Below are positions 1 through 57,307 of a stretch of 57,307 bases of DNA, piece after piece. The notes under the pieces were generated by a model. The model ran no database searches, was not told the origin of the DNA, and saw nothing but the letters and a program-made list of their open reading frames with translations. The stretch is taken from the IMG/VR virus record IMGVR_UViG_3300007510_000008, positions 1-57,307 of that record; one strand, 5' to 3'. Each line of letters starts with the position of its first letter. The stretch's first letter is position 1. The translations under genes were made by a program, and so were the position numbers. The DNA is from a virus.

Positions 1-246
1 ATTAACAAGAGTCAAGTAATCCCTTTCGGAGTTTGGCTTGAAGCCGAAGATCATCCGACAAAAGGGTATGCTCATCGAATGGGTTGGCATTGTGGCGAGA
101 CACCCAATGCTCCCCACCTTTCAGAGAAGGGTAGGGTTTGGTGTGAAGTAGAGATTGAGGACTACTACACATTCAAGCGGCCCAAGAATCAGGGCGGGTA
201 TTGGCTCATTGCAATGCGAATGAAAGTCAATAAGGTTCTGACCTGA
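1..246 (+). CDS. Hypothetical protein, C-terminal part
   Basis: An open frame begins at the first base and runs to a TGA at 244-246, giving the last 81 residues of a protein whose start lies outside the window. The piece is rich in Trp, His and Tyr and contains the fragment WHCGETPNAPHLSEKGRVW. I do not recognise the family. Its + orientation and the tRNA genes directly downstream suggest that it belongs to the same early transcription block as the tRNA island. Confidence 0.7.
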   Translation: MNKSQVIPFGVWLEAEDHPTKGYAHRMGWHCGETPNAPHLSEKGRVWCEVEIEDYYTFKRPKNQGGYWLIAMRMKVNKVLT

Positions 247-250
247 TAAT

Positions 251-266
251 GGCCTGTTTACAGGCC
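251..266 (+). other. Small GC hairpin after the partial gene
   Basis: GGCCTG and CAGGCC form a perfect 6-bp stem around a TTTA loop, five bases after the stop of the partial gene. The T-rich stretch follows only after about ten more bases, so this is a weak terminator or an RNA-processing hairpin ahead of tRNA-Asp. Confidence 0.35.
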
Positions 267-281
267 GTAGCCTAATATTTT

Positions 282-352
282 GCGGTATTAGTGTAATGGT
301 AACACGGTAGTCTGTCTAACTACAATCAGGGGATCGTTCCCCCTATACCGCG
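282..352 (+). tRNA. tRNA-Asp (GTC)
   Basis: The acceptor halves GCGGTAT and ATACCGC pair fully. The anticodon arm GTAGT-CTGTCTA-ACTAC reads GTC. The T stem is AGGGG/CCCCT around ATCGTTC, and the discriminator is G, as usual for Asp. CC follows but the final A is not encoded, so CCA must be completed by the host nucleotidyltransferase, as for most tRNAs in this island. Confidence 0.93.
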
Positions 353-422
353 CCTAAGCCGATGAAAGTGTTGCGAACTTGACGAGACATTAGAGCAAAA
401 CAAACAGCCGATGCATGACGAT

Positions 423-485
423 GTAGTGCTGGTGAGCTTTAGTTGAGTTAAGGGACTCCGCTTTGGGCGGTTTGATCCCGCCCTC
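423..485 (+). repeat. Divergent copy (R0) of the tRNA-spacer repeat
   Basis: This stretch between tRNA-Asp and tRNA-Gly starts GTAGTGCTGGTGAG and carries GGACTCCGC downstream. It resembles the elements at 6099, 6180 and 6532: a GTAGTG box, a GG(T)GAG box, then ACTCC followed by GC. GGTGAG could pair with CTCC. It is the weakest of the four copies. It also contains GGCGG-TTTGATC-CCGCC, which looks like a lone T arm. Confidence 0.3.
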
Positions 486-489
486 TTTA

Positions 490-573
490 GCGGGTATTGT
501 CTAATGGCTATGACTCCAGCCTTCCAAGCTGGCGCGAGAAATCGCATTGTGGGTTCGAATCCCACTATCCGCT
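490..573 (+). tRNA. tRNA-Gly (TCC) with a long variable arm
   Basis: The acceptor halves GCGGGTA and TATCCGC pair with one G-T wobble. The anticodon arm CCAGC-CTTCCAA-GCTGG is perfect and reads TCC. The T arm is GTGGG-TTCGAAT-CCCAC and the discriminator is T. G1-C72, C2-G71, G3-C70, C35, C36 and U73 match the known bacterial glycine identity set. Oddly, the variable region (533-548) is 16 nt and holds a 4-bp stem GCGA/TCGC closed by a GAAA tetraloop. That is a class II arm normally restricted to Leu, Ser and Tyr tRNAs. The D stem is only 3 bp (GTC/GAC). Confidence 0.85.
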
Positions 574-598
574 CCGACTCAAATAAAAGAGGTATGAT

Positions 599-1213
599 AT
601 GCCTACAGGTTATACTGCGGATATCGAAAAGGGAATTACCTTTCAAGAGTTCGCGCTAGGTTGCGCTAGGAATTTTGGTGCGCTGATTACGATGCGGGAT
701 GATCCTCATGATGCTGAGATTCCCGATGTATTTCAGCCTTCGGACTATCACTCGAAAGTGATTGTAAAAGCGAAAGCAGAACTCGCACAGCTTGAGGATA
801 TGAGTCCCGAAGAAGCGAAACTTCAGGCCGATGCGGATTTCCGAAATAACAAGCAGGGCAATACTGACTATCGCAAGAAGAAGGCCAAACTTCGTGAGAA
901 GTATGAAGCGATGCTTGTTCAGGCCCGAGCGTATAAGGCTCCGACTCCTGAGCATGAAGGATATCGTAACTTTATGATCGAGCGGATTGAAGGTTCAATC
1001 GACTTCGATTGCTGTGGGGATTATGATCCCAAGGCTGAGAGACAGACAGGTGAGCAATGGCTTGCCGATAGAATTGCAAAGGCCCATCGTGATATTAGCT
1101 ATCACACAGAGCAACACGAAAAGGAAGTTGAGCGTTGCACAATGAGAACTCGTTGGGTCCAAGAAATGAAACGCTCACTTGGTATTCCAGTAGGAAACCT
1201 TGTAGCAAAATAG
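599..1213 (+). CDS. Hypothetical phage protein, 204 aa
   Basis: The start has an AGAGG Shine-Dalgarno sequence 5-10 bases upstream. The protein is soluble and charged. A helical Lys/Glu-rich middle (about residues 55-110) suggests a coiled coil, and the N-terminal part reads FQEFALGCARNFGALITMRD. There is a CC pair near residue 138 but no zinc ligand spacing I can assign. It lies alone between tRNA-Gly and tRNA-Tyr and is probably co-transcribed with them. It looks like a conserved phage protein of unknown role; I make no functional claim. Confidence 0.8.
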   Translation: MPTGYTADIEKGITFQEFALGCARNFGALITMRDDPHDAEIPDVFQPSDYHSKVIVKAKAELAQLEDMSPEEAKLQADADFRNNKQGNTDYRKKKAKLREKYEAMLVQARAYKAPTPEHEGYRNFMIERIEGSIDFDCCGDYDPKAERQTGEQWLADRIAKAHRDISYHTEQHEKEVERCTMRTRWVQEMKRSLGIPVGNLVAK

Positions 1214-1220
1214 AAGTAAC

Positions 1221-1307
1221 GGGGAAATCGCATAGTGGCAATTGCATGAGGTTGTAGCCCTCACGATACCGAGAGGATCTTCGTAGGTTCGAGTCCTACT
1301 TTCCCCA
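1221..1307 (+). tRNA. tRNA-Tyr (GTA)
   Basis: The acceptor GGGGAAA pairs with TTTCCCC. The anticodon arm TGAGG-TTGTAGC-CCTCA reads GTA, and the long variable arm is expected for bacterial tRNA-Tyr. The T arm is GTAGG-TTCGAGT-CCTAC and the discriminator is A, followed by CC. It starts only 7 bases after the upstream coding sequence. Confidence 0.93.
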
Positions 1308-1363
1308 CCGCACAAGAGTTGTGTAATAATTAGCCATGTAGCTATTCTCATGGAGGTTTAGAT

Positions 1364-2695
1364 ATGGCAAAGACAAATGTAAAGAGAAACACAAAGACAT
1401 TTACTCATGGGGGCGGGGCTGGAAGAAAGTTCCGTTCTGATATTGAGCTTAAGAGAACTGTAGCATCTTGCTTGCTTTTCGAGAACACTTTCTATGAAAG
1501 AGGATCGGACATTGCGGATCGTTTGCAGACTCTTGCAGACAAGGTAACATTCAATGATCTTGCTAAGACAGCATTGTGGGCAAGAAGTGACTTGAATCTT
1601 CGTCACGTATCATTGTATCTTGCTATGCTTTCCTTGAAGAAGGAAGGTAACAAGAGAGCCTTGGTAAACAACGTAATCCAGAGAGCCGATGAGATGGCAG
1701 AGTCTATCGCTCTTTATTGGAAGTTGAATGGCGAAGGTGCGCCTCTTGCTGGTGCGTTGAAGAAGGGTATCGCAGATGCCTTTGGTAAGTTCGATGAGTA
1801 TCAGCTTGGGAAGTATGACAGCCGTAACGCTGGCGTAAAGCTTCGTGACGTTATGTTCCTTACGCACCCTAAGCCACTTGCAGGACGTAAGCGTTTGTAT
1901 AAGAAAATTGCCGATGGCAAGACTCTTGTAGCAGACACTTGGGAAACTCGTCTTTCAAGTGGGCAGGATAAGAAGGTAGCTTTCTCAACTCTGCTTGCAG
2001 AGAATAAGCTTGGTGCTATGGCGTTGCTACGTAATCTAAGAAACATGCGTGATAGCAACGTGGATAGAACTCTTATCCTTAACGCTCTTAAGACAGCGAA
2101 GTGGGATCGTGTGCTTCCTTACAGATTCGCTACTGCTGCTAAGTATGCGCCTGAGTATGGTGACGCACTCGACAAGGCATTCAGAGTTTCAGCTAAGGCT
2201 GCAAAGTCTCCAAGCGGAACTGGTTTGATTCTTGTTGACGTAAGCGGATCGATGGATTGGGCAATGTCTGGAAACAGCGAAACAAGCAGAGTTGCTTCGG
2301 CAGCTACGCTTGCAGCAATCGCTAAGGAAAGCATGGACGATGCTATCGTTTACACTTTCGAGTCAAACCTTCACGGTCCTTACCTTGGAAGTGGTTTGAA
2401 GCTTGTCAAGGATATCGATGACACTCCTAGGGGTAGAACGTATCTTGGTGGAGCTTTGAAGGAACTTGCAAGTAAGTACCGTGGACAGAAGTTCGATTAC
2501 CTTATCGTGATTACTGATGAGCAAGCTCATGACAGAATCACAAGCACACCTGACGCTGGTACTAAGGTAATGGTGAATGTGGCTCCATACGAGAACGGTA
2601 TTTCAATCAGCAATGATTGGGTACGTGTGAATGGATGGAGCGAGAAGATTCTTGACTTCCTCAAGGTTGATGAGGATCTTCGAAATGAGATCTGA
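1364..2695 (+). CDS. rsr: Ro60/Rsr-like TROVE-vWA RNA-binding protein
   Basis: A 443-residue protein with the two-domain layout of Ro60. A helical TROVE domain occupies about residues 15-280, including the family-typical stretch DVMFLTHPKPLAGRKRLYK, and a von Willebrand A domain follows from about 286 with an intact metal-binding MIDAS motif D292-V-S294-G-S296. Known Ro60 proteins are rings that bind misfolded RNAs and Y RNAs; bacterial Rsr works with exoribonucleases in rRNA maturation and stress RNA turnover. At 443 aa this one is shorter than typical family members (about 530 aa). The start follows GGAGG at good spacing. It sits inside the tRNA island next to a strongly structured spacer, so a role in tRNA or ncRNA quality control is an inference. 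Confidence 0.88.
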   Translation: MAKTNVKRNTKTFTHGGGAGRKFRSDIELKRTVASCLLFENTFYERGSDIADRLQTLADKVTFNDLAKTALWARSDLNLRHVSLYLAMLSLKKEGNKRALVNNVIQRADEMAESIALYWKLNGEGAPLAGALKKGIADAFGKFDEYQLGKYDSRNAGVKLRDVMFLTHPKPLAGRKRLYKKIADGKTLVADTWETRLSSGQDKKVAFSTLLAENKLGAMALLRNLRNMRDSNVDRTLILNALKTAKWDRVLPYRFATAAKYAPEYGDALDKAFRVSAKAAKSPSGTGLILVDVSGSMDWAMSGNSETSRVASAATLAAIAKESMDDAIVYTFESNLHGPYLGSGLKLVKDIDDTPRGRTYLGGALKELASKYRGQKFDYLIVITDEQAHDRITSTPDAGTKVMVNVAPYENGISISNDWVRVNGWSEKILDFLKVDEDLRNEI

Positions 2696-2710
2696 TCAGG
2701 TCTAAGGAGT

Positions 2711-2809
2711 TTGCCAGTTCTCCGATGCACACAAGAACAAAACTGGCATTTATGCGGCACTAAGCGGCATTGTGGTACTGCCACATACTGCCACATAAAT
2801 GCCGCATTA
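2711..2809 (+). ncRNA. Structured RNA candidate next to the Ro60 gene
   Basis: This spacer between the Ro60 homologue and tRNA-Pro is full of inverted repeats. TGCCAGTT (2712-2719) pairs with AACTGGCA (2741-2748). GGCATTTATG (2745-2754) pairs perfectly with CATAAATGCC (2794-2803). Inside that rod TGTGG pairs with CCACA. The 10-mer TACTGCCACA is repeated exactly in tandem at 2776-2795. The first two stems share GGCA (2745-2748), so they cannot both form completely. There is no T-run, so it is not an intrinsic terminator. It could be a Y-RNA-like ligand for the adjacent Ro60 protein, or a processing hairpin for the tRNAs. Confidence 0.5.
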
Positions 2810-2810
2810 T

Positions 2811-2883
2811 CGAGAGGTAGCATAATTGGGAATGCACACGGTTTGGGACCGTGTAGATCAGAGTTCGAATCTCTGTCTCTCGA
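2811..2883 (+). tRNA. tRNA-Pro (TGG)
   Basis: The acceptor CGAGAGG pairs with TCTCTCG (one G-T). The anticodon arm CACGG-TTTGGGA-CCGTG reads TGG, the T arm is CAGAG-TTCGAAT-CTCTG, and the discriminator is A. The C1-G72 first pair and A73 fit bacterial proline tRNAs. It begins one base after the structured spacer. Confidence 0.92.
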
Positions 2884-2952
2884 CCTTGAACTTTAGTAGC
2901 GAAGAAGGATTTCCCACCAGAAGATGAAAACGATCCTTGGATCTAAACACAT

Positions 2953-3025
2953 GGCCCCTTATTTCAACTGGACAGAATGCTAGGCTACGAACCTTGTGAT
3001 GCGCGTTCGAATCGCGTGGGGGCTT
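2953..3025 (+). tRNA. tRNA-Arg (ACG)
   Basis: The acceptor GGCCCCT pairs with GGGGGCT with wobbles at both ends. The anticodon loop CTACGAA reads ACG, which in bacteria is deaminated to ICG by TadA. The anticodon stem CTAGG/CCTTG has one T-T mismatch. The T loop is a standard TTCGAAT. The D stem is weak (TTC/GAA). Overall it is a plausible but slightly degenerate arginine tRNA. Confidence 0.8.
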
Positions 3026-3039
3026 CCTAAAGGAGTGAT

Positions 3040-3180
3040 ATGTTAGGATGGATACTTTACTTACTATCACGAAGCAAGCCTGTCAATTTAGACATGCCTT
3101 TGTGTGAGAGTCAACGGTATTTTGATCGTATGACATTGCAGAATGCTACCATTCCTAAAAAGCTAAGGCATACTACTTAA
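3040..3180 (+). CDS. Small hypothetical protein, 46 aa
   Basis: An ATG with an AAGGAG Shine-Dalgarno sequence 6 bases upstream opens a 46-codon frame ending at TAA 3178-3180. The N-terminus MLGWILYLLSRSK is hydrophobic and may anchor the peptide in the membrane; the rest is basic and polar. It fills the gap between tRNA-Arg and the connector paralogue. Function unknown. Confidence 0.55.
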   Translation: MLGWILYLLSRSKPVNLDMPLCESQRYFDRMTLQNATIPKKLRHTT

Positions 3181-3208
3181 TAGGGAACCTTTTAAGTGGA
3201 GGGCCTTA

Positions 3209-3712
3209 ATGTCTGACATAACGTATGACCCAAGTAATTTCTACATAAGCAACAAGGATCTGAACGTCCTCAAAGATTACTCTTGGGAACTGATCAATGA
3301 CTTGGCTAAACAAGTGATCGATGTATTTCAGATCAACAAGGCTACGACTACGACTGACTCTCTGTACATGGAAGCAACGAATCAGGCTAACATTGCCTAT
3401 CGTAAATGGACAAACGTTCCCTGTTTTCTCAGAGTATTGCCTCCCGATCTTGCGCGTGAGAAGTACGGCATCGATCACCAACACGGTCTTGAGTTGTTTT
3501 TCGATAGAGATTACGTTGAACAATTATCCTCAGATGATTCAATCTTGGATCACTTGAAGATCAGAGAGGGAGACTTCCTAGAGTATGAGGGCATAACTTT
3601 CGAAGTGTGGCATTCACGCTACGTTGAAAGGGTTGCGGGTCTAGAGAATGTCGCTAAGACAGTTCAGGTGGATGCGGTATCTACGAGAACAAGAGTCTTT
3701 GATCCTTACTAA
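3209..3712 (+). CDS. Paralogue of the virion connector protein at 48187
   Basis: The 167-residue product is clearly homologous to the protein at 48187-48666 in the head-tail block. Both share an N-terminal NF(Y/F) with a KD-x-L core, a central KW-x-x-V-x-CF-x-R motif, the block LAREKYG(I/V)DH, FDxDYV, REGD, GLEN and a C-terminal STR-x-RVF. The start is supported by GGAGG. The copy at 48187 sits between head-completion and tail genes and so is probably part of the neck. This copy lies 45 kb away among tRNA genes, which suggests a duplicated virion gene moved into the early region. Whether it is still structural is unknown. Confidence 0.75.
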   Translation: MSDITYDPSNFYISNKDLNVLKDYSWELINDLAKQVIDVFQINKATTTTDSLYMEATNQANIAYRKWTNVPCFLRVLPPDLAREKYGIDHQHGLELFFDRDYVEQLSSDDSILDHLKIREGDFLEYEGITFEVWHSRYVERVAGLENVAKTVQVDAVSTRTRVFDPY

Positions 3713-3763
3713 GTTCCCCGACTATCCGATCACTTACTATGAAACGTAAAGAGAGGTTCTATC

Positions 3764-4249
3764 ATGAAAATGTTCACAGGTGGAAACGGATTCAAGTATG
3801 ACTTCGATGAAGTGATGGAAAGCATTGCTACCGAAGCTCACATGAATGACGTTGCGATCATGGTAGGAACGGATAGCCAGAACCACAAGGATCACACTAC
3901 ATTCGTTACGGCTGTCGTGTGCCACAAGCTTGGTAAGGGTGCTAGACTTTTCTACGTGCGCGACAAGGTTCGTAGAATCAATAGTGTTCGTGAAAGAATG
4001 CTACGAGAAGCAGAGTTGAGCATCCAAGTTGCTCTTGAGTATCAGGATCGTGTAGACCGCGAGTACCCTGAGTTGAACGATTGCATCTTCGAAGTACACG
4101 CTGACGTTAATGCTTATCCAGAGCATGAGTCAAACAGAGCGTTGAAGGAAATCGTTGGCTGGATCACAGGTTGCGGATTCACATGCAGAATCAAACCTGA
4201 TGCTGTAATTGCTTCAACGGTTGCTGACAAGTACGCTATTCAGCATTAA
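3764..4249 (+). CDS. YkuK/DUF458-family RNase H-like protein
   Basis: A 161-residue protein matching the family of Bacillus YkuK (DUF458), which has a ribonuclease H-like fold. Visible signatures are VGTDSQ near residue 34, a central helix with RERMLREAELS, HADVNAYPEHESN around residue 124, and a C-terminal PDAVIASTVAD. The conserved Asp residues in the first, second and last motifs resemble an RNase H-type metal site. The biochemical role of the family is unproven. GAGAGG precedes the start. It is flanked by tRNA genes and lies near the Ro60 homologue, so an RNA-linked role is possible. Confidence 0.75.
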   Translation: MKMFTGGNGFKYDFDEVMESIATEAHMNDVAIMVGTDSQNHKDHTTFVTAVVCHKLGKGARLFYVRDKVRRINSVRERMLREAELSIQVALEYQDRVDREYPELNDCIFEVHADVNAYPEHESNRALKEIVGWITGCGFTCRIKPDAVIASTVADKYAIQH

Positions 4250-4250
4250 A

Positions 4251-4266
4251 ACTCCCTTCGGGGAGT
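4251..4266 (+). other. UUCG-capped hairpin before the ambiguous tRNA
   Basis: ACTCCC-TTCG-GGGAGT is a perfect 6-bp stem with a very stable TTCG tetraloop, two bases after the stop of the RNase H-like gene and two bases before the next tRNA. It has no T-run. It may be a transcript-stabilising or processing element. ACTCCC could alternatively pair with GGGAGT at the 3' end of that tRNA. Confidence 0.45.
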
Positions 4267-4268
4267 AT

Positions 4269-4343
4269 GGCTCTCTATCCCAACTGGCAGAGGACTGTGT
4301 TTCAAACGCACAGCTAGTCTGAGTTCGAATCTCAGGGGAGTCA
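4269..4343 (+). tRNA. tRNA with 9-nt anticodon loop; isotype unresolved
   Basis: The acceptor GGCTCTC pairs with GGGAGTC (two G-T), the T arm CTGAG-TTCGAAT-CTCAG is perfect, and the discriminator is A followed by CC. The anticodon stem CTGTG/CACAG (4295-4299, 4309-4313) is perfect and the variable loop is a normal 5 nt. That leaves a 9-nt loop, TTTCAAACG. If the first and last loop bases form a T-G pair, the remaining 7-nt loop TTCAAAC reads CAA (Leu), but the tRNA lacks the class II arm expected of Leu. A shifted register would read TCA. I leave the isotype open. Confidence 0.65.
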
Positions 4344-4389
4344 CCCAAAATTGCCGAACTAGGTATATGATTCGGCAAAATACACTAAT

Positions 4390-4470
4390 GCGGAATTGGT
4401 GGAATGGCAGACACGCTAGTCTTAGGAACTAGTGCCTTCGGGCGTGAGAGTTCGAATCTCTCATTCCGCA
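4390..4470 (+). tRNA. tRNA-Leu (TAG)
   Basis: The acceptor GCGGAAT pairs with ATTCCGC. The anticodon arm CTAGT-CTTAGGA-ACTAG reads TAG. A variable arm containing the TGCC-TTCG-GGCG hairpin makes it class II, as expected. The T arm is GAGAG-TTCGAAT-CTCTC, and the discriminator A is the leucine identity base. Confidence 0.95.
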
Positions 4471-4494
4471 CCCAACTTAACTTGTGAGGTATTT

Positions 4495-4698
4495 ATGAGT
4501 GTCAAGTATCGTGTTTCAGTAGGATTGGACAAGAGGACGCAGTTTAGGTATGAAAACTTTCCTGATGATGAGGCTGCTTATGAGTGTTGGTATGAATCTC
4601 GTACTAAAGAAGAACACAGTGGGACAATCATTTTTGAGAAAGTTGATCCAAGAACATTTAAGATACTAACGGGCGATGAAGAAAAAATCTATAAGTGA
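4495..4698 (+). CDS. Small hypothetical protein, 67 aa
   Basis: The start at 4495 is chosen because GTGAGG lies 6-10 bases upstream; an upstream in-frame ATG lies inside tRNA-Leu and is not credible. The protein is a short alpha/beta-looking polypeptide with a C-terminal EKVDPRTFKILTGDEEKIY. Its TGA stop overlaps the first two bases of tRNA-Cys, so the coding and tRNA portions of the transcript are tightly packed. No family recognised. Confidence 0.65.
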   Translation: MSVKYRVSVGLDKRTQFRYENFPDDEAAYECWYESRTKEEHSGTIIFEKVDPRTFKILTGDEEKIYK

Positions 4699-4770
4699 GC
4701 CTGTAGCCAAGTGGATTAAGGCGGGAAGTTGCAACCTTCTCCATCATCGGTTCGATTCCGATCAGGCTCT
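4697..4770 (+). tRNA. tRNA-Cys (GCA)
   Basis: The acceptor GAGCCTG pairs with CAGGCTC (one wobble at the base). The anticodon arm GGAAG-TTGCAAC-CTTCT reads GCA, the T arm is ATCGG-TTCGATT-CCGAT, and the discriminator T is the cysteine identity base. The 5' end overlaps the stop codon of the upstream small gene by two bases. Confidence 0.94.
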
Positions 4771-4802
4771 CCGAAAAAATTGTCAAAATAGGGGGCTTCT
4801 AT

Positions 4803-5867
4803 ATGAATATTGGTCTTGTGGATGCAGATTACTTAACCCGAAAAAAGCACCGATTTCCTAATCTAGCCTTAATGAAATTATCTGGACATTTTAAGAGGCT
4901 AGGACATTCTGTTGAACTTGTATTAAATACGAATTTATTATCTGGCTCTTTTTATGATAAAATTTTTGTCAGTCAAGTATTTACCGACACGGATTTCCAG
5001 ATTCCTGAAGGTATAGATTTTGAAAAAGGAGGGACGGGTTTTTCGCTGCAAAATAGTCTTTCATTACCCCCCATGATTGAGCATCATTATCCAGACTATG
5101 AGCTATATTCCAAGGCTTCAATTTCAGGAGAAATGTATGATAACTATAGTATAGGTTTTACTACTAGAGGTTGCATAAGAGGGTGTGATTTTTGCGTAAA
5201 TAAGAATTCCAAAAGAGCAGTTTTACATTCTCCTGTAAGCGAATTTTTAGATAAAAACCGAAAATATATTTGTTTGCTGGACGATAACATTCTTGCCTGT
5301 AAGGATTGGGAACAAGTAATTAATTCCCTAAGAGATACGGGAAAACCTTTTCAATTTAAGCAGGGTTTAGATATAAGATTAATGACTCCAAGAAAGTCGA
5401 AACTTTTTTCCGAATCTAAATTGAGAAGCTATCCCTATTTTGCTTTTGACCTGATGAAAGAAAGAAATTCTGTCGAGAGAGGTCTATCGAAGTGGCGCGA
5501 ATACAACCAGAAAAAATGTAAAGCCTACTTGCTTTGCGCTTTTGAATCTTTAGACGATGATGATATTGAAAACATTTTTGTTCGGGTTGAAATACTAGCC
5601 TCTTATAAAGTTCTCCCCTATTTAATGAGGTTCGAAGATTATAAGAAAAGTGAGAACTATGGTATGTATGTAAATCTTGCAGCTTATCTCAATCAAGCTT
5701 CTCTTTTTGAAAAAATGTCTTTTAGAGAGTTTTGTGAAAAAGATAATGCAAGAAAAGGGGGCAACTCAGCAACAATGAGATACTTGAACGACTTTGAGTG
5801 TAGAAATCCCCACATAGCTAAAAAATTTTTTGATCGTTGTATCTGGAAAGAGCAAAATAGTAGTTGA
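4803..5867 (+). CDS. Radical SAM enzyme with N-terminal Rossmann/B12-like domain
   Basis: The 354-residue protein has the radical SAM cluster motif C124-x3-C128-x2-C131 (GFTTRGCIRGCDFC) after an N-terminal domain beginning NIGLVDADYL and PNLALMKLSGHFKRLGHSVE. That opening resembles the cobalamin-binding-like domain of a known bacterial radical SAM family. It would bind a [4Fe-4S] cluster and cleave S-adenosylmethionine to start radical chemistry; the substrate cannot be told. Its codon use is clearly more AT-rich (TTA, ATA, AAA, TTT) than its neighbours, suggesting recent acquisition. It is inserted between tRNA-Cys and a promoter that leads to tRNA-Ala. A role in tRNA modification is only a guess from location. 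Confidence 0.82.
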   Translation: MNIGLVDADYLTRKKHRFPNLALMKLSGHFKRLGHSVELVLNTNLLSGSFYDKIFVSQVFTDTDFQIPEGIDFEKGGTGFSLQNSLSLPPMIEHHYPDYELYSKASISGEMYDNYSIGFTTRGCIRGCDFCVNKNSKRAVLHSPVSEFLDKNRKYICLLDDNILACKDWEQVINSLRDTGKPFQFKQGLDIRLMTPRKSKLFSESKLRSYPYFAFDLMKERNSVERGLSKWREYNQKKCKAYLLCAFESLDDDDIENIFVRVEILASYKVLPYLMRFEDYKKSENYGMYVNLAAYLNQASLFEKMSFREFCEKDNARKGGNSATMRYLNDFECRNPHIAKKFFDRCIWKEQNSS

Positions 5868-5892
5868 CAAACTACTTAAGATAGTGTATTAT
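5864..5892 (+). promoter_or_regulatory. Consensus sigma-70 promoter upstream of tRNA-Ala
   Basis: The -35 is a perfect TTGACA (5864-5869), followed by a 17-bp spacer and TATTAT (5887-5892). The -35 overlaps the stop codon of the radical SAM gene. The expected start near 5899 would transcribe a structured leader of about 110 nt and then tRNA-Ala, the CAT tRNAs and tRNA-Ser, to the terminator at 6832. Confidence 0.85.
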
Positions 5893-5894
5893 GA

Positions 5895-6007
5895 ATTTCG
5901 TAATTGGGAAGCAACTATGAGCTTTCTTATCAATTGATAAAGGCTACAGGGGAAACTAACTTCTCCGATTACGAAATGCCGCAGTATTAGAATAAAAAGT
6001 TTCCCCT
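5895..6007 (+). ncRNA. Structured leader RNA with potential pseudoknot
   Basis: Two perfect long-range pairings interleave. ATTTCGTAAT (5895-5904) pairs with ATTACGAAAT (5968-5977), and AGGGGAAAC (5948-5956) pairs with GTTTCCCCT (5999-6007). Because the second 5' half lies inside the first pair, the two stems together make an H-type pseudoknot. Between them TTATC-AATT-GATAA forms a third hairpin. A start near 5899 would trim a few bases of the first stem. The only open frame is a 6-codon one (ATG at about 5917). It may be a processed small RNA or a tRNA-operon leader with a regulatory fold. Confidence 0.5.
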
Positions 6008-6013
6008 ATATTC

Positions 6014-6089
6014 GGGGCATGGGTCTGCTTGGAGTGGACACTTCTTTTGCAAGGAAGATATCAGTTGGGTTCGAATCCCAAATGCTCCA
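6014..6089 (+). tRNA. tRNA-Ala (TGC)
   Basis: The acceptor GGGGCAT pairs with ATGCTCC and includes the G3-U70 wobble that defines alanine tRNAs. The anticodon arm CTTCT-TTTGCAA-GGAAG reads TGC. The T loop is TTCGAAT and the discriminator is A followed by CC. It is the first tRNA of the promoter-driven second half of the island. Confidence 0.92.
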
Positions 6090-6098
6090 CCGAATGCT

Positions 6099-6160
6099 AG
6101 TAGTGAAGTGGTGAGTTACTTCGAAACTATTAATTTCGCCTCAATACTCCCGCGATTGTC
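6099..6160 (+). repeat. tRNA-spacer repeat, copy R1
   Basis: Begins AGTAGTGAAGTGGTGAG, then TTACTTCG, and after a 20-nt spacer ACTCCCGCGATTGTCC. GAAGT can pair with ACTTC to form a small hairpin, and GG(T)GAGT can pair with ACTCCC (6146-6151). The same blocks recur at 6532-6587 and partly at 6180 and 423. Confidence 0.5.
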
Positions 6161-6179
6161 CTCTAGCGTTTTCTTTTCG

Positions 6180-6204
6180 GTAGTGTAGTGAGAGTTACTT
6201 CGAC
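6180..6204 (+). repeat. tRNA-spacer repeat, copy R2 (partial)
   Basis: GGTAGTGTAGTGAGAGTTACTTCGA, allowing small gaps, matches the 5' half of copies R1 and R3 (GTAGTG, then GAG-TTACTTCG). The downstream ACTCC-GCG-TTG block is absent; instead a GTGGGCAATGCCCCAC hairpin-like sequence follows at about 6223-6238. Confidence 0.45.
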
Positions 6205-6276
6205 TTCAATCATGTCGGTACTGTGGGCAATGCCCCACGTAACCATTTCTCTTGCGTTTGTTCTCCGAAATTTTAT

Positions 6277-6351
6277 TGCGCGGCAAGTGCTGGCATCTTC
6301 GGCTAGTCTCATAAGCTACGCCTCTCGTCGGTTCGATTCCGACCCGCGCCT
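6277..6351 (+). tRNA. tRNA-like gene with CAT anticodon (degenerate)
   Basis: Positions fit canonical numbering with CAT exactly at 34-36 (loop CTCATAA) and a perfect T arm GTCGG-TTCGATT-CCGAC. Elsewhere it is poor. Acceptor bases 1 and 72 are T and C (mismatch) with six GC pairs following, base 8 is C rather than T, the D stem pairs badly, and bases 27 and 43 mismatch (C-C). A mismatched 1-72 pair is a feature of bacterial initiator tRNA, but the anticodon stem lacks the three G-C pairs of an initiator. It could be a degenerate or recruited tRNA-Met or tRNA-Ile2, or a tRNA mimic. Confidence 0.5.
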
Positions 6352-6356
6352 CCTTC

Positions 6357-6430
6357 GGCTATGTAGCTTATATGGTAAAAGCGCATGTTTCATAAGCATG
6401 AGATTGTTGGATCGTTACCAACCGTAGCCA
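6357..6430 (+). tRNA. tRNA-Met (CAT)
   Basis: The acceptor GGCTATG pairs with CGTAGCC (one wobble). The D stem is GCTT/AAGC, the anticodon arm CATGT-TTCATAA-GCATG reads CAT, the T stem is GTTGG/CCAAC, and the discriminator is A followed by CC. The T loop ATCGTTA departs from the TTCRANY consensus, like that of tRNA-Asp here. Whether it decodes Met or, after lysidine modification, the Ile codon ATA cannot be settled by eye. Confidence 0.85.
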
Positions 6431-6466
6431 CCGCGCAGCACATAACCACAACCGAAAGGACTCGAT

Positions 6467-6514
6467 ATGTGGAGATTCTTGTTTGTTGATATCTTCTGGT
6501 GGTTGCGAGACTGA
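6467..6514 (+). CDS. Possible 15-residue peptide
   Basis: AAAGGA lies 6 bases before an ATG that opens a 15-codon frame, MWRFLFVDIFWWLRD, ending TGA 6512-6514. It is strongly hydrophobic and aromatic. Spacing and ribosome-binding site are good, but such a short frame can arise by chance. Confidence 0.25.
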   Translation: MWRFLFVDIFWWLRD

Positions 6515-6530
6515 TAGAAGATGCTATTAT
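6503..6530 (+). promoter_or_regulatory. Possible weak promoter before tRNA-Ser
   Basis: TTGCGA (6503-6508), a 16-bp spacer and TATTAT (6525-6530) make a moderate sigma-70 match, directly followed by repeat copy R3. It may add transcription to tRNA-Ser and the structured RNA downstream. Confidence 0.35.
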
Positions 6531-6531
6531 G

Positions 6532-6588
6532 AGTAGTGGTGAAGTGGGAGATACTTCGTTGAATAGAAAAACTCCTGCGCTTGTTCCC
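6532..6588 (+). repeat. tRNA-spacer repeat, copy R3
   Basis: AGTAGTGGTGAAGTGGGAG is followed by ATACTTCG and then AACTCCTGCGCTTGTTCCC. GAAGT pairs with ACTTC, and GGGAG (6546-6550) pairs perfectly with CTCC of ACTCC (6571-6575). It is the best-paired copy of the four. Confidence 0.5.
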
Positions 6589-6598
6589 TACATATATT

Positions 6599-6683
6599 GG
6601 CAGATTACTCAAGTGGTAAAGAGGATTGTTTGCTAAACAATTAGGTCAGAAATGGCGCATAGGTTCGAATCCTATATCTGCCG
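6599..6683 (+). tRNA. tRNA-Ser (GCT)
   Basis: The acceptor GGCAGAT pairs with ATCTGCC. The anticodon arm ATTGT-TTGCTAA-ACAAT reads GCT. The long variable arm makes it class II, as required for serine. The T arm is ATAGG-TTCGAAT-CCTAT and the discriminator G is the serine identity base. Confidence 0.95.
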
Positions 6684-6690
6684 CCTAACA

Positions 6691-6823
6691 TTTTATGGGG
6701 AGTTGATAGAGCGCATTCAATAGATTAACGTTTCTAGTCATGAGAGGTTTCGTTAGGTTGTTGAAAAAGCGGTTAAAATGGGGATCGATTGACGCTATCT
6801 AAAGCCCTCTCCCCGCCATAAAA
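6691..6823 (+). ncRNA. Rod-like structured RNA candidate (Y-RNA-like ends)
   Basis: The two ends of this 133-nt stretch pair over a long interrupted stem. TTTTATGG (6691-6698) pairs with CCATAAAA (6816-6823), GGAG with CTCC inside it, and GATAG-(A)-GCG (6705-6713) with CGCTATC (6793-6799). Inside, TTCAA/TTGAA encloses TTAACG/CGTTAG and then TTTCT-AGTCATG-AGAGG, a 5-bp stem with a 7-nt loop. No long open frame is present. It lies between tRNA-Ser and an intrinsic terminator, so it would be the last element of the tRNA transcript. A long stem joining the 5' and 3' ends is the hallmark of Ro60-binding Y RNAs; identity is inferred. Confidence 0.5.
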
Positions 6824-6831
6824 AATAGATG

Positions 6832-6860
6832 AAAGGGAGAGTTGACTTGCTCTCCCTTTT
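6832..6860 (+). terminator. Intrinsic terminator ending the tRNA island
   Basis: AAAGGGAGAG (6832-6841) and CTCTCCCTTT (6850-6859) form a perfect 10-bp stem with an 8-nt loop, TTGACTTG, followed by T. The loop itself contains the -35 box of the next promoter. Confidence 0.9.
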
Positions 6861-6870
6861 GTGTTATACT
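6842..6870 (+). promoter_or_regulatory. Sigma-70 promoter nested in the terminator
   Basis: TTGACT (6842-6847) sits in the terminator loop, followed by a 17-bp spacer and TATACT (6865-6870). It would start transcription near 6877, 23 bases before the next gene, and probably drives the replication operon. Confidence 0.82.
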
Positions 6871-6899
6871 TGATATGCCTTAATCAACAGGAGGGTTGT

Positions 6900-7475
6900 A
6901 TGATATTAGCTTTTACGAGAAGTCAAGTAATGAATGTTCCCGATAAACTATCTTGGCTTGAACCTTATCTAGTGGCTGCGAAGGAAGCAGGATTTAAACT
7001 TCCGCAAGTCATTCAGTATAGGAAGCCAAGATTGAAAGGTAGCATTCAGACATTTGCTTCTGCAACAGTTTTCGATGAAAGAAGTATCCGAAAGAATACG
7101 GTTGTGATTGATGCATCAACTCTATTCCTTCACTCGCATTATCCGATCTTTGATTTGAAAGTCAAAGACTATAGACTCGCACAGTTCTCTCGCAAGTCAT
7201 TACTCGCTACGATTGCTCATGAAATGGCTCATTTGCAGGAACGCGATTTGATTGCCGAGGCTCCTGTTAGCACCTATAAGATCGATCATCCTAAGAAGTG
7301 GGAATTGTATCATCAGGAAATCATGGAAGTCTTTTCTGGCATTCATGGAAGTCCTTTGTATGTTCCCGCAGGAGAATGGCCTTCATGGAACAGAGCGTGT
7401 TGGGTATCAGCGAAAGGAATTGTAGATGGCAAGAGGAACAACGCGAAGGGCAGGAAGAATAGTCTCAAGAGTTGA
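6900..7475 (+). CDS. Zinc metalloprotease-like (HExxH) protein
   Basis: The start at 6900 follows AGGAGGG at ideal spacing; the frame stays open further upstream but into the promoter. The 191-residue product carries IAHEMAHL (HExxH) near residue 105, then a possible third ligand in KIDHPKKWELYHQEI, a SprT-like or minigluzincin-like arrangement. Such proteins bind zinc and often act on DNA-bound or regulatory proteins, but the target is unknown. It is the first gene of the replication operon. A second HExxH protein with a similar H-P-x-W spacing is at 22170. Confidence 0.65.
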   Translation: MILAFTRSQVMNVPDKLSWLEPYLVAAKEAGFKLPQVIQYRKPRLKGSIQTFASATVFDERSIRKNTVVIDASTLFLHSHYPIFDLKVKDYRLAQFSRKSLLATIAHEMAHLQERDLIAEAPVSTYKIDHPKKWELYHQEIMEVFSGIHGSPLYVPAGEWPSWNRACWVSAKGIVDGKRNNAKGRKNSLKS

Positions 7476-7707
7476 GACTGAGGTTTTCGAAATCACAGAT
7501 GAGCGTGTTCACATTTGTCCTTATTGTGGAAAGCCCATGATCCTATGTGTTGGCGATTACGGCTATGGTTTGTACACGGTGATGCTTTATGGCAACAAGT
7601 ACAAGTCAATCAAGAGTCGCTTCCACTACGGAGGCAAGGACAACAAGTGTTTGAATGCATGGCTCAAAGAATTACAAGACAAAGCGAAACATAAACCCAA
7701 GAGGTGA
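7426..7707 (+). CDS. Small CxxC protein, 93 aa
   Basis: It starts inside the end of the metalloprotease-like gene (50-bp overlap) with AAAGGA upstream. The basic N-terminus (ARGTTRRAGR) is followed by HICPYCGKPM, half of a zinc ribbon. No second CxxC pair is evident, only a later Cys in DNKCLNAW. It lies directly upstream of the SSB gene. Function unknown; nucleic-acid contact is plausible from its charge. Confidence 0.6.
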   Translation: MARGTTRRAGRIVSRVETEVFEITDERVHICPYCGKPMILCVGDYGYGLYTVMLYGNKYKSIKSRFHYGGKDNKCLNAWLKELQDKAKHKPKR

Positions 7708-7711
7708 AATT

Positions 7712-8443
7712 ATGGCTTTTGATGAAAAACAAAGACAAGCATTGATGGATCGACTCAAGAAGCAGAAGGAACGCGGACAGTCGATTTGGTGGAGGCCGCA
7801 AGAGGGCAACAACCGAATTCGATTGACTCCCTATCCCCACGGTGACGTACCGTTCATCGAATACTACTACCACTACAACCTTTCAGGCGACAAGAAGCCC
7901 GTTCTCTGTCCTAAGAGAACCTTCGGCAAGGAATGTCCTGTGTGCGATTTTGTCGCTACACTCTGGAAGGGTGGAAGTGACGATGAGAAGCTAGCCAAGC
8001 AGTTGAACGCGAAGCTTCGTATTCACTCTCCGATCATTGATCGTGAGAAGGAAGAAGATGGCATTCAGTTGTTCAGCTATGGTTCACAGCTTTACGAGAA
8101 GCTGCTCGAAACCATGCTCGACCCTGACTATGGTGACATTGCCGATCCTGAAAATGGTCGTGATGTTACTGTCAAGTACGAGCCAGCTAGTAAGGGACAG
8201 CCGTTCCCCAAGACTGATATCATGCCTAAACCCAAGGTAACTCCGATGCTTGAAGCTGGCGAGGAAGCTTGGACTGAAATGCTTGAGAAGTGTCCTAACA
8301 TTACCGACCTTGTTCCCGAGCCTACGGTAGAAGAACTAGAGGGAATGCTTCGCGCTCTCGCTGGTGGAGACTCCGAAGATGAGGAAGGAACCGACTACGG
8401 TAACGATGAGGACACCGACAAGGTGGATGGCTTTAACAAATAA
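7712..8443 (+). CDS. 32: Single-stranded DNA-binding protein, T4 gp32-like
   Basis: The 243-residue protein has the gp32 layout: a short basic N-terminus, an OB-fold core carrying a zinc site His-x11-Cys-x8-Cys-x2-Cys (the YHYN His, then LCPKRTFGKECPVCDFV), and a very acidic C-terminal tail (about residues 215-243) of the kind that binds partner replication proteins. gp32 coats ssDNA and coordinates replication and recombination. It is shorter than T4 gp32 (301 aa). The start at 7712 follows GAGGTG; an upstream in-frame ATG lies inside the previous gene. uvsX follows 10 bases later. Confidence 0.85.
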   Translation: MAFDEKQRQALMDRLKKQKERGQSIWWRPQEGNNRIRLTPYPHGDVPFIEYYYHYNLSGDKKPVLCPKRTFGKECPVCDFVATLWKGGSDDEKLAKQLNAKLRIHSPIIDREKEEDGIQLFSYGSQLYEKLLETMLDPDYGDIADPENGRDVTVKYEPASKGQPFPKTDIMPKPKVTPMLEAGEEAWTEMLEKCPNITDLVPEPTVEELEGMLRALAGGDSEDEEGTDYGNDEDTDKVDGFNK

Positions 8444-8453
8444 GTGAGGAACA

Positions 8454-9524
8454 ATGTCTGAACAGAAAATGTCAGACTTCCTCAGAGATTCACTAAACGA
8501 TACGCTTGGCACAAAGGGAGGGGGAGTAGCATTCAAACTAGATGAAGCTACTCCCTCTACCGTCAAAGGGTATATCCCAACAGGTTCCTGCCTTCTTGAT
8601 ATCGCAATTTCGAATGTCAAGAATGGCGGGATACCTTTGGGGCGTTTGACTGAAATCGCTGGTATGGAGTCTATCGGAAAATCATTGCTTGGCTATCATC
8701 TGATTGCCAATTGTCAAAAGATGGGCGGGACATGCATCCTCATTGACACAGAGAATGCTGCGTCTATCGATATCATGAGAAACGTGGGCATCGATACGGA
8801 TGCGTTGATTTACATGCAGCTTGAGACTACCGAGAAGGTGTTCAATGCTATGGAGCATGTGATTCATCAGGTGAGAGCGAAGCAGAAGGATTACTCTACT
8901 CCGCTTCTCATCATTTGGGATTCGGTTGCTGCTACGTCAACGGAAGCTGAGTTCGGCAAGGATTACGGAGAGGCTACGATTGCGCTACAGGCGCGACTTA
9001 TCTCTCAGGGTCTACGTAAGCTGACTCCCTTCCTTGGAAAGTACAATGTAACATTGGCCTTTATCAATCAGCTTCGCACAAGAATCGGCATCACCTTCGG
9101 GGACGATAAGATCACTCCTGGCGGCAAGGCGATTCCCTTCTATTCCTCAGTACGCTTGCGTCTGGTTAAGGAAGGCGACCTAAAGACTCCCGCGAAGAAG
9201 GAAGTCTATGGTGTTGCGATCAAAACAACAGTAAAGAAGAACAAGGTTGCTCCCCCATTTCGCAGAGCTACGTTCAAGATCCGCTTCGGTAGAGGCATCC
9301 AAGATATTGAGTCTTGGTTCGATCCTCTCGTTGAACTTAAAGAGATCACCAAGGCTGGTGCTTGGTACAAGCATCCCAAGCTGAATGGTGGAACGCAGTT
9401 CAGGTCCACGAAGTTTGTGGAACATGTAGAGAAAGCGGAAGCACAGGACTACTTCAAGGGAGTGCTTGAGGATCACTTCATCTTGAAGATTGACAGGGAC
9501 GATCCCGAGGAGATTGACGAGTAA
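8454..9524 (+). CDS. uvsX: UvsX/RecA-family recombinase
   Basis: The 356-residue product has a RecA-type ATPase core: Walker A G70-MESIGKS77, the catalytic Glu in IDTEN (E100), Walker B LLIIWDS (D156), and a loop-2-like region ending in TPGGKAIPFYSS. It would form filaments on ssDNA and catalyse strand exchange for recombination-dependent replication, working with the gp32-like protein encoded just upstream. It is slightly shorter than T4 UvsX (391 aa). Its stop overlaps the start of the next gene (TAATG). Confidence 0.9.
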   Translation: MSEQKMSDFLRDSLNDTLGTKGGGVAFKLDEATPSTVKGYIPTGSCLLDIAISNVKNGGIPLGRLTEIAGMESIGKSLLGYHLIANCQKMGGTCILIDTENAASIDIMRNVGIDTDALIYMQLETTEKVFNAMEHVIHQVRAKQKDYSTPLLIIWDSVAATSTEAEFGKDYGEATIALQARLISQGLRKLTPFLGKYNVTLAFINQLRTRIGITFGDDKITPGGKAIPFYSSVRLRLVKEGDLKTPAKKEVYGVAIKTTVKKNKVAPPFRRATFKIRFGRGIQDIESWFDPLVELKEITKAGAWYKHPKLNGGTQFRSTKFVEHVEKAEAQDYFKGVLEDHFILKIDRDDPEEIDE

Positions 9525-9991
9525 TGCTAGCTAAAGCGGAACCTAATGCAATATGCAGACAATGTGGGAAAGCCTTTCATAGAAAGCAGAGCCAACTAGA
9601 TAAGTACAAGCATCACTATTGCTCGAAAGCTTGCATGACTCTCTTTCAACAGAAAGATCAGATTGCGCTCAAGTGTGATGAGTGTGGAAAGATATTCTAT
9701 CGAAAGGCTTCCCACGTTCCGCGAAGAAAGCATAGCTTTTGCTGTATGCCTTGCGCTCATACGTACATGTATCGTGAGTGGAAGAAAGAAGCTTTCGAGA
9801 AGGCGAACTACAGAAGGCCCGTGTCATTCTGTCAGGTTTGTGGATGGAATGAAGTGGACATTCTACTATCAATACATTGGCTTGATGGCAACTCAGCAAA
9901 TAAGGACGATAGCAATATCTTGGTTGTCTGTCCAATATGCAGGGAAAAGATCAAAGCAAGGTTGTTACCACAGTATGCAGATAGGGGTTAA
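9524..9991 (+). CDS. HNH-like zinc-finger nuclease domain protein
   Basis: The 155-residue protein begins with two treble-clef CxxC units (ICRQCGKAFHRK with YCSKAC, then KCDECGKIFYRK with FCCMPC). It ends in an HNH-like module: FCQVCGWNEVD, IHWLDGNSANKDDSNILVVCPICR. The Asn in SNILVVCP and the first His fit the HNH pattern, though the catalytic His is not certain. It is translationally coupled to uvsX. It may be a free-standing homing nuclease or a DNA-binding zinc protein. Confidence 0.65.
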   Translation: MLAKAEPNAICRQCGKAFHRKQSQLDKYKHHYCSKACMTLFQQKDQIALKCDECGKIFYRKASHVPRRKHSFCCMPCAHTYMYREWKKEAFEKANYRRPVSFCQVCGWNEVDILLSIHWLDGNSANKDDSNILVVCPICREKIKARLLPQYADRG

Positions 9992-9992
9992 T

Positions 9993-10334
9993 ATGGATGA
10001 AGAATTGATTCTTGAAATAGAAAATGATGCGGTAGGAGATCATAGGGTATTAGGAGAAGGCCATCAAGCTGTTACAGAAACAGAGGGTCCATTAAAAGCA
10101 AAACCCCCTGAAAGTGGTTCCGCAGTAAATCATCCTAAGCATTACAATTGCAATCCAAGTGGCATTGAGGCTATCGTAGTTGCACGACACATGAACTTCA
10201 ACTTGGGCAACGTGCTTAAGTACATTTGGAGAGCGGGACACAAGAATGACACGTTAGAGGACTTGAGAAAAGCTCAGTTCTATCTCAACGATGAAATAGA
10301 TAGGTTACAAAATGAAACGAATACTACTGGTTGA
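9993..10334 (+). CDS. DUF3310 protein
   Basis: The start at 9993 lies 8 bases after GGGG and follows the HNH gene by one base. The 113-residue product has a low-complexity N-terminus. Its C-terminal DUF3310 block is VNHPKHYNCNPSGIEAIV, then NLGNVLKYIWRAGHKN and LEDLRKAQFYLNDEI. The domain is common in phages and is sometimes labelled nucleotide kinase-like, without proof. The last 23 bases overlap the next gene. Confidence 0.78.
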   Translation: MDEELILEIENDAVGDHRVLGEGHQAVTETEGPLKAKPPESGSAVNHPKHYNCNPSGIEAIVVARHMNFNLGNVLKYIWRAGHKNDTLEDLRKAQFYLNDEIDRLQNETNTTG

Positions 10335-11310
10335 CGGATTTAACAATTTCATCCGAAACTTCGCTATCGTGCCATTGCAGAATGACGATGGCACACATTT
10401 GGGTGGAGTGATCGGCTTCCTTAGTTCCTTGCGTCATGCAATGGAAACAACAAAGCCGACTCGCGTATTGATTGCTTGGGATGAGGGTGGTTCTACCAAG
10501 CGCAAGAAGATCTATGCCGACTACAAGATCAACCGAGAGAAGAAAGCGCGAAAGATCTTGATGCCCTTCGATGATCTTGAGCAGCAGGACAACAGTTTCA
10601 ATCACCAGCTTTCTCGTTTGAAGAAATACCTTGACTTGCTTCCTGTGAATCAGTTAGTATGTCATGGCGTGGAAGCGGACGATATCATTGCATATGTCTG
10701 CCAGAATGAAGCCTTCGATGATTACGAGAAGGTAATCTATTCCACAGACAAAGACTTCTTCCAGCTTGTAAATGACGATAGACACATTAGCATTTACCAG
10801 CCTATGAAGAAAACCTACATTACCAACGCCACAGTAGCGGAACAGTTTCAGGTAACGCCAGAGAACTTTCCAATGCTTCGCGCCATTACGGGCGACAAGT
10901 CTGATAACATTCATGGGATTCAGGGCGTGGGCTTCAAGTCTGCTATCAAGTCATTCCCACTATTGACAGAATCAGACAGAAAGTTCCCGAAGGATATCAT
11001 TGCGTATAGCAAGGAGCAAGCGGAGACTAGCAAGCGACCCTTCAAGGCAATCACAAGAGTTGTGGAAGATCCAGAACTTATCGAGGCCAATTACAAGATC
11101 ATCCAGTTGATTGAGCCTGATATACCCTTGTTCTGTTTTGACCGCTTCAAGGATTGGCTTGCTGATATGAATCACGGCTTAAAGTGCAGCAAGCTACAGC
11201 TTCGGATGCTGTTCATTCAAGATGGGGCAATGCGCCTTATCGAACACTTCGATTCTTGGCTGCTTCCGTTCAAGGTGCTACAGCACAAACTCTCTCAGGA
11301 GGATTCATGA
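10312..11310 (+). CDS. rnh: 5'-3' exonuclease / RNase H (FEN family, T4 Rnh-like)
   Basis: The 332-residue protein shows the FEN signature: N-terminal LLVDGFN (D8), RVLIAWDEGGSTKRK, the acidic helix GVEADDIIAY (about 124-133), YSTDKDFFQL, and the helix-hairpin-helix region AITGDKSDNIHGIQGVG. T4 Rnh removes RNA primers and adjacent DNA behind the fork. It would do this alongside the gp32-like and helicase proteins encoded nearby. Its length is close to T4 Rnh (305 aa). Its stop overlaps the next start (ATGA). Confidence 0.87.
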   Translation: MKRILLVDGFNNFIRNFAIVPLQNDDGTHLGGVIGFLSSLRHAMETTKPTRVLIAWDEGGSTKRKKIYADYKINREKKARKILMPFDDLEQQDNSFNHQLSRLKKYLDLLPVNQLVCHGVEADDIIAYVCQNEAFDDYEKVIYSTDKDFFQLVNDDRHISIYQPMKKTYITNATVAEQFQVTPENFPMLRAITGDKSDNIHGIQGVGFKSAIKSFPLLTESDRKFPKDIIAYSKEQAETSKRPFKAITRVVEDPELIEANYKIIQLIEPDIPLFCFDRFKDWLADMNHGLKCSKLQLRMLFIQDGAMRLIEHFDSWLLPFKVLQHKLSQEDS

Positions 11311-11534
11311 GATATCCAGACATTGAAGCGGTACGTGAGCCTTTGAATTGGATCTTGAATAATGACAATAGGGGCTTGCACCCACAGAAAGCGCGAAGCC
11401 TTTTGATCCTACTCAAAGAGCTAGAGAATAGGCGTGATCTTTCTCTCCATAGAGGTGCGGAAGAGGAAGATCCGATGGAATCAATGACAACACTCTCACA
11501 CATGGCCGATGAAGGGAACGTTTTACATGGCTAA
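11307..11534 (+). CDS. Small hypothetical protein, 75 aa
   Basis: It starts at an ATG with AGGAGG 6 bases upstream and a 4-bp overlap with the nuclease stop. The product is helical and acidic towards the end (HRGAEEEDPMESM). It sits between the 5' nuclease and the replicative helicase, a place where phages often keep helicase loaders or accessory factors, but I see no family match. Confidence 0.65.
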   Translation: MRYPDIEAVREPLNWILNNDNRGLHPQKARSLLILLKELENRRDLSLHRGAEEEDPMESMTTLSHMADEGNVLHG

Positions 11535-12906
11535 TCAAGACTTCAGCATATTCGGAGAGGACAGTTTCCAGACCAATGTTCTGCATGCGTTGATCATTGA
11601 TACCGCATACTCTGAGCAGATCCTTGATATCCTAGACGTTGAGTTCTTTTCAAGCGAAGGGCATGCTACGATCTTCGACTTCCTGAAAGAGAACGTTGAA
11701 GGTAAGGCGCGATTTCCCTCAATGGAAGTGCTGAAGTATTGGGTGAATGAGGATCTAGGCAAAGGGCCAATGCGTGATCAAGTGATCGAAATTCTCAGGA
11801 CGATTCAAAAGTCTGATGGAACTGAGATCGAGTACGTCAAGGAAAAGAGCATTGAGTTCTGCAAGAACCAAGCAATGAAGAATGCTCTCATGGATTCGGT
11901 TGACTTGCTTGGGCGTGGAAAGTACGATGAGATATTCAGTCTCATGCAGGAAGCATTGATGGCTGGACAAGAAAGGGATCAAGGACATGTATACTTTGAG
12001 GACTTGGATAGCCGCAATCAGAAAATCATGCGAAACCCTATCGCTACGGGCATGGGTTCTCCCCTTGATAGTATCCTTGGTGGTGGGCTATCTTCTGGTG
12101 AGCTTGGATGTATTCTAGCTCCAACGGGAGTTGGAAAGTCAATGGCTCTTGTGAACATTGCCTATGGTGCAATGATGGCAGGGCTGAACGTGGTTTATTA
12201 TACACTTGAGCTATCCGAAACCCAAGTCGGTGTTCGCATGGACTCTCGCGTATGTAACATGCCGATAGATCAAGTGTACAAAAGCCCTCTGGTAGTGGGT
12301 AAACAGCTAGAGAAGATTAAGCCCAACGTGGGACGCTTGATCATTAAGCAGTTCCCTACCAAGGGGGCTTCTGTCACTTCAATCAAAGGGCATATCGCAA
12401 AGTTAAAGACAACGAAGTTCGTTCCCGATGTGATTCTGATTGACTACGCTGATTTGATGAAGCCGCTTGCGCGTTTCAAGGAAAAGCGTCATGAGCTTGA
12501 GAGCATTTACGAATCACTCAGGGGCATGGCTGTTGAACTCAAGATCCCGATCTGGACAGCTTCACAATCCAATCGTTCCAGCATGGATAAAGCCTTCGTG
12601 ACTCTGGCCGACATTAGCGAGAGCTATGCGAAGGCACAAGTGGCCGATGTGATCATTAGCATTCAACGCTCTATCGATGAGAAGCGAAACAACAAAGCGT
12701 CATTCTTCATTGCCAAGAATCGTGCTGGCAGGGATGGCGTAATCATGGACGCGCTCATGGATACAGCTACGGCTTACATTGAAGTGCTGAGTGAGACTGA
12801 CTACATGGATGCTAACGAACAAGTGGATTTGACCGAGCCTAGCAATACGAAGCATGGCAAGGACAAGTTGAAAGACTTTTTGAAAGGACGCGACAATGGA
12901 AGGTAA
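11527..12906 (+). CDS. 41: Replicative DNA helicase, DnaB/T4 gp41 family
   Basis: The 459-residue protein has a RecA-like motor: Walker A PTGVGKS (199-205), Walker B DVILIDYADL (about 309-318), TASQSNR, and KNRAGRDG near the C-terminus. An N-terminal helical domain precedes it. It would unwind the duplex as a hexamer and interact with primase. The start at 11527 is preferred over one 18 bases upstream because AAGGGA lies 8-10 bases before it. No separate primase gene is visible in this window. Confidence 0.87.
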   Translation: MANQDFSIFGEDSFQTNVLHALIIDTAYSEQILDILDVEFFSSEGHATIFDFLKENVEGKARFPSMEVLKYWVNEDLGKGPMRDQVIEILRTIQKSDGTEIEYVKEKSIEFCKNQAMKNALMDSVDLLGRGKYDEIFSLMQEALMAGQERDQGHVYFEDLDSRNQKIMRNPIATGMGSPLDSILGGGLSSGELGCILAPTGVGKSMALVNIAYGAMMAGLNVVYYTLELSETQVGVRMDSRVCNMPIDQVYKSPLVVGKQLEKIKPNVGRLIIKQFPTKGASVTSIKGHIAKLKTTKFVPDVILIDYADLMKPLARFKEKRHELESIYESLRGMAVELKIPIWTASQSNRSSMDKAFVTLADISESYAKAQVADVIISIQRSIDEKRNNKASFFIAKNRAGRDGVIMDALMDTATAYIEVLSETDYMDANEQVDLTEPSNTKHGKDKLKDFLKGRDNGR

Positions 12907-13486
12907 CTATATCATTGCTGTCAACGGTAGTCCCGCTATCGGAAAGACAACCTTCGTAAACTATCTTAAGGACGTTCTGTTTTCGGAGAGTGATATTCGC
13001 GTGGTGACACCTTCGCGTAATCCTTGGATGAAACAGAACACCGAAAGAAGTGAGCGTGAGATACGCGAGATCATGCGAAGCGAGATTCGATCAGGATTCG
13101 CAGAGGGATCGAAGCATGTGTTGATTGACGGGGGACCATATCGCGCAGGAGAGATCAGCTTCTACCAGACAATCGGCATGGAGCTAGGCGCGAAAGTCAT
13201 TGTGTGCCGACTTCGTGATGGTGGGAAACTCAAGAAACACGGTGATCTTTATCAGCCTCACCTTGAGAGCCAAGAGAACCCTGAACTATTTACTCACTTG
13301 AAAGTGTGGTTCAAAAACAATTGGCCGCTACTTAAAAAGGAAGCGAAATTGATTCTGCCAAGAGACTTGACAATCAAGATCACGTATCCGAATGATGCGG
13401 TTCACTTGGTAGAGTTTTGGTTTGAGAGCGAAGCAATCATGAACGAATGGCTCGATAACTACTACGCAACCATGACTAAGGAGTGA
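12896..13486 (+). CDS. P-loop kinase-like protein
   Basis: The 196-residue protein opens with a Walker A loop GSPAIGKTT (11-19) and continues with HVLIDGGPYRAGEISFYQT and KVIVCRLRDGG, as in nucleotide or small-molecule kinases. Residues R115 onward could form a lid. The exact substrate is not clear; a deoxynucleoside monophosphate kinase or polynucleotide kinase relative would suit this operon. It overlaps the helicase gene by 11 bases. Confidence 0.65.
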   Translation: MEGNYIIAVNGSPAIGKTTFVNYLKDVLFSESDIRVVTPSRNPWMKQNTERSEREIREIMRSEIRSGFAEGSKHVLIDGGPYRAGEISFYQTIGMELGAKVIVCRLRDGGKLKKHGDLYQPHLESQENPELFTHLKVWFKNNWPLLKKEAKLILPRDLTIKITYPNDAVHLVEFWFESEAIMNEWLDNYYATMTKE

Positions 13487-13489
13487 TTT

Positions 13490-13681
13490 ATGGCTAAAGT
13501 AACAGTACACGTGGTTGATGGACCCGAAGCATTAGAGGAAGCAATCCAGCAAGCACTAGATAACGAAGTTCACGTTTTACCTTACACGCAGAACGGCACA
13601 CAATACACACTAGTCACAATCGGAAAAGAGCCAGCGGGAAGAATGGTAAATGTGAACGTACCCGATGGGAGTAAACAGTAA
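13490..13681 (+). CDS. Small hypothetical protein, 63 aa
   Basis: The start follows AAGGAG by 5 bases. The product is a compact alpha/beta sequence (VTVHVVDGPEALEEAIQQAL, then YTLVTIGKEPAGRMV). Its last base is the first base of the next start codon, so the two genes are coupled. No family recognised. Confidence 0.6.
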   Translation: MAKVTVHVVDGPEALEEAIQQALDNEVHVLPYTQNGTQYTLVTIGKEPAGRMVNVNVPDGSKQ

Positions 13682-14505
13682 TGGCGTATAAAACATGCAT
13701 CACATTGACAGGCGGGAACGCAGACAATCCAGTTTGCATTGAAGCTGCAAGGGAGTTTGATCTGATCATCGTGACTCCCTACATATTTAACAAGCACATA
13801 TGGAATAGAGAACCAGAGCTTGAGGCCAAGTGTGTTGTGTACTTCAATATGTTTGCAATTCATCACTACGAAGGCCCTGGACGTTGGCAAAGAACGCCAG
13901 CCGAGTTGGGCATGGATGAAATGCCGATTGATTGGAATCCTTGGGACGATGAAGTGCAGAGTCAAGCTTTCGTGTACAAGATTGATCACGATAGAATCCG
14001 CACGTTCCTTGAGGACATTGACGAATTCCTTACCAAAACCAAAGCAGCAGGAGTGTTCCTTGATGATCACAGACCTACGCATGGTTGGTGGGACATAGCA
14101 CCCGAGCATGATGCGCTTGTGCATCCCGAGAACGTTGAGGATATTCTCAAGACAACCGAATGGATCATAGGAAAAGTGATTCAGTTCAAACGTGGCAAGG
14201 ACGGACACCTAGTAACAAACGGTGATCACTTGGTTCCCCATTATGGCACATACAAGAAGTCACGAAATTGGGAAACAGTCGGTGCGTCATTCAATGCGTG
14301 GCCCGAACTAGTGGAACGCGCACAAAAGGGCGATATCTTCCAAGGTAAGATCATCGATGATTACAATGATTTCCTAACGTGCTTCGTGGGCAACAGCATT
14401 GGAACCTATGTAAACCTTGGTGTCCCCGATGGAGAAAAGAGTTTCGAGTACATTGACGATGAGGCCGTCTATCGCAGACCGCTACCAAGCGAGTATCCTT
14501 ATTAA
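13681..14505 (+). CDS. Unknown protein with possible TIM-barrel hydrolase features
   Basis: The 274-residue protein reads like an alpha/beta barrel: CITLTGGNADNPVC, FDLIIVTPYIF, CVVYFNMFAIHHYEGPGRW, AAGVFLDDHRPTHGWW, then a tail with GNSIGTYVNLG. The strand GVFLDD with consecutive acids, after an F-N-M-F-x-I strand, resembles putative glycoside-hydrolase barrels of the GH114 type, but I cannot confirm catalytic residues. It contains no signal peptide. It lies in the nucleotide-metabolism operon, so its role is unclear. Confidence 0.5.
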   Translation: MAYKTCITLTGGNADNPVCIEAAREFDLIIVTPYIFNKHIWNREPELEAKCVVYFNMFAIHHYEGPGRWQRTPAELGMDEMPIDWNPWDDEVQSQAFVYKIDHDRIRTFLEDIDEFLTKTKAAGVFLDDHRPTHGWWDIAPEHDALVHPENVEDILKTTEWIIGKVIQFKRGKDGHLVTNGDHLVPHYGTYKKSRNWETVGASFNAWPELVERAQKGDIFQGKIIDDYNDFLTCFVGNSIGTYVNLGVPDGEKSFEYIDDEAVYRRPLPSEYPY

Positions 14506-14520
14506 ACGTTAGGAGTTAAT

Positions 14521-14691
14521 ATGTTTGGTTTTTGTTTTCACAACTGGAAAAAGTGGAGTGAACCTAGAAGGCAAGATGTATATAACCCAGGACATACAAA
14601 GGAAGATTCTTATCCTGTGTATAGCTACATGATTCAATTCAAGGAATGTGTCAGGTGTGGCAAGGTTAAAACTAAAAAAGAGAGGGTTTAA
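14521..14691 (+). CDS. Small CxxC protein, 56 aa
   Basis: AGGAG lies 6 bases upstream of the ATG, and the frame runs to TAA 14689-14691. The product starts MFGFCFHNWKKW and ends with ECVRCGKVKTKKERV; C5, H7 and the final CxxC could together form a zinc knuckle. It is one of many tiny Cys-containing genes in this operon. Confidence 0.6.
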   Translation: MFGFCFHNWKKWSEPRRQDVYNPGHTKEDSYPVYSYMIQFKECVRCGKVKTKKERV

Positions 14692-14692
14692 T

Positions 14693-15034
14693 ATGGAAGC
14701 AAACACAGGTTACATAAATTTAGAACTACCAATGACGGTTTTTGAATTGATCGATACATCTTATGCGATTGCAGATGAAAAAGGTTTTCATGAAGATCCA
14801 AAACCAAACTTCTCTGAAAAGCTTTTGCTCATTGTGAGTGAAATCACAGAACTACAAGAGGCAGATCGAAAAGACAAAGGCCGAGAAGCAAAGCTAGAAG
14901 AATTGGCCGATATCTATATTAGGCTAGGTGATTTTAGCAAGATATTCTTTGATCCTCAAGAGGTCGAAGAAGCGATCAACGCGAAGCACGAAAAGAATAG
15001 AAATCGGAGTTATAAGCATGGGTGTTTATATTAG
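14693..15034 (+). CDS. MazG-like nucleotide pyrophosphohydrolase
   Basis: The 113-residue protein has the all-alpha NTP pyrophosphatase pattern: KLLLIVSEITELQEADRKDK (E-x-x-E), then KLEELADIYIRLGDF (E-x-x-D). Such enzymes hydrolyse (d)NTPs or ppGpp-like nucleotides, and phages use them to manage pools or block starvation signalling. The start is 14693, after GAGAGGG, rather than an upstream ATG inside the previous gene. The nucleotide-metabolism context (class II RNR nearby) fits. Confidence 0.75.
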   Translation: MEANTGYINLELPMTVFELIDTSYAIADEKGFHEDPKPNFSEKLLLIVSEITELQEADRKDKGREAKLEELADIYIRLGDFSKIFFDPQEVEEAINAKHEKNRNRSYKHGCLY

Positions 15035-15257
15035 ATCAAACGATGGTTCAGAACGTATGAGCATGAACGCGAAAGTAGAGGATATTATGCCAGTAGAAAA
15101 GAGCATTATTGCGATCATTACTATTGACTATGGAACATATCACAAGATTTACGATGAGGATACCAAACTTGAAACGGTGATGAAGTGGGCGTATGAAAAA
15201 TACGATGAAATGGAATCGGAAGGTGATCTAAGTATTGAACTAGTAACCGAGGCATAA
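15018..15257 (+). CDS. Hypothetical protein, 79 aa
   Basis: It begins 17 bases before the end of the MazG-like gene, with CGGAG 8 bases upstream. The core IIAIITIDYGTYHKIYDEDT followed by an acidic amphipathic helix looks like a small alpha/beta fold. It is coupled to the next gene (TAATG overlap). Function unknown. Confidence 0.6.
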   Translation: MGVYIRSNDGSERMSMNAKVEDIMPVEKSIIAIITIDYGTYHKIYDEDTKLETVMKWAYEKYDEMESEGDLSIELVTEA

Positions 15258-15481
15258 TGATCCCAAGGAAAAACAAAATCTATCACTTTGAAGAATTAGT
15301 TGACGATGCACAATGCAGAAAGTGTAAGAATCCCTTGGAGTGGTGCTGTTGCGAACCTTCGCAGGGCTTAGAATTCGAAGCATTTTGTTGTTTGGATCAT
15401 CACTATATTAAGTTTGCGTACAATGACGGTTTTGAATTGAAGGGTAAATATGAACGAGAACGCATACCATATAAAGCGTGA
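15257..15481 (+). CDS. Small Cys-rich protein, 74 aa
   Basis: The start overlaps the stop of the previous gene. The sequence holds CRKCKNPLEWCCCE and FCCLDHHY, enough Cys and His for one or two zinc sites. The 3' end overlaps the next gene by 32 bases. No family recognised. Confidence 0.6.
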   Translation: MIPRKNKIYHFEELVDDAQCRKCKNPLEWCCCEPSQGLEFEAFCCLDHHYIKFAYNDGFELKGKYERERIPYKA

Positions 15482-15689
15482 AGAATACTCGACATTTAAA
15501 ATCAAATGTCCAGAGTGTGAGCGTGAATGGATAATGAGTCGAAGCAAGAATGTGAATCAAGCAGGACCAGCCGAGTTAATTGGTGATGATGCCAAGAGCA
15601 TTTATGCGAAGTTCAATTATCATGCTCTATGTGCCAAGTGCAAAACAGCATTTGATTTCAAGCTTTTTGTAACGTATGAAATGGAGTAG
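15450..15689 (+). CDS. Zinc-ribbon protein, 79 aa
   Basis: It has two CxxC pairs spaced like a zinc ribbon: IKCPECEREW (near 20) and LCAKCKTAFDF (near 59). GGGTAAAT precedes the start within the upstream gene. It lies in the chain of tiny genes before the ribonucleotide reductase. Possible nucleic-acid or protein adaptor; unproven. Confidence 0.6.
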   Translation: MNENAYHIKREEYSTFKIKCPECEREWIMSRSKNVNQAGPAELIGDDAKSIYAKFNYHALCAKCKTAFDFKLFVTYEME

Positions 15690-15692
15690 GTT

Positions 15693-15878
15693 ATGGAAAA
15701 TCAATACAGAATCAAGCGGGTAGGTCATAGGTATTTCGCTCAAATGCATTGGAACAACGTTTGGATAGATTTAAAACAATCAGGAAATACTCTTGCAGTT
15801 GCAAAGAAAACTATTGACTATTGTAGAGAAGTGGATAAGAACAGAGCAACCATAAAAACGGAGATCATTGAATATTGA
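15693..15878 (+). CDS. Small hypothetical protein, 61 aa
   Basis: The ATG follows GGAG of the previous gene's end. The N-terminal pattern YRIKRVGHRYFAQMHWNNVW and the C-terminal ATIKTEIIEY resemble the protein at 16120-16359 (YRINVKT..., IIKTEIEEI), so the two look like diverged duplicates. Function unknown. Confidence 0.6.
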   Translation: MENQYRIKRVGHRYFAQMHWNNVWIDLKQSGNTLAVAKKTIDYCREVDKNRATIKTEIIEY

Positions 15879-15988
15879 GTAAGAAACGCATCAAAGGACC
15901 AGCACAAATCAAAGCTTCCAAAAAGAAAGTTCGATCAAAGTTTTGGAGAAGGTTATGCAAAAAGCGAATGAAGGACGAAAAGAAGTAG
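15875..15988 (+). CDS. Small basic peptide, 37 aa (TTG start)
   Basis: A TTG that overlaps the previous stop (TTGA) opens a 37-codon frame with GGAG about 10 bases upstream. The product is extremely basic (SKKRIKGPAQIKASKKKVR, then FWRRLCKKRMKDEKK), like a small nucleic-acid-binding peptide. The same TTGA coupling is used by the ribonucleotide reductase gene, which supports the start. Confidence 0.45.
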   Translation: MSKKRIKGPAQIKASKKKVRSKFWRRLCKKRMKDEKK

Positions 15989-16116
15989 CGAAATACTATT
16001 GCCCTAAGTGTGGCTACGAAGAACAAACAAATATGTTAAGTGAGAAGCGTTGTCCCTACTGCGTACCAGTAGAGAGAATGCTTCTCTCTTTCTATGAACG
16101 AATCATAAAGGAGTAG
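15955..16116 (+). CDS. Zinc-ribbon protein, 53 aa
   Basis: ATG with GGAG about 7 bases upstream; the frame ends TAG 16114-16116. It has a complete ribbon: YYCPKCGYEEQ and KRCPYCVPVE, with 14-16 residues between the pairs. It overlaps the preceding basic peptide in another frame. It may be an RNA- or DNA-binding or protein-binding module. Confidence 0.6.
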   Translation: MQKANEGRKEVAKYYCPKCGYEEQTNMLSEKRCPYCVPVERMLLSFYERIIKE

Positions 16117-16119
16117 GTT

Positions 16120-16359
16120 ATGAGAAAATATCGAATCAACGTCAAAACAAGAGCCGATGGAAAGAAAAAGTATTACCCTCAATATAAGAGGTTTGGCATA
16201 TGGAGGTATTTTAGTGACTATGATGAAGCTTGGTGGACTTTTGAAAGAGAATGCGCCCTAAAGAAAATCCAAAGTCATAAGCAAGAGGAACAAAGCCGCA
16301 TAGACTACAAAGCAAATAGGAAGATAATCAAAACAGAGATAGAGGAGATTGAAAATTGA
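16120..16359 (+). CDS. Hypothetical protein, 79 aa
   Basis: The start follows AAGGAG. It is rich in Lys, Tyr and Trp, with a helical C-terminus ending IIKTEIEEIEN, similar to the gene at 15693. Its TGA overlaps the TTG start of the ribonucleotide reductase, implying translational coupling. Function unknown. Confidence 0.6.
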   Translation: MRKYRINVKTRADGKKKYYPQYKRFGIWRYFSDYDEAWWTFERECALKKIQSHKQEEQSRIDYKANRKIIKTEIEEIEN

Positions 16360-18635
16360 GCAACTATTTTAACAACAGTTTCAGCGAATCAATTTGGCGA
16401 TCAAAGTATAAAGCAGAGAGTGATAATAGCATTGAGGATACATGGGAACGAATGCTTAAGACACTAAATCCTGATTGGGCAAGAAAGCATAGTTACGAAA
16501 GAGAATGCTTAAGCTCGTTTAGGTTTGTCCCAGGTGGACGCATTCAATCTGCAATCGGTTCGGGCAAAAACGTAACAGCATTTAACTGTTACATGATGGA
16601 CGATATACCCGACAGCATGGAAGGCATTTTTCGTGTCCTAAGCGAGTCAGCCGTAACGCAGAAATTTGGTGGGGGCGTGGGCTACAACTTCTCTACATTG
16701 CGTCCAGCCGAAGCGGTAGTAGGTGAGAGCGGACAAAGCAGCGGACCCTTAAGCTTTATGGATATCTACGACACCATGACGAAAACGGTTGTGCGTGGTG
16801 GTGGTGGTCGTGGCGCACAGATGGGCATCATGAGCGTAGCGCATCCTAATGTCCTAGACTTCATTGAAGCAAAGCGCGGCAAAGAGAATGAGCGATTCAC
16901 GCAATTCAATGTCAGCGTTGACCTAAACGACAAGTTCATGAGAAGGCTCAAGCAGGATCAGAATTGGACTTTCGAATTTGGAGAAGAAACCTATGAAACA
17001 GTCAAGGCGCAAGAGGTCATGGACAGGATATCGAGAAACGCCTATGACTTCGCAGAGCCAGGAGTCGTATTCTTGGATCGAATCAATCAATTTAACAACC
17101 TTCATTATTGCGAACAGATTAACGGAACTAACCCATGCGGTGAAGTGCCTTTGCCGAAATATGGCGCGTGTCTTTTGGGGAGTGTCAACCTTGCGGCTTA
17201 CATGATCGAAAGCGATGAACTCATCGAGTTTGATTTTGACATGCTATCGGAAGATGTGCCATACATGGTGCGCTTTCTCGATGCTGTTATTGATAAGGCG
17301 ATCTATCCGCTTGAAGCGCAGAAAGAGGAAGCACTAGCAAAGCGTAGAATGGGGCTTGGCATCATGGGCTTTGGTTCGGTGCTTAATATGCTTGGCATGA
17401 AATATGGATCAGAAGAAAGCATGGAATTCATTGACTCCATTATGGGCATCATAAGAGATACAGCCTATCTTGAAAGCATTGAGCTAGCCAAAGAGAAGGG
17501 AAGCTTCCCACTTTTCGATAAGGAGCAGTATCTAGAAAGCAAGTATGTCAAGGGATTGCACAAAGACATAAGGGAAGGCATTGCAGAACACGGCATCCGA
17601 AACAGTCACCTATTGAGTATTGCCCCAACAGGCACGATTGCTATTGAAGCTAATTGCGTATCAAGCAGCATCGAACCAGTATGGCAGGACAAATACACGC
17701 GCAAGGTTTTGGATCATAAGACAAACGAAACGACAGAAGAAGAAGTCATCGATTATGCCTATCGATGGATGCAATCAAAGGGTTTTGACCTAAGCAACTT
17801 CGAAGTGCTAGCAGACGTTCACCCAAAGACGCATATTGAGGTTCAAGCGAAGTTTCAAGAGTACGTTGATCAGAGCATAAGCAAGACGATCAACGTGCCA
17901 GAGTCCTATAGTTACCAAGACTTTAAGGACTTGTATCTGTATGCATACGAAAAGGGCTGTAAGGGCATGACATTGTACCGCTATAATCCAAAGATGGACA
18001 GCATCATCAATCTTGGATCGGAAGAAAAGGATAATGGAGCTAAGACAAAACTATTGCCCCAAGGCAAAGCACAAAGACCCTTCAATCTTCCAGGCGAGAC
18101 TTACAGCATGGAATACAAACAAGGCAAAGGCAAGCTATACGTCACCATAAACAGGGATAGAGATAGAGAAGATCATCCTTTTGAAGTATTCATTGCTCAA
18201 AACGATGGAGGCGAAGCTGAAGTGTGGATCAAAGCCCTAGCTAAGATGCTCTCAGCAGTAATGCCAAGGACCGATCAGATCAACTTTATCATTAAATCAT
18301 TCGAGAAACTAAGTGACAGCTCTGGCGGTTTGTGGGTCAAGTGGCCCAAGGATTTAGAACATACGCTAGCACCGAACCCAAGTCAACCCCACATTCACAA
18401 GTATTTTGACGAAAACACTCTTGACAACGATACCAAAAGCGTGTATGTTAAGTCTGGTCCCCATGCTATAGCGTTAATGCTTCGCGCATGGCTGGCACAG
18501 TACGGGGACGCGCCCACCAATGGCGATAGTGATAAAGACGTAACACTCCCCTGCCCGACATGTAATGCTCTATCTTATAGAAAAGAAGCGGGCTGTTGGA
18601 TTTGTGGCTCCTGCGGGTACTCTACATGCTCTTAG
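16356..18635 (+). CDS. nrdJ: Class II (adenosylcobalamin-dependent) ribonucleotide reductase
   Basis: The 759-residue protein reduces ribonucleotides to deoxyribonucleotides. It shows the active-site motif N259-P-C261-G-E263, the redox cysteines C78 (FNCYMM) and C272 (ACLLGSVNLA), SIAPTGTI near 421, and a C-terminal Cys-rich tail (CPTCNALSY, CWICGSCGYSTC) used to regenerate the active site. There is no ATP cone and no partner small subunit nearby, which fits class II (NrdJ), where coenzyme B12 supplies the radical. The TTG start is supported by GAGGAG 8 bases upstream and by coupling to the previous stop. Confidence 0.87.
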   Translation: MSNYFNNSFSESIWRSKYKAESDNSIEDTWERMLKTLNPDWARKHSYERECLSSFRFVPGGRIQSAIGSGKNVTAFNCYMMDDIPDSMEGIFRVLSESAVTQKFGGGVGYNFSTLRPAEAVVGESGQSSGPLSFMDIYDTMTKTVVRGGGGRGAQMGIMSVAHPNVLDFIEAKRGKENERFTQFNVSVDLNDKFMRRLKQDQNWTFEFGEETYETVKAQEVMDRISRNAYDFAEPGVVFLDRINQFNNLHYCEQINGTNPCGEVPLPKYGACLLGSVNLAAYMIESDELIEFDFDMLSEDVPYMVRFLDAVIDKAIYPLEAQKEEALAKRRMGLGIMGFGSVLNMLGMKYGSEESMEFIDSIMGIIRDTAYLESIELAKEKGSFPLFDKEQYLESKYVKGLHKDIREGIAEHGIRNSHLLSIAPTGTIAIEANCVSSSIEPVWQDKYTRKVLDHKTNETTEEEVIDYAYRWMQSKGFDLSNFEVLADVHPKTHIEVQAKFQEYVDQSISKTINVPESYSYQDFKDLYLYAYEKGCKGMTLYRYNPKMDSIINLGSEEKDNGAKTKLLPQGKAQRPFNLPGETYSMEYKQGKGKLYVTINRDRDREDHPFEVFIAQNDGGEAEVWIKALAKMLSAVMPRTDQINFIIKSFEKLSDSSGGLWVKWPKDLEHTLAPNPSQPHIHKYFDENTLDNDTKSVYVKSGPHAIALMLRAWLAQYGDAPTNGDSDKDVTLPCPTCNALSYRKEAGCWICGSCGYSTCS

Positions 18636-18818
18636 GCTCTCCTACGATTCTAAAATGGGGATAACATAGAAAGTTTTGACATTCTAGCGAAAGGTTGTGG
18701 GCTTTTTATCGTGATTTTGATGTGTGTGGCACTCTCATTGCTATGGGACGATGACGATTTTAGGTTTTAGAACTGGCACGACTTTTGAATCAAGAGACTA
18801 AAGAAAGGTAGTGAATCA

Positions 18819-19046
18819 ATGGCAAAACTCACACAAACAAACACGGGTCAAGTCATTCATAACATGGACCTTACAGAAGATGAATGCAAGATCATAGCTA
18901 GTGCGTTAGGTATCTACTATAGCAAGTACACTATGGGCATACTACAGGATCATTCGCGCACCTTACACAATTGGTTTCACCAGCTAGTCTATCCCCACTT
19001 ACACAAAGATAAACCAAGCTGTAGTTGCGACACGTTCATGGGCTAA
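18819..19046 (+). CDS. Hypothetical protein, 75 aa
   Basis: AAAGGTAG precedes the start. The helical product contains MDLTEDECKIIASALGIYY and ends with SCSCDTFMG. It lies alone after a 183-bp spacer downstream of the ribonucleotide reductase and before a gene-poor promoter region. No family recognised. Confidence 0.6.
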   Translation: MAKLTQTNTGQVIHNMDLTEDECKIIASALGIYYSKYTMGILQDHSRTLHNWFHQLVYPHLHKDKPSCSCDTFMG

Positions 19047-19169
19047 CACACTCTGGCATTAGTTTATTGGCTAAGGCTGTAAGGTTTCGCCGCGAATGGG
19101 AAAAAAGTTATTTGGCGAGTAAGTCCTTAAGTCAATTTTTGACCAGCACTCATTTTCAACTTCCAAAGG

Positions 19170-19178
19170 TGTTATAAT
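19170..19178 (+). promoter_or_regulatory. Possible extended -10 promoter
   Basis: TGTTATAAT is a perfect extended -10 element (TG-n-TATAAT). The sequence at the -35 position (TCATTT) is poor, which extended -10 promoters can tolerate. It lies 50 bases upstream of a second, full promoter. Confidence 0.5.
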
Positions 19179-19220
19179 ACAGGCGTAAGCCCATGCAATC
19201 ATTAGAGTTACAGTTTAGTA

Positions 19221-19249
19221 TTGACACTCATGCCCCTATCTGCTACAAT
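19221..19249 (+). promoter_or_regulatory. Sigma-70 promoter
   Basis: TTGACA (19221-19226), a 17-bp spacer and TACAAT (19244-19249). A start near 19256 gives a leader of about 180 nt before the first small gene at 19433. Confidence 0.85.
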
Positions 19250-19432
19250 TCGGCAACGCTTGAATTCTAGTGGACGGGGGCATTTTTGTGCTTACTCCAC
19301 TATATGTACAAGTATAGCTGAAAAACTACATTTATTGTGGGACAACGATTTAGATAGCATCGTCCCACGGTGACATAAACTCAAATTCCATACTTGTAAG
19401 GTATGGTGAAGAAAGTATGGTGATATACTAAC

Positions 19433-19546
19433 ATGGACTTTTACCAATACACAAAACTCAAGCGACAGAATCAACTGATCCTTGAGAAGCTTGAAGCAAT
19501 CGAAAAGCTGCTCAAGCCCGAATCCGAAACTCTGGAACTTATTTGA
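19433..19546 (+). CDS. Small coiled-coil peptide, 37 aa
   Basis: ATG 19433 opens a 37-codon frame with a strongly helical, heptad-like sequence (YTKLKRQNQLILEKLEAIEK). The ribosome-binding site is weak (GGTGATATACTAAC upstream). It is probably a small dimerising protein, or simply unannotated coding at the head of the early operon. Confidence 0.45.
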   Translation: MDFYQYTKLKRQNQLILEKLEAIEKLLKPESETLELI

Positions 19547-19650
19547 TACTTCTTTCACAAGGCCCAACAAAAGAGTTAAATCTGTCGGACCCTTCCTATC
19601 CGCTTGAATGGCCGCAAGGTCAAAGCGGGGTCCAGTTTCCCGAAAGGTAA
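19543..19650 (+). CDS. Possible 35-residue peptide (TTG start)
   Basis: TTG overlaps the previous stop (TTGA), the arrangement used by other genes here. The product contains ELNLSDPSYPLEWPQGQSG, a reasonable protein-like composition. No good Shine-Dalgarno sequence is seen, so support is limited to coupling and composition. Confidence 0.3.
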   Translation: MILLSQGPTKELNLSDPSYPLEWPQGQSGVQFPER

Positions 19651-19656
19651 CTAACA

Positions 19657-20193
19657 ATGAAAGTAGGTTTCGTAATGATTAAAGGTAGAAGGTTATATGT
19701 TTGTCATAAGTGCGGCAGAGAAGAATGGATTAATAATCGTGAGGCTCACTATCCCGTTCTTTGTAACTGTGAGGACGAATTCCATTGCCCTCTCATGCAT
19801 CCGCTTGGTTCTGAAGCTGAAACAGAGTGGTGGTACGATGAGGCTCACAGACAGCAGAATCTAAAACAAGTGGCGCGTATCGAGCGTGACATTCATAGGG
19901 ATACTGTTGAAGGTCAGCGAGAGGAACTGCGCCTTGATGCGCAGATACTGCTCCATCAGTCTGCTAGGATCAATGAGCTACAAGAACTTCTCGCTGCTCA
20001 AGAGGTTGATAACGTTGACATGTTCCTAAGCAGGGACGAAGCGATTGAATTACTCAAGGACTTTCAGAAGCTTCCTTCCATCCATTTTGATTTTGCCATA
20101 GAGCATAACATGTTCTACTTTGAAAATGACGCGCCTACCCGTTGGCTAGCTTGGAATCAGGAAGTTTGCGATTTCTTAGAGGAACGCGACTAG
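19657..20193 (+). CDS. Zinc-ribbon protein with helical domain, 178 aa
   Basis: GAAAGG precedes the start. The N-terminus has VCHKCGREEW and VLCNCEDEFHCPL, a likely zinc site. Residues about 60-110 form a long amphipathic helix (RIERDIHRDTVEGQREELRL), and the C-terminus is acidic. The composition suggests an adaptor protein. Located first in the early small-gene region; unknown role. Confidence 0.65.
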   Translation: MKVGFVMIKGRRLYVCHKCGREEWINNREAHYPVLCNCEDEFHCPLMHPLGSEAETEWWYDEAHRQQNLKQVARIERDIHRDTVEGQREELRLDAQILLHQSARINELQELLAAQEVDNVDMFLSRDEAIELLKDFQKLPSIHFDFAIEHNMFYFENDAPTRWLAWNQEVCDFLEERD

Positions 20194-20234
20194 TTAAGCG
20201 GTAGTGATATCACTTAAACCTATAGGAGATTACT

Positions 20235-20429
20235 ATGGCACTAACTAAGGAAGAAGTTTTGCAAAGAGCAAAGCGCACAATTCGTACAGGGCATGACGTA
20301 ACTGGCGTGGTGAAGCAGTTGGTTGAGTATATCAATTCGATTCCTGAACCAAAACCCGAGCCCGTAAAATCGACTCCTACGAAGAAAACAAAGGTTGAGC
20401 CGAAACTACATGAACCAGACGAGGACTAA
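20235..20429 (+). CDS. Small protein with Pro/Lys/Glu-rich tail, 64 aa
   Basis: AGGAG lies 8 bases upstream. A helical N-terminal half (LTKEEVLQRAKRTIRTGHDV) is followed by an unstructured tail PEPKPEPVKSTPTKKTKVEP. It is the last gene before an intrinsic terminator. Function unknown. Confidence 0.6.
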   Translation: MALTKEEVLQRAKRTIRTGHDVTGVVKQLVEYINSIPEPKPEPVKSTPTKKTKVEPKLHEPDED

Positions 20430-20456
20430 CTCCTTTGTTTTCAACACAATACAATT

Positions 20457-20491
20457 AAGTCCCTGACTCTCATGGAGTTAGGGACTTTTTT
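20457..20491 (+). terminator. Intrinsic terminator
   Basis: AAGTCCCTGACTC and GAGTTAGGGACTT form a 13-bp stem (one wobble) around TCATG, followed by a run of T. It closes the operon that starts near 19256. Confidence 0.9.
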
Positions 20492-20543
20492 GTAACTGCT
20501 TTGTTTGTAAGGGAATAAACTTCCAATATTGGCTTCCAAGTTG

Positions 20544-20572
20544 TTGACACTACTAGAGAATTGTGTCATAAT
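20544..20572 (+). promoter_or_regulatory. Sigma-70 promoter
   Basis: TTGACA (20544-20549), 17-bp spacer, CATAAT (20567-20572). It begins a new short operon 50 bases after the preceding terminator. Confidence 0.85.
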
Positions 20573-20609
20573 CTCGCTTGTAAGTCAATCAAACAAAGGA
20601 GATACGCCG

Positions 20610-20933
20610 ATGAAGCGTTTCGAAATGAAGGTAATGAGCGAGTTTGTAATTACTCAAGGTAAGGGTTTCGGAATCACTTTCGAAAATGGTTGGTACGTGT
20701 CTGTCCAGTTTGGTCCCTTCAATTACTGCGACAATCAGGATTACAAGGCTCATGAGGATTATGAAGGTAATTCCCGCGAAGCTGGCGCAAAAGGTTGCAA
20801 GAATGCCGAATGTGCCGTTTTCGATCCTGATGGAAACATGATTCCTTTCCCTGGAAATGAGCATGATACTATCAAGGGTTGGATGGGCGTTAACGAAGTG
20901 ATGGATCTTCTTAACAAGATTCGAAACAAGTAG
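20610..20933 (+). CDS. Hypothetical protein, 107 aa
   Basis: The start follows AAAGGAG at 20594-20600 and lies 30 bases after the expected transcription start. The beta-rich product (EFVITQGKGFGITFENGWYVSVQFG) carries CKNAECAVFDPDG in the middle. No known family. It is the first gene of a three-gene early operon ending at the 21429 terminator. Confidence 0.7.
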   Translation: MKRFEMKVMSEFVITQGKGFGITFENGWYVSVQFGPFNYCDNQDYKAHEDYEGNSREAGAKGCKNAECAVFDPDGNMIPFPGNEHDTIKGWMGVNEVMDLLNKIRNK

Positions 20934-20942
20934 GAGAACACA

Positions 20943-21119
20943 ATGCGTTATCTAGTTTTTTCGTTTGAGACTTACTATCCTTTTGGTGGATGGGATGATT
21001 TTCAGGGTGCTTTCGCTTCCCGAGAGGAAGCTATGGACTATATCGCAGGGGATGAATCCTATCATGAGCATTACCAGATCGTAGATACCGTATTGCGTGA
21101 AGTTGTTTGGTCCCGTTAA
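20943..21119 (+). CDS. Hypothetical protein, 58 aa
   Basis: GGAG precedes the ATG by 6 bases; the frame ends TAA 21117-21119. The product MRYLVFSFETYYPFGGWDD, then SREEAMDYIAG, resembles small phage alpha/beta proteins of unknown role. Second gene of the operon. Confidence 0.65.
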   Translation: MRYLVFSFETYYPFGGWDDFQGAFASREEAMDYIAGDESYHEHYQIVDTVLREVVWSR

Positions 21120-21143
21120 GACTATTGGAAGGGGGAAATCCTA

Positions 21144-21422
21144 ATGAAAATCGAAGTAAAGTACAATGGTGCATTTCCTAACTTGTGTTCAGGTGACTTA
21201 GCGGTTATCGTGGACGGAGTAAGATACGATTTCCCCAATTACTGCTTGTGTTCTGGTGGTGCTGTGTGGTTTGATGCTGATTGGAAGGAGCATGTAGATT
21301 CTGGTCCTTGGTCTGTTTCCGAATGGCCCGAGGACTTCCCGAAGGATTACGATCTTAGGGTTGAAGTTTTGGACATGATCAATGCAAAGATCCCTTGGGG
21401 TTGTTGCGGCGGTTGCGTCTAA
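21144..21422 (+). CDS. Hypothetical protein, 92 aa
   Basis: GGAAGGGGG lies upstream of the ATG. The product has many Cys residues (NLCSG, YCLCSGG, WGCCGGCV) and a central Trp-rich section (AVWFDADWKEHV). The paired cysteines may bind metal. It ends 7 bases before the operon terminator. Confidence 0.65.
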   Translation: MKIEVKYNGAFPNLCSGDLAVIVDGVRYDFPNYCLCSGGAVWFDADWKEHVDSGPWSVSEWPEDFPKDYDLRVEVLDMINAKIPWGCCGGCV

Positions 21423-21428
21423 TCAATT

Positions 21429-21466
21429 GGGAAGGGCCGCGCCTCAAGTGACGGCCCTTCCCTTTC
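21429..21466 (+). terminator. Intrinsic terminator
   Basis: GGGAAGGGCCG (21429-21439) and CGGCCCTTCCC (21452-21462) form a perfect 11-bp GC-rich stem followed by TTTCC. Confidence 0.85.
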
Positions 21467-21492
21467 CATGTTACTAACAAGTGAGGTTTCGG

Positions 21493-21702
21493 ATGAATAT
21501 GGGTTACTGTCGTTTCCAGAATACTTCTGCTGACTTGCAGGATTGTCTGGATCATTTTGGTGACGATGATCTGAGTGAGGACGAGCAACATGCCCGTAAG
21601 GACATGTTTGAAATCATGTTTGAAATTGCAAAGAGAATCGTAGAGGATTACAACTACATTGAAAACGAACCGATCAGGTCTTGGGAGGATTGCAATGAGT
21701 AG
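21493..21702 (+). CDS. Hypothetical protein, 69 aa
   Basis: GTGAGG lies 6 bases before the ATG at 21493. The protein is acidic and helical (DLSEDEQHARKDMFEIMFEI). It overlaps the next gene by 8 bases. Function unknown. Confidence 0.6.
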   Translation: MNMGYCRFQNTSADLQDCLDHFGDDDLSEDEQHARKDMFEIMFEIAKRIVEDYNYIENEPIRSWEDCNE

Positions 21703-22150
21703 AGTAGAAAAAGCTGAACTGAATTGGAAAGATAATCACAATGATGCTAGTCCCGCGACTTTCTCTTGTGCATTCCATGAATATACTCTGGACGTTATCT
21801 ATCCTAATTTACAGAGAAAGAATCTTTGTGTTATTGTCGTGATGGATAAGAAGGTTACTCATGAGCGACAGCCGATCCATTCTTTCTTCTTAAACGGAAG
21901 TGACATTGACTGGTATAACTTCACCGAAGTTGCTCATGAATGGTACGTCAAGGAACACAAGAGGAAAACTCTCAAGAACTTGACAGCATTCGAAACCCAT
22001 GAATGGTACGTCAAGGAACACAAGAGGAAAACTCTCAAGAATGATTTTTATTCTTTGATGGCAGAGGAAAAGAGACTCCTTGATGAACTTGACAGCATTC
22101 GAAACCGTAAAACGATTGTCAAAAATGAACTAAGCAAGTGGGAATCGTAG
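21695..22150 (+). CDS. Hypothetical protein with internal duplication, 151 aa
   Basis: GGGAGG precedes the start. The segment HEWYVKEHKRKTLKN occurs twice (near residues 81 and 102), from an exact 44-bp DNA repeat. The linker LTAFET is encoded by DNA that reappears downstream in another frame as part of ELDSIRNR. The C-terminus is a coiled coil (LMAEEKRLLDELDSIRNRK). The ancestral protein was probably 21 residues shorter. Function unknown. Confidence 0.65.
   Translation: MSRVEKAELNWKDNHNDASPATFSCAFHEYTLDVIYPNLQRKNLCVIVVMDKKVTHERQPIHSFFLNGSDIDWYNFTEVAHEWYVKEHKRKTLKNLTAFETHEWYVKEHKRKTLKNDFYSLMAEEKRLLDELDSIRNRKTIVKNELSKWES
21935..22106 (+). repeat. Nested direct repeats within one gene
   Basis: A 44-bp block at 21935-21978 recurs exactly at 21998-22041. 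The block between the copies plus three shared bases (21976-21997, 22 bp) recurs at 22085-22106. The result is A-B-A-x-B, equivalent to a 63-bp in-frame insertion assembled from two neighbouring pieces. Confidence 0.85.
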
Positions 22151-22169
22151 TTTACTTAGAGAGGTAAAT

Positions 22170-22649
22170 ATGAGAGACTATCAGAAAGCTAAGGCTTATG
22201 CGTGGGAAGAAAACGAAATTCTGTTTTACGAAGATGCGGAATTTGCATCCAAGGCAGATGCGTTTGCTACTGCGGCGAAAGCGTGTGCGGACTATGGCAT
22301 TTTCAAGATGCCCGAACTACGTTGGCGAGACACTAAGGCTGCCTATCTGAATGACGATTGTACTAAGATCGTTATTCCCGAAGGCTGCTGGATGAGTCCC
22401 CCGATTCTGTTTCATGAGGTCGCGCACTACATTGCCGAGAATCACCCTAAGCTCAAGGCAAGGGTCCGCAATGGCACCATTGCGATTCACAGTCCCGAAT
22501 GGATGGGAATCTACATTGACTTGCTGGTGCGCTATGGAAAGTGGCGTAGTTGGGAAGCTCTGGCGTATGGTGCTTGGACGTATGGAATTGAAGTGGTCGA
22601 TACCGACTTCCTTAAACCAAAATTGAATGAAGGAGAAACACATGCGTAA
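22170..22649 (+). CDS. HExxH zinc metallopeptidase-like protein, 159 aa
   Basis: The product has PPILFHEVAHYIAENH, an HExxH zinc motif near residue 82, with a later IHSPEWMGIYIDLL segment that parallels HPKKWELYHQEI in the protein at 6900. The likely fold is a small gluzincin/minigluzincin-type or ImmA-like peptidase. Targets are unknown; host regulators would be an obvious possibility in an early region. GAGAGG precedes the start. Confidence 0.65.
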   Translation: MRDYQKAKAYAWEENEILFYEDAEFASKADAFATAAKACADYGIFKMPELRWRDTKAAYLNDDCTKIVIPEGCWMSPPILFHEVAHYIAENHPKLKARVRNGTIAIHSPEWMGIYIDLLVRYGKWRSWEALAYGAWTYGIEVVDTDFLKPKLNEGETHA

Positions 22650-23247
22650 AAGATCAGGATGGATTCTGACAAACATTGACGATCTAGAATGGATTCTGAC
22701 AAACATTGACGATCTAGAATCGTCCGTAATCCGAAAGGTTGCGTACTTCTCAACTACAAACACGCTTCGTATCATTTTCAAGAGTGATCGCGTTTACGAT
22801 TACTACAACGTGAGCAAGGAGACTTTCGAATCGTTCGTTAACAGCCGATCAATCGGACGTTACTACAATGCGAATATCAAGCAGAACTATGCTTCCGAGT
22901 ACGCAGGAATGTATGACGATATCGATCCGATGGAGATCCCCGAAAACAAGAAGCGTTTCCAGAGGGAAAAGCATCAGGTCGGATTCTTCCGCTTCAAGGT
23001 AACGGCAGGAGAGCCTTGGGGGTACGATGTTCAGCGTGTCGTATACTGTAAAGAACAAAGCTTTATAGTGTCCGATGATTCTGGAATCTGGATCTGTGAT
23101 CGTCCTGTCCATTTCCAAGCAAGAGAGAAAGTTTCGATTGAGGATATTCAGAAAGCAATCACTCGCAACTATCCCGCATGGCCCAAGGTTAAGGTTATCG
23201 CTTGGAAGCTCTACAATGAGGATGAATACAAGTCCTTTATTGACTAG
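22642..23247 (+). CDS. KTSC-domain protein, 201 aa
   Basis: The start at 22642 follows AAGGAG. After a tandemly duplicated decapeptide (WILTNIDDLE twice) comes a KTSC domain: VIRKVAYFSTTNTLRIIF, VYDYYNVSKETFESFV and SIGRYYNANIK. The rest contains KVTAGEPWGYDVQRVVYC and an alpha/beta C-terminal region. KTSC domains are small, common in phages and of unclear function. The gene closes the operon before the 23308 terminator. Confidence 0.7.
   Translation: MRKRSGWILTNIDDLEWILTNIDDLESSVIRKVAYFSTTNTLRIIFKSDRVYDYYNVSKETFESFVNSRSIGRYYNANIKQNYASEYAGMYDDIDPMEIPENKKRFQREKHQVGFFRFKVTAGEPWGYDVQRVVYCKEQSFIVSDDSGIWICDRPVHFQAREKVSIEDIQKAITRNYPAWPKVKVIAWKLYNEDEYKSFID
22661..22720 (+). repeat. Exact 30-bp tandem duplication
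   Basis: The 30-bp unit starting GGATTCTGACAAAC and ending GATCTAGAAT occurs twice back to back (22661-22690, 22691-22720) without a mismatch. It duplicates ten codons in frame in the KTSC gene. Confidence 0.9.
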
Positions 23248-23307
23248 GACTTACACGTTCGCCAGCCGTAAAAGGTAGGTACTTAAGTGTTTGAAATCAT
23301 GTAAGAT

Positions 23308-23344
23308 ACGGGATCAGTCTCCTAGTGAGATTGGTCCCGTTTTA
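23308..23344 (+). terminator. Intrinsic terminator
   Basis: ACGGGATCAGTCTC (23308-23321) pairs with GAGATTGGTCCCGT (23327-23340), 14 bp with one wobble, loop CTAGT, followed by TTTTATTTT. Confidence 0.92.
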
Positions 23345-23448
23345 TTTTCAACCTACTGCAAACAAAGGAGTTACAAGTCCCTGAAAATACGCCAGTTGCA
23401 AATTAGTTGTAAATCGTTAGAACCAAAGAAGTTACAGCACCTATCGAA

Positions 23449-23477
23449 TTGACAAAAGGCTCAAGAATCGCTATAAT
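23449..23477 (+). promoter_or_regulatory. Consensus sigma-70 promoter
   Basis: TTGACA (23449-23454), a 17-bp spacer and TATAAT (23472-23477): a perfect consensus at both boxes. It is the strongest-looking promoter of the window and drives the gene at 23525 and the small genes behind it. Confidence 0.93.
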
Positions 23478-23524
23478 ATGGTCGATAACAAGATAAAGGG
23501 TTTCACTTCAAGAAAGGTTCCAAA

Positions 23525-24175
23525 ATGACGAAGGCTCAGAAAAACGCGAAACTTTCCGCTCCTGGCAAGATGCCTTGCCCTAGTTGGTCAACTCGCGCTG
23601 GCGTGACTTGTCCCTTTGCTAAGACCCTTGGCGGCGAAGCGGTTCCCGTTTGCGCGAAGTGTTACGCCATGAAAGGCCGCTATCGCTTTGGTAACGTTCA
23701 GAAGGCTCAGGAATCCCGCGAAATCGATTCCAAAACTGAATCTTGGGTTTCTCGCATGGTTACGGCTATCGCTCAGAATGATCACTTTCGTTGGTTCGAT
23801 TCGGGCGATATCAACTCTATCGAACTCGCCAAGAAAATCCTCGAAGTTATGAAGCTTACTCCTGATACTAAGCATTGGCTTCCTACTCGCGCCTATAAGC
23901 ATGTTAACTTGCGCGTGATCCTTGAAGAAATGGCTTCCCTTCCTAACGTTTCGGTTCGCTGTTCTTCGGATGATATCGGAAACGAATTCCAGAATCACAC
24001 TAACGGACGCAAGCCTGTTGGCGGTATTTCTCTCGTAGTTTCCGACCCTTCGGAAATTACGGCTGAGAACGTCCACGTTTGCGAAGCTACTACGAACAAA
24101 GACAAGAAAACTTGTGGCGATTGTCGCGCCTGTTGGGATACCGACATTGACATTATCGCCTACAAACTTCACTAG
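23525..24175 (+). CDS. Phage gp88-family Cys-rich protein, 216 aa
   Basis: The protein matches what I know of the phage 'gene product 88' family: KMPCPSWSTRAGVTCPFAK, VCAKCYAMKGRYRFGNVQ, DHFRWFDSGDINSIELAKKI, HWLPTRAYK, and a C-terminal cluster VHVCEATTNKDKKTCGDCRAC. The many conserved cysteines suggest an Fe-S or zinc centre, and the SGD-and-TR strand pattern recalls a TIM-barrel radical-enzyme-like fold. Its function is not established. It is the first gene after a perfect consensus promoter, so it should be strongly expressed early. The start follows GAAAGG. Confidence 0.7.
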   Translation: MTKAQKNAKLSAPGKMPCPSWSTRAGVTCPFAKTLGGEAVPVCAKCYAMKGRYRFGNVQKAQESREIDSKTESWVSRMVTAIAQNDHFRWFDSGDINSIELAKKILEVMKLTPDTKHWLPTRAYKHVNLRVILEEMASLPNVSVRCSSDDIGNEFQNHTNGRKPVGGISLVVSDPSEITAENVHVCEATTNKDKKTCGDCRACWDTDIDIIAYKLH

Positions 24176-24191
24176 ACTAGGAGAAATGAAA

Positions 24192-24383
24192 ATGACTTTC
24201 AAGTTGAATCCTTCGCTTCACAAGGCTCTTGTTCTCTTGATTGACAAGGGTTGCATTTTCTACGATTCCAATTGTAATGAATACGTTGGAATCATGCCTA
24301 ACGGCCAGGAAGTTGGTCTAGGCTGCAATCCTGATCAGCTTGAAAAGTATCTGGCCGATTACCCTTCCCCTGATACTTGGTAG
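24192..24383 (+). CDS. Hypothetical protein, 63 aa
   Basis: AGGAG is 7-8 bases from the ATG at 24192; an ATG two codons earlier is too close to it. The product (LHKALVLLIDKGCIFYDSNC) is a small alpha/beta sequence. It follows the gp88-family gene by 16 bases. Function unknown. Confidence 0.55.
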   Translation: MTFKLNPSLHKALVLLIDKGCIFYDSNCNEYVGIMPNGQEVGLGCNPDQLEKYLADYPSPDTW

Positions 24384-24396
24384 AGAGGAAACCGAA

Positions 24397-24585
24397 ATGC
24401 CTAAGTTCAAGATTACGGTAAACCATTGGGTAGGAGAAACCATTGATAGAATCTCTACTTGGGAAGTGGAAGCTGAGAGTAAAGAAGCGGCTTACGAAGC
24501 TTTTCTAGATGGGGACGGTAAGGAAATGGCGGTAGTTTCTAATGAATGTGAAAATGTTCGTGGGCTTGAAACCGAAGAAATCTAG
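24397..24585 (+). CDS. Hypothetical protein, 62 aa
   Basis: GAGAGG precedes the ATG at 24397. The sequence KFKITVNHWVGETIDRISTW is followed by a helix with AESKEAAYEAFL, a pattern seen in small phage beta-alpha proteins. Co-transcribed with its neighbours. Function unknown. Confidence 0.55.
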   Translation: MPKFKITVNHWVGETIDRISTWEVEAESKEAAYEAFLDGDGKEMAVVSNECENVRGLETEEI

Positions 24586-24596
24586 GAGATAGAATC

Positions 24597-24770
24597 ATGG
24601 AAGGCAAAGTAAACTACAATCAGGTTTGGAAAATCGTCAACGCGGCTATTACGGCGCATGGAATCCTTAGAGATTTTGACGACATTGATACTCAAGCTGC
24701 TTTTGAAGTTCTAGACAAAGTTGTGGGCAAGGATGCCCCGAAGCTCTACATTGAAAGTGAGGACAAGTAA
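24597..24770 (+). CDS. Hypothetical protein, 57 aa
   Basis: AGGAG lies 8 bases upstream; the frame ends TAA at 24770, immediately abutting the next start. The all-helical product contains YNQVWKIVNAAITAHGILRD. No family recognised. Confidence 0.6.
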   Translation: MEGKVNYNQVWKIVNAAITAHGILRDFDDIDTQAAFEVLDKVVGKDAPKLYIESEDK

Positions 24771-25043
24771 ATGAAATTCCGCGTGTTTGTGTCTTATCCC
24801 ATGAGTGCTTTCGGATCAGTTGACGAAGGCTTGCTTGCTACCGATGCCAAAAAGTTCGGCGGTCGTGAATGGGGTTCTGGTGCTGGTCTAGGTCGGCGTG
24901 ATCTGGACTATGGTGATTTTACGGATGAGAACAAGGCCGAAGATTTTGCCATGCATGCGCGTGGCATTCACAAGGAAGCTGATGCTTGGGTTGAATTCGA
25001 TGAGGATTCCGAACTAGATTGGGGTGATGATTACGATGAATAA
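24771..25043 (+). CDS. Hypothetical acidic protein, 90 aa
   Basis: The ATG follows the previous stop directly, with GAGG 10 bases upstream. The product starts MKFRVFVSYPMSAFGSVDEG and ends in an acidic tail (EFDEDSELDWGDDYDE), a DNA-mimic-like composition, though it is short. It overlaps the next gene by 8 bases. Confidence 0.6.
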   Translation: MKFRVFVSYPMSAFGSVDEGLLATDAKKFGGREWGSGAGLGRRDLDYGDFTDENKAEDFAMHARGIHKEADAWVEFDEDSELDWGDDYDE

Positions 25044-25293
25044 GCATCCTTTGATGAAATGCGGCCACGTTGCCCAAGGTGAAAACTCCGAAGGGAAACC
25101 TTGCTGCGTAATTTGCTTTCCTGACGTAGAATCTCAGATCGTGGACGAAGAAGCTCCTGACCTTACTGGACGGGAAGCAAAATGCTCCGAGTGTGGGCGA
25201 ATCGTTCCTTCCAGCTATGACTTGCCTTTCTTTGAGCATCGTCCCGATCATGAGTTTGACGATTACTATAACGGCTGTAGGGGGTGGGACTAA
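25036..25293 (+). CDS. Small zinc-binding protein, 85 aa
   Basis: The product carries MKCGHVAQG with CCVICF, then KCSECGRIV, four or more Cys and several His residues fitting one or two zinc knuckles. The start at 25036 is preferred; an ATG at 25027 sits too close to the GGGG ribosome-binding site. Its stop overlaps the next start (TAATG). Function unknown. Confidence 0.55.
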   Translation: MNKHPLMKCGHVAQGENSEGKPCCVICFPDVESQIVDEEAPDLTGREAKCSECGRIVPSSYDLPFFEHRPDHEFDDYYNGCRGWD

Positions 25294-25496
25294 TGTTCAA
25301 AAACAAGGAAGAAGCTTTTTGTCAAGGTCTGCTTCACGGCATGTCTCATGATGCTGCGATTGATCGTTGTGAATGGGAAGCGCATTACCAGCGAAAGCGC
25401 GGCGGGTTCGGAGGTATCTTCTACCATACGTGCATTCGCAGATTGAAGGAACTGAAAGCTTTCGAGGAATCGAAACATACGTTTAGGAGCGCATGA
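25293..25496 (+). CDS. Hypothetical protein, 67 aa
   Basis: Coupled to the upstream gene by TAATG with GGGGTGGG upstream. The basic helical product includes GLLHGMSHDAAIDRCEWEAH. The following gene starts within its stop codon (ATGA). Function unknown. Confidence 0.6.
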   Translation: MFKNKEEAFCQGLLHGMSHDAAIDRCEWEAHYQRKRGGFGGIFYHTCIRRLKELKAFEESKHTFRSA

Positions 25497-25669
25497 TGAT
25501 TACGGCTGAAATGGTTAAGACTTGGCCTGTTGAAAAGCTTGCTGGTTTTCTTCAGGCATACATAGTTGAATGGTCCTATCAGGGATCAGACTTTACGCCC
25601 GAAGATTGCCTTGTCCTTACTGAACTTTTGAATCGCCTGAGAGAAATGGAGTCTAAGCAATGCGGTTAA
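25493..25669 (+). CDS. Hypothetical protein, 58 aa
   Basis: AGGAGCGC precedes two successive ATGs (25493 and 25496); either could be used. The product is helical (VEKLAGFLQAYIVEWSYQGS), and its 3' end overlaps the next gene by 10 bases. Function unknown. Confidence 0.55.
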   Translation: MMITAEMVKTWPVEKLAGFLQAYIVEWSYQGSDFTPEDCLVLTELLNRLREMESKQCG

Positions 25670-25845
25670 TGACTCAGATGAAATTCTGGTGTGCCATTGC
25701 GGGAATCTGCTTACTCGCTTTCTCGTTCTGGCTCATGCTGGTTTCTGTGATCGTAGGAAGTACGTTAGCATTTTGGGTCGGTTTGGGCTTGACAGCGTTC
25801 ACTCTTTACGCTATACTTTGGCTCGTACCGAAAACTCTGGACTAG
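25660..25845 (+). CDS. Small membrane protein, two predicted TM helices, 61 aa
   Basis: The product has two hydrophobic stretches (FWCAIAGICLLAFSFWLMLV and FWVGLGLTAFTLYAILWLV) with short polar ends, so it probably spans the inner membrane twice. GAGAAATGGAG lies upstream. A consensus promoter for the next gene is embedded in its coding sequence. Possible roles such as superinfection exclusion or holin-like activity are speculation. Confidence 0.65.
   Translation: MRLMTQMKFWCAIAGICLLAFSFWLMLVSVIVGSTLAFWVGLGLTAFTLYAILWLVPKTLD
25789..25817 (+). promoter_or_regulatory. Sigma-70 promoter inside a membrane-protein gene
   Basis: TTGACA (25789-25794), a 17-bp spacer and TATACT (25812-25817) lie wholly within the small membrane-protein gene. 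A start near 25824 would serve the gene at 25855 and those after it. Confidence 0.75.
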
Positions 25846-25854
25846 GAGAGAATC

Positions 25855-26052
25855 ATGTCTGAAAAAACAGTTGCGGGAATCACTAAGCAAGAGTATGAGA
25901 AGTATGAGCGTGTTCGTGCCTCTGGCGTGACTAACATGTATGATTCAAAATTTGTCAAAAAGCTAAGTGGTCTGTCTGAAGAAAAGCAGATTGCTATCAT
26001 GGAAAATTTTGGTGAGTTGATGAAAACTTGGCCCGATGTGAGGGAGATTTAG
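25855..26052 (+). CDS. Hypothetical protein, 65 aa
   Basis: AGGAG precedes the start, and an internal promoter lies about 40 bases upstream. The sequence is helical (YEKYERVRASGVTNMYDSK, then GLSEEKQIAIMENFGELM). Function unknown. Confidence 0.65.
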   Translation: MSEKTVAGITKQEYEKYERVRASGVTNMYDSKFVKKLSGLSEEKQIAIMENFGELMKTWPDVREI

Positions 26053-26054
26053 AA

Positions 26055-26375
26055 ATGTCTGCAACAGAAATGAAACGTAGGGAAGCTTGGCTTAAGAAGG
26101 AAGCAAAGCGCATCAAGGCCGATGGTGATGCTACCGATGAGATGTTTCTTAAGTATGGCAAGGATGCCACAAGCTACAAGAAAGCGATTAAGGCAATGTG
26201 CGTTCAATGCATTGCTACGAATCGCACAGGTGAATGTCCTAGCGTGGGCTGTCCCTTGTGGCTGTTCAGGAAGGGCAAGAATCCTTACGATAAGCGCGGG
26301 AAGCGCGGAGGTAATACTGACGCTCTGGTAAAGGCTAGGGCTGCTCGTAAAGCTAAACAGAAGGGGAAGAAGTAA
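26055..26375 (+). CDS. Cys-cluster basic protein, 106 aa
   Basis: AGGGAG lies 8 bases before the ATG at 26055. The centre reads MCVQCIATNRTGECPSVGCPLWLFRKGKNP, a four-Cys cluster seen in small phage proteins. The ends are Lys/Arg-rich (RRGGNTDALVKARAARKAKQ in part). Nucleic-acid binding is likely from charge. Its stop overlaps the next start. Confidence 0.65.
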   Translation: MSATEMKRREAWLKKEAKRIKADGDATDEMFLKYGKDATSYKKAIKAMCVQCIATNRTGECPSVGCPLWLFRKGKNPYDKRGKRGGNTDALVKARAARKAKQKGKK

Positions 26376-26476
26376 TGCTAATGTTTTTCGTAATAGGATT
26401 GTTGATTGTAATCTTGTGGAGAGTGTCTAGCATTCAGATCGATATCAACGAAATGAAACAGAAGGGAAAGAAGTAA
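26375..26476 (+). CDS. Small single-TM peptide, 33 aa
   Basis: ATG overlaps the previous stop (TAATG), with GGGGAAG upstream. The product MLMFFVIGLLIVILWRV is a single hydrophobic helix followed by a polar tail ending KQKGKK. Coupled also to the next tiny gene by TAATG. Probably an inner-membrane micropeptide. Confidence 0.55.
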   Translation: MLMFFVIGLLIVILWRVSSIQIDINEMKQKGKK

Positions 26477-26571
26477 TGACTTGGCCCGAAGCATTTGCTA
26501 TTAGTGTGCCGATAATCTGCTTGGTGGTATTTCTTTGGAAATTCATGCATGAAGTTGGAAAGGAGAATTAA
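26476..26571 (+). CDS. Small single-TM peptide, 31 aa
   Basis: It starts within the preceding stop, with GGGAAAG upstream. MTWPEAFAISVPIICLVVFL is a likely transmembrane helix. The tail carries the Shine-Dalgarno sequence for the next gene (AAGGAG). Two consecutive micro-membrane genes suggest they work together. Confidence 0.5.
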   Translation: MTWPEAFAISVPIICLVVFLWKFMHEVGKEN

Positions 26572-26572
26572 C

Positions 26573-27022
26573 ATGGCTAAGAAGTCGGCCAGTAACCAAA
26601 GAAGCCATTTTCGAATGGGTGTTGGACAGGGGAAAGACTTTAAGGGTTGCAGAAAGCAACGAAGTTACCGTATAAAGAAGGAGAAAAGAATGCCTATCCT
26701 GTGTAGCAAGCGGCGTGACGTTGAAAAGCCTTGGGCGATTTTCGAAGGCGGCGATTGGGAATGGCGAGTTCTTAAGAACTGGCAGAAAGATCCCGAAAAG
26801 GAATATGCGCGTTTTCATTGTGCGGTATCTTCCCCGCATACTTTCGGATCGTATGACATTGGGGACGTTTACTGTAAGGACATTCTGGAAACTGTGGGTG
26901 TCCTTCTCAAGTCCGCGCATCGTGACTTCCTTGCGCTTTACTTTTCCGAGGATATCATGAATGATGAGGATTATCTTACGCGACTTCTGGCTAAGGCTGG
27001 AATCGAACTTTTGGAGGATTAG
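26573..27022 (+). CDS. Hypothetical protein, 149 aa, with internal start
   Basis: AAGGAG precedes the first ATG (26573). An equally good AAGGAG precedes an internal ATG at 26690, which would give a 110-residue product beginning MPILCSKRRDVEKPWAIF. The first 39 residues are very basic and low in structure. The main domain contains WEWRVLKNWQ and YDIGDVYCKDILETVG. Two products are possible. Function unknown. Confidence 0.6.
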   Translation: MAKKSASNQRSHFRMGVGQGKDFKGCRKQRSYRIKKEKRMPILCSKRRDVEKPWAIFEGGDWEWRVLKNWQKDPEKEYARFHCAVSSPHTFGSYDIGDVYCKDILETVGVLLKSAHRDFLALYFSEDIMNDEDYLTRLLAKAGIELLED

Positions 27023-27023
27023 A

Positions 27024-27248
27024 ATGAACAAGGATTTCGTGTTTGACGATTTCGTGCGTTGCCATTTCAATGACGATTTTCTGGACAAGGGTTCGGAGGC
27101 TTACTTCACCAAGCTGATGGACGATAGCATTCTTGTGACTATCTTCACCAGCCATGATCATCGTAGGCTCACCAAGAGCTACAGAAATATGGATGAGTTC
27201 CTTAAGGACTTCTCCTATACCCTTACTCGTCAGGAGAACGAAAAGTAA
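27024..27248 (+). CDS. Hypothetical protein, 74 aa
   Basis: GGAGG lies 6 bases before the ATG. The product is acidic and aromatic (NKDFVFDDFVRCHFNDDFLD) and helical at the end. Its stop overlaps the next start (TAATG). Function unknown. Confidence 0.6.
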   Translation: MNKDFVFDDFVRCHFNDDFLDKGSEAYFTKLMDDSILVTIFTSHDHRRLTKSYRNMDEFLKDFSYTLTRQENEK

Positions 27249-27415
27249 TGGCACGTTTTGAAACAACTCAGTTGGAGTGTGTTGACTGTGGCGCGGTATT
27301 TGAGTTTATGTATCGCTGCCCTGAATGTGGAAGTAAAGACGTTATCACTTTGGACGAAGAAGAAACGCCGATGAATCGGAAGCGTAAGAACTTCGATGAT
27401 GAAGGAGAATACTAA
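27248..27415 (+). CDS. Zinc-ribbon protein, 55 aa
   Basis: A complete ribbon: LECVDCGAVFEF and YRCPECGSKDV, 10 residues apart, followed by an acidic then basic tail. It is coupled to both neighbours by TAATG overlaps, and a GGAGAA lies upstream of each junction. Probably a small adaptor or nucleic-acid-binding protein. Confidence 0.6.
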   Translation: MARFETTQLECVDCGAVFEFMYRCPECGSKDVITLDEEETPMNRKRKNFDDEGEY

Positions 27416-27594
27416 TGCTGCGGTTAGTGGTTTCTTTTGTGATGCTCTTGGGCGGGACAGTTATCGGTTGGACCGCTTTCATTAAGGGCTTTGGCTTGAG
27501 CGTTGTATCATGGCCTTGGCTCATTTGGGGTTATTTTGTGGCGATTATCCTTCTAGTTCTGGCGAATGCTATTGTTAGGGAGAAACGCTACTAA
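27415..27594 (+). CDS. Small membrane protein, two predicted TM helices, 59 aa
   Basis: It starts in the preceding stop codon. Hydrophobic stretches LVVSFVMLLGGTVIGWTAF and WLIWGYFVAIILLVLANAIV flank a short loop, with a positively charged C-terminus (REKRY) expected to stay in the cytoplasm. Last gene before the terminator at 27617. Function unknown. Confidence 0.6.
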   Translation: MLRLVVSFVMLLGGTVIGWTAFIKGFGLSVVSWPWLIWGYFVAIILLVLANAIVREKRY

Positions 27595-27616
27595 TCGATT
27601 CTGAATAAAATTGACG

Positions 27617-27660
27617 AAGCTCTCTATTTAGGTTTAGACAACCTGAATGGAGGGCTTTTT
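27617..27660 (+). terminator. Intrinsic terminator whose 3' arm holds a ribosome-binding site
   Basis: Bases 27617-27633 and 27641-27657 pair without a mismatch over 17 bp (three G-T), loop TTAGACA, ending in TTTTT. The 3' arm contains GGAGGG (27649-27654), positioned 9-10 bases before the next ATG at 27664. Confidence 0.9.
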
Positions 27661-27663
27661 CAT

Positions 27664-28014
27664 ATGCACAAACTAGTGACTTCGTACACCGAACTTTTCC
27701 GCGAACTGAAATCGACTTTGAATTCTCAGGAAGAACACTACGAGGCTTTGAGCGGGGAACTTGGCGTACAGATCGCTAGGTTACAGTTCCACCTAGAGAA
27801 CAGAACGGTTTTTCGCCCTAATAGTCTCCACCAGATCGTACTTCAAAAAATGCTTCAATCGCTATCTACTTACAAAGCGCGTTGTGATACTATCCTGAAA
27901 CAGCTTCGTTCAAGCCGAATCGATTTTGATGAGACTTTGACAACTCAAGAATGGGTTGCCAATGCGATTGCCACAAAGGAGAAGTTACATGAGAACACCG
28001 AGCGCGATGCGTGA
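27664..28014 (+). CDS. Hypothetical helical protein, 116 aa
   Basis: The only Shine-Dalgarno sequence (GGAGGG) lies in the 3' arm of the terminator hairpin, so translation may depend on whether the hairpin is folded. The product is helical (VTSYTELFRELKSTLNSQEE, ending TKEKLHENTERDA) and likely coiled. It overlaps the next gene by 26 bases. Function unknown. Confidence 0.65.
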   Translation: MHKLVTSYTELFRELKSTLNSQEEHYEALSGELGVQIARLQFHLENRTVFRPNSLHQIVLQKMLQSLSTYKARCDTILKQLRSSRIDFDETLTTQEWVANAIATKEKLHENTERDA

Positions 28015-28222
28015 GTTTTTCGAACATAAGATGGCTTCGAATTTCCACAAAGGATTGTCTGGACGCAAAAAGCACAGCCGTAATGTGGTGCATGTCGTTC
28101 AGCTATGCAAAGAGATTGAGAAGATGCTCGACCACAAGCTGCTCCTGAATCAAGAGCTAGCGGACCAGTTGGGCTATCTTATCAACTATGATCCTAGAGC
28201 AAAGTTAGACATTGGACAGTAA
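27989..28222 (+). CDS. Hypothetical protein, 77 aa
   Basis: AAAGGAG lies 7 bases before the ATG at 27989. The product is basic and helical (FEHKMASNFHKGLSGRKKHS, then LLLNQELADQLGYLI). Function unknown. Confidence 0.6.
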   Translation: MRTPSAMREFFEHKMASNFHKGLSGRKKHSRNVVHVVQLCKEIEKMLDHKLLLNQELADQLGYLINYDPRAKLDIGQ

Positions 28223-28224
28223 GC

Positions 28225-28530
28225 ATGCCTTCTACCGCTATCGTTGAAATGATCAATGCCGATAGAAGTCCCTTGGTTGGAATTCAATCAGGGGATACTG
28301 GTTCTGTTGTGATTGGTGTCTATGATCTGATTGAATGCCAGAATCAAATGGGCGTGATGTTTCGTATTGAGGGCTTTGCGGTAGGTGAAGTGGGTTATCC
28401 TGAAGTGTACACGGCAAGCCTACAAGAAGTAAACGAGTGGGTTCTCTTGGGAATTACAGGGGGCGTAACTTGGTTACTTGAGGTTGGACCGAATCGATAT
28501 CTACTCTTACCCTACAAGGTGATGACATGA
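28225..28530 (+). CDS. Hypothetical beta-rich protein, 101 aa
   Basis: The ATG lies two bases after the previous stop, with GGACAG upstream. It is beta-rich (SGDTGSVVIGVYDLIECQNQ, GVMFRIEGFAVGEVGYPEVY), like a small barrel. Its stop overlaps the next start (ATGA). Function unknown. Confidence 0.6.
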   Translation: MPSTAIVEMINADRSPLVGIQSGDTGSVVIGVYDLIECQNQMGVMFRIEGFAVGEVGYPEVYTASLQEVNEWVLLGITGGVTWLLEVGPNRYLLLPYKVMT

Positions 28531-28643
28531 GTTACAATTTTGGAACGCCAGGAAAATTCTTTGAACAAGGGAAGAATCCTGTTTTAGCAAACGTACCCAA
28601 GAAACAGGTAGAGCCTAGTAGCCCACCTGTCGAGGAGGAATAA
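28527..28643 (+). CDS. Small Pro/Val-rich peptide, 38 aa
   Basis: ATGA overlap with the upstream gene and TAATG overlap with the downstream gene. AAGGTGATG serves as ribosome-binding site. The sequence MSYNFGTPGKFFEQGKNPVL then an acidic tail (SSPPVEEE) looks disordered. Function unknown. Confidence 0.5.
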   Translation: MSYNFGTPGKFFEQGKNPVLANVPKKQVEPSSPPVEEE

Positions 28644-28792
28644 TGCCAGTAGAAGATCGTTACATTATCAAGAAAGTTCCCATGACGGAACTTGAAGAAT
28701 ACTCCAATAGTGTTATTGGATACTGCTTGTGGGACATTTACCCCCTTGAGCATAACTATTTTCTAGTTGTGTTGGAGCGTGAGGAGAACTAA
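28643..28792 (+). CDS. Hypothetical protein, 49 aa
   Basis: GAGGAGG lies 4-10 bases before the ATG, which overlaps the previous stop. The product (YIIKKVPMTELEEYSNSVIG) is a small mixed alpha/beta peptide. The next gene starts directly after its TAA, so it heads or joins the epimerase operon. Confidence 0.55.
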   Translation: MPVEDRYIIKKVPMTELEEYSNSVIGYCLWDIYPLEHNYFLVVLEREEN

Positions 28793-29758
28793 ATGAAAGC
28801 CCTAGTAACAGGGGCAGCGGGTTTCATTGGTTCTAATCTTTGTGACTACTTGATTGAAAAAGGATGGGACGTAGTGGGCGTGGATTCATTCACAACTCAT
28901 TATGACCCTCAGTTCAAACGATTGAACCTGTATGATCTTTCCTTCAATGATAACTTTGAATTGATAGAGAAGGATCTGGCCTACATGCCTCACGAAGAAT
29001 TGGTGGAGCTAATCAAGAGCGTTGATGTAGTGTTCCACCTTGCGGCACGTGCGGGGGTACGCTCTAGTTGGGGGGAAAGGTTTGTACACTATCTCTCTGA
29101 CAATATTCTCGTAACACAGAATCTTCTGGACGCAATGAAGGAAGTTCCCTCAGTAGAATTATTCTACGCAGGGACAAGTTCTGTCTATGGTGATACGATG
29201 GTTCCCTTCGATGTGAACCAAAGAACCAAGCCTGTTAGTCCTTATGGAGTAACGAAAAATGCTTCCGAGGATTTGATCCGACTTTATCATCGATGGCATG
29301 GAGTTCATTACACGATCCTTAGACTGTTCAACGTCTATGGTCCGCGCCAGCGTCCCGACATGGCGTTTGGCCGACTTATCATGAGTGGACTTATGGACAA
29401 GCCTTTCAATCTCTATGGTGGAGTGAAGCGGGAATTCACTTACGTTGAGGACGTATGCGAAGCCTTCTATAAGGCAGCAGAACGTAAGGCCGACTGTTAC
29501 ACGTACAATATCAGCGGCGGTTCTGTTGTTTCGATGGACGCAACAATCAAGATCATTGAGAAAGAACTAGGAAAGGAGATTAACGTTTTACGTAACCCAG
29601 GAGTTCGTGGTGATGCAAATATCACACAAGCTGCCGAAGATTGGCGGCTTGAACGATGGTGGTTGCCTTCGACTCTGTTAAAGGATGGAATAGAGAAGCA
29701 AATTCGTTGGGTCAAAGAGAATCTTAACCAAGCGAGTTACTATCTGAATGAGGTATAA
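28793..29758 (+). CDS. NAD-dependent nucleotide-sugar epimerase/dehydratase
   Basis: The 321-residue SDR enzyme has the NAD-binding motif G7-AAG10-FIG13, the catalytic S-(x)-Y151-x3-K155 (with TSSVYGDT ahead of SPYGVTK), and RLFNVYGPRQRP, which is typical of UDP-glucuronate/UDP-glucose 4-epimerases. It would make a modified nucleotide sugar, perhaps UDP-galactose or UDP-galacturonate, for the glycosyltransferases encoded downstream. GTGAGGAG precedes the start. Length and motifs are complete. Confidence 0.87.
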   Translation: MKALVTGAAGFIGSNLCDYLIEKGWDVVGVDSFTTHYDPQFKRLNLYDLSFNDNFELIEKDLAYMPHEELVELIKSVDVVFHLAARAGVRSSWGERFVHYLSDNILVTQNLLDAMKEVPSVELFYAGTSSVYGDTMVPFDVNQRTKPVSPYGVTKNASEDLIRLYHRWHGVHYTILRLFNVYGPRQRPDMAFGRLIMSGLMDKPFNLYGGVKREFTYVEDVCEAFYKAAERKADCYTYNISGGSVVSMDATIKIIEKELGKEINVLRNPGVRGDANITQAAEDWRLERWWLPSTLLKDGIEKQIRWVKENLNQASYYLNEV

Positions 29759-29760
29759 CT

Positions 29761-29964
29761 ATGAGTAAGAAACCCGAATACCAATTGAACTTTGATACAG
29801 TACGAACACTCAAGAAGGCTCTAACAACGGGGGACGATATCGCATCCAACTTGGAGCAAGTATCAGAGAACGGAGATCACGAATCGCTCATCGAGCGATG
29901 GGACTCATACGTAGAAAAGTTACTCACCGACTTCGACAAAGCAGGGATCAACTTAGAACACTAA
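29761..29964 (+). CDS. Hypothetical protein, 67 aa
   Basis: The ATG lies two bases after the epimerase stop (GAGG upstream). The product is helical and acidic (RTLKKALTTGDDIASNLEQV). It closes this operon before a hairpin at 29989. Function unknown. Confidence 0.6.
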   Translation: MSKKPEYQLNFDTVRTLKKALTTGDDIASNLEQVSENGDHESLIERWDSYVEKLLTDFDKAGINLEH

Positions 29965-29988
29965 GCTAAGTTAGTTCTGCCCTTAATG

Positions 29989-30017
29989 CCCCCTAAAGAC
30001 TATTTATCTTTAGGGGG
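29989..30017 (+). terminator. Hairpin/terminator overlapping the next ribosome-binding site
   Basis: CCCCCTAAAGA (29989-29999) pairs perfectly with TCTTTAGGGGG (30007-30017) around CTATTTA. The tail TATTTCT is only moderately T-rich. AGGGGG in the 3' arm is the ribosome-binding site for the HNH gene starting 7 bases later. Confidence 0.7.
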
Positions 30018-30024
30018 TATTTCT

Positions 30025-30579
30025 ATGATCTGTAATTACTGCAAAGAGGATAAGCCTATAGACCAGTTTCCACGTTATGAAAAAACGAAGTGGAAGATCT
30101 GCGCCCTTTGTCTAAAGGAACGAAATAAGGCTTACTATCAAAAGAATAAGGATAGGTATAAAGAACGAGGGCGTAAGTGGCAGGATGAAAATAAAGAGAG
30201 AATCGCAAAGAAGCGAAGGGACTACTACTTAGAGAATAGGGAACGCTTAAAGGCGTATCAAAAGGAATGGAAGAAAAGAAATCCCGATCTTCACAAGAGA
30301 CACAAGACTAAGCGGAGAGCTATAAAGATGCAAGTGGAAACCGAAGTGTGGACACATGAAGAAATCGCCGCACAGGGAACAGGTTTATGTCCTTACTGTG
30401 GTAAGGAAATTGGCTTCGTGTATGATTCAGAGATCATGCAGATAGACCATATGATCCCTTTAAGTCGTGGTGGTTCGGACTTGACAGAGAATCTTGAGCC
30501 TGTATGTTGTGAGTGTAATCTAAAAAAGCATGCAAAAACGAAAGCAGAGTATATACTTTTCCTCAAGGATCTACTATAA
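30025..30579 (+). CDS. HNH endonuclease, 184 aa
   Basis: The N-terminus has a zinc pair NYCKEDKPIDQFPRYEKT and CALCLKERN, followed by a highly basic helix (about 35-100). The C-terminal HNH domain is complete: LCPYCGKEIG, MQIDHMIPLSRGG, TENLEPVCCECNLKK. The IDHMIPLSRGG segment holds the catalytic His and metal ligands. Free-standing HNH genes of this type are usually homing endonucleases. It sits between the epimerase and the glycosyltransferase block. Confidence 0.85.
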   Translation: MICNYCKEDKPIDQFPRYEKTKWKICALCLKERNKAYYQKNKDRYKERGRKWQDENKERIAKKRRDYYLENRERLKAYQKEWKKRNPDLHKRHKTKRRAIKMQVETEVWTHEEIAAQGTGLCPYCGKEIGFVYDSEIMQIDHMIPLSRGGSDLTENLEPVCCECNLKKHAKTKAEYILFLKDLL

Positions 30580-30580
30580 T

Positions 30581-31078
30581 ATGGCACGAATAAAACGCAT
30601 GGCAAATGTCCATTGGAAAACGAGGCCGAAACGGGTTAAGCCGATTCAGAGAACGCCGACCAAGCAATCCAAGGATATTAAAGGGCCAAAGGAAACTACA
30701 TTCAGACGCAAGGAATCCGACATTGAAGTTGGAACCTTCGTCAAGTTTGCGTATCTAAAGCCGTGGGCTTGGGACACGCGCCCTGTTGTGTTTGTGCTTC
30801 ATGCGGACAAGCAATGTGATCGGCCTTTCATTGAGGGCATAAACATTCGTTACATGAATCGAAAATACTGGACAACGTTGGAGAACTTCAAGGAGAAGTT
30901 TCCTAATGCAGATGGGAGGCTGTTCTACTTCCTGCTCAAGCGTTCTGCCCCTAGACTGTTGAAAGCGTATAGACGCTATCTCTATGAGCGCATGGGTTCC
31001 GAGGTAGAGGGCCTAGTGCTTGAGGGAAACCGAAGTAGAATCAGAACCAGACAAACTCGAAAAGGTGAGGTTATCTAA
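30581..31078 (+). CDS. Hypothetical basic protein, 165 aa
   Basis: It starts one base after the HNH stop, with only a weak AAGGAT upstream; a second ATG at 30599 is an alternative. The N-terminal 45 residues are basic and disordered (WKTRPKRVKPIQRTPTKQSK). The core reads GTFVKFAYLKPWAWDTRPVV and GINIRYMNRKYWTTLENF. A similar layout occurs in phage proteins with an SH3-like core, but I cannot assign a function. Confidence 0.65.
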   Translation: MARIKRMANVHWKTRPKRVKPIQRTPTKQSKDIKGPKETTFRRKESDIEVGTFVKFAYLKPWAWDTRPVVFVLHADKQCDRPFIEGINIRYMNRKYWTTLENFKEKFPNADGRLFYFLLKRSAPRLLKAYRRYLYERMGSEVEGLVLEGNRSRIRTRQTRKGEVI

Positions 31079-31837
31079 ATGACCAAATTCCATATCGTGA
31101 TTCCTGCTTGGAATTGTGAACGTTATATCAAGGCATGTATAAAAAGCATCAAGTCGCAGACACATGATCGTTTTAAGGCAATTATCATTGTTGATGGCGG
31201 GACAACCGATGATACCTATGAACTCGCCCGTAAAGCGATTCGTGGGGATGATCGGTTTATGCTTAAGGAGCAACCCGAGAACATGGGCGGCATGTTCAAT
31301 CTGATCGATGGTTGGCAGACGCTACGCGATGAAGATAGCGACAATCCTCAAGATATTCTGCTTGAGGTCGATGGGGACGATGCTCTCACGCACAAGTGGG
31401 TTCTTCAGAAGCTTGTCCAAGCCTACGAAGATCCTAACGTTTGGCTTACCTACGGTTCGCACGTGCGTTCCACAGGAGAGCATATTGTTTGCCGCGAGTA
31501 TCCCGATTTCATCTGGAAAAAGAAGGGCTTTAGACAGTTCGGCTGGTGGGCTTCTCAGTTGAGAACCTATCGGCGTTTTCTTTGGGATGAAGTCAAGCTA
31601 GATGACATGAAAGACAAGGAAGGCAACTACTACAAAGTCGCTTGGGATCTATCCTTCATGTTCCCCATGCTTGAAATGTGTGAGCAGGAGAACGTCAAGG
31701 TATTCCAAGAAGCTCTTTTGTATTATAATATCCATGCTAATTGCGATTTCATTTCAAAAGAAGGAGAGCAGAGGCGTAACGATTGGGAGATACGAGCCAA
31801 GGCGAAGTATAAGCCCTATAACGAGGTGAAATCATGA
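31079..31837 (+). CDS. Glycosyltransferase family 2 (GT-A), 252 aa
   Basis: A GT-A fold: FHIVIPAWNCERYIKACIKS, AIIIVDGGTTDDT, and the metal-binding D-x-D region LLEVDGDDALTHKWV. The acceptor half contains WWASQLRTYRR. It would transfer a sugar from a nucleotide donor to an acceptor that cannot be told. It overlaps the next glycosyltransferase by 4 bases (ATGA). The next gene is a diverged sister (VIPFRG, LDGDDW, WVASHLKTFKR). Confidence 0.82.
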   Translation: MTKFHIVIPAWNCERYIKACIKSIKSQTHDRFKAIIIVDGGTTDDTYELARKAIRGDDRFMLKEQPENMGGMFNLIDGWQTLRDEDSDNPQDILLEVDGDDALTHKWVLQKLVQAYEDPNVWLTYGSHVRSTGEHIVCREYPDFIWKKKGFRQFGWWASQLRTYRRFLWDEVKLDDMKDKEGNYYKVAWDLSFMFPMLEMCEQENVKVFQEALLYYNIHANCDFISKEGEQRRNDWEIRAKAKYKPYNEVKS

Positions 31838-32643
31838 GCAAATCTAGAGTAAACTACGTGATCCCCTTCCGAGGCCGCTTTTTCTTGATTGAAAGATGCA
31901 TTCAAAGTCTCATGTCGCAGAAAAATGGCGATTGGTTGGCACATATTGTAGAGGATGCCTCAGAATGGGACGATACAGACCGAAAAAGACTACATGTTCT
32001 AGTAGATAATGAGCCGCGAATCACTCTCCTTGAGAATTCCGAGCGTCAAGGCCCATTACACAACGTTTACAATGTCATTGTGAACCATTTGAAGGGTGAT
32101 GACACCATTATTGCACAGCTTGACGGTGACGATTGGCTGTTGCCTAACGCAACTGATGTAATTTTGGGCATGCATAAGCAATCTACTATCACATACGGTC
32201 AATTTCTGCGTTATGCGCCGTGGACTCCGTGGCATATGAAGTATGGACATTGCCGAGAGTACCCGCCACAAGTGATTTTGGCGAATTCGTATGAAGATTA
32301 CCCTTGGGTCGCTTCGCATCTCAAGACTTTCAAGAGAAAGTGCTTTACAGCTATACCTTACGAGATGATGATCGATCCCAGGAACGGAAACTTTTGGAAT
32401 TCAAGCTATGACATGGCATATATGCTGCCAATGCTTAAGATGATTGAGGACAAGAACGAAATCTACTTCAACTCGCTTCCGATTTGCATGTATAACATGG
32501 AAAATTGGGATTCTGAGCATGTGAAGGAGAAAATCCAAGTGGAAACCGCGAAGTTCATTGCTGAAGCGGTGAAGTTATACATTGACCAAGGAAAGAGGTT
32601 CGATAATGAAGATTCAAATGCAGGGAGTGAACCCCGAGACTAA
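31834..32643 (+). CDS. Glycosyltransferase family 2 (GT-A), 269 aa
   Basis: GT-A motifs: VNYVIPFRGRFFLIERCIQS, HIVEDASEWDDTD, IIAQLDGDDWLLPN (D-x-D), and WVASHLKTFKRKCF in the acceptor part. It is homologous to the upstream gene at 31079 and probably arose with it by duplication. It overlaps the next gene by 38 bases, consistent with a tight operon. Confidence 0.82.
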   Translation: MSKSRVNYVIPFRGRFFLIERCIQSLMSQKNGDWLAHIVEDASEWDDTDRKRLHVLVDNEPRITLLENSERQGPLHNVYNVIVNHLKGDDTIIAQLDGDDWLLPNATDVILGMHKQSTITYGQFLRYAPWTPWHMKYGHCREYPPQVILANSYEDYPWVASHLKTFKRKCFTAIPYEMMIDPRNGNFWNSSYDMAYMLPMLKMIEDKNEIYFNSLPICMYNMENWDSEHVKEKIQVETAKFIAEAVKLYIDQGKRFDNEDSNAGSEPRD

Positions 32644-33610
32644 TTCTGGTCCCGCTAAGTTTGCAAAACGACTCGCAGACGAGTTCAGCCGTAAAGGGCA
32701 TAAGGTTATTTGGGATATCTACGAAGATTTCGATGTTGGACTCATTTTCATATCGAATTCCTTCGATTTACGTTCCGATAGGCCCTACGTGCAGCGTTTG
32801 GACGGCATCTATATCAATGAACAGGTGAATTTCGAAGGTTTGACCCACAAAAATGGTAACGACCATATAATTCGCACCTACAATTCCGTTGATGCCCATA
32901 TTTTCCAATCCAACTTCACAAAGCAGCTTGTTGCCAAGCATTTTAGGCATTGGCTCACCCTGGAAGAGCCGCACTGGAAAGTCATTCCAAACGGTACAGT
33001 CATCGATACGAAGCCGAAAAAGCGTCTAGATTACCTTTCAGACTACGATAGAGTCATTTTTAGTGCGTCAAGCTGGCGACCTAACAAAAGACCCGAGGAT
33101 AACCTTGCCGTTTTCGAACATTTGAAGGAAATGGTCGATTACAAGGTTGCTTTCGTCATGGTTGGTGATTTCAATTGGTGCGGAGTCTATTCAGACGATG
33201 AAGATGTCTATATCATCCGTCAAAAGATCGATGATGACATGATGAAGGCGTTTTTCCGCTCATCCGACTATTTCTTCCATATGACATACCTAGATAACTG
33301 TCCAAACTCTGTTGTAGAGGCTTTGGGCCATTCTGTGCCTGTACTTTGCTCTGAATCGGGCGGGACAGGTGAATTAGTGCAAGATCCCGACTCTGGGATC
33401 ATTGCACCTGAGAAATACAGTCTAAAGGTCCACAATACCTACGAACCGCCGTCAATGGAAGAAGATTACGAAGCAATTGCGGCAAGAGTGGTCGAGAACA
33501 TGGAAATGGCGCACAATTTCAATTGGACGCATGATTTGATCAATATTGAGAACACAGCGAACCGATACCTAGCCTTTTTGGAGGAAATTCATGAAAACTA
33601 CCGACCTTAA
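32606..33610 (+). CDS. Glycosyltransferase, GT4-like (GT-B), 334 aa
   Basis: GT-B features: an N-terminal GVNPETNSGPAKFAKRLADE, then VFSASSWRPNKRPEDNL-type donor-domain strand (VIFSASSWRPNKRPE), and the C-terminal signature NCPNSVVEALGHSVPVLCSE followed by GGTGELV. The E-x7-E pattern of GT4 enzymes is only partly kept. The start at 32606 follows AAAGAGG. It would act in cytoplasm on a nucleotide-sugar donor. Confidence 0.8.
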   Translation: MKIQMQGVNPETNSGPAKFAKRLADEFSRKGHKVIWDIYEDFDVGLIFISNSFDLRSDRPYVQRLDGIYINEQVNFEGLTHKNGNDHIIRTYNSVDAHIFQSNFTKQLVAKHFRHWLTLEEPHWKVIPNGTVIDTKPKKRLDYLSDYDRVIFSASSWRPNKRPEDNLAVFEHLKEMVDYKVAFVMVGDFNWCGVYSDDEDVYIIRQKIDDDMMKAFFRSSDYFFHMTYLDNCPNSVVEALGHSVPVLCSESGGTGELVQDPDSGIIAPEKYSLKVHNTYEPPSMEEDYEAIAARVVENMEMAHNFNWTHDLINIENTANRYLAFLEEIHENYRP

Positions 33611-34301
33611 GACCTACTTTAGCGAAATCAGCTACAATTGGCGTAAGGATGCGAAACTCATCCAATCCATTTGTAAAGTCACGAAAACTCGCGTAAAACC
33701 ACCTTCAGAACGTTTCGAAGCGGGTTGGGAACAGCAATACCTGATTCATGCGATTGCAAAGCATACAGGAGCTAAGAGCTTCTTTGAAATCGGGACGGGG
33801 CGCGGTACAACTTGCTACGTGCTTGGTTTGATCCCTGAAATGGAGGAAATCGTTACGATTGATGTGGTACCCTTCGAAAAAGCGCAAGATACGGCTTTGA
33901 TGTGGGAACCGATCAACATTTCGAACAAAGAGCTTTACGAATTGCTTAATATTCCTGGCAAGGACAAGATCACGTTTCATCATGTAGATAACAAAAGGTT
34001 CGATAGTATGAGCTACCAAAACCACTTTGACCTGATTTTCATCGATGGAAATCACGATGACCCGACTATCATCATGGAGGACTTCTATATTTCGGAGTAC
34101 ATGCTTGCTGATGGTGGTATGATCCTTTTTGATGATTACAACTGTCCTTGGGGCGTAGGAGTGACTGAAGTAGTTGATGAAATCGTTGCTACAGGTGAAT
34201 GGGACGTTGAAATGATTGAGTTCCGAGGACACTTGTTTGATGGCCCTGCTGGTCCTGAAACGGATCAGGGGTTGGTTCTACTGAAGCGAAAGGAAGCCTA
34301 A
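33591..34301 (+). CDS. SAM-dependent methyltransferase, 236 aa
   Basis: Class I methyltransferase motifs: SFFEIGTGRGTTCYVLG (motif I), EIVTIDVVPFEKAQ, FDLIFIDGNHDDPTIIMEDF, and GGMILFDDYNCPWG. This pattern is common in enzymes that methylate sugars or small molecules. GGAGG lies just upstream, and it overlaps the preceding glycosyltransferase by 20 bases. Confidence 0.82.
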   Translation: MKTTDLKTYFSEISYNWRKDAKLIQSICKVTKTRVKPPSERFEAGWEQQYLIHAIAKHTGAKSFFEIGTGRGTTCYVLGLIPEMEEIVTIDVVPFEKAQDTALMWEPINISNKELYELLNIPGKDKITFHHVDNKRFDSMSYQNHFDLIFIDGNHDDPTIIMEDFYISEYMLADGGMILFDDYNCPWGVGVTEVVDEIVATGEWDVEMIEFRGHLFDGPAGPETDQGLVLLKRKEA

Positions 34302-35269
34302 TGAAGTTATTCGTCAATGATCCCGCAGAAGGTTGGATTGTAGATCGTATTAGGGATGAGTTCCTTGAATTTACGTCCCATGAAATCGTGGACAAGCCCG
34401 AGGACGCAGATATCATATGGTTGATTGCTCCTTGGGTCTGGGCGCAAATTCCCGTTCCTGTTCTTAAAGAGAAGTTCGTTATCTGTACCATTCATCACAT
34501 TGATCCTAGCAAGTTTGATCTTCGTGAGTTTGAGCTACGGGACGAATTTGTGGATCACTACTTCACGCAAGATGTATTCACTTACCATTTGATTGACAAG
34601 GGAAGTGACTCTCCTGTGATGCTTACGGATTACTGGTGTAACAAAGAGGACTTTTTTCCTCTCTCTGAAGAAGAACGCACGAAGCTTAAAGAGGAACTAG
34701 GAATTCCCGAGGACAAGCTCATCTTCGGATCATTCCAGCGTGATACTGAAGGTCACGATCTAGCGTCCCCTAAGTTGTCCAAGGGGCCAGATCGATACGT
34801 GGCTATCATGAAAGCTTTGAAAGAAGCGGGGAATGATAGCCATGTGGTTCTAGCGGGTTGGCGCAGACAGTATATCATGGCCGAGTTAGACAAACTTGAG
34901 ATTCCTTACTCTTACTTTGAAAAGGCTGACGTTGAGCGATTGAATGAACTATACAACGTCATTGACTTGTACCTTGTGACTTCCCGCCATGAAGGTGGGC
35001 CGCAAGCCTTGTTTGAAGCTAGCTTGGCACAGAAGCCTATCCTATCAACTCGCGTGGGATCAGCACAGAGAACTTTGCACCCCTACTCAATCTGTAAGGA
35101 TGAAGGGGAAATGGCAAATCGTATCCATGAGTTTGACGGTAACAGCGTTACGGCTATGGTTACGTACAACTACAAGAAGGCTTTGAATCAGGACATTCGC
35201 AGACATATCAAAGTGTACGATGAGATCATCGAAAACTGTTGGAAGGTTGCTCATGAAGATACTGATTGA
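34301..35269 (+). CDS. Glycosyltransferase, GT4-like (GT-B), 322 aa
   Basis: The C-terminal half has the GT4 signature VIDLYLVTSRHEGGPQALFE followed by LAQKPILSTRVGSAQR, including the E-x7-E element. The start overlaps the previous stop (TAATG). The N-terminal half (DADIIWLIAPWVW) is a Rossmann-like acceptor domain. It overlaps the next gene by 17 bases. Confidence 0.82.
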   Translation: MKLFVNDPAEGWIVDRIRDEFLEFTSHEIVDKPEDADIIWLIAPWVWAQIPVPVLKEKFVICTIHHIDPSKFDLREFELRDEFVDHYFTQDVFTYHLIDKGSDSPVMLTDYWCNKEDFFPLSEEERTKLKEELGIPEDKLIFGSFQRDTEGHDLASPKLSKGPDRYVAIMKALKEAGNDSHVVLAGWRRQYIMAELDKLEIPYSYFEKADVERLNELYNVIDLYLVTSRHEGGPQALFEASLAQKPILSTRVGSAQRTLHPYSICKDEGEMANRIHEFDGNSVTAMVTYNYKKALNQDIRRHIKVYDEIIENCWKVAHEDTD

Positions 35270-36203
35270 CTATGAGTTTGTGGACGGACCTTGGGGCGGT
35301 GGAAACCAATTCCTCAAGCATCTCTACAAGGAACTCGAAAAACGCGGACATACTATGATCGATAGTCGTTTGCGCGGTTATGCAGGAGAAGCAGAGGTTG
35401 TGCTAGTCAATGCTCATCACTTCGGAGAGGACTGCTATCGATCACCTAACGTTGCTTTGGTTCATCGTATTGATGGCCCTACGCAGCTAATACGTGGTCA
35501 TGATGAAGGCGTGGACAAAAGGCTTTGGGAAATGAACAAGCAAATGCATGCTACAGTTTTTCAATCCGATTGGAGCCTTCAGAAGAACCTTCAGCTTGGC
35601 TTTGTGCCGCATGACCACAAATCGGTGTACACAATTGTCAATGGTACAGACACCGAAATGTTTCCGTTCAAGAAACGAGAGATGGACATGCCCAATCGTG
35701 TTCGATTGATAACTGCAAGTTGGAGTGATAATCCACGTAAAGCGGCGTGGCTACTTCAACAGTTAGAGGACCGAATCGATTTTGAACAAAGAGCGATTGA
35801 GTACACTTTCATTGGTCGGTTGCCAGGAAAGTACAAGCAGATCAAGGTTAGTCCTGCTGTCTCTCCACCCTTCTTGAAGAATCATTATGATGAAGCGGAT
35901 ATCTACGTAGCACCTTCACAAAACGATCCCTGTTCCAATGCGGTAATTGAAGCGCAAGCTTGTGGCTTACCTGTACTGTATCTGGATGACGGAGGGCATC
36001 GGGAAATTGTAGGTGTTGGTGGGGAAGCTTTTCACGATCAAACCTTGTACAGTTTCTTGTGGGGGCTTAAGTCTATCTGCGAGAACTACAACAGACTCAC
36101 TCAGTTTATCGAAGTGAAGTCAATCGAAAAAGCCGCAGACGAATACGAGGAGGTTTTCCATGTCGCTATCGCAAATCTTAAGCGCAGTAAGAGACAAGAC
36201 TGA
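35253..36203 (+). CDS. Glycosyltransferase, GT4-like (GT-B), 316 aa
   Basis: The product begins MKILIDYEFVDGPWGGGNQF, a GT4-type N-terminus. It has VHRIDGPTQL, VNGTDTEMF, and the donor-site signature DIYVAPSQNDPCSNAVIEAQ followed by GLPVLYLDDGGHREIV. The start at 35253 follows GGAAGG. It overlaps the next gene by 44 bases. The HRIDGP/NGTD layout matches the transferase at 32606 (QRLDG, PNGT), so they are paralogues. Confidence 0.82.
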   Translation: MKILIDYEFVDGPWGGGNQFLKHLYKELEKRGHTMIDSRLRGYAGEAEVVLVNAHHFGEDCYRSPNVALVHRIDGPTQLIRGHDEGVDKRLWEMNKQMHATVFQSDWSLQKNLQLGFVPHDHKSVYTIVNGTDTEMFPFKKREMDMPNRVRLITASWSDNPRKAAWLLQQLEDRIDFEQRAIEYTFIGRLPGKYKQIKVSPAVSPPFLKNHYDEADIYVAPSQNDPCSNAVIEAQACGLPVLYLDDGGHREIVGVGGEAFHDQTLYSFLWGLKSICENYNRLTQFIEVKSIEKAADEYEEVFHVAIANLKRSKRQD

Positions 36204-36732
36204 GTACAAAACAACAACTACCGAAAAGCTCAAGGTTCAACTCTATGAGCAATGTGTTCTCGAAACCTACATGTGGGTGATGGAACTAGGATGCGATACA
36301 GGCAACACGACAGCCGCTCTTGCTCTCGCTATGAAGCAGAACGGTGGTAGGGTTCTAGCTATCGACAACGATCCTTTGCGTATTTCGAAAGCAATGAAAC
36401 TCATGGAGGAACTTGATCTTCAAGACCATGTAGTATTCAAGACAATGGATATCTATAGGCCCGAAGCATGGGAAGTAATAGGAAAGTATCCCATTGAGTT
36501 TGTGTTTGTAGATGCCATGCATGAAGGCGAGTATCCACGTTGGGATATTCAGAACATACGTAAACTCTTTCCCCGCATCCCTGTGGTGATGCACGATTAC
36601 GGCTTAGTTGGCGCGGGAGTCAAGAGTGCTATCGAGGCCGAAGGACAGATAGTTCGAAAGTTTCTAGGCATGGAAAAAGATTGGAATCCCCTCAAAGGGA
36701 ATACCGAAGATTGGGAGGCAGCTTTGATATGA
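36160..36732 (+). CDS. SAM-dependent methyltransferase, 190 aa
   Basis: Class I motifs: WVMELGCDTGNTTAALALA (motif I), RVLAIDNDPLRISKAM, EFVFVDAMHEGEYPRWDI, and VVMHDYGLVGAGV. AGGAGG precedes the start inside the upstream gene. Small-molecule or sugar methylation is likely. It overlaps the next gene by 4 bases. Confidence 0.8.
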   Translation: MSLSQILSAVRDKTEYKTTTTEKLKVQLYEQCVLETYMWVMELGCDTGNTTAALALAMKQNGGRVLAIDNDPLRISKAMKLMEELDLQDHVVFKTMDIYRPEAWEVIGKYPIEFVFVDAMHEGEYPRWDIQNIRKLFPRIPVVMHDYGLVGAGVKSAIEAEGQIVRKFLGMEKDWNPLKGNTEDWEAALI

Positions 36733-37430
36733 TCTCATTCATAACAGTAAACTACAAAGGAGATATCTGGATGGAGATTCTCCTTGAATCAATTGAACAA
36801 TCGATGAGCCACTTAAACTATGAAGTGGTTGTTGTATGTAATTCCCCTACAAAGCTAGACTATGGAAGGTGGTCAAATATCAAGTTAGTGGATAATACTA
36901 ACACAAAAGAAGTAGGAAGCCGAGGACATGCAGATGGGTTATCTATTGGATATAACAACTTAGATAAGGCATCTAAGTATGTGATTTTAGTAGATCAGGA
37001 TATCGCTTTTTTGTCTAAAAATTGGGATAAGAAGATTTCAGATTTGCTATCTAAATACGAGCTAGTATCGGGAGTATTTGAGGATCGGGCTTACAATAAG
37101 AATTTTTTCCGTCCTTACTTTATGGCTTTTGTAAAAGCCATTTTTGATGACGAGATTAAGTTCCGAGAGGGCCTATACCCAAACATTCCCATTGTGGATA
37201 CCGCAGGGAAACTATCACAATTCTGTTTCAAGAATAAGCTAAAAACTAAAGTGCTTCCGAATTCGCGGAATTGGCCCAAACAATATGATCGTCTTTATGA
37301 TTTTGGGGAGTCTATATACTTAGAAGAAGATAAACCGCTATGCCATCATGTAGGAAGGTCCGTTCCTAAAAATAATAGGAGTAGGAAGTGGTCTATTTGG
37401 GTAGAGGAATACTTTAAGGAGTCTGTATGA
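36729..37430 (+). CDS. Glycosyltransferase family 2-like protein, 233 aa
   Basis: GT-A motifs: ISFITVNYKGDIWMEILLES, NYEVVVVCNSPTK, and the donor/metal region KYVILVDQDIAFLSKNWDKK. Its DNA is noticeably more AT-rich than the glycosyltransferases before it (many TTA, ATA, AAA and AAT codons), suggesting a later arrival. The product would extend or cap the glycan. GGGAGG precedes the start. Confidence 0.75.
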   Translation: MISFITVNYKGDIWMEILLESIEQSMSHLNYEVVVVCNSPTKLDYGRWSNIKLVDNTNTKEVGSRGHADGLSIGYNNLDKASKYVILVDQDIAFLSKNWDKKISDLLSKYELVSGVFEDRAYNKNFFRPYFMAFVKAIFDDEIKFREGLYPNIPIVDTAGKLSQFCFKNKLKTKVLPNSRNWPKQYDRLYDFGESIYLEEDKPLCHHVGRSVPKNNRSRKWSIWVEEYFKESV

Positions 37431-38056
37431 ACGAGCTAACGAGATTAGCGAATCAATTCAATACTAATAAGGGAACTAGTTTCTCTGAAAAACATGGGTT
37501 CACAGACTTCTACTACAGGTATCTAAAAGATGAAAGAGATACCTATGAAAAAGTGTTTGAAATAGGTGTGCATAAGGGAGGCTCCATAAAAATGTGGTTG
37601 GCCTATTTCAATAAGGCTAAAGTCTTTGGTATGGACGATAGACATTTTGCGGACATCAATGATTCTAGATACACACTATTTAAGGGGGATCAGGCAGATC
37701 GTGAATGTCTCGAAAAATTCATATCTGAATTCGGAGGAGACTTTGATTTGATTCTTGATGACGGTGGGCATCACATGAAACAACAGCAGATAAGTTTTGG
37801 TTTTCTATTCCCCTACGTTAAACCAGAGGGCTACTACGTTATCGAGGATCTTCATACGTCTAAATTAGGGGGGAAGTTTATCGATGATAAAGATTTCCCA
37901 AAGACCCTACCCCTTGTTGAAACTCTAAAAGAGTCCAATCAATTTCCTAGTAAATACCTGACAGAAGAAGAAATTGAATACATACAGGATAGTATAGAAT
38001 TCGTAGAGATATTCTATGGCTCTGGAATAACAGCTATCATAAAGAAAAAAGCATAG
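37427..38056 (+). CDS. Methyltransferase (macrocin O-methyltransferase-like), 209 aa
   Basis: The N-terminus LANQFNTNKGTSFSEKHGFT, then KVFEIGVHKGGSIKMWLAYF, DDRHF, DFDLILDDGGHHMKQQQISF and GYYVIEDLHTSK match the macrocin O-methyltransferase/cephalosporin hydroxylase group, which acts on sugars or polyketides. Like the previous gene it is AT-rich. The start overlaps that gene's stop (ATGA). It is the last gene before the terminase. Confidence 0.78.
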   Translation: MNELTRLANQFNTNKGTSFSEKHGFTDFYYRYLKDERDTYEKVFEIGVHKGGSIKMWLAYFNKAKVFGMDDRHFADINDSRYTLFKGDQADRECLEKFISEFGGDFDLILDDGGHHMKQQQISFGFLFPYVKPEGYYVIEDLHTSKLGGKFIDDKDFPKTLPLVETLKESNQFPSKYLTEEEIEYIQDSIEFVEIFYGSGITAIIKKKA

Positions 38057-38057
38057 A

Positions 38058-39635
38058 ATGGATATACAACAACAACGTCAAGAGTTTGTCAAGTGTGCAA
38101 GGGATTGTCTTTACTTCCTGCTTACGTTTGGAAAGGTGCGACACCCAATGAAGGGATTGATTCCTTTCAAAATGTACGACTTTCAAGAGGAAACGCTAGG
38201 GGACTTCCTAACGAACCGATTTACGATCATCCTCAAGAGTAGACAGCTTGGCTTGTCAACACTTGTGGCTGGTCACTGTGCGTGGCTCATGATCTTTCAT
38301 CCTAACAAAGAGATCTTGGTTATCGCTACCAAACAGTCAACCGCTATCAACTTCATTACGAAGGTGAAAGTGTTCATGAGGTATCTACCAGATTTCCTCA
38401 AGCCCGAGCTTACGTCCGACAACCAACAGAGCGTAACAATTGCTAATGGCTCTACGTGTACAGCCTCTCCATCTTCAGATGATGCGGGACGAAGCGAAGC
38501 TTTATCATTGTTGGTGCTTGATGAAGCTGCCTTTATTAAGAACATTGACGTTCTATGGACCGCTGCGTATCCTACCTTATCAACGGGTGGTGACGCTATC
38601 ATTCTTTCGACTCCGAATGGTCAGGGTAACTTCTTCCACAAAATGTTTGTGGAGGCCGAATCAGAACTAAACGACTTCAAGCCTATCACTCTCAATTGGG
38701 ATCTTCATCCCGAGCGTGATCAGGATTGGTGGGAAGATTCGTTCAAGGCTCTTAGCTTTGACAAGCAGCGCATGGCGCAGGAATATGAATGCTCATTCAT
38801 TGCTTCAGGTAACACGGTAGTTGATGCTGAATCGCTGCAATGGTATCGCAAGCACAAGATGAAAGACCCAATCAGTAAGTCTGGTCCCAACAATGCTATT
38901 TGGCGTTGGCGTGATCTTAAGAATGATCCTACCCTTATGGACCGAGAGTTCATCATTACGGCTGACGTTGCGCGTGGTGATGGAAAGGACTTCTCTACCT
39001 ATGAGGTCTTTGACTTAACCAACTATGAACAGATAGAAGAATTCAAGGGTAAGGTAACTACGACTGAATTTGTTCAACTTTTGCTTAAGGCCGCGACTAC
39101 TTATAAGAAAGCGCAAATCGTAGTAGAAAACAACGGTTTGGGGTGGGCTGTAGCTAGTTCGCTCGTAGAATCAGGCTATTCCAATATCTACTACACTAGC
39201 AGAGCGCAAAAGACAAAAGTGAATCCCTATGCTCCTGTTGAGTCAGAAGTGAAAATGGTCCCAGGATTCACCATGTCACCATTAGTTCGTCCTAGAGTCA
39301 TTGACGCTATGGTTGAGCTAATGAACCCGAGAACGTTACAGGTTTACTCAAAGAGGCTGCTCGATGAGCTTGACGTTTTCATTTGGTACAACGGTAAAGC
39401 ACAAGCGATGCAAAGCTACAATGATGACCTTGTTATTCCTCTTGCAACAGCTTGCTACTTGAGATATGAGGCGCAACGAAACTCACACCAAGCCCTTGAT
39501 GTTGAGTATTACACGCCTGACTTTCAGACCTTTGCAGAAGTGCTGGAACCACAGATAACGCCACAGGGAATTCCAGGGGAAGATCCTTGGGAAGATCCAG
39601 ATCTAGGGGATCTTCGCTGGCTGCTTAATGACTAG
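38058..39635 (+). CDS. 17: Large terminase subunit (T4 gp17-like)
   Basis: The 525-residue DNA-packaging motor has Walker A S61-RQLGLST68, Walker B LLVLDEAA (151-158, catalytic E156), motif III ILSTPNGQGN, and a C-terminal RNase H-fold nuclease with TADVARGDGKDFST and the later acidic site YNDDLVIPLA. It cuts concatemers and pumps DNA into proheads through the portal encoded next. Length is somewhat below T4 gp17 (610 aa). No small terminase gene is recognisable beside it. Confidence 0.92.
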   Translation: MDIQQQRQEFVKCARDCLYFLLTFGKVRHPMKGLIPFKMYDFQEETLGDFLTNRFTIILKSRQLGLSTLVAGHCAWLMIFHPNKEILVIATKQSTAINFITKVKVFMRYLPDFLKPELTSDNQQSVTIANGSTCTASPSSDDAGRSEALSLLVLDEAAFIKNIDVLWTAAYPTLSTGGDAIILSTPNGQGNFFHKMFVEAESELNDFKPITLNWDLHPERDQDWWEDSFKALSFDKQRMAQEYECSFIASGNTVVDAESLQWYRKHKMKDPISKSGPNNAIWRWRDLKNDPTLMDREFIITADVARGDGKDFSTYEVFDLTNYEQIEEFKGKVTTTEFVQLLLKAATTYKKAQIVVENNGLGWAVASSLVESGYSNIYYTSRAQKTKVNPYAPVESEVKMVPGFTMSPLVRPRVIDAMVELMNPRTLQVYSKRLLDELDVFIWYNGKAQAMQSYNDDLVIPLATACYLRYEAQRNSHQALDVEYYTPDFQTFAEVLEPQITPQGIPGEDPWEDPDLGDLRWLLND

Positions 39636-39643
39636 GGGAAACG

Positions 39644-41293
39644 ATGCCTATAAAGCCAACAACCTTTAGAACAATGATCGATGCGAGTAAGGAACGCAGA
39701 CCAACCGACTATTCGGGTTTGGCGCGTAAGATTTCTCCGCACAGGCCAAAGTCTGTCTATTATGACGATCTTGGCGATAACGTAAGTACAACTCAGAAGA
39801 TCATTGATCGTTTGTCGGACAAGGTTTCCTATACCTTCTATCAGCAAGCGATTGATAATTCTCAGGTACATGATCGTAAGGCTCGATACACCGACTTTGA
39901 AATGATGGAGTTTGAACCCATGATTTCTTCGGCGTTGGATATCTATGCAGACGAATGCACGATCTTCAATGAAGAAGGTAAAGTCGTTTCGATCTATTCC
40001 GATGACAAGAAGAACAAGGAATACCTTGAGGATTTCTTCTACAATATCCTAGACATTGAGAACAACGCATGGGCATGGGTCCGAAATCTCTGTAAGTACG
40101 GTGATGTTTTCATGTACACCGAGACAGAGGAAACCAACGGGATTGTCCGCGTCCTACCTTTGCCTTCTGTTGAGATCGCAAAGGAAATGGGATTCGATGA
40201 GGACAATCCCGAGAAGATCAGATACCAATGGTTACGGCTTGAAAGCGCGTCTGGACAGTTCTTTACTTCTGGACTACAAGACAAGCCCTACATTGAGGAC
40301 ATTAATATGGCGCATTTCGCCTTGGGCGGGGACGATAGATTTAAGCCCTATAGCCGAGGCATCCTAGACTCAGCGCGTAGAATCTTCAAACAGCTAACAA
40401 TGCTTGAGGACGCGATGATGGTCTATCGTATTACACGTGCGCCCGAGCGTAGAGTGTTCAACATCGAAGTCGGAAACATGAATCCGAAAGACGTTGGGGA
40501 CTATCTTGAGTCTGTAAAGAGAAAGCTCAAGAAAACAAGCACAGTAGAAAAAGACTCTGGAATGACCCACCTTCGCTACAATCCTATGGCTGTAGATGAG
40601 GATTATATCCTTCCCTCTAGAGGTGGGGTTTCTTCACAGATCGACACGCTGCCAGGAGCGCAGCACCTTAGCGACATTGATGACATTGAGTATATTCAGA
40701 AGAAGCTATTCTCTGTTCTCAAAGTACCGAAGTCCTACCTAACTTACGAGGAAGAAATCTCTGCCAAGAGCCTCTTGTCTCAAGAGGACGTTAGATTCTC
40801 TCGTACCATTCAACGCATCCAGAAGGCTTTCCTTGCGGGACTAACACGCCTTGCCATCATCCACCTATATCTCAAGGGTGTGCATGAGGATGACGTTCTA
40901 AACTTCCAGCTTACCATGACTAATCCTTCACATCAGGCCGAGTTGATGCAAGCGGCTTTGTGGATGGAACGTATCAGTCTATTCAAAGAAGCTACTGGTA
41001 AGGATCAGGCATTCTCTGTCGAGTATGCTATGCAGAACTTTCTCAAAATGTCCGATGAGGAAATCAAGCGTGAGCTTGGTCGAATCAAGAAGAACAACCA
41101 CGATGAGCTTGAGTCCGAAGAAGGCGAAATGTGGGATGATGAGGGTGAGGATCGGGAGAACTACGACACGGGAGAAATGGGCGTAGACAAACCCGATACG
41201 GATAGTCCTATGGCTATGGAGAGCAACAAAGCTTTCGTAGGCAAAGTGTACAAAGAGATAACTACACTTTTGAAGGAGAATGCACATGATTAA
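39644..41293 (+). CDS. 20: Portal protein (T4 gp20-like)
   Basis: The 549-residue protein has gp20-family features: MMEFEPMISSALDIYADECT near 87, PYSRGILDSARRIFKQL, EDAMMVYRITRAPERRVFNI, and PKSYLTYEEEISAKSLLSQE. It forms the dodecameric channel at one vertex for DNA entry and exit. The C-terminal 70 residues are acidic and probably flexible. GGGG precedes the start 5-8 bases away. Length is close to T4 gp20 (524 aa). Confidence 0.9.
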   Translation: MPIKPTTFRTMIDASKERRPTDYSGLARKISPHRPKSVYYDDLGDNVSTTQKIIDRLSDKVSYTFYQQAIDNSQVHDRKARYTDFEMMEFEPMISSALDIYADECTIFNEEGKVVSIYSDDKKNKEYLEDFFYNILDIENNAWAWVRNLCKYGDVFMYTETEETNGIVRVLPLPSVEIAKEMGFDEDNPEKIRYQWLRLESASGQFFTSGLQDKPYIEDINMAHFALGGDDRFKPYSRGILDSARRIFKQLTMLEDAMMVYRITRAPERRVFNIEVGNMNPKDVGDYLESVKRKLKKTSTVEKDSGMTHLRYNPMAVDEDYILPSRGGVSSQIDTLPGAQHLSDIDDIEYIQKKLFSVLKVPKSYLTYEEEISAKSLLSQEDVRFSRTIQRIQKAFLAGLTRLAIIHLYLKGVHEDDVLNFQLTMTNPSHQAELMQAALWMERISLFKEATGKDQAFSVEYAMQNFLKMSDEEIKRELGRIKKNNHDELESEEGEMWDDEGEDRENYDTGEMGVDKPDTDSPMAMESNKAFVGKVYKEITTLLKENAHD

Positions 41294-42152
41294 CTCTGGT
41301 CTAATCTTCGAAATGCTATCGTATTCGTTCATCGAATCATTACTTCATAGGGACTTAGATAGGGCAAAGATCTATCATGGCCTTATGCATGAGCATTTTC
41401 ATTCAGAAGCGGCACTTCACAAGGAAGCGGTTGTCTTTAATCACTTGATTCATGCTAAGACAAGAACCAAGATGGGGGCAAAAAAGAAAGTAAAAAATGC
41501 TCTTGCTTTCCTTCCCGAAGGGGAACAGGTGAGCCGAGAGTATGCTAGACTCATTTCGTCCCTTAAACGCACGAAAATACTGCAAGAAATAGAAGATACG
41601 TTCATCAATATTGACGATGAGTACAACAATATGTTCTCAGCAATCAATATTGCGCTTGAGGCGCATCAGACGGGAATTCAGGACAAAAGAACTACTGAAG
41701 AACTGTACGAGCATCTAACGCGAAAAAACGTAGGTGCGGTCAAGAAGTACAACAAGTTTTTCAACGATAAGATGGAACTAGTCTCTATGGCTATGAAGAA
41801 AGACCTAGACCCGCTAGAAGAACAGTTCATCTTGGATGCCCTAGAATCAGAAAACTCCTTCTCAGATTTCATGATGAAGGAATTCACGAAGGTTGACGCT
41901 CGACTACGGGAGCGCGTTGAACTCATTTCTGAGCTAGGGGCGTTGGGTAAGATTGGCGTTGGGGCAGCGGTGGTTGGTTTGATTGTGAAAAAGCTTGACG
42001 AAATCAAGCAAGCGGTTCAGAAACAGACCAAGGAAGTTGTCCACTCTGTTAAGTCAATAAAGAGGGAATCCTACTTCGAAGTCCTAACTGATTGTAAGGA
42101 CTTACTAGAAGAAGCCGACAAAATCATCAAAAAAGTAAAGAAGGATTCATAA
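41286..42152 (+). CDS. Unknown helical head-region protein, 288 aa
   Basis: The ATG at 41286 lies 7 bases after AAGGAG and is preferred over one two codons earlier. The product is almost entirely helical, with a Gly/Ala/Val-rich hydrophobic stretch (LGALGKIGVGAAVVGLIVKK, about 219-238) followed by a Lys-rich amphipathic helix. It occupies the position of T4 genes 67/68 (prohead core proteins), between portal and protease, but is much larger and shows no clear homology by eye. A core or internal head protein is the likeliest role. Confidence 0.6.
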   Translation: MINSGLIFEMLSYSFIESLLHRDLDRAKIYHGLMHEHFHSEAALHKEAVVFNHLIHAKTRTKMGAKKKVKNALAFLPEGEQVSREYARLISSLKRTKILQEIEDTFINIDDEYNNMFSAINIALEAHQTGIQDKRTTEELYEHLTRKNVGAVKKYNKFFNDKMELVSMAMKKDLDPLEEQFILDALESENSFSDFMMKEFTKVDARLRERVELISELGALGKIGVGAAVVGLIVKKLDEIKQAVQKQTKEVVHSVKSIKRESYFEVLTDCKDLLEEADKIIKKVKKDS

Positions 42153-42736
42153 TGAAAGGCATTATAACAGAAACAACGCTAATTAATATAAATGAATCTC
42201 TAATTAGAGAAGCTGTAAAGGCCATTGAAACCGAACAGCCTTTAATCATTCGGGGTCCATTGCAAAAAGCCGATGAGAAGAATCGTAACGGGCGCATCTA
42301 CGCGAAAGACATTCTTGAACGTGAGATGAGCAAGTATCAGAGGCTAGTGGATGAGAATCGTGCCTTGGGTGAGTTAGATCACCCTACGACTCCCGAAGTT
42401 AACCTTCAGAATGCCTCTCATTTGATCAGGCGTTTCTGGTGGAACGGACTCGTTATTGAAGGCGAAGTCGAGATTTTGAATACACCCGCAGGGAAGATTG
42501 CAAAACAGCTAATAGCCTCCAAAGTTCCATTAGGCATTAGCTCAAGAGGTGTTGGCAGCGTAGATGGAGACAACTACGTGCAAGAGGATTATCAGTTGAT
42601 TTGTTATGACTTGGTATCCATGCCTTCGACTCATGGAGCATTCCTGCATGAAAGTGAAAACTTTGGAGAGGTTAGAAAAGTGGTTGACGTATCCGAATTC
42701 CTAGAGAAGTCGGCGCACTTTTTGAACAAGTATTAA
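42152..42736 (+). CDS. 21: Prohead protease (T4 gp21-like)
   Basis: The 194-residue protein carries the catalytic His in GELDHPTTPE (H77) and Ser in LGISSRGVGS (S130 or S131), with NRNGRIY upstream, as in gp21-type serine proteases. It cleaves scaffold and capsid proteins during head maturation and then itself. It is coupled to the previous gene (TAATG). Length is close to T4 gp21 (212 aa). Confidence 0.9.
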   Translation: MKGIITETTLININESLIREAVKAIETEQPLIIRGPLQKADEKNRNGRIYAKDILEREMSKYQRLVDENRALGELDHPTTPEVNLQNASHLIRRFWWNGLVIEGEVEILNTPAGKIAKQLIASKVPLGISSRGVGSVDGDNYVQEDYQLICYDLVSMPSTHGAFLHESENFGEVRKVVDVSEFLEKSAHFLNKY

Positions 42737-42745
42737 GGAGACAAA

Positions 42746-43717
42746 ATGCGTAAGAAAATCAAAGATCTATTCTTGAATGAAGTTGAAGAACTTGATGAAG
42801 AACTAGACGGCGATTACGAGGACGAGGAAGTAATTGACGGCGATGACGAAGAAGATGCCGAAGAAGTTACTGAGGAAACAGATACCCCTTCAGCCGAGGG
42901 TGGAGATGCTCCTGCCTTTGATTCCGACGAAGAAGATGACCTTCTAGGCGAGGAAGATGAGGAGGAATTCTCTGACGATGATGAAGGCGATGACGATAAC
43001 GTTGATATCGACATTCATACCGATGATGAATCTCATGATGATGAAGAAGTCGAAGTGGATGACGATGAAGGCGATGAGGAAGTCGCTGTTGATCTAGGCG
43101 ATGAGGATACTGAACCCTCTGGTGATGAAACCGCTGTCGATGATCTTGACGATGAGGATGAAGCTGAAATCGAAGTTGATGAAGCTACAGACGAACTCGA
43201 CCTAGATTACCCTGAAGGTGAACTCGCTGATGAGGAAGATGATGAGGAAATCCTAGAAGTCTTTGACGATGAAATCGAGGACGAGGAAGATGACGAAGAA
43301 TTAGAGGATGAACCTTACATGGAATCATACAAGAGACTCAACAAGAAAATGAATGCTCTCATCAAGGAGCATAAGAAGCTAAGAAAGGTCGTCAAGGCTC
43401 AGAAGGCTTCTATTAATGAAACCGATCTGTATCTATCTAAGATCGCTGTAACAACTCGCTTGCTATCTAGTGAGAACCTATCTGCCAAGCAGAAGTCTCA
43501 CATCATTGAAGCCATCGACCGCGCAAAGAATGAGAAGGAAGTTAAGAAGATCTATAACGTCCTCTCCGAAAGCTTTGCTCTTGGTAACATTGGTAAGGGT
43601 ATCAAGGAAATCATCAAGGAAACTACGATGACGAGTTCTTCTTCAACAACAAGTCCTACACTCATTGAGACTGTGGACGTTAAGAGAATGCAGCACTTGG
43701 CTGGAATTTCTGACTAA
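42746..43717 (+). CDS. 22: Prohead scaffolding protein (T4 gp22-like position)
   Basis: A 323-residue protein whose first about 190 residues are overwhelmingly Asp/Glu, followed by a helical region (SYKRLNKKMNALIKEHKKLR) and a C-terminus DVKRMQHLAGI. The place between protease and capsid, the acidity and the coiled-coil C-terminal half fit a scaffold that forms the prohead core and is degraded by the protease. The extreme acidic tract is longer than I would expect for gp22. AAGGAG precedes the start. Confidence 0.75.
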   Translation: MRKKIKDLFLNEVEELDEELDGDYEDEEVIDGDDEEDAEEVTEETDTPSAEGGDAPAFDSDEEDDLLGEEDEEEFSDDDEGDDDNVDIDIHTDDESHDDEEVEVDDDEGDEEVAVDLGDEDTEPSGDETAVDDLDDEDEAEIEVDEATDELDLDYPEGELADEEDDEEILEVFDDEIEDEEDDEELEDEPYMESYKRLNKKMNALIKEHKKLRKVVKAQKASINETDLYLSKIAVTTRLLSSENLSAKQKSHIIEAIDRAKNEKEVKKIYNVLSESFALGNIGKGIKEIIKETTMTSSSSTTSPTLIETVDVKRMQHLAGISD

Positions 43718-43740
43718 ACCATTGACCAAGGTGGTTTGTC

Positions 43741-44256
43741 ATGAACAGTCATAAGATACTGGAACACTCATTTCTGATGACTTCCGAAGGCTTACTACGT
43801 GAGCTTTCGAGAGTGAAACCAGAAAAGGTCGTTGAAGAAAAGGTAGCCGTAAAGCCCCGCCAGCCTAAGAAAAAGGTGAAACGCGAGGCTACGAAGCCGC
43901 CCGTAGTTGTAGAGCAACCCGTGATAGAGGAAGATATGACACACTTCAACGACCACTTTGAAACGCTTTTGGAGAATGAGATGCTACGTGAGCTATTAGG
44001 TTCGCTTGGTTCTGCTCTAAAGCGCGAGAAGAAACTATTTAATGAACAGCTAAAGCACTCTCAATCTAAATTGACAGAGAAAATAAGGTTACTGGAAGCA
44101 GACAAAGAGCGGTTGATACAAGAGCAAGAAGAATTGAAGGCTAATGCTGAAACAGAACAAACTGAAACCAAAAGACTAGCACGTACAATGCAGTACAATG
44201 CTGGTCTAGATCCTTTCACTAATGCTGAAAAGCAGGAGACTAGTAAAGATGAATAA
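43741..44256 (+). CDS. Coiled-coil head-assembly protein, 171 aa
   Basis: A basic Pro/Lys/Val-rich linker (about 25-60) is followed by a long coiled coil (KREKKLFNEQLKHSQSKLTE, then LEADKERLIQEQEELKANAE). It lies between scaffold and major capsid protein and overlaps the capsid gene by 8 bases. It may be a second core component or capsid chaperone. AAGGTGG lies upstream of the start. Confidence 0.6.
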   Translation: MNSHKILEHSFLMTSEGLLRELSRVKPEKVVEEKVAVKPRQPKKKVKREATKPPVVVEQPVIEEDMTHFNDHFETLLENEMLRELLGSLGSALKREKKLFNEQLKHSQSKLTEKIRLLEADKERLIQEQEELKANAETEQTETKRLARTMQYNAGLDPFTNAEKQETSKDE

Positions 44257-46084
44257 CTACAAGAAAAACAGAACCTTTACAAGTACCATTTTGCAAGCAG
44301 CACAGAAGGACTCTGATAAGTTTCAGCCGCAGCATACTCCCGAACTTAACACGCAGCTTATGGAAAAGTGGCACAAGTTTGGGCTTCTAAAGGGACTACA
44401 GAATGATAGAATGCGAAGCAACGTTTCGCAGCTTCTTGAAAATACTGCCCAATGGATGATTTCTGAGGCCGATACTACAGATGCCGAAGGATACAATACC
44501 GTGATTTTCCCGATGGTTCGCCGTGTTTGGGCGGGACTATTGGCTAATGAAATTGTGTCTGTTCAGCCTATGAGCCTTCCTTCTGGCCTTGTTTTCTACA
44601 TGGACTTTGTGGATGAGGAAGGAAACCGAGTTCAGGACCAAGAGTTCTATACTATGGGATATGGTATTGGAACTAAGTATTGGGTTGGATACGGACCTTC
44701 TAACTTCCTAGACACTTCAGGTACAATTATCACCGCTACTGGCTCTGCACCTTCAAACGGCGCACAGCTTGGTATCGATGGCAATTGGGCCTACTACACA
44801 GGTACACCTTCGAACCCTGTTACTGCGGTTCAGGATAGTCAGTACACACTTGACGCTGATGCCTTCACTAAGACTGTTACAACGGATCTACACAAGTACA
44901 GTATGCCTACTGTTTACGTGTATCCTTCAAACAGAGCTTATGATTCAGGCAAGTGGGTACGCTTCTACGTTGTGACGGGTGCGCCTGAAGCCTCTAACCA
45001 AGTCAAGCTTTCTAAGGAAGCTGGCGGTGCGCTTAACCTACAGTTCTACGGACCTACAGGTGGCGTTGGTCAGGTATTCAAGCAGGGTGGCCTATACACA
45101 CTAGACGGAACCGATACGCAGGTTGTTCCCGCTGTAGAGGGCGGGGCCGCTTCAACGACAGGTAAAGCGTTCTTCGGAGCGAATCTTCTCGTTGACTTCG
45201 GTTACAACCCATTCGAAATTGGTGACAATTTCAACCAGCCTACGAACACATACGTTCTACAGGGTGAAGAAACTTCGAACATTCGTTCAATCAACCTTGA
45301 GATCAAGAGTTCAGCTATCGTTGCTGAGACTCGTAAGCTCAAGACAAAGTGGACTCCCGAGGTTCAGCAGGATCTACAGGCGTACCACAGCGTTGATGCC
45401 GAGTCTGAATTGACTGGCGCGATGAGTGATGAAGTTGCTCTTGAAATTGACCGCGAAATCATCAGAGACATCATTGGTATGGCTGGTGCGGAGATCAAGG
45501 TTGATCTTTCTGGCGCAATCAGTGGTGGTGAGACTGTACAGGATAAGTACCGTATCGCTGTTGAGGCGATCCTTGCTGGATCAAATATGATCTACAAGAG
45601 AACGCTACGCGGCCACGGTAACTGGCTTGTTGTCTCTCCTGAGTTTGCTACAATCCTAGAGTACGGTGGTGCCTTCCTCCGCGATACTGCGGACAAGACA
45701 ATCAACCTTACTGGTGGAATGCAACTTGCAGGACTCCTTGAGAATCGTGTGAAAGTGTACGTTGATCCGCTCATGCCAGCGGCTACAGCGATCATGGGAT
45801 ACACAGGATCAAGCTTCATGGAAACTGGCTACGTGTACGCTCCATACGTACCGATCCAGCTAACTCCTACAGTTTATGATCCGCACACCTTCGTACCACG
45901 TAAGGGTCTTATGACTCGCTACGGTAAGAAGCTCATTCGTTCTGATTACTTCTGCCGATTCGAAATCACAGGCTGGCCTAGCGCGGGTCTGGGTGCTAAC
46001 ATCTACGCTGGTGGCTTCGGCACAGCGCAGCGCACTTTCGATATTGGTCGCGTTGAGGGTTGGACACCTAACAAGCTTAACTAA
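44249..46084 (+). CDS. 23: Major capsid protein (T4 gp23-like)
   Basis: The 611-residue protein has gp23-family motifs: an N-terminal delta region, NTVIFPMVRRVWAGLLANEI, VSVQPMSLPSGLVFYMDF, and C-terminal PHTFVPRKGLMTRYGKKLIR. A likely protease cleavage site is I71-S-E73/A74, matching the (I/L)-x-E rule of gp21-type proteases and the location of the T4 gp23 cut. AGGAG lies 10 bases upstream. It is followed by a terminator, typical for a highly expressed capsid gene. Confidence 0.93.
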   Translation: MNNYKKNRTFTSTILQAAQKDSDKFQPQHTPELNTQLMEKWHKFGLLKGLQNDRMRSNVSQLLENTAQWMISEADTTDAEGYNTVIFPMVRRVWAGLLANEIVSVQPMSLPSGLVFYMDFVDEEGNRVQDQEFYTMGYGIGTKYWVGYGPSNFLDTSGTIITATGSAPSNGAQLGIDGNWAYYTGTPSNPVTAVQDSQYTLDADAFTKTVTTDLHKYSMPTVYVYPSNRAYDSGKWVRFYVVTGAPEASNQVKLSKEAGGALNLQFYGPTGGVGQVFKQGGLYTLDGTDTQVVPAVEGGAASTTGKAFFGANLLVDFGYNPFEIGDNFNQPTNTYVLQGEETSNIRSINLEIKSSAIVAETRKLKTKWTPEVQQDLQAYHSVDAESELTGAMSDEVALEIDREIIRDIIGMAGAEIKVDLSGAISGGETVQDKYRIAVEAILAGSNMIYKRTLRGHGNWLVVSPEFATILEYGGAFLRDTADKTINLTGGMQLAGLLENRVKVYVDPLMPAATAIMGYTGSSFMETGYVYAPYVPIQLTPTVYDPHTFVPRKGLMTRYGKKLIRSDYFCRFEITGWPSAGLGANIYAGGFGTAQRTFDIGRVEGWTPNKLN

Positions 46085-46125
46085 GCTTAACTGGGTACTA
46101 ACTCTGGTAATCATTGTTGAAGATG

Positions 46126-46158
46126 GAGGGGGAGGCAATGCGCCTTCCCCTCTATTTA
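46126..46158 (+). terminator. Terminator after the major capsid gene
   Basis: GAGGGGGAGGC (46126-46136) pairs with GCCTTCCCCTC (46142-46152) around AATGC, 11 bp with one wobble, then TATTTATATAT. The T-run is interrupted but the stem is strong. Confidence 0.75.
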
Positions 46159-46205
46159 TATATGTGGTCATGTTGTATAACCAACTTAGGGGAGGTTCAA
46201 GAAAC

Positions 46206-46640
46206 ATGATGAATAAGAGTGAACGAAGAAATAAGAAGCGGTTTGATTTTTTGGGTATGCACTATACGCAAGCAACTCAAAAACTAAGAAAGAATATCCT
46301 GTTTTCTCTACTTGTAGAAACAGGGAAAAATATTTGTTTTCGTTGTGGTAAGCCAATAGAAGAAGTAGATGATCTAACTATTGATCATAAAGAGCCTTGG
46401 CTTGGGGTAAGCAAGGAACTCTTTTGGAGTTTAGATAACATTGCCTTTTCGCACCATTCCTGTAATGCTTCCAATCATCGGGGGATTAAATACTCAGATG
46501 AAACTGTTCGAAAAGCTATGGCAATGTTAGAAGAAGGGGCAACTCAAAAAGAAGTGTCCAATAAATATGGCATTTGCCCTAAACAACTTCGCCAAATTAG
46601 GGACGGAGAATCCCGAAAAGGCTATAAGGAAGGACGCTGA
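46206..46640 (+). CDS. HNH endonuclease-like protein, 144 aa
   Basis: The HNH core is ICFRCGKPIEEVDDLTIDHK, EPWLGVSKELFWSLDNIAFS, HHSCNASNHRG. It is followed by a C-terminal DNA-binding segment resembling a NUMOD/helix-turn-helix (MLEEGATQKEVSNKYGI). It lies between the capsid gene and the neck genes and is more AT-rich than both, which marks it as a mobile homing-type insertion. GGGGAGG is upstream of two adjacent ATGs (46206, 46209). Confidence 0.82.
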   Translation: MMNKSERRNKKRFDFLGMHYTQATQKLRKNILFSLLVETGKNICFRCGKPIEEVDDLTIDHKEPWLGVSKELFWSLDNIAFSHHSCNASNHRGIKYSDETVRKAMAMLEEGATQKEVSNKYGICPKQLRQIRDGESRKGYKEGR

Positions 46641-48184
46641 TGGCTACTAACTATGAACACGCAACCTTGCTATTTGGCGAGGACGTAATCGTAAATTCGG
46701 ATCGTGATACAATCATCGATTGGGTTAAGTCGATGCTTGGTGATGATCCGAGTAGTGTTCGTGATGCTGGTATCACCGTTGAGTTAGGTGTTGGGCATTA
46801 TGATGCTGCGATTGACGATGCCCTTCAAGAATACTCTGCGATCATTAACGAATGGTCCGCACTAGACAACCTTGCGAATACCTTTGACAGTCCTGGCGGT
46901 ACGAATACTGGAAATCAGGACAATATCATCAATATCTCTCAGCGTAGGGTACTCTCTACGTTTGGATTCTTGCTTCAAAAGACAAACAAGTATAGCGAAC
47001 TCGTTCAGGCGGGGGGTAACGTTACGGAAGTAAAAGCGTATTTTCGCACGACAACTAACAGACAGAACTACGACCTTCTCGAAAGAGACTATGCAACAGA
47101 TATCCAGATTGATGAGCATACGGCAGAAGTTACAACTTCTTTCCCTATTAATACTCTCTATGTTCCTGATGGAATCACCGATGAAGAACTCACCGCATGG
47201 GAATTCAAGGTGGAATTCGGGCGTACTATCAACGGAGAAACAAAATGGGTTGATGTTTCGGATAGATTTGTATCTGCAAGTCAGCCTGTAGCTGATTCCC
47301 TTATAATCACAATGGATGCCGTTCAGACAGCTATCCTTGCTTCGGACATTTGGCATGATCCCGATCCCGATGGGGGCTATTATGATGGGGGAAGCAGTTG
47401 GTATTCTCGCGTAACAGTCAAGGCCCCCTATTCAGTACCGATCTATGATTCAGATGGAACGGCATATACAGTAAGCACTCTTGACCGAGATAAGATGGAA
47501 ATCAATCGCCTTGAGTGGCAGGAACCCGCAACGATCTTCAAATACTACGATCCCTACAATGCGGGTGCTACGATTGGTGCGGAAGCCTTTGGATTCGGCT
47601 ACACGGTAGAGAGTCCTATCTACATGTATCCTGTGTTCTACGATATTCTACGTGGCGCACAGCATGAACTTTCTGCAAGGGTGCGTAAGCAGAACTACTC
47701 GTTCAAAGAGAACAACAAACGAGTCACTATCTGGCCCGTTCCTGGCTCTGAGATCACTCAGGTCGGCGTGGGTAAAGTATGGTTTGACTATCAGATCCCC
47801 TTCAATCCTTATGAGGATCTTCCTGATGAGGGATCGATTGCGAACATGTCGAACATTCCCTACTTCCAGTTACAGTATACATACATCAACAGTATTGGGC
47901 AGCGTTGGGTTCACAAGTTCTCCCTTGCTACCGCAAAGGAAATCCTTGGTAGAATCCGAGGTAAGTACACAACTGTTCCAATTCCCGATGCTGAGATTTC
48001 GTTGGACGCTCCATCACTTATTGATGAAGCGAATAGAGAGAAAGAGGAACTACGCGAGAGCTTGCGCGTGATCTTGGAGAAGGCTCTTGACTCCGCGTTG
48101 ATTGAAAATGAAGCAAACGAGGCCGAGGGATTGAATCGCGTATTGCAGTTCACTCCAACGCCCGATCCTATTATCATGGGTTAA
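46640..48184 (+). CDS. Neck/head-completion protein (gp13/gp14-like position)
   Basis: The 514-residue protein begins with MLGDDPSSVRDAGITVELGVGHYDAAIDDALQEYS, resembling the N-terminus of phage head-tail connector proteins. It continues with beta-rich segments and ends with FTPTPDPIIMG. Position directly after the capsid genes and before the connector, sheath and tube genes supports a neck role. It overlaps the HNH stop by one base (TGATG). Confidence 0.65.
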   Translation: MATNYEHATLLFGEDVIVNSDRDTIIDWVKSMLGDDPSSVRDAGITVELGVGHYDAAIDDALQEYSAIINEWSALDNLANTFDSPGGTNTGNQDNIINISQRRVLSTFGFLLQKTNKYSELVQAGGNVTEVKAYFRTTTNRQNYDLLERDYATDIQIDEHTAEVTTSFPINTLYVPDGITDEELTAWEFKVEFGRTINGETKWVDVSDRFVSASQPVADSLIITMDAVQTAILASDIWHDPDPDGGYYDGGSSWYSRVTVKAPYSVPIYDSDGTAYTVSTLDRDKMEINRLEWQEPATIFKYYDPYNAGATIGAEAFGFGYTVESPIYMYPVFYDILRGAQHELSARVRKQNYSFKENNKRVTIWPVPGSEITQVGVGKVWFDYQIPFNPYEDLPDEGSIANMSNIPYFQLQYTYINSIGQRWVHKFSLATAKEILGRIRGKYTTVPIPDAEISLDAPSLIDEANREKEELRESLRVILEKALDSALIENEANEAEGLNRVLQFTPTPDPIIMG

Positions 48185-48186
48185 TC

Positions 48187-48666
48187 ATGGGAACCAATTT
48201 CTTTACGAAAGACAAAGAGCTATCCAGAATCAAGGAATACTCGCAAGAGGTAGTACACGACCTGTCTCAACAGAACGTGGATATTTTTCGGATTGATGAA
48301 TCTTCTGTGAGCTATGATGATTTGTACGGGGAGGCTAGTAATGTATCGACAAGCTACTTCAAGTGGAGTGACGTTTGGTGCTTTATTCGCTGGATTCCTC
48401 CTGAGTTAGCGAGAGAGAAGTACGGAGTAGATCATGCCCATGCTATCGAGTGCTATTTTGACTATGACTACGTTTCAATTCTGGATGAAGATGGAGCGAA
48501 CCTAAGTCATTGCTTGGTACGAGAGGGCGATTACATCATACTTGAGAGCAAGACCTTCGTGGTACACAAAGCAATCAAGACAGAACGAGTCCACGGACTT
48601 GAAAATACACCTAGAACTCTGAGAGTGGAGTGTCACTCTACCAGAGATCGCGTTTTCACGGAGTAA
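48187..48666 (+). CDS. Head-tail connector candidate, 159 aa (paralogue at 3209)
   Basis: The product shares the LAREKYGVDH core and the FDYDYV, REGD, GLEN and STRDRVF blocks with the gene at 3209. It is compact and mixed alpha/beta. It lies between the neck protein and the probable tail-completion protein, so a virion connector role is inferred from place. The start is 2 bases after the upstream stop. This is likely the original copy because it is in the structural operon. Confidence 0.65.
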   Translation: MGTNFFTKDKELSRIKEYSQEVVHDLSQQNVDIFRIDESSVSYDDLYGEASNVSTSYFKWSDVWCFIRWIPPELAREKYGVDHAHAIECYFDYDYVSILDEDGANLSHCLVREGDYIILESKTFVVHKAIKTERVHGLENTPRTLRVECHSTRDRVFTE

Positions 48667-48669
48667 CCT

Positions 48670-49422
48670 ATGGCTGTTAATGTAAGATCATTGCTGAGAG
48701 ACATGGACAAAGGTGTTGTCGATTGGGTGACAAGCTTAGGCTTGACCGATATTGACGGCAACTCTGTAGGAGTGTTCTACTCTGCGTGGCCTAGATGGAG
48801 ATATCAGTTTCATCCGAGTAATTCGGTTCAGCTTGATTACAACCGAATCAAGGGCTTGCCCCTTGTAGCGATTCGCAGGGTGAGCTTCGAAGTGGATAAG
48901 TCGCGCTATGTGTTCCCGAGCGTGGGAACCCGTTTGTCAGTTTCGACTGTGTACAATGACGATAGCGAGAACATTCGCCGCCAAACTGTGCCTCACCCAC
49001 TTCCGCTTAATGTCGAGTATGAAATCAACGTGTTAGACAACTTTTTGAATGGACAAAATAGCATCCTAGAAGATATTGTTGGGGCGTTTGACGTAAATGA
49101 GATCTACTTAAATATAAACTATTTCTACCATAAACTGAAATTCGAATCTATTGACGATAATTCTACAGGCTACGAGCTAGCCGACCAAGAACGACTTTTT
49201 GAGAACACGATTCGGTTAACACTTGAAGCAAAATTGGTAGATCCCGATGATCTGACAGACGTTTCAAACATTCGTCAAGTTACTATTGCTACGGAAATTG
49301 TTCGTGCATATCAAGGTACGGTAGATGCGGCTTACGAAGATTGGGTAGATGCGAGTTATCCATTTGATTCTTCTGAAGCTTCAAACGGAGAAGTTTGGGT
49401 AACGTATCCGACAAACGGATAA
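48670..49422 (+). CDS. Probable tail completion/sheath terminator protein, 250 aa
   Basis: It starts 3 bases after the connector gene with GGAG upstream. Segments VGVFYSAWPRWRYQFHPSNS, PLVAIRRVSFEVDKSRYVF and ENTIRLTLEAKLVDP give a beta-rich fold of the type found in tail terminators such as gp15 or gp3, which cap the sheath and tube. It directly precedes the sheath gene. The exact T4 counterpart is not certain. Confidence 0.55.
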   Translation: MAVNVRSLLRDMDKGVVDWVTSLGLTDIDGNSVGVFYSAWPRWRYQFHPSNSVQLDYNRIKGLPLVAIRRVSFEVDKSRYVFPSVGTRLSVSTVYNDDSENIRRQTVPHPLPLNVEYEINVLDNFLNGQNSILEDIVGAFDVNEIYLNINYFYHKLKFESIDDNSTGYELADQERLFENTIRLTLEAKLVDPDDLTDVSNIRQVTIATEIVRAYQGTVDAAYEDWVDASYPFDSSEASNGEVWVTYPTNG

Positions 49423-49450
49423 ACATTTTTCATGACTTAAAGGAGACAAA

Positions 49451-51169
49451 ATGCCACTACAAAATACATTTCCTGGCGTTTACTTCGAAGTAGTTGATCA
49501 GAGCGCATACACTTCAGGTCCAGGCGTGAGTACCGTGGTAGGTCTTTTCTGCGATACTATCAAAGGCCCTGCTAATGAGTGGCAGAAGATCGAGAACTGG
49601 GGACAGTTCGAAGCTCTTTATGGTGGTCTAGGTACGAACCGAAATGGTGCTATCTACTATGGGCCTCAAGCAGCTAAGACTATTTTGAGTGAAACCGATG
49701 AACTCTACGTTTATCGTATGCTTGATAACAGCGGACTAGATGACATTGTTCCCGCGAGAACACCAGAACCCACAAGTAGTTGCGGCTTCAAGTTGCGCCT
49801 TGTTACGGCTGGTGCTGGTGATGCGTGGGATGGATCTAACAGACCTAACTACATCGTTGAAGCAAGCCTTGTTCAGAGCGATGATTACGCTAGCCCTGGC
49901 CTCCCTCTTTACGATGTGTATCTCTACGAGAGTGATCAGTATTCCCTAGAGAATGGTGCTACAGTAACGCCTGTTCCGAGTAACGGATTCACCTACAACG
50001 GCTACGCCCTACTCAGTTCAGATGCTTCGTCCTTGAAGGCGCGAGAATTTTACAAGCGTGTATCCTTCCTTAAAGATCCGACTGATGGTGTTGCCGCTAT
50101 CGATGCCCTTGGACTACAGGGTGGGGATCGTAATTCTAATATCGCGGTGATCGAGATCACGAATGCTGGTAATTGGAATACGTTCAACGCTGGTGATGGT
50201 ACAATCGGTGACGTTGGTGCGTACAACAGTTCCATCTTCTTCTCATCTGCTGGAAACAATGACTCTCTATGGTCGTTCTCTGGTGGAACAGGTGCGCGTA
50301 TGGAAACCGCATCTAGAGATCTTAACGCTGCGGATCATACCGCTGTTAAGACTAATGAGGACGGCATGGATCTTTTGATTATGCCCGATGCTCATCTGGC
50401 CGCGACTCAGGCTGCTGTTAAGACAGCTTGGGAATACATGGTAGACGTTGCGACTGATTACGGTGGATTGTTCGTGTTTAGCGGACAGGACGTTTCAAGC
50501 ACTTCAACGCTGCTTGGAAGTGACAATGCGAGGGCGTACAACACTTCTCACGCGGCTATCTATACTCCTTGGCTCAAGGTTTACAACCCCGATGAAGGTG
50601 CGCTTGTAACTCAGCCTTGTGATGCTTGGATCTTGAAGTCTTGCTTGCTCACCGACCGCATCAATTGGCCTTGGTTCGCTCCTGCTGGTGGAGTCCGAGG
50701 ATCATTGAGTAACGTTACACTAGCTAAGACATTTACCGAAGCTCAGATGGAAGATCTGTACGATGGAAACGTCAACGTGCTACGCTCTATCCCTCATGTG
50801 GGACACGTAATTTGGGGTCAGAAAACTTCTCAGAAGAAAAAGACCGCTCTTGACCGCGTGAACGTGCGCCGTCTGTTGACTTACCTACGTAAGAAGATCA
50901 AGGAAATTTCTGCTGCGTTCCTATTCGAACCGAATGATGCAGCTACTTGGTCGAAGATGAAAACTCAGATCGATTCCCTCATGGAAGTGGTTAAGACTGA
51001 GCGCGGTGTGTACGATTACCGTACAATCATTGACGAAACTACAAACACCGCTGATGTTGTTGATCGTAATGAGTTGCGAGGAAAGATCTTCCTCAAGCCT
51101 ACAAAGACAGCGGAAGTTATCACAATGAGCTTCATCATTGCTGGAACTGGCGCGAACTTTGACGAATAA
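49451..51169 (+). CDS. 18: Contractile tail sheath protein (T4 gp18-like)
   Basis: The 572-residue protein starts PLQNTFPGVYFEVVDQSAYT, as sheath proteins do, and ends with the conserved C-terminal domain: FAPAGGVRGSLSNVTLAKTF, INVRRLLTYLRKKI-like (NVRRLLTYLRKKIKEI), FEPNDAATWSKMK, and GKIFLKPTKTAEVITMSFII. It polymerises around the tube and contracts on infection. AAGGAG lies 9 bases upstream. Confidence 0.93.
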   Translation: MPLQNTFPGVYFEVVDQSAYTSGPGVSTVVGLFCDTIKGPANEWQKIENWGQFEALYGGLGTNRNGAIYYGPQAAKTILSETDELYVYRMLDNSGLDDIVPARTPEPTSSCGFKLRLVTAGAGDAWDGSNRPNYIVEASLVQSDDYASPGLPLYDVYLYESDQYSLENGATVTPVPSNGFTYNGYALLSSDASSLKAREFYKRVSFLKDPTDGVAAIDALGLQGGDRNSNIAVIEITNAGNWNTFNAGDGTIGDVGAYNSSIFFSSAGNNDSLWSFSGGTGARMETASRDLNAADHTAVKTNEDGMDLLIMPDAHLAATQAAVKTAWEYMVDVATDYGGLFVFSGQDVSSTSTLLGSDNARAYNTSHAAIYTPWLKVYNPDEGALVTQPCDAWILKSCLLTDRINWPWFAPAGGVRGSLSNVTLAKTFTEAQMEDLYDGNVNVLRSIPHVGHVIWGQKTSQKKKTALDRVNVRRLLTYLRKKIKEISAAFLFEPNDAATWSKMKTQIDSLMEVVKTERGVYDYRTIIDETTNTADVVDRNELRGKIFLKPTKTAEVITMSFIIAGTGANFDE

Positions 51170-51180
51170 GGAGATAACCT

Positions 51181-51660
51181 ATGGCTGAAGTAATTGCCCC
51201 CCTAACTCCGTCTGTATACGAACCCAAGAAGCAGTATCTTTGGGTTGTAGAATTTGACGGGTTAGATGCGTTTGTAGCCAGAACCACAAAGCGTCCTACT
51301 ATTGGTTTTGAGGAAATAGAAATCCCTTATCTCAATACGAAACGCTATCTGGCTGGCAAATTTGAATTCGAAACTATCGAAGTGACATTCCATGACCCAC
51401 TTGACGGTAGCGAAGCTGACAAAGTAATGGATTGGATCAAGTTGATTGGTAATCCCGAAAATGTCAACAAAAACTTCGCTGCAACCTACAAGAAGGACTT
51501 CAAAATCAAGCTTCTTGACGGTAATGGTGTTGTGGTAGAACAATGGCAGATTGTAGGGGCTTGGCCGCAATCTTCGAACTTCGGTGATCTTGACTACAGT
51601 TCTAACGATCCTGTAGAAATCACCGTGACGTTCAGATACGACAGAGCCTTCATGCTATAA
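51181..51660 (+). CDS. 19: Tail tube protein (T4 gp19-like)
   Basis: The 159-residue protein has the gp19 pattern: YLWVVEFDGLDAFVARTTKR, LAGKFEFETIEVTFHDPLDG, GAWPQSSNFGDLDYSSNDPV and a terminal EITVTFRYDRAF. It stacks as hexamers to form the inner tube. Length matches T4 gp19 (163 aa). AAGGAG precedes the start, and a strong terminator follows. Confidence 0.93.
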   Translation: MAEVIAPLTPSVYEPKKQYLWVVEFDGLDAFVARTTKRPTIGFEEIEIPYLNTKRYLAGKFEFETIEVTFHDPLDGSEADKVMDWIKLIGNPENVNKNFAATYKKDFKIKLLDGNGVVVEQWQIVGAWPQSSNFGDLDYSSNDPVEITVTFRYDRAFML

Positions 51661-51690
51661 TTTGTTGTTGATTACATTAGCATAAAATTG

Positions 51691-51728
51691 GGGATACTCT
51701 CTATTTAATAGGGAGTATCCCTTTGTTT
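51691..51728 (+). terminator. Intrinsic terminator after the tail tube gene
   Basis: GGGATACTCTCTA (51691-51703) pairs with TAGGGAGTATCCC (51709-51721) with one wobble, followed by TTTGTTTT. Confidence 0.9.
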
Positions 51729-51747
51729 TATCCAATAAGGAGTTTAC

Positions 51748-52569
51748 ATGTCAGAGAAAACAGTTGATTTAGACCTAAGTACGGTTAAGGATAATCCTAA
51801 ACCCAAGAAAACACCGAAGCCCATACCCGTTGAAAAGCCCGAGGGTGTTGGAGATAACAGCTACGATCTGGACCTTCCTTCGGACGGTAAGATCTACGGG
51901 AAAACAGTTTCGGTAAAGTCGATGACAGCGAAAGAGGAAGATATCCTTTCGAACCCGCAGTATCTCAAGAAGAAAACGGTGTTCGATGAACTAATCAAAG
52001 CTATCCTAGTCAAGAGTCCTGTTGATCCTAAGCAGCTTTTGATCGGAGATAGAGACTTCATCATTTTCAATGCTCGTATTGATGCTTATGGGTCTAACTA
52101 CGAAGCAAAACTATCCTGCCCCCATTGCAACGCAATCAATGAGGTTGAGTTTGATGTAAGCGGGATGGACATTACTGAGCTAGGGCTTTCGCCCTATGTG
52201 GCAGGTGACAATCTCTTTGAGATGACCACTTCCACAGGAAAGCACGTGTTGTTCCACTTCTGGACTGTTGACATGCAGAATCGCTTTGCGAACTACGTCA
52301 ATCAGACTAAGAAGCTTAAGACAACAGGGCTTGTGACAACTCGCTTGTTCTTCCAGATCCATAGTATTGACGGGGAAGAAGATCGAGCAGAGCTACGCAC
52401 GATCATTGAAAGTCTGAAGTCGGGCGAGAGTCGAGAGATTCGTAAATACATCAATGACCATACTCCCCACGTTGACCTAACTCTACGCGACTTTGATTGT
52501 GATGAGTGTGGTTACGACAAGGAGGTTGATCTCCCCTTGGGAGAAAGCTTTTTTTGGCCTGATCTATAA
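51748..52569 (+). CDS. 26: Baseplate hub/tail assembly protein (T4 gp26-like)
   Basis: The 273-residue protein has a disordered Lys/Pro N-terminus, then DLDLPSDGKIYGKTVSVKSM, KEEDILSNPQYL, a CPHC...DECGYDKEVDLPL pair of CxxC units (zinc), and ends SFFWPDL. This fits the gp26 hub family and the position just before the tape measure. A 7-T run near the 3' end (52549-52555) could shift ribosomes into the frame of the following short gene. AAGGAG precedes the start. Confidence 0.75.
   Translation: MSEKTVDLDLSTVKDNPKPKKTPKPIPVEKPEGVGDNSYDLDLPSDGKIYGKTVSVKSMTAKEEDILSNPQYLKKKTVFDELIKAILVKSPVDPKQLLIGDRDFIIFNARIDAYGSNYEAKLSCPHCNAINEVEFDVSGMDITELGLSPYVAGDNLFEMTTSTGKHVLFHFWTVDMQNRFANYVNQTKKLKTTGLVTTRLFFQIHSIDGEEDRAELRTIIESLKSGESREIRKYINDHTPHVDLTLRDFDCDECGYDKEVDLPLGESFFWPDL
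52549..52555 (+). promoter_or_regulatory. Candidate programmed frameshift site
   Basis: A run of seven T codes TTT-TTT-T(GG) in the gp26-like frame, 5 codons before its stop (TAA 52567-52569). Moving +1 (or -2) here joins the upstream protein to a frame that continues to 52753. AAGGAGG (52519-52525) lies about 24 bases upstream and could stimulate the shift by pairing with the ribosome. Confidence 0.55.
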
Positions 52570-52753
52570 CGACCCTCAAGACGCAAAGGATCATATATAC
52601 AATCAGTTATTTTTGATGGCATATCATGTACATATGCCAGTAGAAGAATCTTATCGCTTACCTGTTAGGTTACGAAATTGGTTTGTGGCAAAACTAAACG
52701 AGACTAAAGAACGAGAACGACAAGCAGCGGAAGAAGCCCAAAATGCCAACTAG
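52556..52753 (+). CDS. Tail assembly chaperone extension, probably made by frameshift
   Basis: The frame +1 to the gp26-like gene is open from 52493 to 52753. Its likely product segment is GLIYNDPQDAKDHIYNQLFL, AYHVHMPVEESYRLP and a charged helical tail. No good independent start exists: the only start-like codons (TTG/GTG/ATG at 52493-52502 and TTG 52526) lack correctly spaced ribosome-binding sites. The arrangement of a short 3' frame, an overlap with the preceding tail gene and a tape measure gene next is that of G/GT-type tail chaperones. Confidence 0.55.
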   Translation, partial: GLIYNDPQDAKDHIYNQLFLMAYHVHMPVEESYRLPVRLRNWFVAKLNETKERERQAAEEAQNAN

Positions 52754-55700
52754 AGAAGAACGCCTAGCGCAAGAGCAATTGCGAGTTACTGAGGATCGTC
52801 TAGATTCTGAGACAAAACTCGCGCGAGTTACTGAGGATCGTCTAGATTCTGAGACAAAACTCGCAGATGCCTTTGAGCGTCTAGCTACAGAAATGTCTAA
52901 CGCAGATTTTAAGAAACCTTCAAGAGATCTTCAAAGTGCGGTACAGAATCTAGCGGACGAGCTAGGCGGTTTTAATCTTGATGGGGTCTATGACGAAGTA
53001 GTTGAGGGGGCCAAGAGTCAGGTATCAAAAATGCGTACCAAGTTTCAGGAAGTTAACGCGAAGTACGCAACTTTTTTGCTCAAAGCTCAATCAACTATCA
53101 CAGACGTATTCACTTCTCTAAGTAGCGGTTTAGAAAAGTTTAACGCGGGTGAAAGCTTAGGTGACATCTTCATGGCAGAAGCCGAGAAATTTGGTTTCTC
53201 GATGGATAAATTCAATGTAATGTCAGATAAGTTAGCAGGGATTAACGTACCCGAGATTCCTGTAGAAGAAGAGGTCAGTCCATTAGCTTCTGCTATTGAC
53301 GGGAAAGACTTCGAAGCGAATTTCGACATGCTTGGCGGTAAGGAGTCACAGAAAAAGCTTGGCAAGATGGGTAAGCTAAACGACAAGGTTCAGAAGCGTT
53401 TCGGTGGAATGCCTAAGAAGATCGCAGGACTCACGAAGAAGTTTGCTAAGTTCATCCCGATTGCAGGACTCGTTGTGGGTGCTACAGCGGCTCTCATTCC
53501 CGCCTTTGTAAAATTGGAGCGTGTTGTTGATGACGTTGTAGAGATTATCAAGGACTTGGGGCAGATTGGTTTTGACAAGGTTTCGGATGGTATTGATTTC
53601 TTCCTTGAACAGATGTCTCGAAATATTAGCGGTGAAGCCACAAAAGTAGCTTTTGGTGCTACTGCTGCCAGTTTGAAGAAGCTTATCGAAGCCAAGGACA
53701 TGGATCTTGTAGGAATCAGAAACAACCTTGCTGAGTTTGCGGAAGTATCAAAGATAGGCGTGCAGGGAGCAAGAGATTTCACTCAAGGCTTGATCTTGTT
53801 AGGTAAGGATGAAAATGAAATCGCGGAGTTCCAAAAGTCATGGATGAATAAGCTTCGAATCACAGGAGCTAATGCCGAGGAATCTACTGCAATCCTTACC
53901 AACCTCATGGCAGACGGGTTGATTAAAACAAAGAATCAGATTGGTGGTTTTGCTGACCTAATTGCTGCTACAGCGGGATCTGTTCGTCCCGAGGCAGCGG
54001 AGGGTATCTTCAGTTCCCTTTCCGATATGCAGTCGGGTATCATGAAGCAAGAATTCAGCGCGGCAGAAGGCATGCTTAGGGATACCTTTGGTGCGATGAG
54101 CTTTGAAGAAATCGACTCTATCATGAGTGGATCAGCAGAAGGTATGGGAGTCTTTTTGAAGAAGATTGACACACTCGATACCGCACGACAAATGCGGCTT
54201 GCTGATGAATTTGGTGTGAAGTTGGGCGACCTTCAAGCACTCGCGGCAACTTATGGATATCAGTTAGGTGAGTTGAATTCCCAAACAGAGCAATCAATAG
54301 AACAGATGCTCCGAGAGGACAAGCATCGTAAGGGACTACTAGAGAGATCAAAAGATATTCTTGGTATGATCTTTTCGCCTTTCTTAGATCTACTCCGTCC
54401 AGTTCGTGACGCTCTACACTACGTTCTTGATTTGCTCACTCCTTGGATTCACATACTTGTGGGAATCCTTCGTTTGGTATTTGTACCTATTGGTAAGATC
54501 CTCAGTAAGATCATTGGTCTATTAAGCGCGGCAGCCGCGCCCATGATGGATCTGCTGACTGTTGTCGGTAAGGGTATCGGGGAATTCGCTACTAAAATTG
54601 GTGATGCGATAGACAATGCTATTGACCCCCTTTTGGAGAAGTTCCGAGAGTTCGTTAGCTCTAAGGTCGTTCAGACTATCATTAAACTGTTTAAGGTGCT
54701 ATTCGTAGCAGGAACGAAAACACTTGGTTGGCTATTTATGAAGCTATGGGCTGTGGGTAAACCCCTGGTTAAGTTCCTATGGATTTTGACCTTGCCGATT
54801 CGCTCTCTTATGGGATTCCTTTGGAAAGGAATTAAGTGGTTTGTTGGTATATTTGGTAAAATTGGGGGATGGCTGACTACAATCGGTAGTGTTTTCCAGC
54901 CTATCATTAATATCTTTGTCTGGGTAGGCAACTCAATCAAGGGAATTTTTTCAAAGATAATTAATGGTCTAATCGATTTTGCATCAAAGATTCCTGGCAT
55001 AAATAAGCTTCTTAACCTTGATCAATATCGTATGGAAACTCCTGAGAATATGGTTCCTGAAAGTCATCCCATTATTAAATTGGGTCTGACAGCAAAGGAT
55101 GTTTGGACTTCATTGAAGGTTGAGGCGGCGGGTTGGATTGATGCTATCAAAAATCCCATTAAGGATGCTTGGACTTCATTGAAGGATAGAGTCGCGGGTT
55201 GGATTGATGCTATCAAGAGTCCTTTCCAACCGATCATTAATACCTTTGTCAAGGTAAGCAACTCCATAAGAAATATCTTTGCTAAAATCGTCAACGGACT
55301 CATCGATTTTGCGTCCAAGATCCCTGGCGTTAACAAACTCTTGGGTCTTGAAAAACATCGTATGGAAGTTCCTGAGAGTCTTGGTAAGGGGCATATCCGC
55401 ACCCCTGAAGAAGAACAACTTGCGCGACTTGAACAACTGGAGAAAAGACGTAGGTGGCAGCTATTCCACAAAAAAGATGCGCCGAAACGGGTACTTGATG
55501 ACGAGGCTTGGGCAGATATTGAAAGATTTACAATGCCTTATGATGAAAAATTCAATCCTCAGTATCCCTTTAAGAATAGTGCGATTACGGATGTTATGGA
55601 ACTTAAGAACGAGATTCCTATTACACAGTTTACAGCAGCACCTCCCGCCTCAGTTGCGGTAGCGCAGCAGGAAGTGGCTAAGACGGAGAAAAACGTTGAC

Positions 55701-55874
55701 TCTCGTATTGCAGATAAAGCAAACCGCGATAAGGAGAACGAACTTCTACGCCAGATTCTAGTAACCTTAGAAGCTGACCGCAAGAAGGCATTCGAAATTC
55801 ACAATAGAACAAGCGTTGAAATGGACGGCAAAGAATTTGGACGCGCTATGGCTTCCGCAGCAGGGAGGCAGTAA
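52743..55874 (+). CDS. Tape measure protein
   Basis: The 1043-residue protein sets tail length and is the largest gene of the tail block. It has a coiled-coil N-terminus, hydrophobic helices in the centre (GLVVGATAALIPAFVKL near 240; VLDLLTPWIHILVGILRLVF near 565), long repeats (54896-55379) and a coiled C-terminus. The first 35 residues contain an exact 14-residue duplication (RVTEDRLDSETKLA twice). It overlaps the frameshift product by 11 bases. T4 gp29 is much shorter (590 aa), so the tail here is probably longer. Confidence 0.88.
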   Translation: MPTREERLAQEQLRVTEDRLDSETKLARVTEDRLDSETKLADAFERLATEMSNADFKKPSRDLQSAVQNLADELGGFNLDGVYDEVVEGAKSQVSKMRTKFQEVNAKYATFLLKAQSTITDVFTSLSSGLEKFNAGESLGDIFMAEAEKFGFSMDKFNVMSDKLAGINVPEIPVEEEVSPLASAIDGKDFEANFDMLGGKESQKKLGKMGKLNDKVQKRFGGMPKKIAGLTKKFAKFIPIAGLVVGATAALIPAFVKLERVVDDVVEIIKDLGQIGFDKVSDGIDFFLEQMSRNISGEATKVAFGATAASLKKLIEAKDMDLVGIRNNLAEFAEVSKIGVQGARDFTQGLILLGKDENEIAEFQKSWMNKLRITGANAEESTAILTNLMADGLIKTKNQIGGFADLIAATAGSVRPEAAEGIFSSLSDMQSGIMKQEFSAAEGMLRDTFGAMSFEEIDSIMSGSAEGMGVFLKKIDTLDTARQMRLADEFGVKLGDLQALAATYGYQLGELNSQTEQSIEQMLREDKHRKGLLERSKDILGMIFSPFLDLLRPVRDALHYVLDLLTPWIHILVGILRLVFVPIGKILSKIIGLLSAAAAPMMDLLTVVGKGIGEFATKIGDAIDNAIDPLLEKFREFVSSKVVQTIIKLFKVLFVAGTKTLGWLFMKLWAVGKPLVKFLWILTLPIRSLMGFLWKGIKWFVGIFGKIGGWLTTIGSVFQPIINIFVWVGNSIKGIFSKIINGLIDFASKIPGINKLLNLDQYRMETPENMVPESHPIIKLGLTAKDVWTSLKVEAAGWIDAIKNPIKDAWTSLKDRVAGWIDAIKSPFQPIINTFVKVSNSIRNIFAKIVNGLIDFASKIPGVNKLLGLEKHRMEVPESLGKGHIRTPEEEQLARLEQLEKRRRWQLFHKKDAPKRVLDDEAWADIERFTMPYDEKFNPQYPFKNSAITDVMELKNEIPITQFTAAPPASVAVAQQEVAKTEKNVDSRIADKANRDKENELLRQILVTLEADRKKAFEIHNRTSVEMDGKEFGRAMASAAGRQ
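52781..52864 (+). repeat. Exact 42-bp tandem duplication in the tape measure gene
   Basis: The 42-bp unit starting GCGAGTTACTGAGG and ending AAAACTCGC occurs twice in direct succession (52781-52822, 52823-52864) without a mismatch, adding 14 codons in frame. Confidence 0.9.
54896..55379 (+). repeat. Diverged internal repeats of the tape measure gene
   Basis: A block of about 155 bp at 54896-55049 (encoding QPIINIFVWVGNSIKGIF ... LIDFASKIPGINKLL) recurs in diverged form at 55224-55379 (QPIINTFVKVSNSIRNIF ... LIDFASKIPGVNKLL). Between them two 66-bp units (55095-55160 and 55161-55226) encode DVWTSLKVEAAGWIDAIK and DAWTSLKDRVAGWIDAIK. These are older duplications, typical of tape measure proteins. 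Confidence 0.8.
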
Positions 55875-55877
55875 ACA

Positions 55878-56483
55878 ATGGACAACCATGCTAAGACGCT
55901 TCTCATTCAGAAAGTCAATAAGCTGCCCGAACGCTTGTCTGGAATGGATCAGGCGTATTTCCCCATCTTTCTGAAAGATGACATTCAGGAAGGTTTCGCG
56001 CCAGGGTGGGATGAAGAACCCATGTATGGGCGCGTGGACTCTGTTGCTAGGTATTCAAACACTAAGCGTACCGTGTCATTTTCGTTCTACGTTTTAGCTC
56101 TTAAGGGAGGAAATCCCCCCGATGGAACGAAACGTAGCGGCGTGATAGATAAAGAAGGGATGATGAGTCCAACTATTAGTGAGTATCTACTCTTTGATGA
56201 TCTTCCTACTTGCGCGGACAAGATAGAATTCCTTCGTTCTTTAACCTATCCCAAGTTTGATAATGGTGTCTACTCTCAGCCGCCCATGATCTACGTTTCT
56301 CTTTCTGAACAGTTTACTGCTGTGAAGGGATATATTACAGACTTATCAATTGTTCACCAAGTTGTTTCAGGAATGGGGTTGGATCTGAACTACAATATCT
56401 TCATGCCTCAAGGGTGGGAAGTTTCAGTTTCCTTGACAATCCTACATAGTACACCACCTTCGACTGAAGGAGTGACATTCTAA
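55878..56483 (+). CDS. Baseplate tube-associated protein (gp48/gp54-like), 201 aa
   Basis: It follows the tape measure by 3 bases. Beta-rich segments SNTKRTVSFSFYVLALKGGN, PMIYVSLSEQFTAVKGYITD and GMGLDLNYNIFMPQGWEVSV resemble tail-tube/baseplate connecting proteins, in which a tube-like domain caps the hub. The place between tape measure and the gp53-like wedge gene fits gp48/gp54. The precise counterpart is not certain. Its stop overlaps the next start (TAATG). Confidence 0.6.
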   Translation: MDNHAKTLLIQKVNKLPERLSGMDQAYFPIFLKDDIQEGFAPGWDEEPMYGRVDSVARYSNTKRTVSFSFYVLALKGGNPPDGTKRSGVIDKEGMMSPTISEYLLFDDLPTCADKIEFLRSLTYPKFDNGVYSQPPMIYVSLSEQFTAVKGYITDLSIVHQVVSGMGLDLNYNIFMPQGWEVSVSLTILHSTPPSTEGVTF

Positions 56484-56812
56484 TGAAACGATATTTTCAG
56501 GACAAAGCTTTTGGTCAGGCATCATGGGTAACAACCAATGAGAAGGTAACGCACACGTTCCCTTTCGACATTGATATCCCAATTGATGAGCGTGACCGCT
56601 ACGTAAAGCTCCGTGAGTACGAATCGCTTTTTTCAGTCGCCCACGAATATCTGGGTGATGAGCATCTATGGTGGGTTCTGATCATTGCCAATAAAAGCAA
56701 AGGTTGGAGGCTTCCTTGGGATGCGGCAGCGCACGACATTATCCGAATCCCCACGTTGACGAAACCCTATCTTGAATCCCTCAAGGCGTACTTCGCAAGC
56801 AAAGGTAACTAA
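56483..56812 (+). CDS. 53: Baseplate wedge protein, gp53-like (LysM-type domain)
   Basis: The 109-residue protein has YESLFSVAHEYLGDEHLWWV and LIIANKSKG, then IRIPTLTKPYLESL. This LysM-like pattern (S-V-A-x-x-Y-x-G, W-x-x-I-x-x-A-N, I-x-I-P) is typical of gp53 wedge proteins. It is about half the length of T4 gp53 (196 aa), so it is essentially the LysM-like domain with a short N-terminal arm. Coupled to both neighbours by TAATG. Confidence 0.78.
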   Translation: MKRYFQDKAFGQASWVTTNEKVTHTFPFDIDIPIDERDRYVKLREYESLFSVAHEYLGDEHLWWVLIIANKSKGWRLPWDAAAHDIIRIPTLTKPYLESLKAYFASKGN

Positions 56813-57307
56813 TGCCAGTATATGAGAAGGGAAAAAGTCCAATGGACCTTATGAATAGGCTCCCCCTCCTTCGACTAAAAGAGTCGAGCGGTGAAGGGAA
56901 TACTCCTATTCAAAGCGGTTTTGGGTACGACTCTTATGGCGAAGGAATCAAGCCTCAGTTGCACTCGAAAGACTACAGAGGAACGATCTACGTTACTAGC
57001 TTTAGTGGGAGCCATAGACGCGATTCAACTTCAACGTATGAGATCACGTTAAGGGCTGAAACACTTGATTGGATTCGCTCTGCATTCCTACAACGTAACA
57101 AGGAGTGGGAATTAACCTATGGCTGGACGGATGACAATATTACGTTCAAAGTCAAAACCACTACTATCGGCGTGAAGTTTGACTCTCAGTTCGGAGGGTT
57201 CGAACTTACGTTGGGTCTTGCCACAGATGGAATCGTAAAGCAGTATTCAATCACCCACAAAAATCAAGCATTGCAAAAGGGCATCCAAGGAAATAAGGGC
57301 GCATTGG
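56812..57307 (+). CDS. Baseplate hub candidate, N-terminal part
   Basis: The frame starts in the preceding stop codon and is open to the end of the window (165 residues seen). The N-terminus is unstructured (MPVYEKGKSPMDLMNRLPLL). Then beta-rich sequence follows: SKDYRGTIYVTSFSGSHRRD, STYEITLRAETLDWIRSAFL, NKEWELTYGWTDDNITFKV. The place after gp53 and the beta-barrel-like texture suggest a hub protein of the gp27/gp5 type; the complete sequence would be needed to decide. Confidence 0.55.
   Translation, partial: MPVYEKGKSPMDLMNRLPLLRLKESSGEGNTPIQSGFGYDSYGEGIKPQLHSKDYRGTIYVTSFSGSHRRDSTSTYEITLRAETLDWIRSAFLQRNKEWELTYGWTDDNITFKVKTTTIGVKFDSQFGGFELTLGLATDGIVKQYSITHKNQALQKGIQGNKGAL

Follow-up and report, generated by a model that had tools for sequence, protein, structure and literature searches.

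A glycine tRNA with a class II variable arm recurs in phages

In bacteria, a long variable arm is taken as the mark of leucine, serine, and tyrosine tRNAs (and of tRNA-Sec), and SerRS both reads the arm and depends on it. Here we ask what a phage tRNA with a glycine anticodon is doing with such an arm. The gene lies at positions 490-573, on the plus strand, of a 57,307-base virus record in IMG/VR, the whole of which is called the window here. The window contains the head-tail module of a myovirus, including portal, terminase, sheath, and tape measure, and its first 7 kb hold 11 tRNA genes with protein genes in between. Within these 7 kb are also found a tRNA-Leu(CAA) at 4268-4347 whose variable region (GCTAGT) is short and class I-like, an anomaly opposite to that of the armed tRNA-Gly, and a radical SAM protein gene at 4803-5867 (phrog_9298) that sits in the tRNA cluster and adjoins tRNA-Cys.

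Apart from the arm, the gene reads as a regular tRNA-Gly. ARAGORN called tRNA-Gly(tcc) at 490-575, Rfam RF00005 scored 55.8 bits over 490-573, and both agree with a manual cloverleaf. The 5' acceptor strand GCGGGTA (490-496) pairs with TATCCGC (566-572) to give seven pairs, one of them G-U, and G1-C72, C2-G71, and G3-C70 are kept. The D region is TTGTCTAATGGCTATGACT. The anticodon stem CCAGC/GCTGG carries the loop CTTCCAA (521-527) with the anticodon UCC at 523-525, and the T stem GTGGG/CCCAC carries the T loop TTCGAAT. U73 is at 573, and CCA is not encoded (TCCG follows). The glycine identity set of U73, G1-C72, and C2-G71 (PMC9976931) is present in full, as are C35 and C36. The paired stems, TCC anticodon, glycine identity bases, and coordinates reported by the first-pass annotation, which had advised a structure-aware check, were all confirmed. 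With the anticodon and variable region left out of the calculation, the body of the window tRNA shows an identity of 0.86 with class I tRNA-Gly(UCC), the nearest of which we take to be of the gammaproteobacterial type.

The variable region, CGCGAGAAATCGCATT, is 16 nt long (533-548). It consists of C44, a GCGA strand (534-537), a GAAA loop (538-541), a TCGC strand (542-545), and ATT (546-548), the last T of which (548) is position 48, the partner of A15. The arm is therefore a 4-bp stem with one unpaired base on its 5' side and three on its 3' side. RNAfold places this hairpin in both the minimum-free-energy and the centroid structure (-31.1 kcal/mol, z -2.9), which bears out the GCGA-GAAA-TCGC hairpin described from the sequence alone. 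Class II tRNAs have a variable region of at least 10 nt that forms a helix, and here 16 nt form a GNRA-capped stem of four pairs. Four or more Watson-Crick pairs also form in 8.9% of shuffles of the same 16 bases, so the window hairpin taken alone proves little and its relatives decide.

To find such relatives, IMG/VR was scanned with the pattern GCCTTCCAAGC N16-30 GGTTCRANTCC, which matched 59 viral loci. The class II set was made from these exact-pattern loci and the matches listed from a looser viral scan, followed by a cloverleaf filter. It contains at least 51 distinct U73 class II tRNA-Gly genes with at least 39 distinct arm sequences, so the search for similar tRNAs in phages that the first-pass annotation had recommended proved productive. 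No close relative of the exact window gene was found in the viral scans, and the neighboring 204-aa protein, used as a route to relatives, led to none. Named carriers are Serratia phage BF, Erwinia phages pEa_SNUABM, and Vibrio phage pVp-1, in the last of which the armed gene is unannotated. In a TerL comparison, 8 of 49 class II records matched, many records being fragments; with so few matches, the phages carrying the armed tRNA-Gly are probably diverse.

The arm is nonetheless uncommon among phages. In a sample of viral loci, drawn with a wider pattern and picked only for containing tRNA-Gly(UCC), one locus of 80 was class II (L007) and another had an intermediate 8-nt loop (L227). About 1 in 80 sampled tRNA-Gly(UCC) genes on phage contigs is thus armed, and about 98-99% are without an arm. 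A tree of tRNA bodies (67 columns kept) has 15 changes of class label, of which well-supported branches force just 2. No serine, leucine, or tyrosine tRNA of the same phage matched an arm closely enough to be its source, and no association with tRNA-repair genes (PNK, RNA ligase 1, RtcB) was seen in 49 class II loci. In phage BF, the armed gene occupies a syntenic slot between tRNA-Gln and a hypothetical protein; in CBB, Kaldavass, and XbC2, the tRNA-Gly in this slot is class I and 73-74 nt long. Since the bodies of these three genes also differ from the BF body, the exchange looks like gene replacement rather than simple insertion.

The exact pattern was also applied to one genome per species from 84,980 prokaryote species and gave 20 matches. 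Most of these are archaeal tRNA-Gly genes whose anticodon stem is interrupted by an intron; two others contain runs of N, and one, from Paenibacillus, gets no tRNA call. The real class II tRNA-Gly genes are L127, L128, and L141, all from MAGs. The L128 contig (a Nitrosarchaeum MAG) encodes both polynucleotide kinase and RNA ligase of T4 type, and the L141 contig (a Thermoplasmatales MAG) encodes a phage-family RtcB. These two, the only class II contigs seen with such tRNA-repair genes, are probably mis-binned viral contigs. L127 is on a 3.3-kb contig with a tRNA cluster, where two proteins were tested and neither matched a phage family. A wider pattern matched 214 of 299 genomes in a Pseudomonadota sample, and apart from a single match in G001, the Thioploca genome from which L127 comes, all of the matches listed were class I. 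Armed tRNA-Gly is rare in phages (~1%) and essentially absent from cells. The remark that a class II arm on a glycine tRNA is unusual thus holds, with ordinary bacteria lacking this form, and its recurrence in phages and near absence from cells suggest that phages reshape their tRNAs.

Across the relatives, the arm is structurally maintained. A GNRA tetraloop caps 29 of the 39 distinct arms. The bases flanking the GNRA loop pair in 76% of cases, compared with 32% after the 3' halves are swapped between sequences, and none of 10,000 swaps reaches 76%, though the class II genes in this test are not all independent draws. The pair types vary on both strands (GC/GC, GCGA/TCGC, GTC/GAC, GAC/GTC, and GCTCC/GGGGC). 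A hairpin test on all arms was weak (mean stem 2.51 vs 2.16) and was superseded by the GNRA-centered test; it is because the GNRA-flanking bases covary across relatives that the hairpin becomes significant. Of the 51 class II genes, 45 have G-C or A-U as the Levitt pair 15-48, compared with 47 of 98 class I genes from viral loci (p 1e-6). With identical variable regions collapsed, the counts are 33 of 39 and 16 of 45 (p 6e-6).

The placement of the arm was compared between isotypes using its offset, defined as the number of unpaired bases 3' of the arm stem minus the number 5' of it. Offsets peak at 0 for Ser, +1 for Leu, and +2 for both Tyr and class II Gly. The window arm has an offset of +2, and its (1,3) layout is identical to that of Tyr. 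Only one of 37 class II Gly arms lies at the Ser peak, eight have the Leu value, and 23 have an offset of +2 or more, a value reached by 13 of the 145 arms from Ser and Leu tRNAs (p 5e-11). Relative to shuffled arms, the excess of offsets of +2 or more is moderate (0.62 vs a mean of 0.41 and a maximum of 0.71), and for this reason we grade as suggestive the conclusion that Gly arm geometry avoids SerRS and LeuRS.

We lean, with a little better than even confidence, towards the window gene being a working phage elongator tRNA-Gly of class I derivation, its arm plausibly kept for escape from host enzymes. An ordinary class I tRNA-Gly(UCC) would have had its variable loop extended into a GNRA-capped hairpin. 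The product would be charged with glycine and would read GGA and GGG; together these two account for 41% of Gly codons in the phage. The determinants of GlyRS are U73, the first acceptor pairs, and C35-C36 (PMC9976931), and since the enzyme reads the acceptor end and these anticodon bases, the arm should not block charging. The Tyr-like (1,3) layout, unlike that of Ser and Leu tRNAs, together with U73 in place of A73 or G73, would exclude SerRS, LeuRS, and TyrRS, so all three are expected to be kept off. Ribosomes accept class II tRNAs, for which the flexibility of the arm matters (PMC9561287). The arm would make the phage tRNA unlike the host copy beside the anticodon stem. Host tRNA-cleaving or -modifying enzymes may then handle the armed tRNA poorly while the ribosome still accepts it, and this could be why the arm has been kept.

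Two host systems provide precedents. AriB cleaves tRNA between positions 40 and 41, and T5 evades PARIS by changes near the site (PMC12409363), while retron-Eco7 is defeated by the supply of phage tRNAs (PMC11555353). Resistance to a host nuclease and poor handling by EF-Tu, both raised in the first-pass annotation, are candidate consequences of the arm. For glycine-specific GNAT toxins and for FaRel2, recognition is through the acceptor stem (PMC9976931, PMC11559606). Since their determinants are unchanged here, they are not obvious targets of the arm, and simple escape from either through the arm was rejected as an explanation.

On the favored reading, the armed tRNA-Gly is an instance of a switch in variable-arm class that recurs in phages specifically and extends to Thr, Asn, Lys, Cys, Pro, Ile, and further tRNAs. 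In the sampled viral loci, long variable regions were found in 14 of the 416 tRNAs belonging to other isotypes that are normally class I, and a short variable region in 20 of 55 called tRNA-Leu, many of them having a TAGCCCAACTGGCAGAGGC-like D arm. Long arms occur in 22 of 189 tRNAs of the AriB-type targets Lys-UUU, Thr-UGU, and Asn-GUU, compared with 43 of 922 for other non-Gly isotypes across all viral loci analyzed (p 6e-4), and in 6 of 80 compared with 8 of 336 in the sample only (p 0.03), a comparison that is post hoc, ignores relatedness, and serves as a lead only. A broader proposal is that phages as a group break the class I/II rule, with arms added to Gly, Thr, Asn, Lys, Cys, Pro, and further tRNAs, mostly placed so as to evade SerRS and LeuRS, and with the arm lost from many tRNA-Leu, the altered variable region acting as a self mark against host tRNA-targeting immunity. 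We regard this proposal as tentative and on balance unlikely. The long-armed Thr(UGU), Asn(GUU), and Lys(UUU) tRNAs occur in loci that include L028, L042, L048, L055, L150, L162, L164, L171, and L178. Long arms are also seen in 11 of the 28 Ile(UAU) genes in the viral loci analyzed (L021, L028, L048, L057, L091, L149, L166, L278, L281, L282, and L296), several of which share the arm loop type CAGATTAG.

Near-neutral drift is a real but lesser possibility for the arm of tRNA-Gly. Under relaxed selection in multi-copy phage tRNA sets, short hairpin insertions could be tolerated, with GlyRS ignoring the loop. The diversity of the arms (39 distinct sequences in 51 genes), their presence in only ~1 in 80 sampled tRNA-Gly(UCC) genes, the 14 of 416 long-armed tRNAs of other isotypes, and the location of GlyRS determinants elsewhere than the variable loop all speak for drift. 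Against it stand the covarying stems, the retained GNRA loops, a Levitt pair found intact at a higher rate than in class I genes, and an arm geometry unlike those of Ser and Leu. The near absence of the arm from 84,980 cellular species also counts against it, although cells too have redundant tRNA genes.

It is very improbable that the window gene is a recoded Ser or Leu tRNA that inserts serine or leucine at Gly codons in the manner of nematode nev-tRNA-Gly. A long arm combined with a glycine anticodon is indeed the nev-tRNA pattern (PMC4033280), and two phage tRNAs (L027:600-683 and L067:3449-3533) have a Leu-type D arm, A73, a long arm, and a UCC (Gly) anticodon. These two resemble nematode nev-tRNA-Gly and, judging from their sequences, may place Leu at Gly codons. 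In the window gene, position 73 is U where tRNA-Leu and nev-tRNAs have A73, the D arm is of Gly rather than Leu type, and the offset is +2 rather than the Leu value of +1 or the Ser value of 0, which corresponds to one unpaired base on each side of the arm. The best similarity of its body to Leu is 0.75 and to Ser 0.61, the level of unrelated isotypes, compared with 0.86 to class I Gly. The window gene is thus not a serine tRNA that has been recoded, and the chimera of this kind that had been suggested in the first-pass annotation can be set aside.

We also place very little weight on a tRNA-like RNA with a non-ribosomal role, acting either as a decoy for host enzymes or as the partner of a Ro60-like protein. 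Such a protein is encoded in the tRNA cluster, 0.8 kb downstream of tRNA-Gly(UCC), by a Ro60/TROVE-like RNA-binding protein gene at 1364-2695 (phrog_850; Pfam TROVE 5.9e-14), and bacterial Y RNAs are tRNA-like. However, five viral relatives of the Ro60-like protein have no tRNAs nearby, class II Gly loci elsewhere lack Ro60, and the window tRNA retains every decoding feature, including the anticodon loop, the acceptor identity, and the T arm, so that a non-ribosomal role, also raised at first pass, finds no support. A YrlA match at 6304-6409 was far under the gathering score and was rejected.

An intron, some other insertion that is later removed, or a mistake in assembly is hardly credible as the source of the 12-base excess, because, although the same pattern catches intron-bearing archaeal tRNA-Gly, the archaeal excess splits the anticodon stem, which is completed only after removal, whereas every stem of the window tRNA is complete with the arm in place, and the arm is found with covarying stems in at least 51 distinct genes, finished isolate genomes included.

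A class II tRNA-Gly that is recurrent, constrained, and confined to phages indicates that phages try out tRNA architectures not used by cells. The armed gene of BF and the ordinary tRNA-Gly genes of CBB, Kaldavass, and XbC2 in the same syntenic slot offer a concrete test of the purpose of the arm. The finding also has implications for automated annotation, the armed gene of pVp-1 being unannotated, and for how armed tRNAs are designed to expand the genetic code.

The window tRNA can be placed among known systems as follows. It shares its acceptor stem, U73, and D, anticodon, and T arms with bacterial class I tRNA-Gly(UCC), to which its body is 86% identical, and differs in having a 16-nt variable region with a hairpin in place of 4 nt. 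Bacterial tRNA-Tyr, itself class II, has the same arm arrangement of one unpaired base 5' and three 3', but a different anticodon, A73, and body. tRNA-Sec, selC* tRNA-Cys, and allo-tRNA are also natural non-canonical long-arm tRNAs (PMC7609411); these have unusual acceptor and T stems (9/3 in the allo-tRNA tRNA-UTu1), whereas those of the window tRNA are 7/5. Defense-evading phage tRNAs, namely T5 tRNA-Lys against PARIS, T5 and SP15 tRNA-Tyr against retron-Eco7, and the anticodon-loop variants of mycobacteriophages, are likewise phage-encoded and either depart from the host set or add to it. They act through changes in the anticodon stem or loop, or through supply, and a change of variable-arm class was not found among them in the parts of the open-license literature that were covered. 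Open-license reviews of non-canonical tRNAs and papers on phage tRNAs, covered mostly by term search, contained no mention of a class II tRNA-Gly in phages. The nearest described analogs are the nematode nev-tRNAs, which are Leu-charged (PMC4033280). Nev-tRNA-Gly(CCC) has the same combination of a long variable arm and a glycine anticodon, but it carries class II recognition elements and decodes GGG as Leu (PMC4033280), whereas the window tRNA has the body and identity bases of a glycine tRNA, with U73.

Follow-up and report, generated by a model that had tools for sequence, protein, structure and literature searches.

The window analysed here is the whole 57,307-nt stretch of IMG/VR record IMGVR_UViG_3300007510_000008 (57.3 kb). 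It derives from a contractile-tailed phage, as judged from PHROG matches that recognise terminase, portal, tail sheath and tape measure. The left 7 kb of the window form a tRNA island with 11 tRNA genes called by ARAGORN, and one additional tRNA gene was read by eye from the sequence at 6279-6351. Inside this island lies a plus-strand open reading frame (1364-2695; 443 amino acids), followed by a structured spacer (2696-2810), tRNA-Pro (2811-2885; ARAGORN) and, further downstream, a run of tRNA genes among which we found three predicted Y RNAs. A region with a T-arm-like hairpin (355-490) was rejected as a candidate: its Rfam matches were the flanking tRNAs only.

By Pfam, PHROG and predicted fold, the open reading frame encodes a genuine Ro60/Rsr homologue, a ring-shaped TROVE domain of HEAT repeats joined to a vWA domain with a MIDAS. 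It matched Pfam TROVE (PF05731) with E=5.9e-14 and 52.5 bits (cut-off 23), and PHROG 850 ('RNA-binding protein') with E=3.2e-38; the Pfam vWA_Ro60 score was under its cut-off (22.2 vs 27.7). The MIDAS residues (DxSxS ... D) D292, S294, S296 and D385 are present and are invariant across an alignment of 40 phage TROVE proteins, as are K150 and H168. By motif (KY...LTHPKP), we aligned the latter two with K170 and H187 of Ro60, which we take to be RNA-binding residues. Relatives of the protein occur in ~90 phage records, each less than 60% identical to it. An AlphaFold model based on the alignment of 40 phage sequences had a pLDDT of 89, and Foldseek matched the predicted structure to Ro60 of Thermus phage phiLo (9l5y), Xenopus and human Ro60, and D. 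radiodurans Rsr (9kop, 9l5y, 1yvp, 2nvo and 9nen; TM 0.56-0.73). The phiLo protein, itself a phage TROVE-vWA protein (PDB 9l5y; 9kop), was the best match both by sequence (E 4e-24) and by fold (Foldseek 7e-16 to 9e-18). The first-pass annotation, which had read the frame as a TROVE-vWA protein with an intact MIDAS, is correct.

The same annotation had pointed to inverted repeats and a tandem pair in the spacer and to a tRNA-Pro downstream of it, and all of these are present. The repeat TGCCAGTT (2712-2719) pairs with AACTGGCA (2741-2748) to give a first stem (2712-2748). A second, the hairpin 2745-2803, has 25-nt arms (2745-2769 and 2779-2803; 84% match) that contain GGCATTTATG/CATAAATGCC, and the tandem TACTGCCACA lies at 2776 and 2786. 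Folding of the plus strand was better than that of shuffled sequences (z=-2.35, with 4 of 200 shuffles equally good; z=-2.68, p=0.006 in a second shuffle set), and the hairpin by itself reached z=-4.1. Note that the minus strand is more strongly folded than the plus strand (z=-4.2). The two main stems do share GGCA (2745-2748), as had been observed when a switch between folds was proposed; however, the fold ensemble is lopsided, with a probability of 0.96 for stem 1 and 0.03 for stem 2, which lends the switch little support. The hairpin has no T-run and is thus not a plain terminator; our guess is that, placed between the TROVE mRNA and tRNA-Pro, it might serve processing or stabilisation. Searching IMG/VR with the pattern GGCATTTATG...CATAAATGCC returned two hairpins, both rejected as unrelated. 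A 14-nt near-repeat is shared by the spacer end and a site further downstream (AAATGCCGCATTAT, 2797-2810; AAATGCCGCAGTAT, 5974-5987), with a tRNA gene shortly 3' of both copies.

Ro60 and Y RNAs form an ancient RNA quality-control pair. In bacteria, Ro60 binds the stem of the Y RNA and PNPase is bound by its tRNA-like module (PMC8394870). The vertebrate Ro60 ring binds the Y RNA stem on its outer surface (PMC4726728). Y RNAs of other phages were located by searching whole records with the YrlA model. Matches clustered at TROVE genes: Xanthomonas phage Olaya, CcrColossus, Gurke and Rhizobium phages had several in the non-coding stretch that precedes TROVE, and Quantum and a number of IMG/VR contigs had a single one each. 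These RNAs have a common end stem. Its 5' side consists of helix 1, the loop UGGYGWAG, helix 2 and UUACUUC, and its 3' side of helix 2', CGYUUGUUCC and helix 1'. Between the two sides lies either a YrlA-like T-arm/D-arm tRNA-like module or just a short loop, and it is this end stem that encloses the YrlA-like tRNA-mimic modules of Olaya, which has four RNAs of this type, and others.

To model the end stem, we aligned six short-form RNAs by sequence only, all from other phages and none from the window, and built a covariance model (R1) from them. An alignment with long-loop members misplaced the second helix and was not used. Both helices of the end stem covary strongly. In the R1 alignment, 93.9% of the cells were paired and the covariation score was 1.00, compared to 0.29 in shuffles. 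An alignment of 20 sequences, which includes Y RNA 3 of the window and its copy in a sibling phage, likewise had 93.9% of cells paired, with 77 cells changed on both sides (25.8 in shuffles); sliding the partner strand reduced pairing to 33.9-48.1%.

R1 was specific for TROVE loci. At E<=0.05, it gave 206 matches in 91 phage TROVE loci, all of them on the TROVE strand. At least one match was present in 84 of the 91 loci, and two of the remaining seven are cut off upstream of TROVE. The best 150 of the 206 matches divided into 136 upstream of TROVE (median distance 188 nt), 10 downstream and 4 overlapping the assigned start. As at the phage loci, the R1-type RNAs of bacterial TROVE loci (168 matches; n=80) were all on the TROVE strand. 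Across 16 phage records, all 44 matches, including three in the window, fell beside TROVE (within about 5 kb), as did all 8 matches in six whole bacterial genomes, for which the best 150 candidates per genome were scored. On long forms, R1 and YrlA matches coincide (e.g. L010:3551-3685 and 3800-3936).

In the window, searched as a whole with filters off, the top three R1 matches are the predicted Y RNAs; the fourth scored 12.2 bits (E=0.27). Y RNA 3 (6529-6592), the shortest form, scored 48.3 bits (E=3.6e-12), Y RNA 2 (6173-6269) 33.7 bits (E=9e-8) and Y RNA 1 (6093-6167), the weakest, 22.6 bits (E=1.9e-4). A motif score independent of R1 and trained on other phages ranked the same three first (Y RNA 2, 53.9; Y RNA 3, 52.8; Y RNA 1, 41.4), the best score over 20 shuffled windows being 37.1. 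Both ends of each RNA are predicted to pair around the conserved internal loop, with the helices intact in all three, and the upper part of Y RNA 2 is predicted to form two small hairpins without T or D arms. All three lie between tRNA genes, near the Ro60 gene and on its strand, 3.4-3.9 kb downstream. They do not belong to the YrlA family (RF02553), since they have no T or D arm and do not reach its threshold of 69 bits. Within the window, YrlA matched true tRNA genes only (21.2 bits at 6304-6409 and 9.5 bits at 1283-1299). The first of these matches joins the T arm of the tRNA-Met-like gene to the D arm of the tRNA that follows, in the order found in YrlA; we treated it as an artefact because the same search gives matches in 13 of 14 control genomes. 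Since the record is incomplete, a tRNA-like Y RNA may be encoded elsewhere in the phage genome.

The three RNAs are part of an ordered plus-strand unit: promoter-like site, leader, tRNA-Ala, Y RNA 1, Y RNA 2, tRNA-Met-like gene, tRNA-Met, Y RNA 3, tRNA-Ser and terminator-like hairpin. The unit is headed by a predicted sigma70-like promoter (5864-5892; TTGACA, 17 nt, TATTAT; 11 of 12 consensus matches) and closed by a terminator-like hairpin (6829-6862), with the reservation that both are consensus matches, of a kind no more frequent in the window than in shuffles. Between the promoter and tRNA-Ala lies a structured leader RNA (5899-5978; z=-4.3) of no assigned type, which had no Rfam match. 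It is 73% conserved in a sibling contig (L115:1661-1767), with paired changes from TCGTAAT/ATTACGA to TCGTAGT/ACTACGA. A leader pseudoknot between AGGGGAAACT (5952-5961) and AGTTTCCCCT (5999-6008) is possible. tRNA-Ala(TGC) (6014-6091; ARAGORN) directly precedes Y RNA 1, which starts 1 nt after it. Y RNA 2 ends 9 nt before the tRNA-Met-like gene (6279-6351; CAT anticodon), which ARAGORN missed and which is 83.5% conserved in L115:1985-2068. tRNA-Met(CAT) (6357-6432) and tRNA-Ser(GCT) (6599-6685) were both found by ARAGORN and Rfam, with a gap of 6 nt between Y RNA 3 and the latter. In other phages, 12 further cases of a Y RNA followed by a tRNA at a spacing of 3-33 nt were found; in Arthrobacter phage Atuin the distance is 5 nt, twice. 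Such spacing would fit release of the Y RNA by tRNA maturation. At the end of the unit (6829-6870), the loop of the terminator-like stem contains the -35 box of a following promoter-like site (6842-6870; TTGACT ... TATACT), and the same compact overlap, with TTGACA ... TATAAT, is seen in sibling contig L114 (~355-400).

L114 also carries a copy of Y RNA 3 (173-236; R1 49.4 bits) in DNA that is ~80% identical, with a G-U to A-U change that preserves pairing. L115, a fragment covering the same island, had no significant R1 match (best E=0.08).

The first-pass annotation had put the Y RNA in the spacer, which adjoins TROVE on the same strand and whose folding beats shuffles. The tests made speak against this placement. 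The spacer matched no Rfam family, YrlA included, gave no R1 match at E<=5 even with filters off, and contains none of the conserved end-stem elements of phage Y RNAs, so that the Ro60-binding end stem was not found in it. No relatives of the spacer were detected by blastn in phage records or by the IMG/VR pattern scan, noting that the sibling contigs L113-L116 are fragments ending short of TROVE and spacer. Three clear candidates also lie at other positions of the window. It is extremely improbable that the spacer hairpin is the Y RNA of this phage, even a divergent one. A second stretch flagged at the outset (6685-6830) folded no better than shuffles (z=-0.69); the Y RNAs end just before it. 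The earlier proposal of a phage Ro ribonucleoprotein within a tRNA island is nevertheless well supported, with its RNA moved from the spacer to 6093-6592.

The R1 elements might instead be cis-acting leader structures by which Ro60 autoregulates its own mRNA, rather than free RNAs. Their usual position just upstream of TROVE and on its strand (median 188 nt among the best 150 of 206 matches) would be expected in this case. However, those of the window lie far downstream amid tRNA genes, downstream elements exist in other loci too, there are several per locus, and many include a tRNA mimic of the YrlA type, as is known from free Y RNAs of bacteria (PMC8394870). We therefore consider autoregulation very improbable. 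It is very improbable, too, that the Y RNAs are functionless, decaying copies left from a Ro60 locus that the phage acquired. The weakness of Y RNA 1, the missing tRNA-like module and the lack of significant matches at the same place in L115 would be consistent with such remnants, but the helices are intact in all three RNAs, Y RNA 3 is kept in the sibling of 80% identity, where its change maintains pairing, and the TROVE reading frame and its MIDAS are intact.

We thus regard it as highly likely that the phage encodes a complete Ro ribonucleoprotein (RNP), made of one Ro60 and three short predicted Y RNAs that would be transcribed with a tRNA unit. The family and fold of the protein, the end stem with its covariation and its association with TROVE, and the order of the genes, all read from the DNA, argue for this assignment. 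Against it stand the distance of 3.4-3.9 kb from TROVE, compared to the usual upstream median of 188 nt, the weak Y RNA 1 (22.6 bits) and the lack of a significant R1 match in L115.

Transcription, processing, binding and function of the RNP are inferred. Most likely, the Y RNAs would be co-transcribed with tRNA-Ala, the two tRNA-Met and tRNA-Ser from the predicted promoter at 5864-5892. Maturation of the flanking tRNAs would cut them free, for example through RNase P cleavage at the 5' ends of the tRNAs that follow Y RNAs 2 and 3. The two-helix end stem of each Y RNA, with its conserved internal loop, would then be available to the outer face of the Ro60 ring, and binding would stabilise both protein and RNA. 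The bound Y RNA would gate access of other RNAs, such as damaged or unprocessed tRNA or rRNA, to the ring. Because Y RNAs 1-3 have no tRNA-like module, they are more likely to be gates or stabilisers than PNPase tethers. Stabilising Ro60 and gating the ring are the most likely roles of such stem-only Y RNAs, and the likely outcome would be a quality control that acts on tRNA or rRNA of both phage and host. The TROVE gene of crAss001 is transcribed early in infection (PMC10136315), which would fit a role in host takeover or RNA maintenance. More tentatively, phages may build stem-only Y RNAs, without the PNPase-recruiting tRNA mimic, into tRNA units such that tRNA maturation makes them as well. 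If so, the supply of the Ro RNP would be coupled to that of phage tRNAs, and the RNP would work without PNPase. Short forms are frequent, suggesting that the Y RNAs used by phages often do without a tRNA mimic, and the detachment of the Y RNAs from ro60 in this phage offers a natural case arguing for action in trans.

Phage Ro60 proteins (PHROG 850; PDB 9l5y) and predicted phage Y RNAs are already known; the arrangement read here, with stem-only Y RNAs uncoupled from ro60 and interleaved with tRNAs, is a variant of this known kind. Chen et al. 2014 (RNA 20:1715; cited in PMC12282133) reportedly predicted Y RNAs adjacent to Ro60 genes of bacteria and phages. As in those cases, the Y RNAs of the window are phage-encoded near a Ro60 gene with several per locus; unlike them, they lie 3.4-3.9 kb from ro60 among tRNA genes. 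Phage phiLo has an R1 match 11 nt past its TROVE gene (E=0.003). The window protein is 26% identical to phiLo Ro60 and shorter, and its Y RNAs are located in a tRNA island. D. radiodurans Rsr (2nvo) shares its fold with the predicted model, and in the bacterial Rsr systems (Deinococcus radiodurans, Salmonella RYPER) an RNA with paired ends binds the ring. In YrlA and DrY, a tRNA-like module recruits PNPase (PMC8394870); this module is absent from Y RNAs 1-3. Again unlike bacterial Ro60 systems, the window has no RNA-repair gene of the RtcB/RtcA type among the ORFs scanned, nor were RNA ligase or PNK genes found among them. For jumbo phages, a role of TROVE genes as platforms of RNA repair has been discussed (PMC7824862). 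Listeria phage CKA15 resembles the window in having an Rsr homologue; its gene lies within 2 kb of highly expressed non-coding transcripts, which the authors suggest as possible Y RNAs and which were proposed without a sequence motif (PMC12282133). Like the window, crAss001 encodes its TROVE protein in a tRNA-bearing region; in contrast to the window, it has no R1 match at E<=0.05, only a weaker regular-expression match downstream.

With R1 as a simple and specific stem model, phage TROVE genes at many loci become testable RNPs. Most bacterial Ro60 loci (L119-L198), notably of Acidobacteria and Hyphomonadaceae, have R1-type Y RNAs arrayed upstream of the ro60 gene, and 46 of 69 bacterial loci contain at least one R1-type RNA with a T arm. 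Several tRNAs annotated or called beside phage TROVE genes overlap YrlA or R1 matches (tRNA-Ser in Gurke, tRNA-Asn in Olaya, tRNA-Gln in CcrColossus and tRNA-His in L031); these genes, in L009, L010, L011 and L031, probably represent the tRNA-like part of Y RNAs. In another phage contig, ARAGORN placed a permuted tmRNA gene ~1.2 kb upstream of TROVE (L032:4374-4785).
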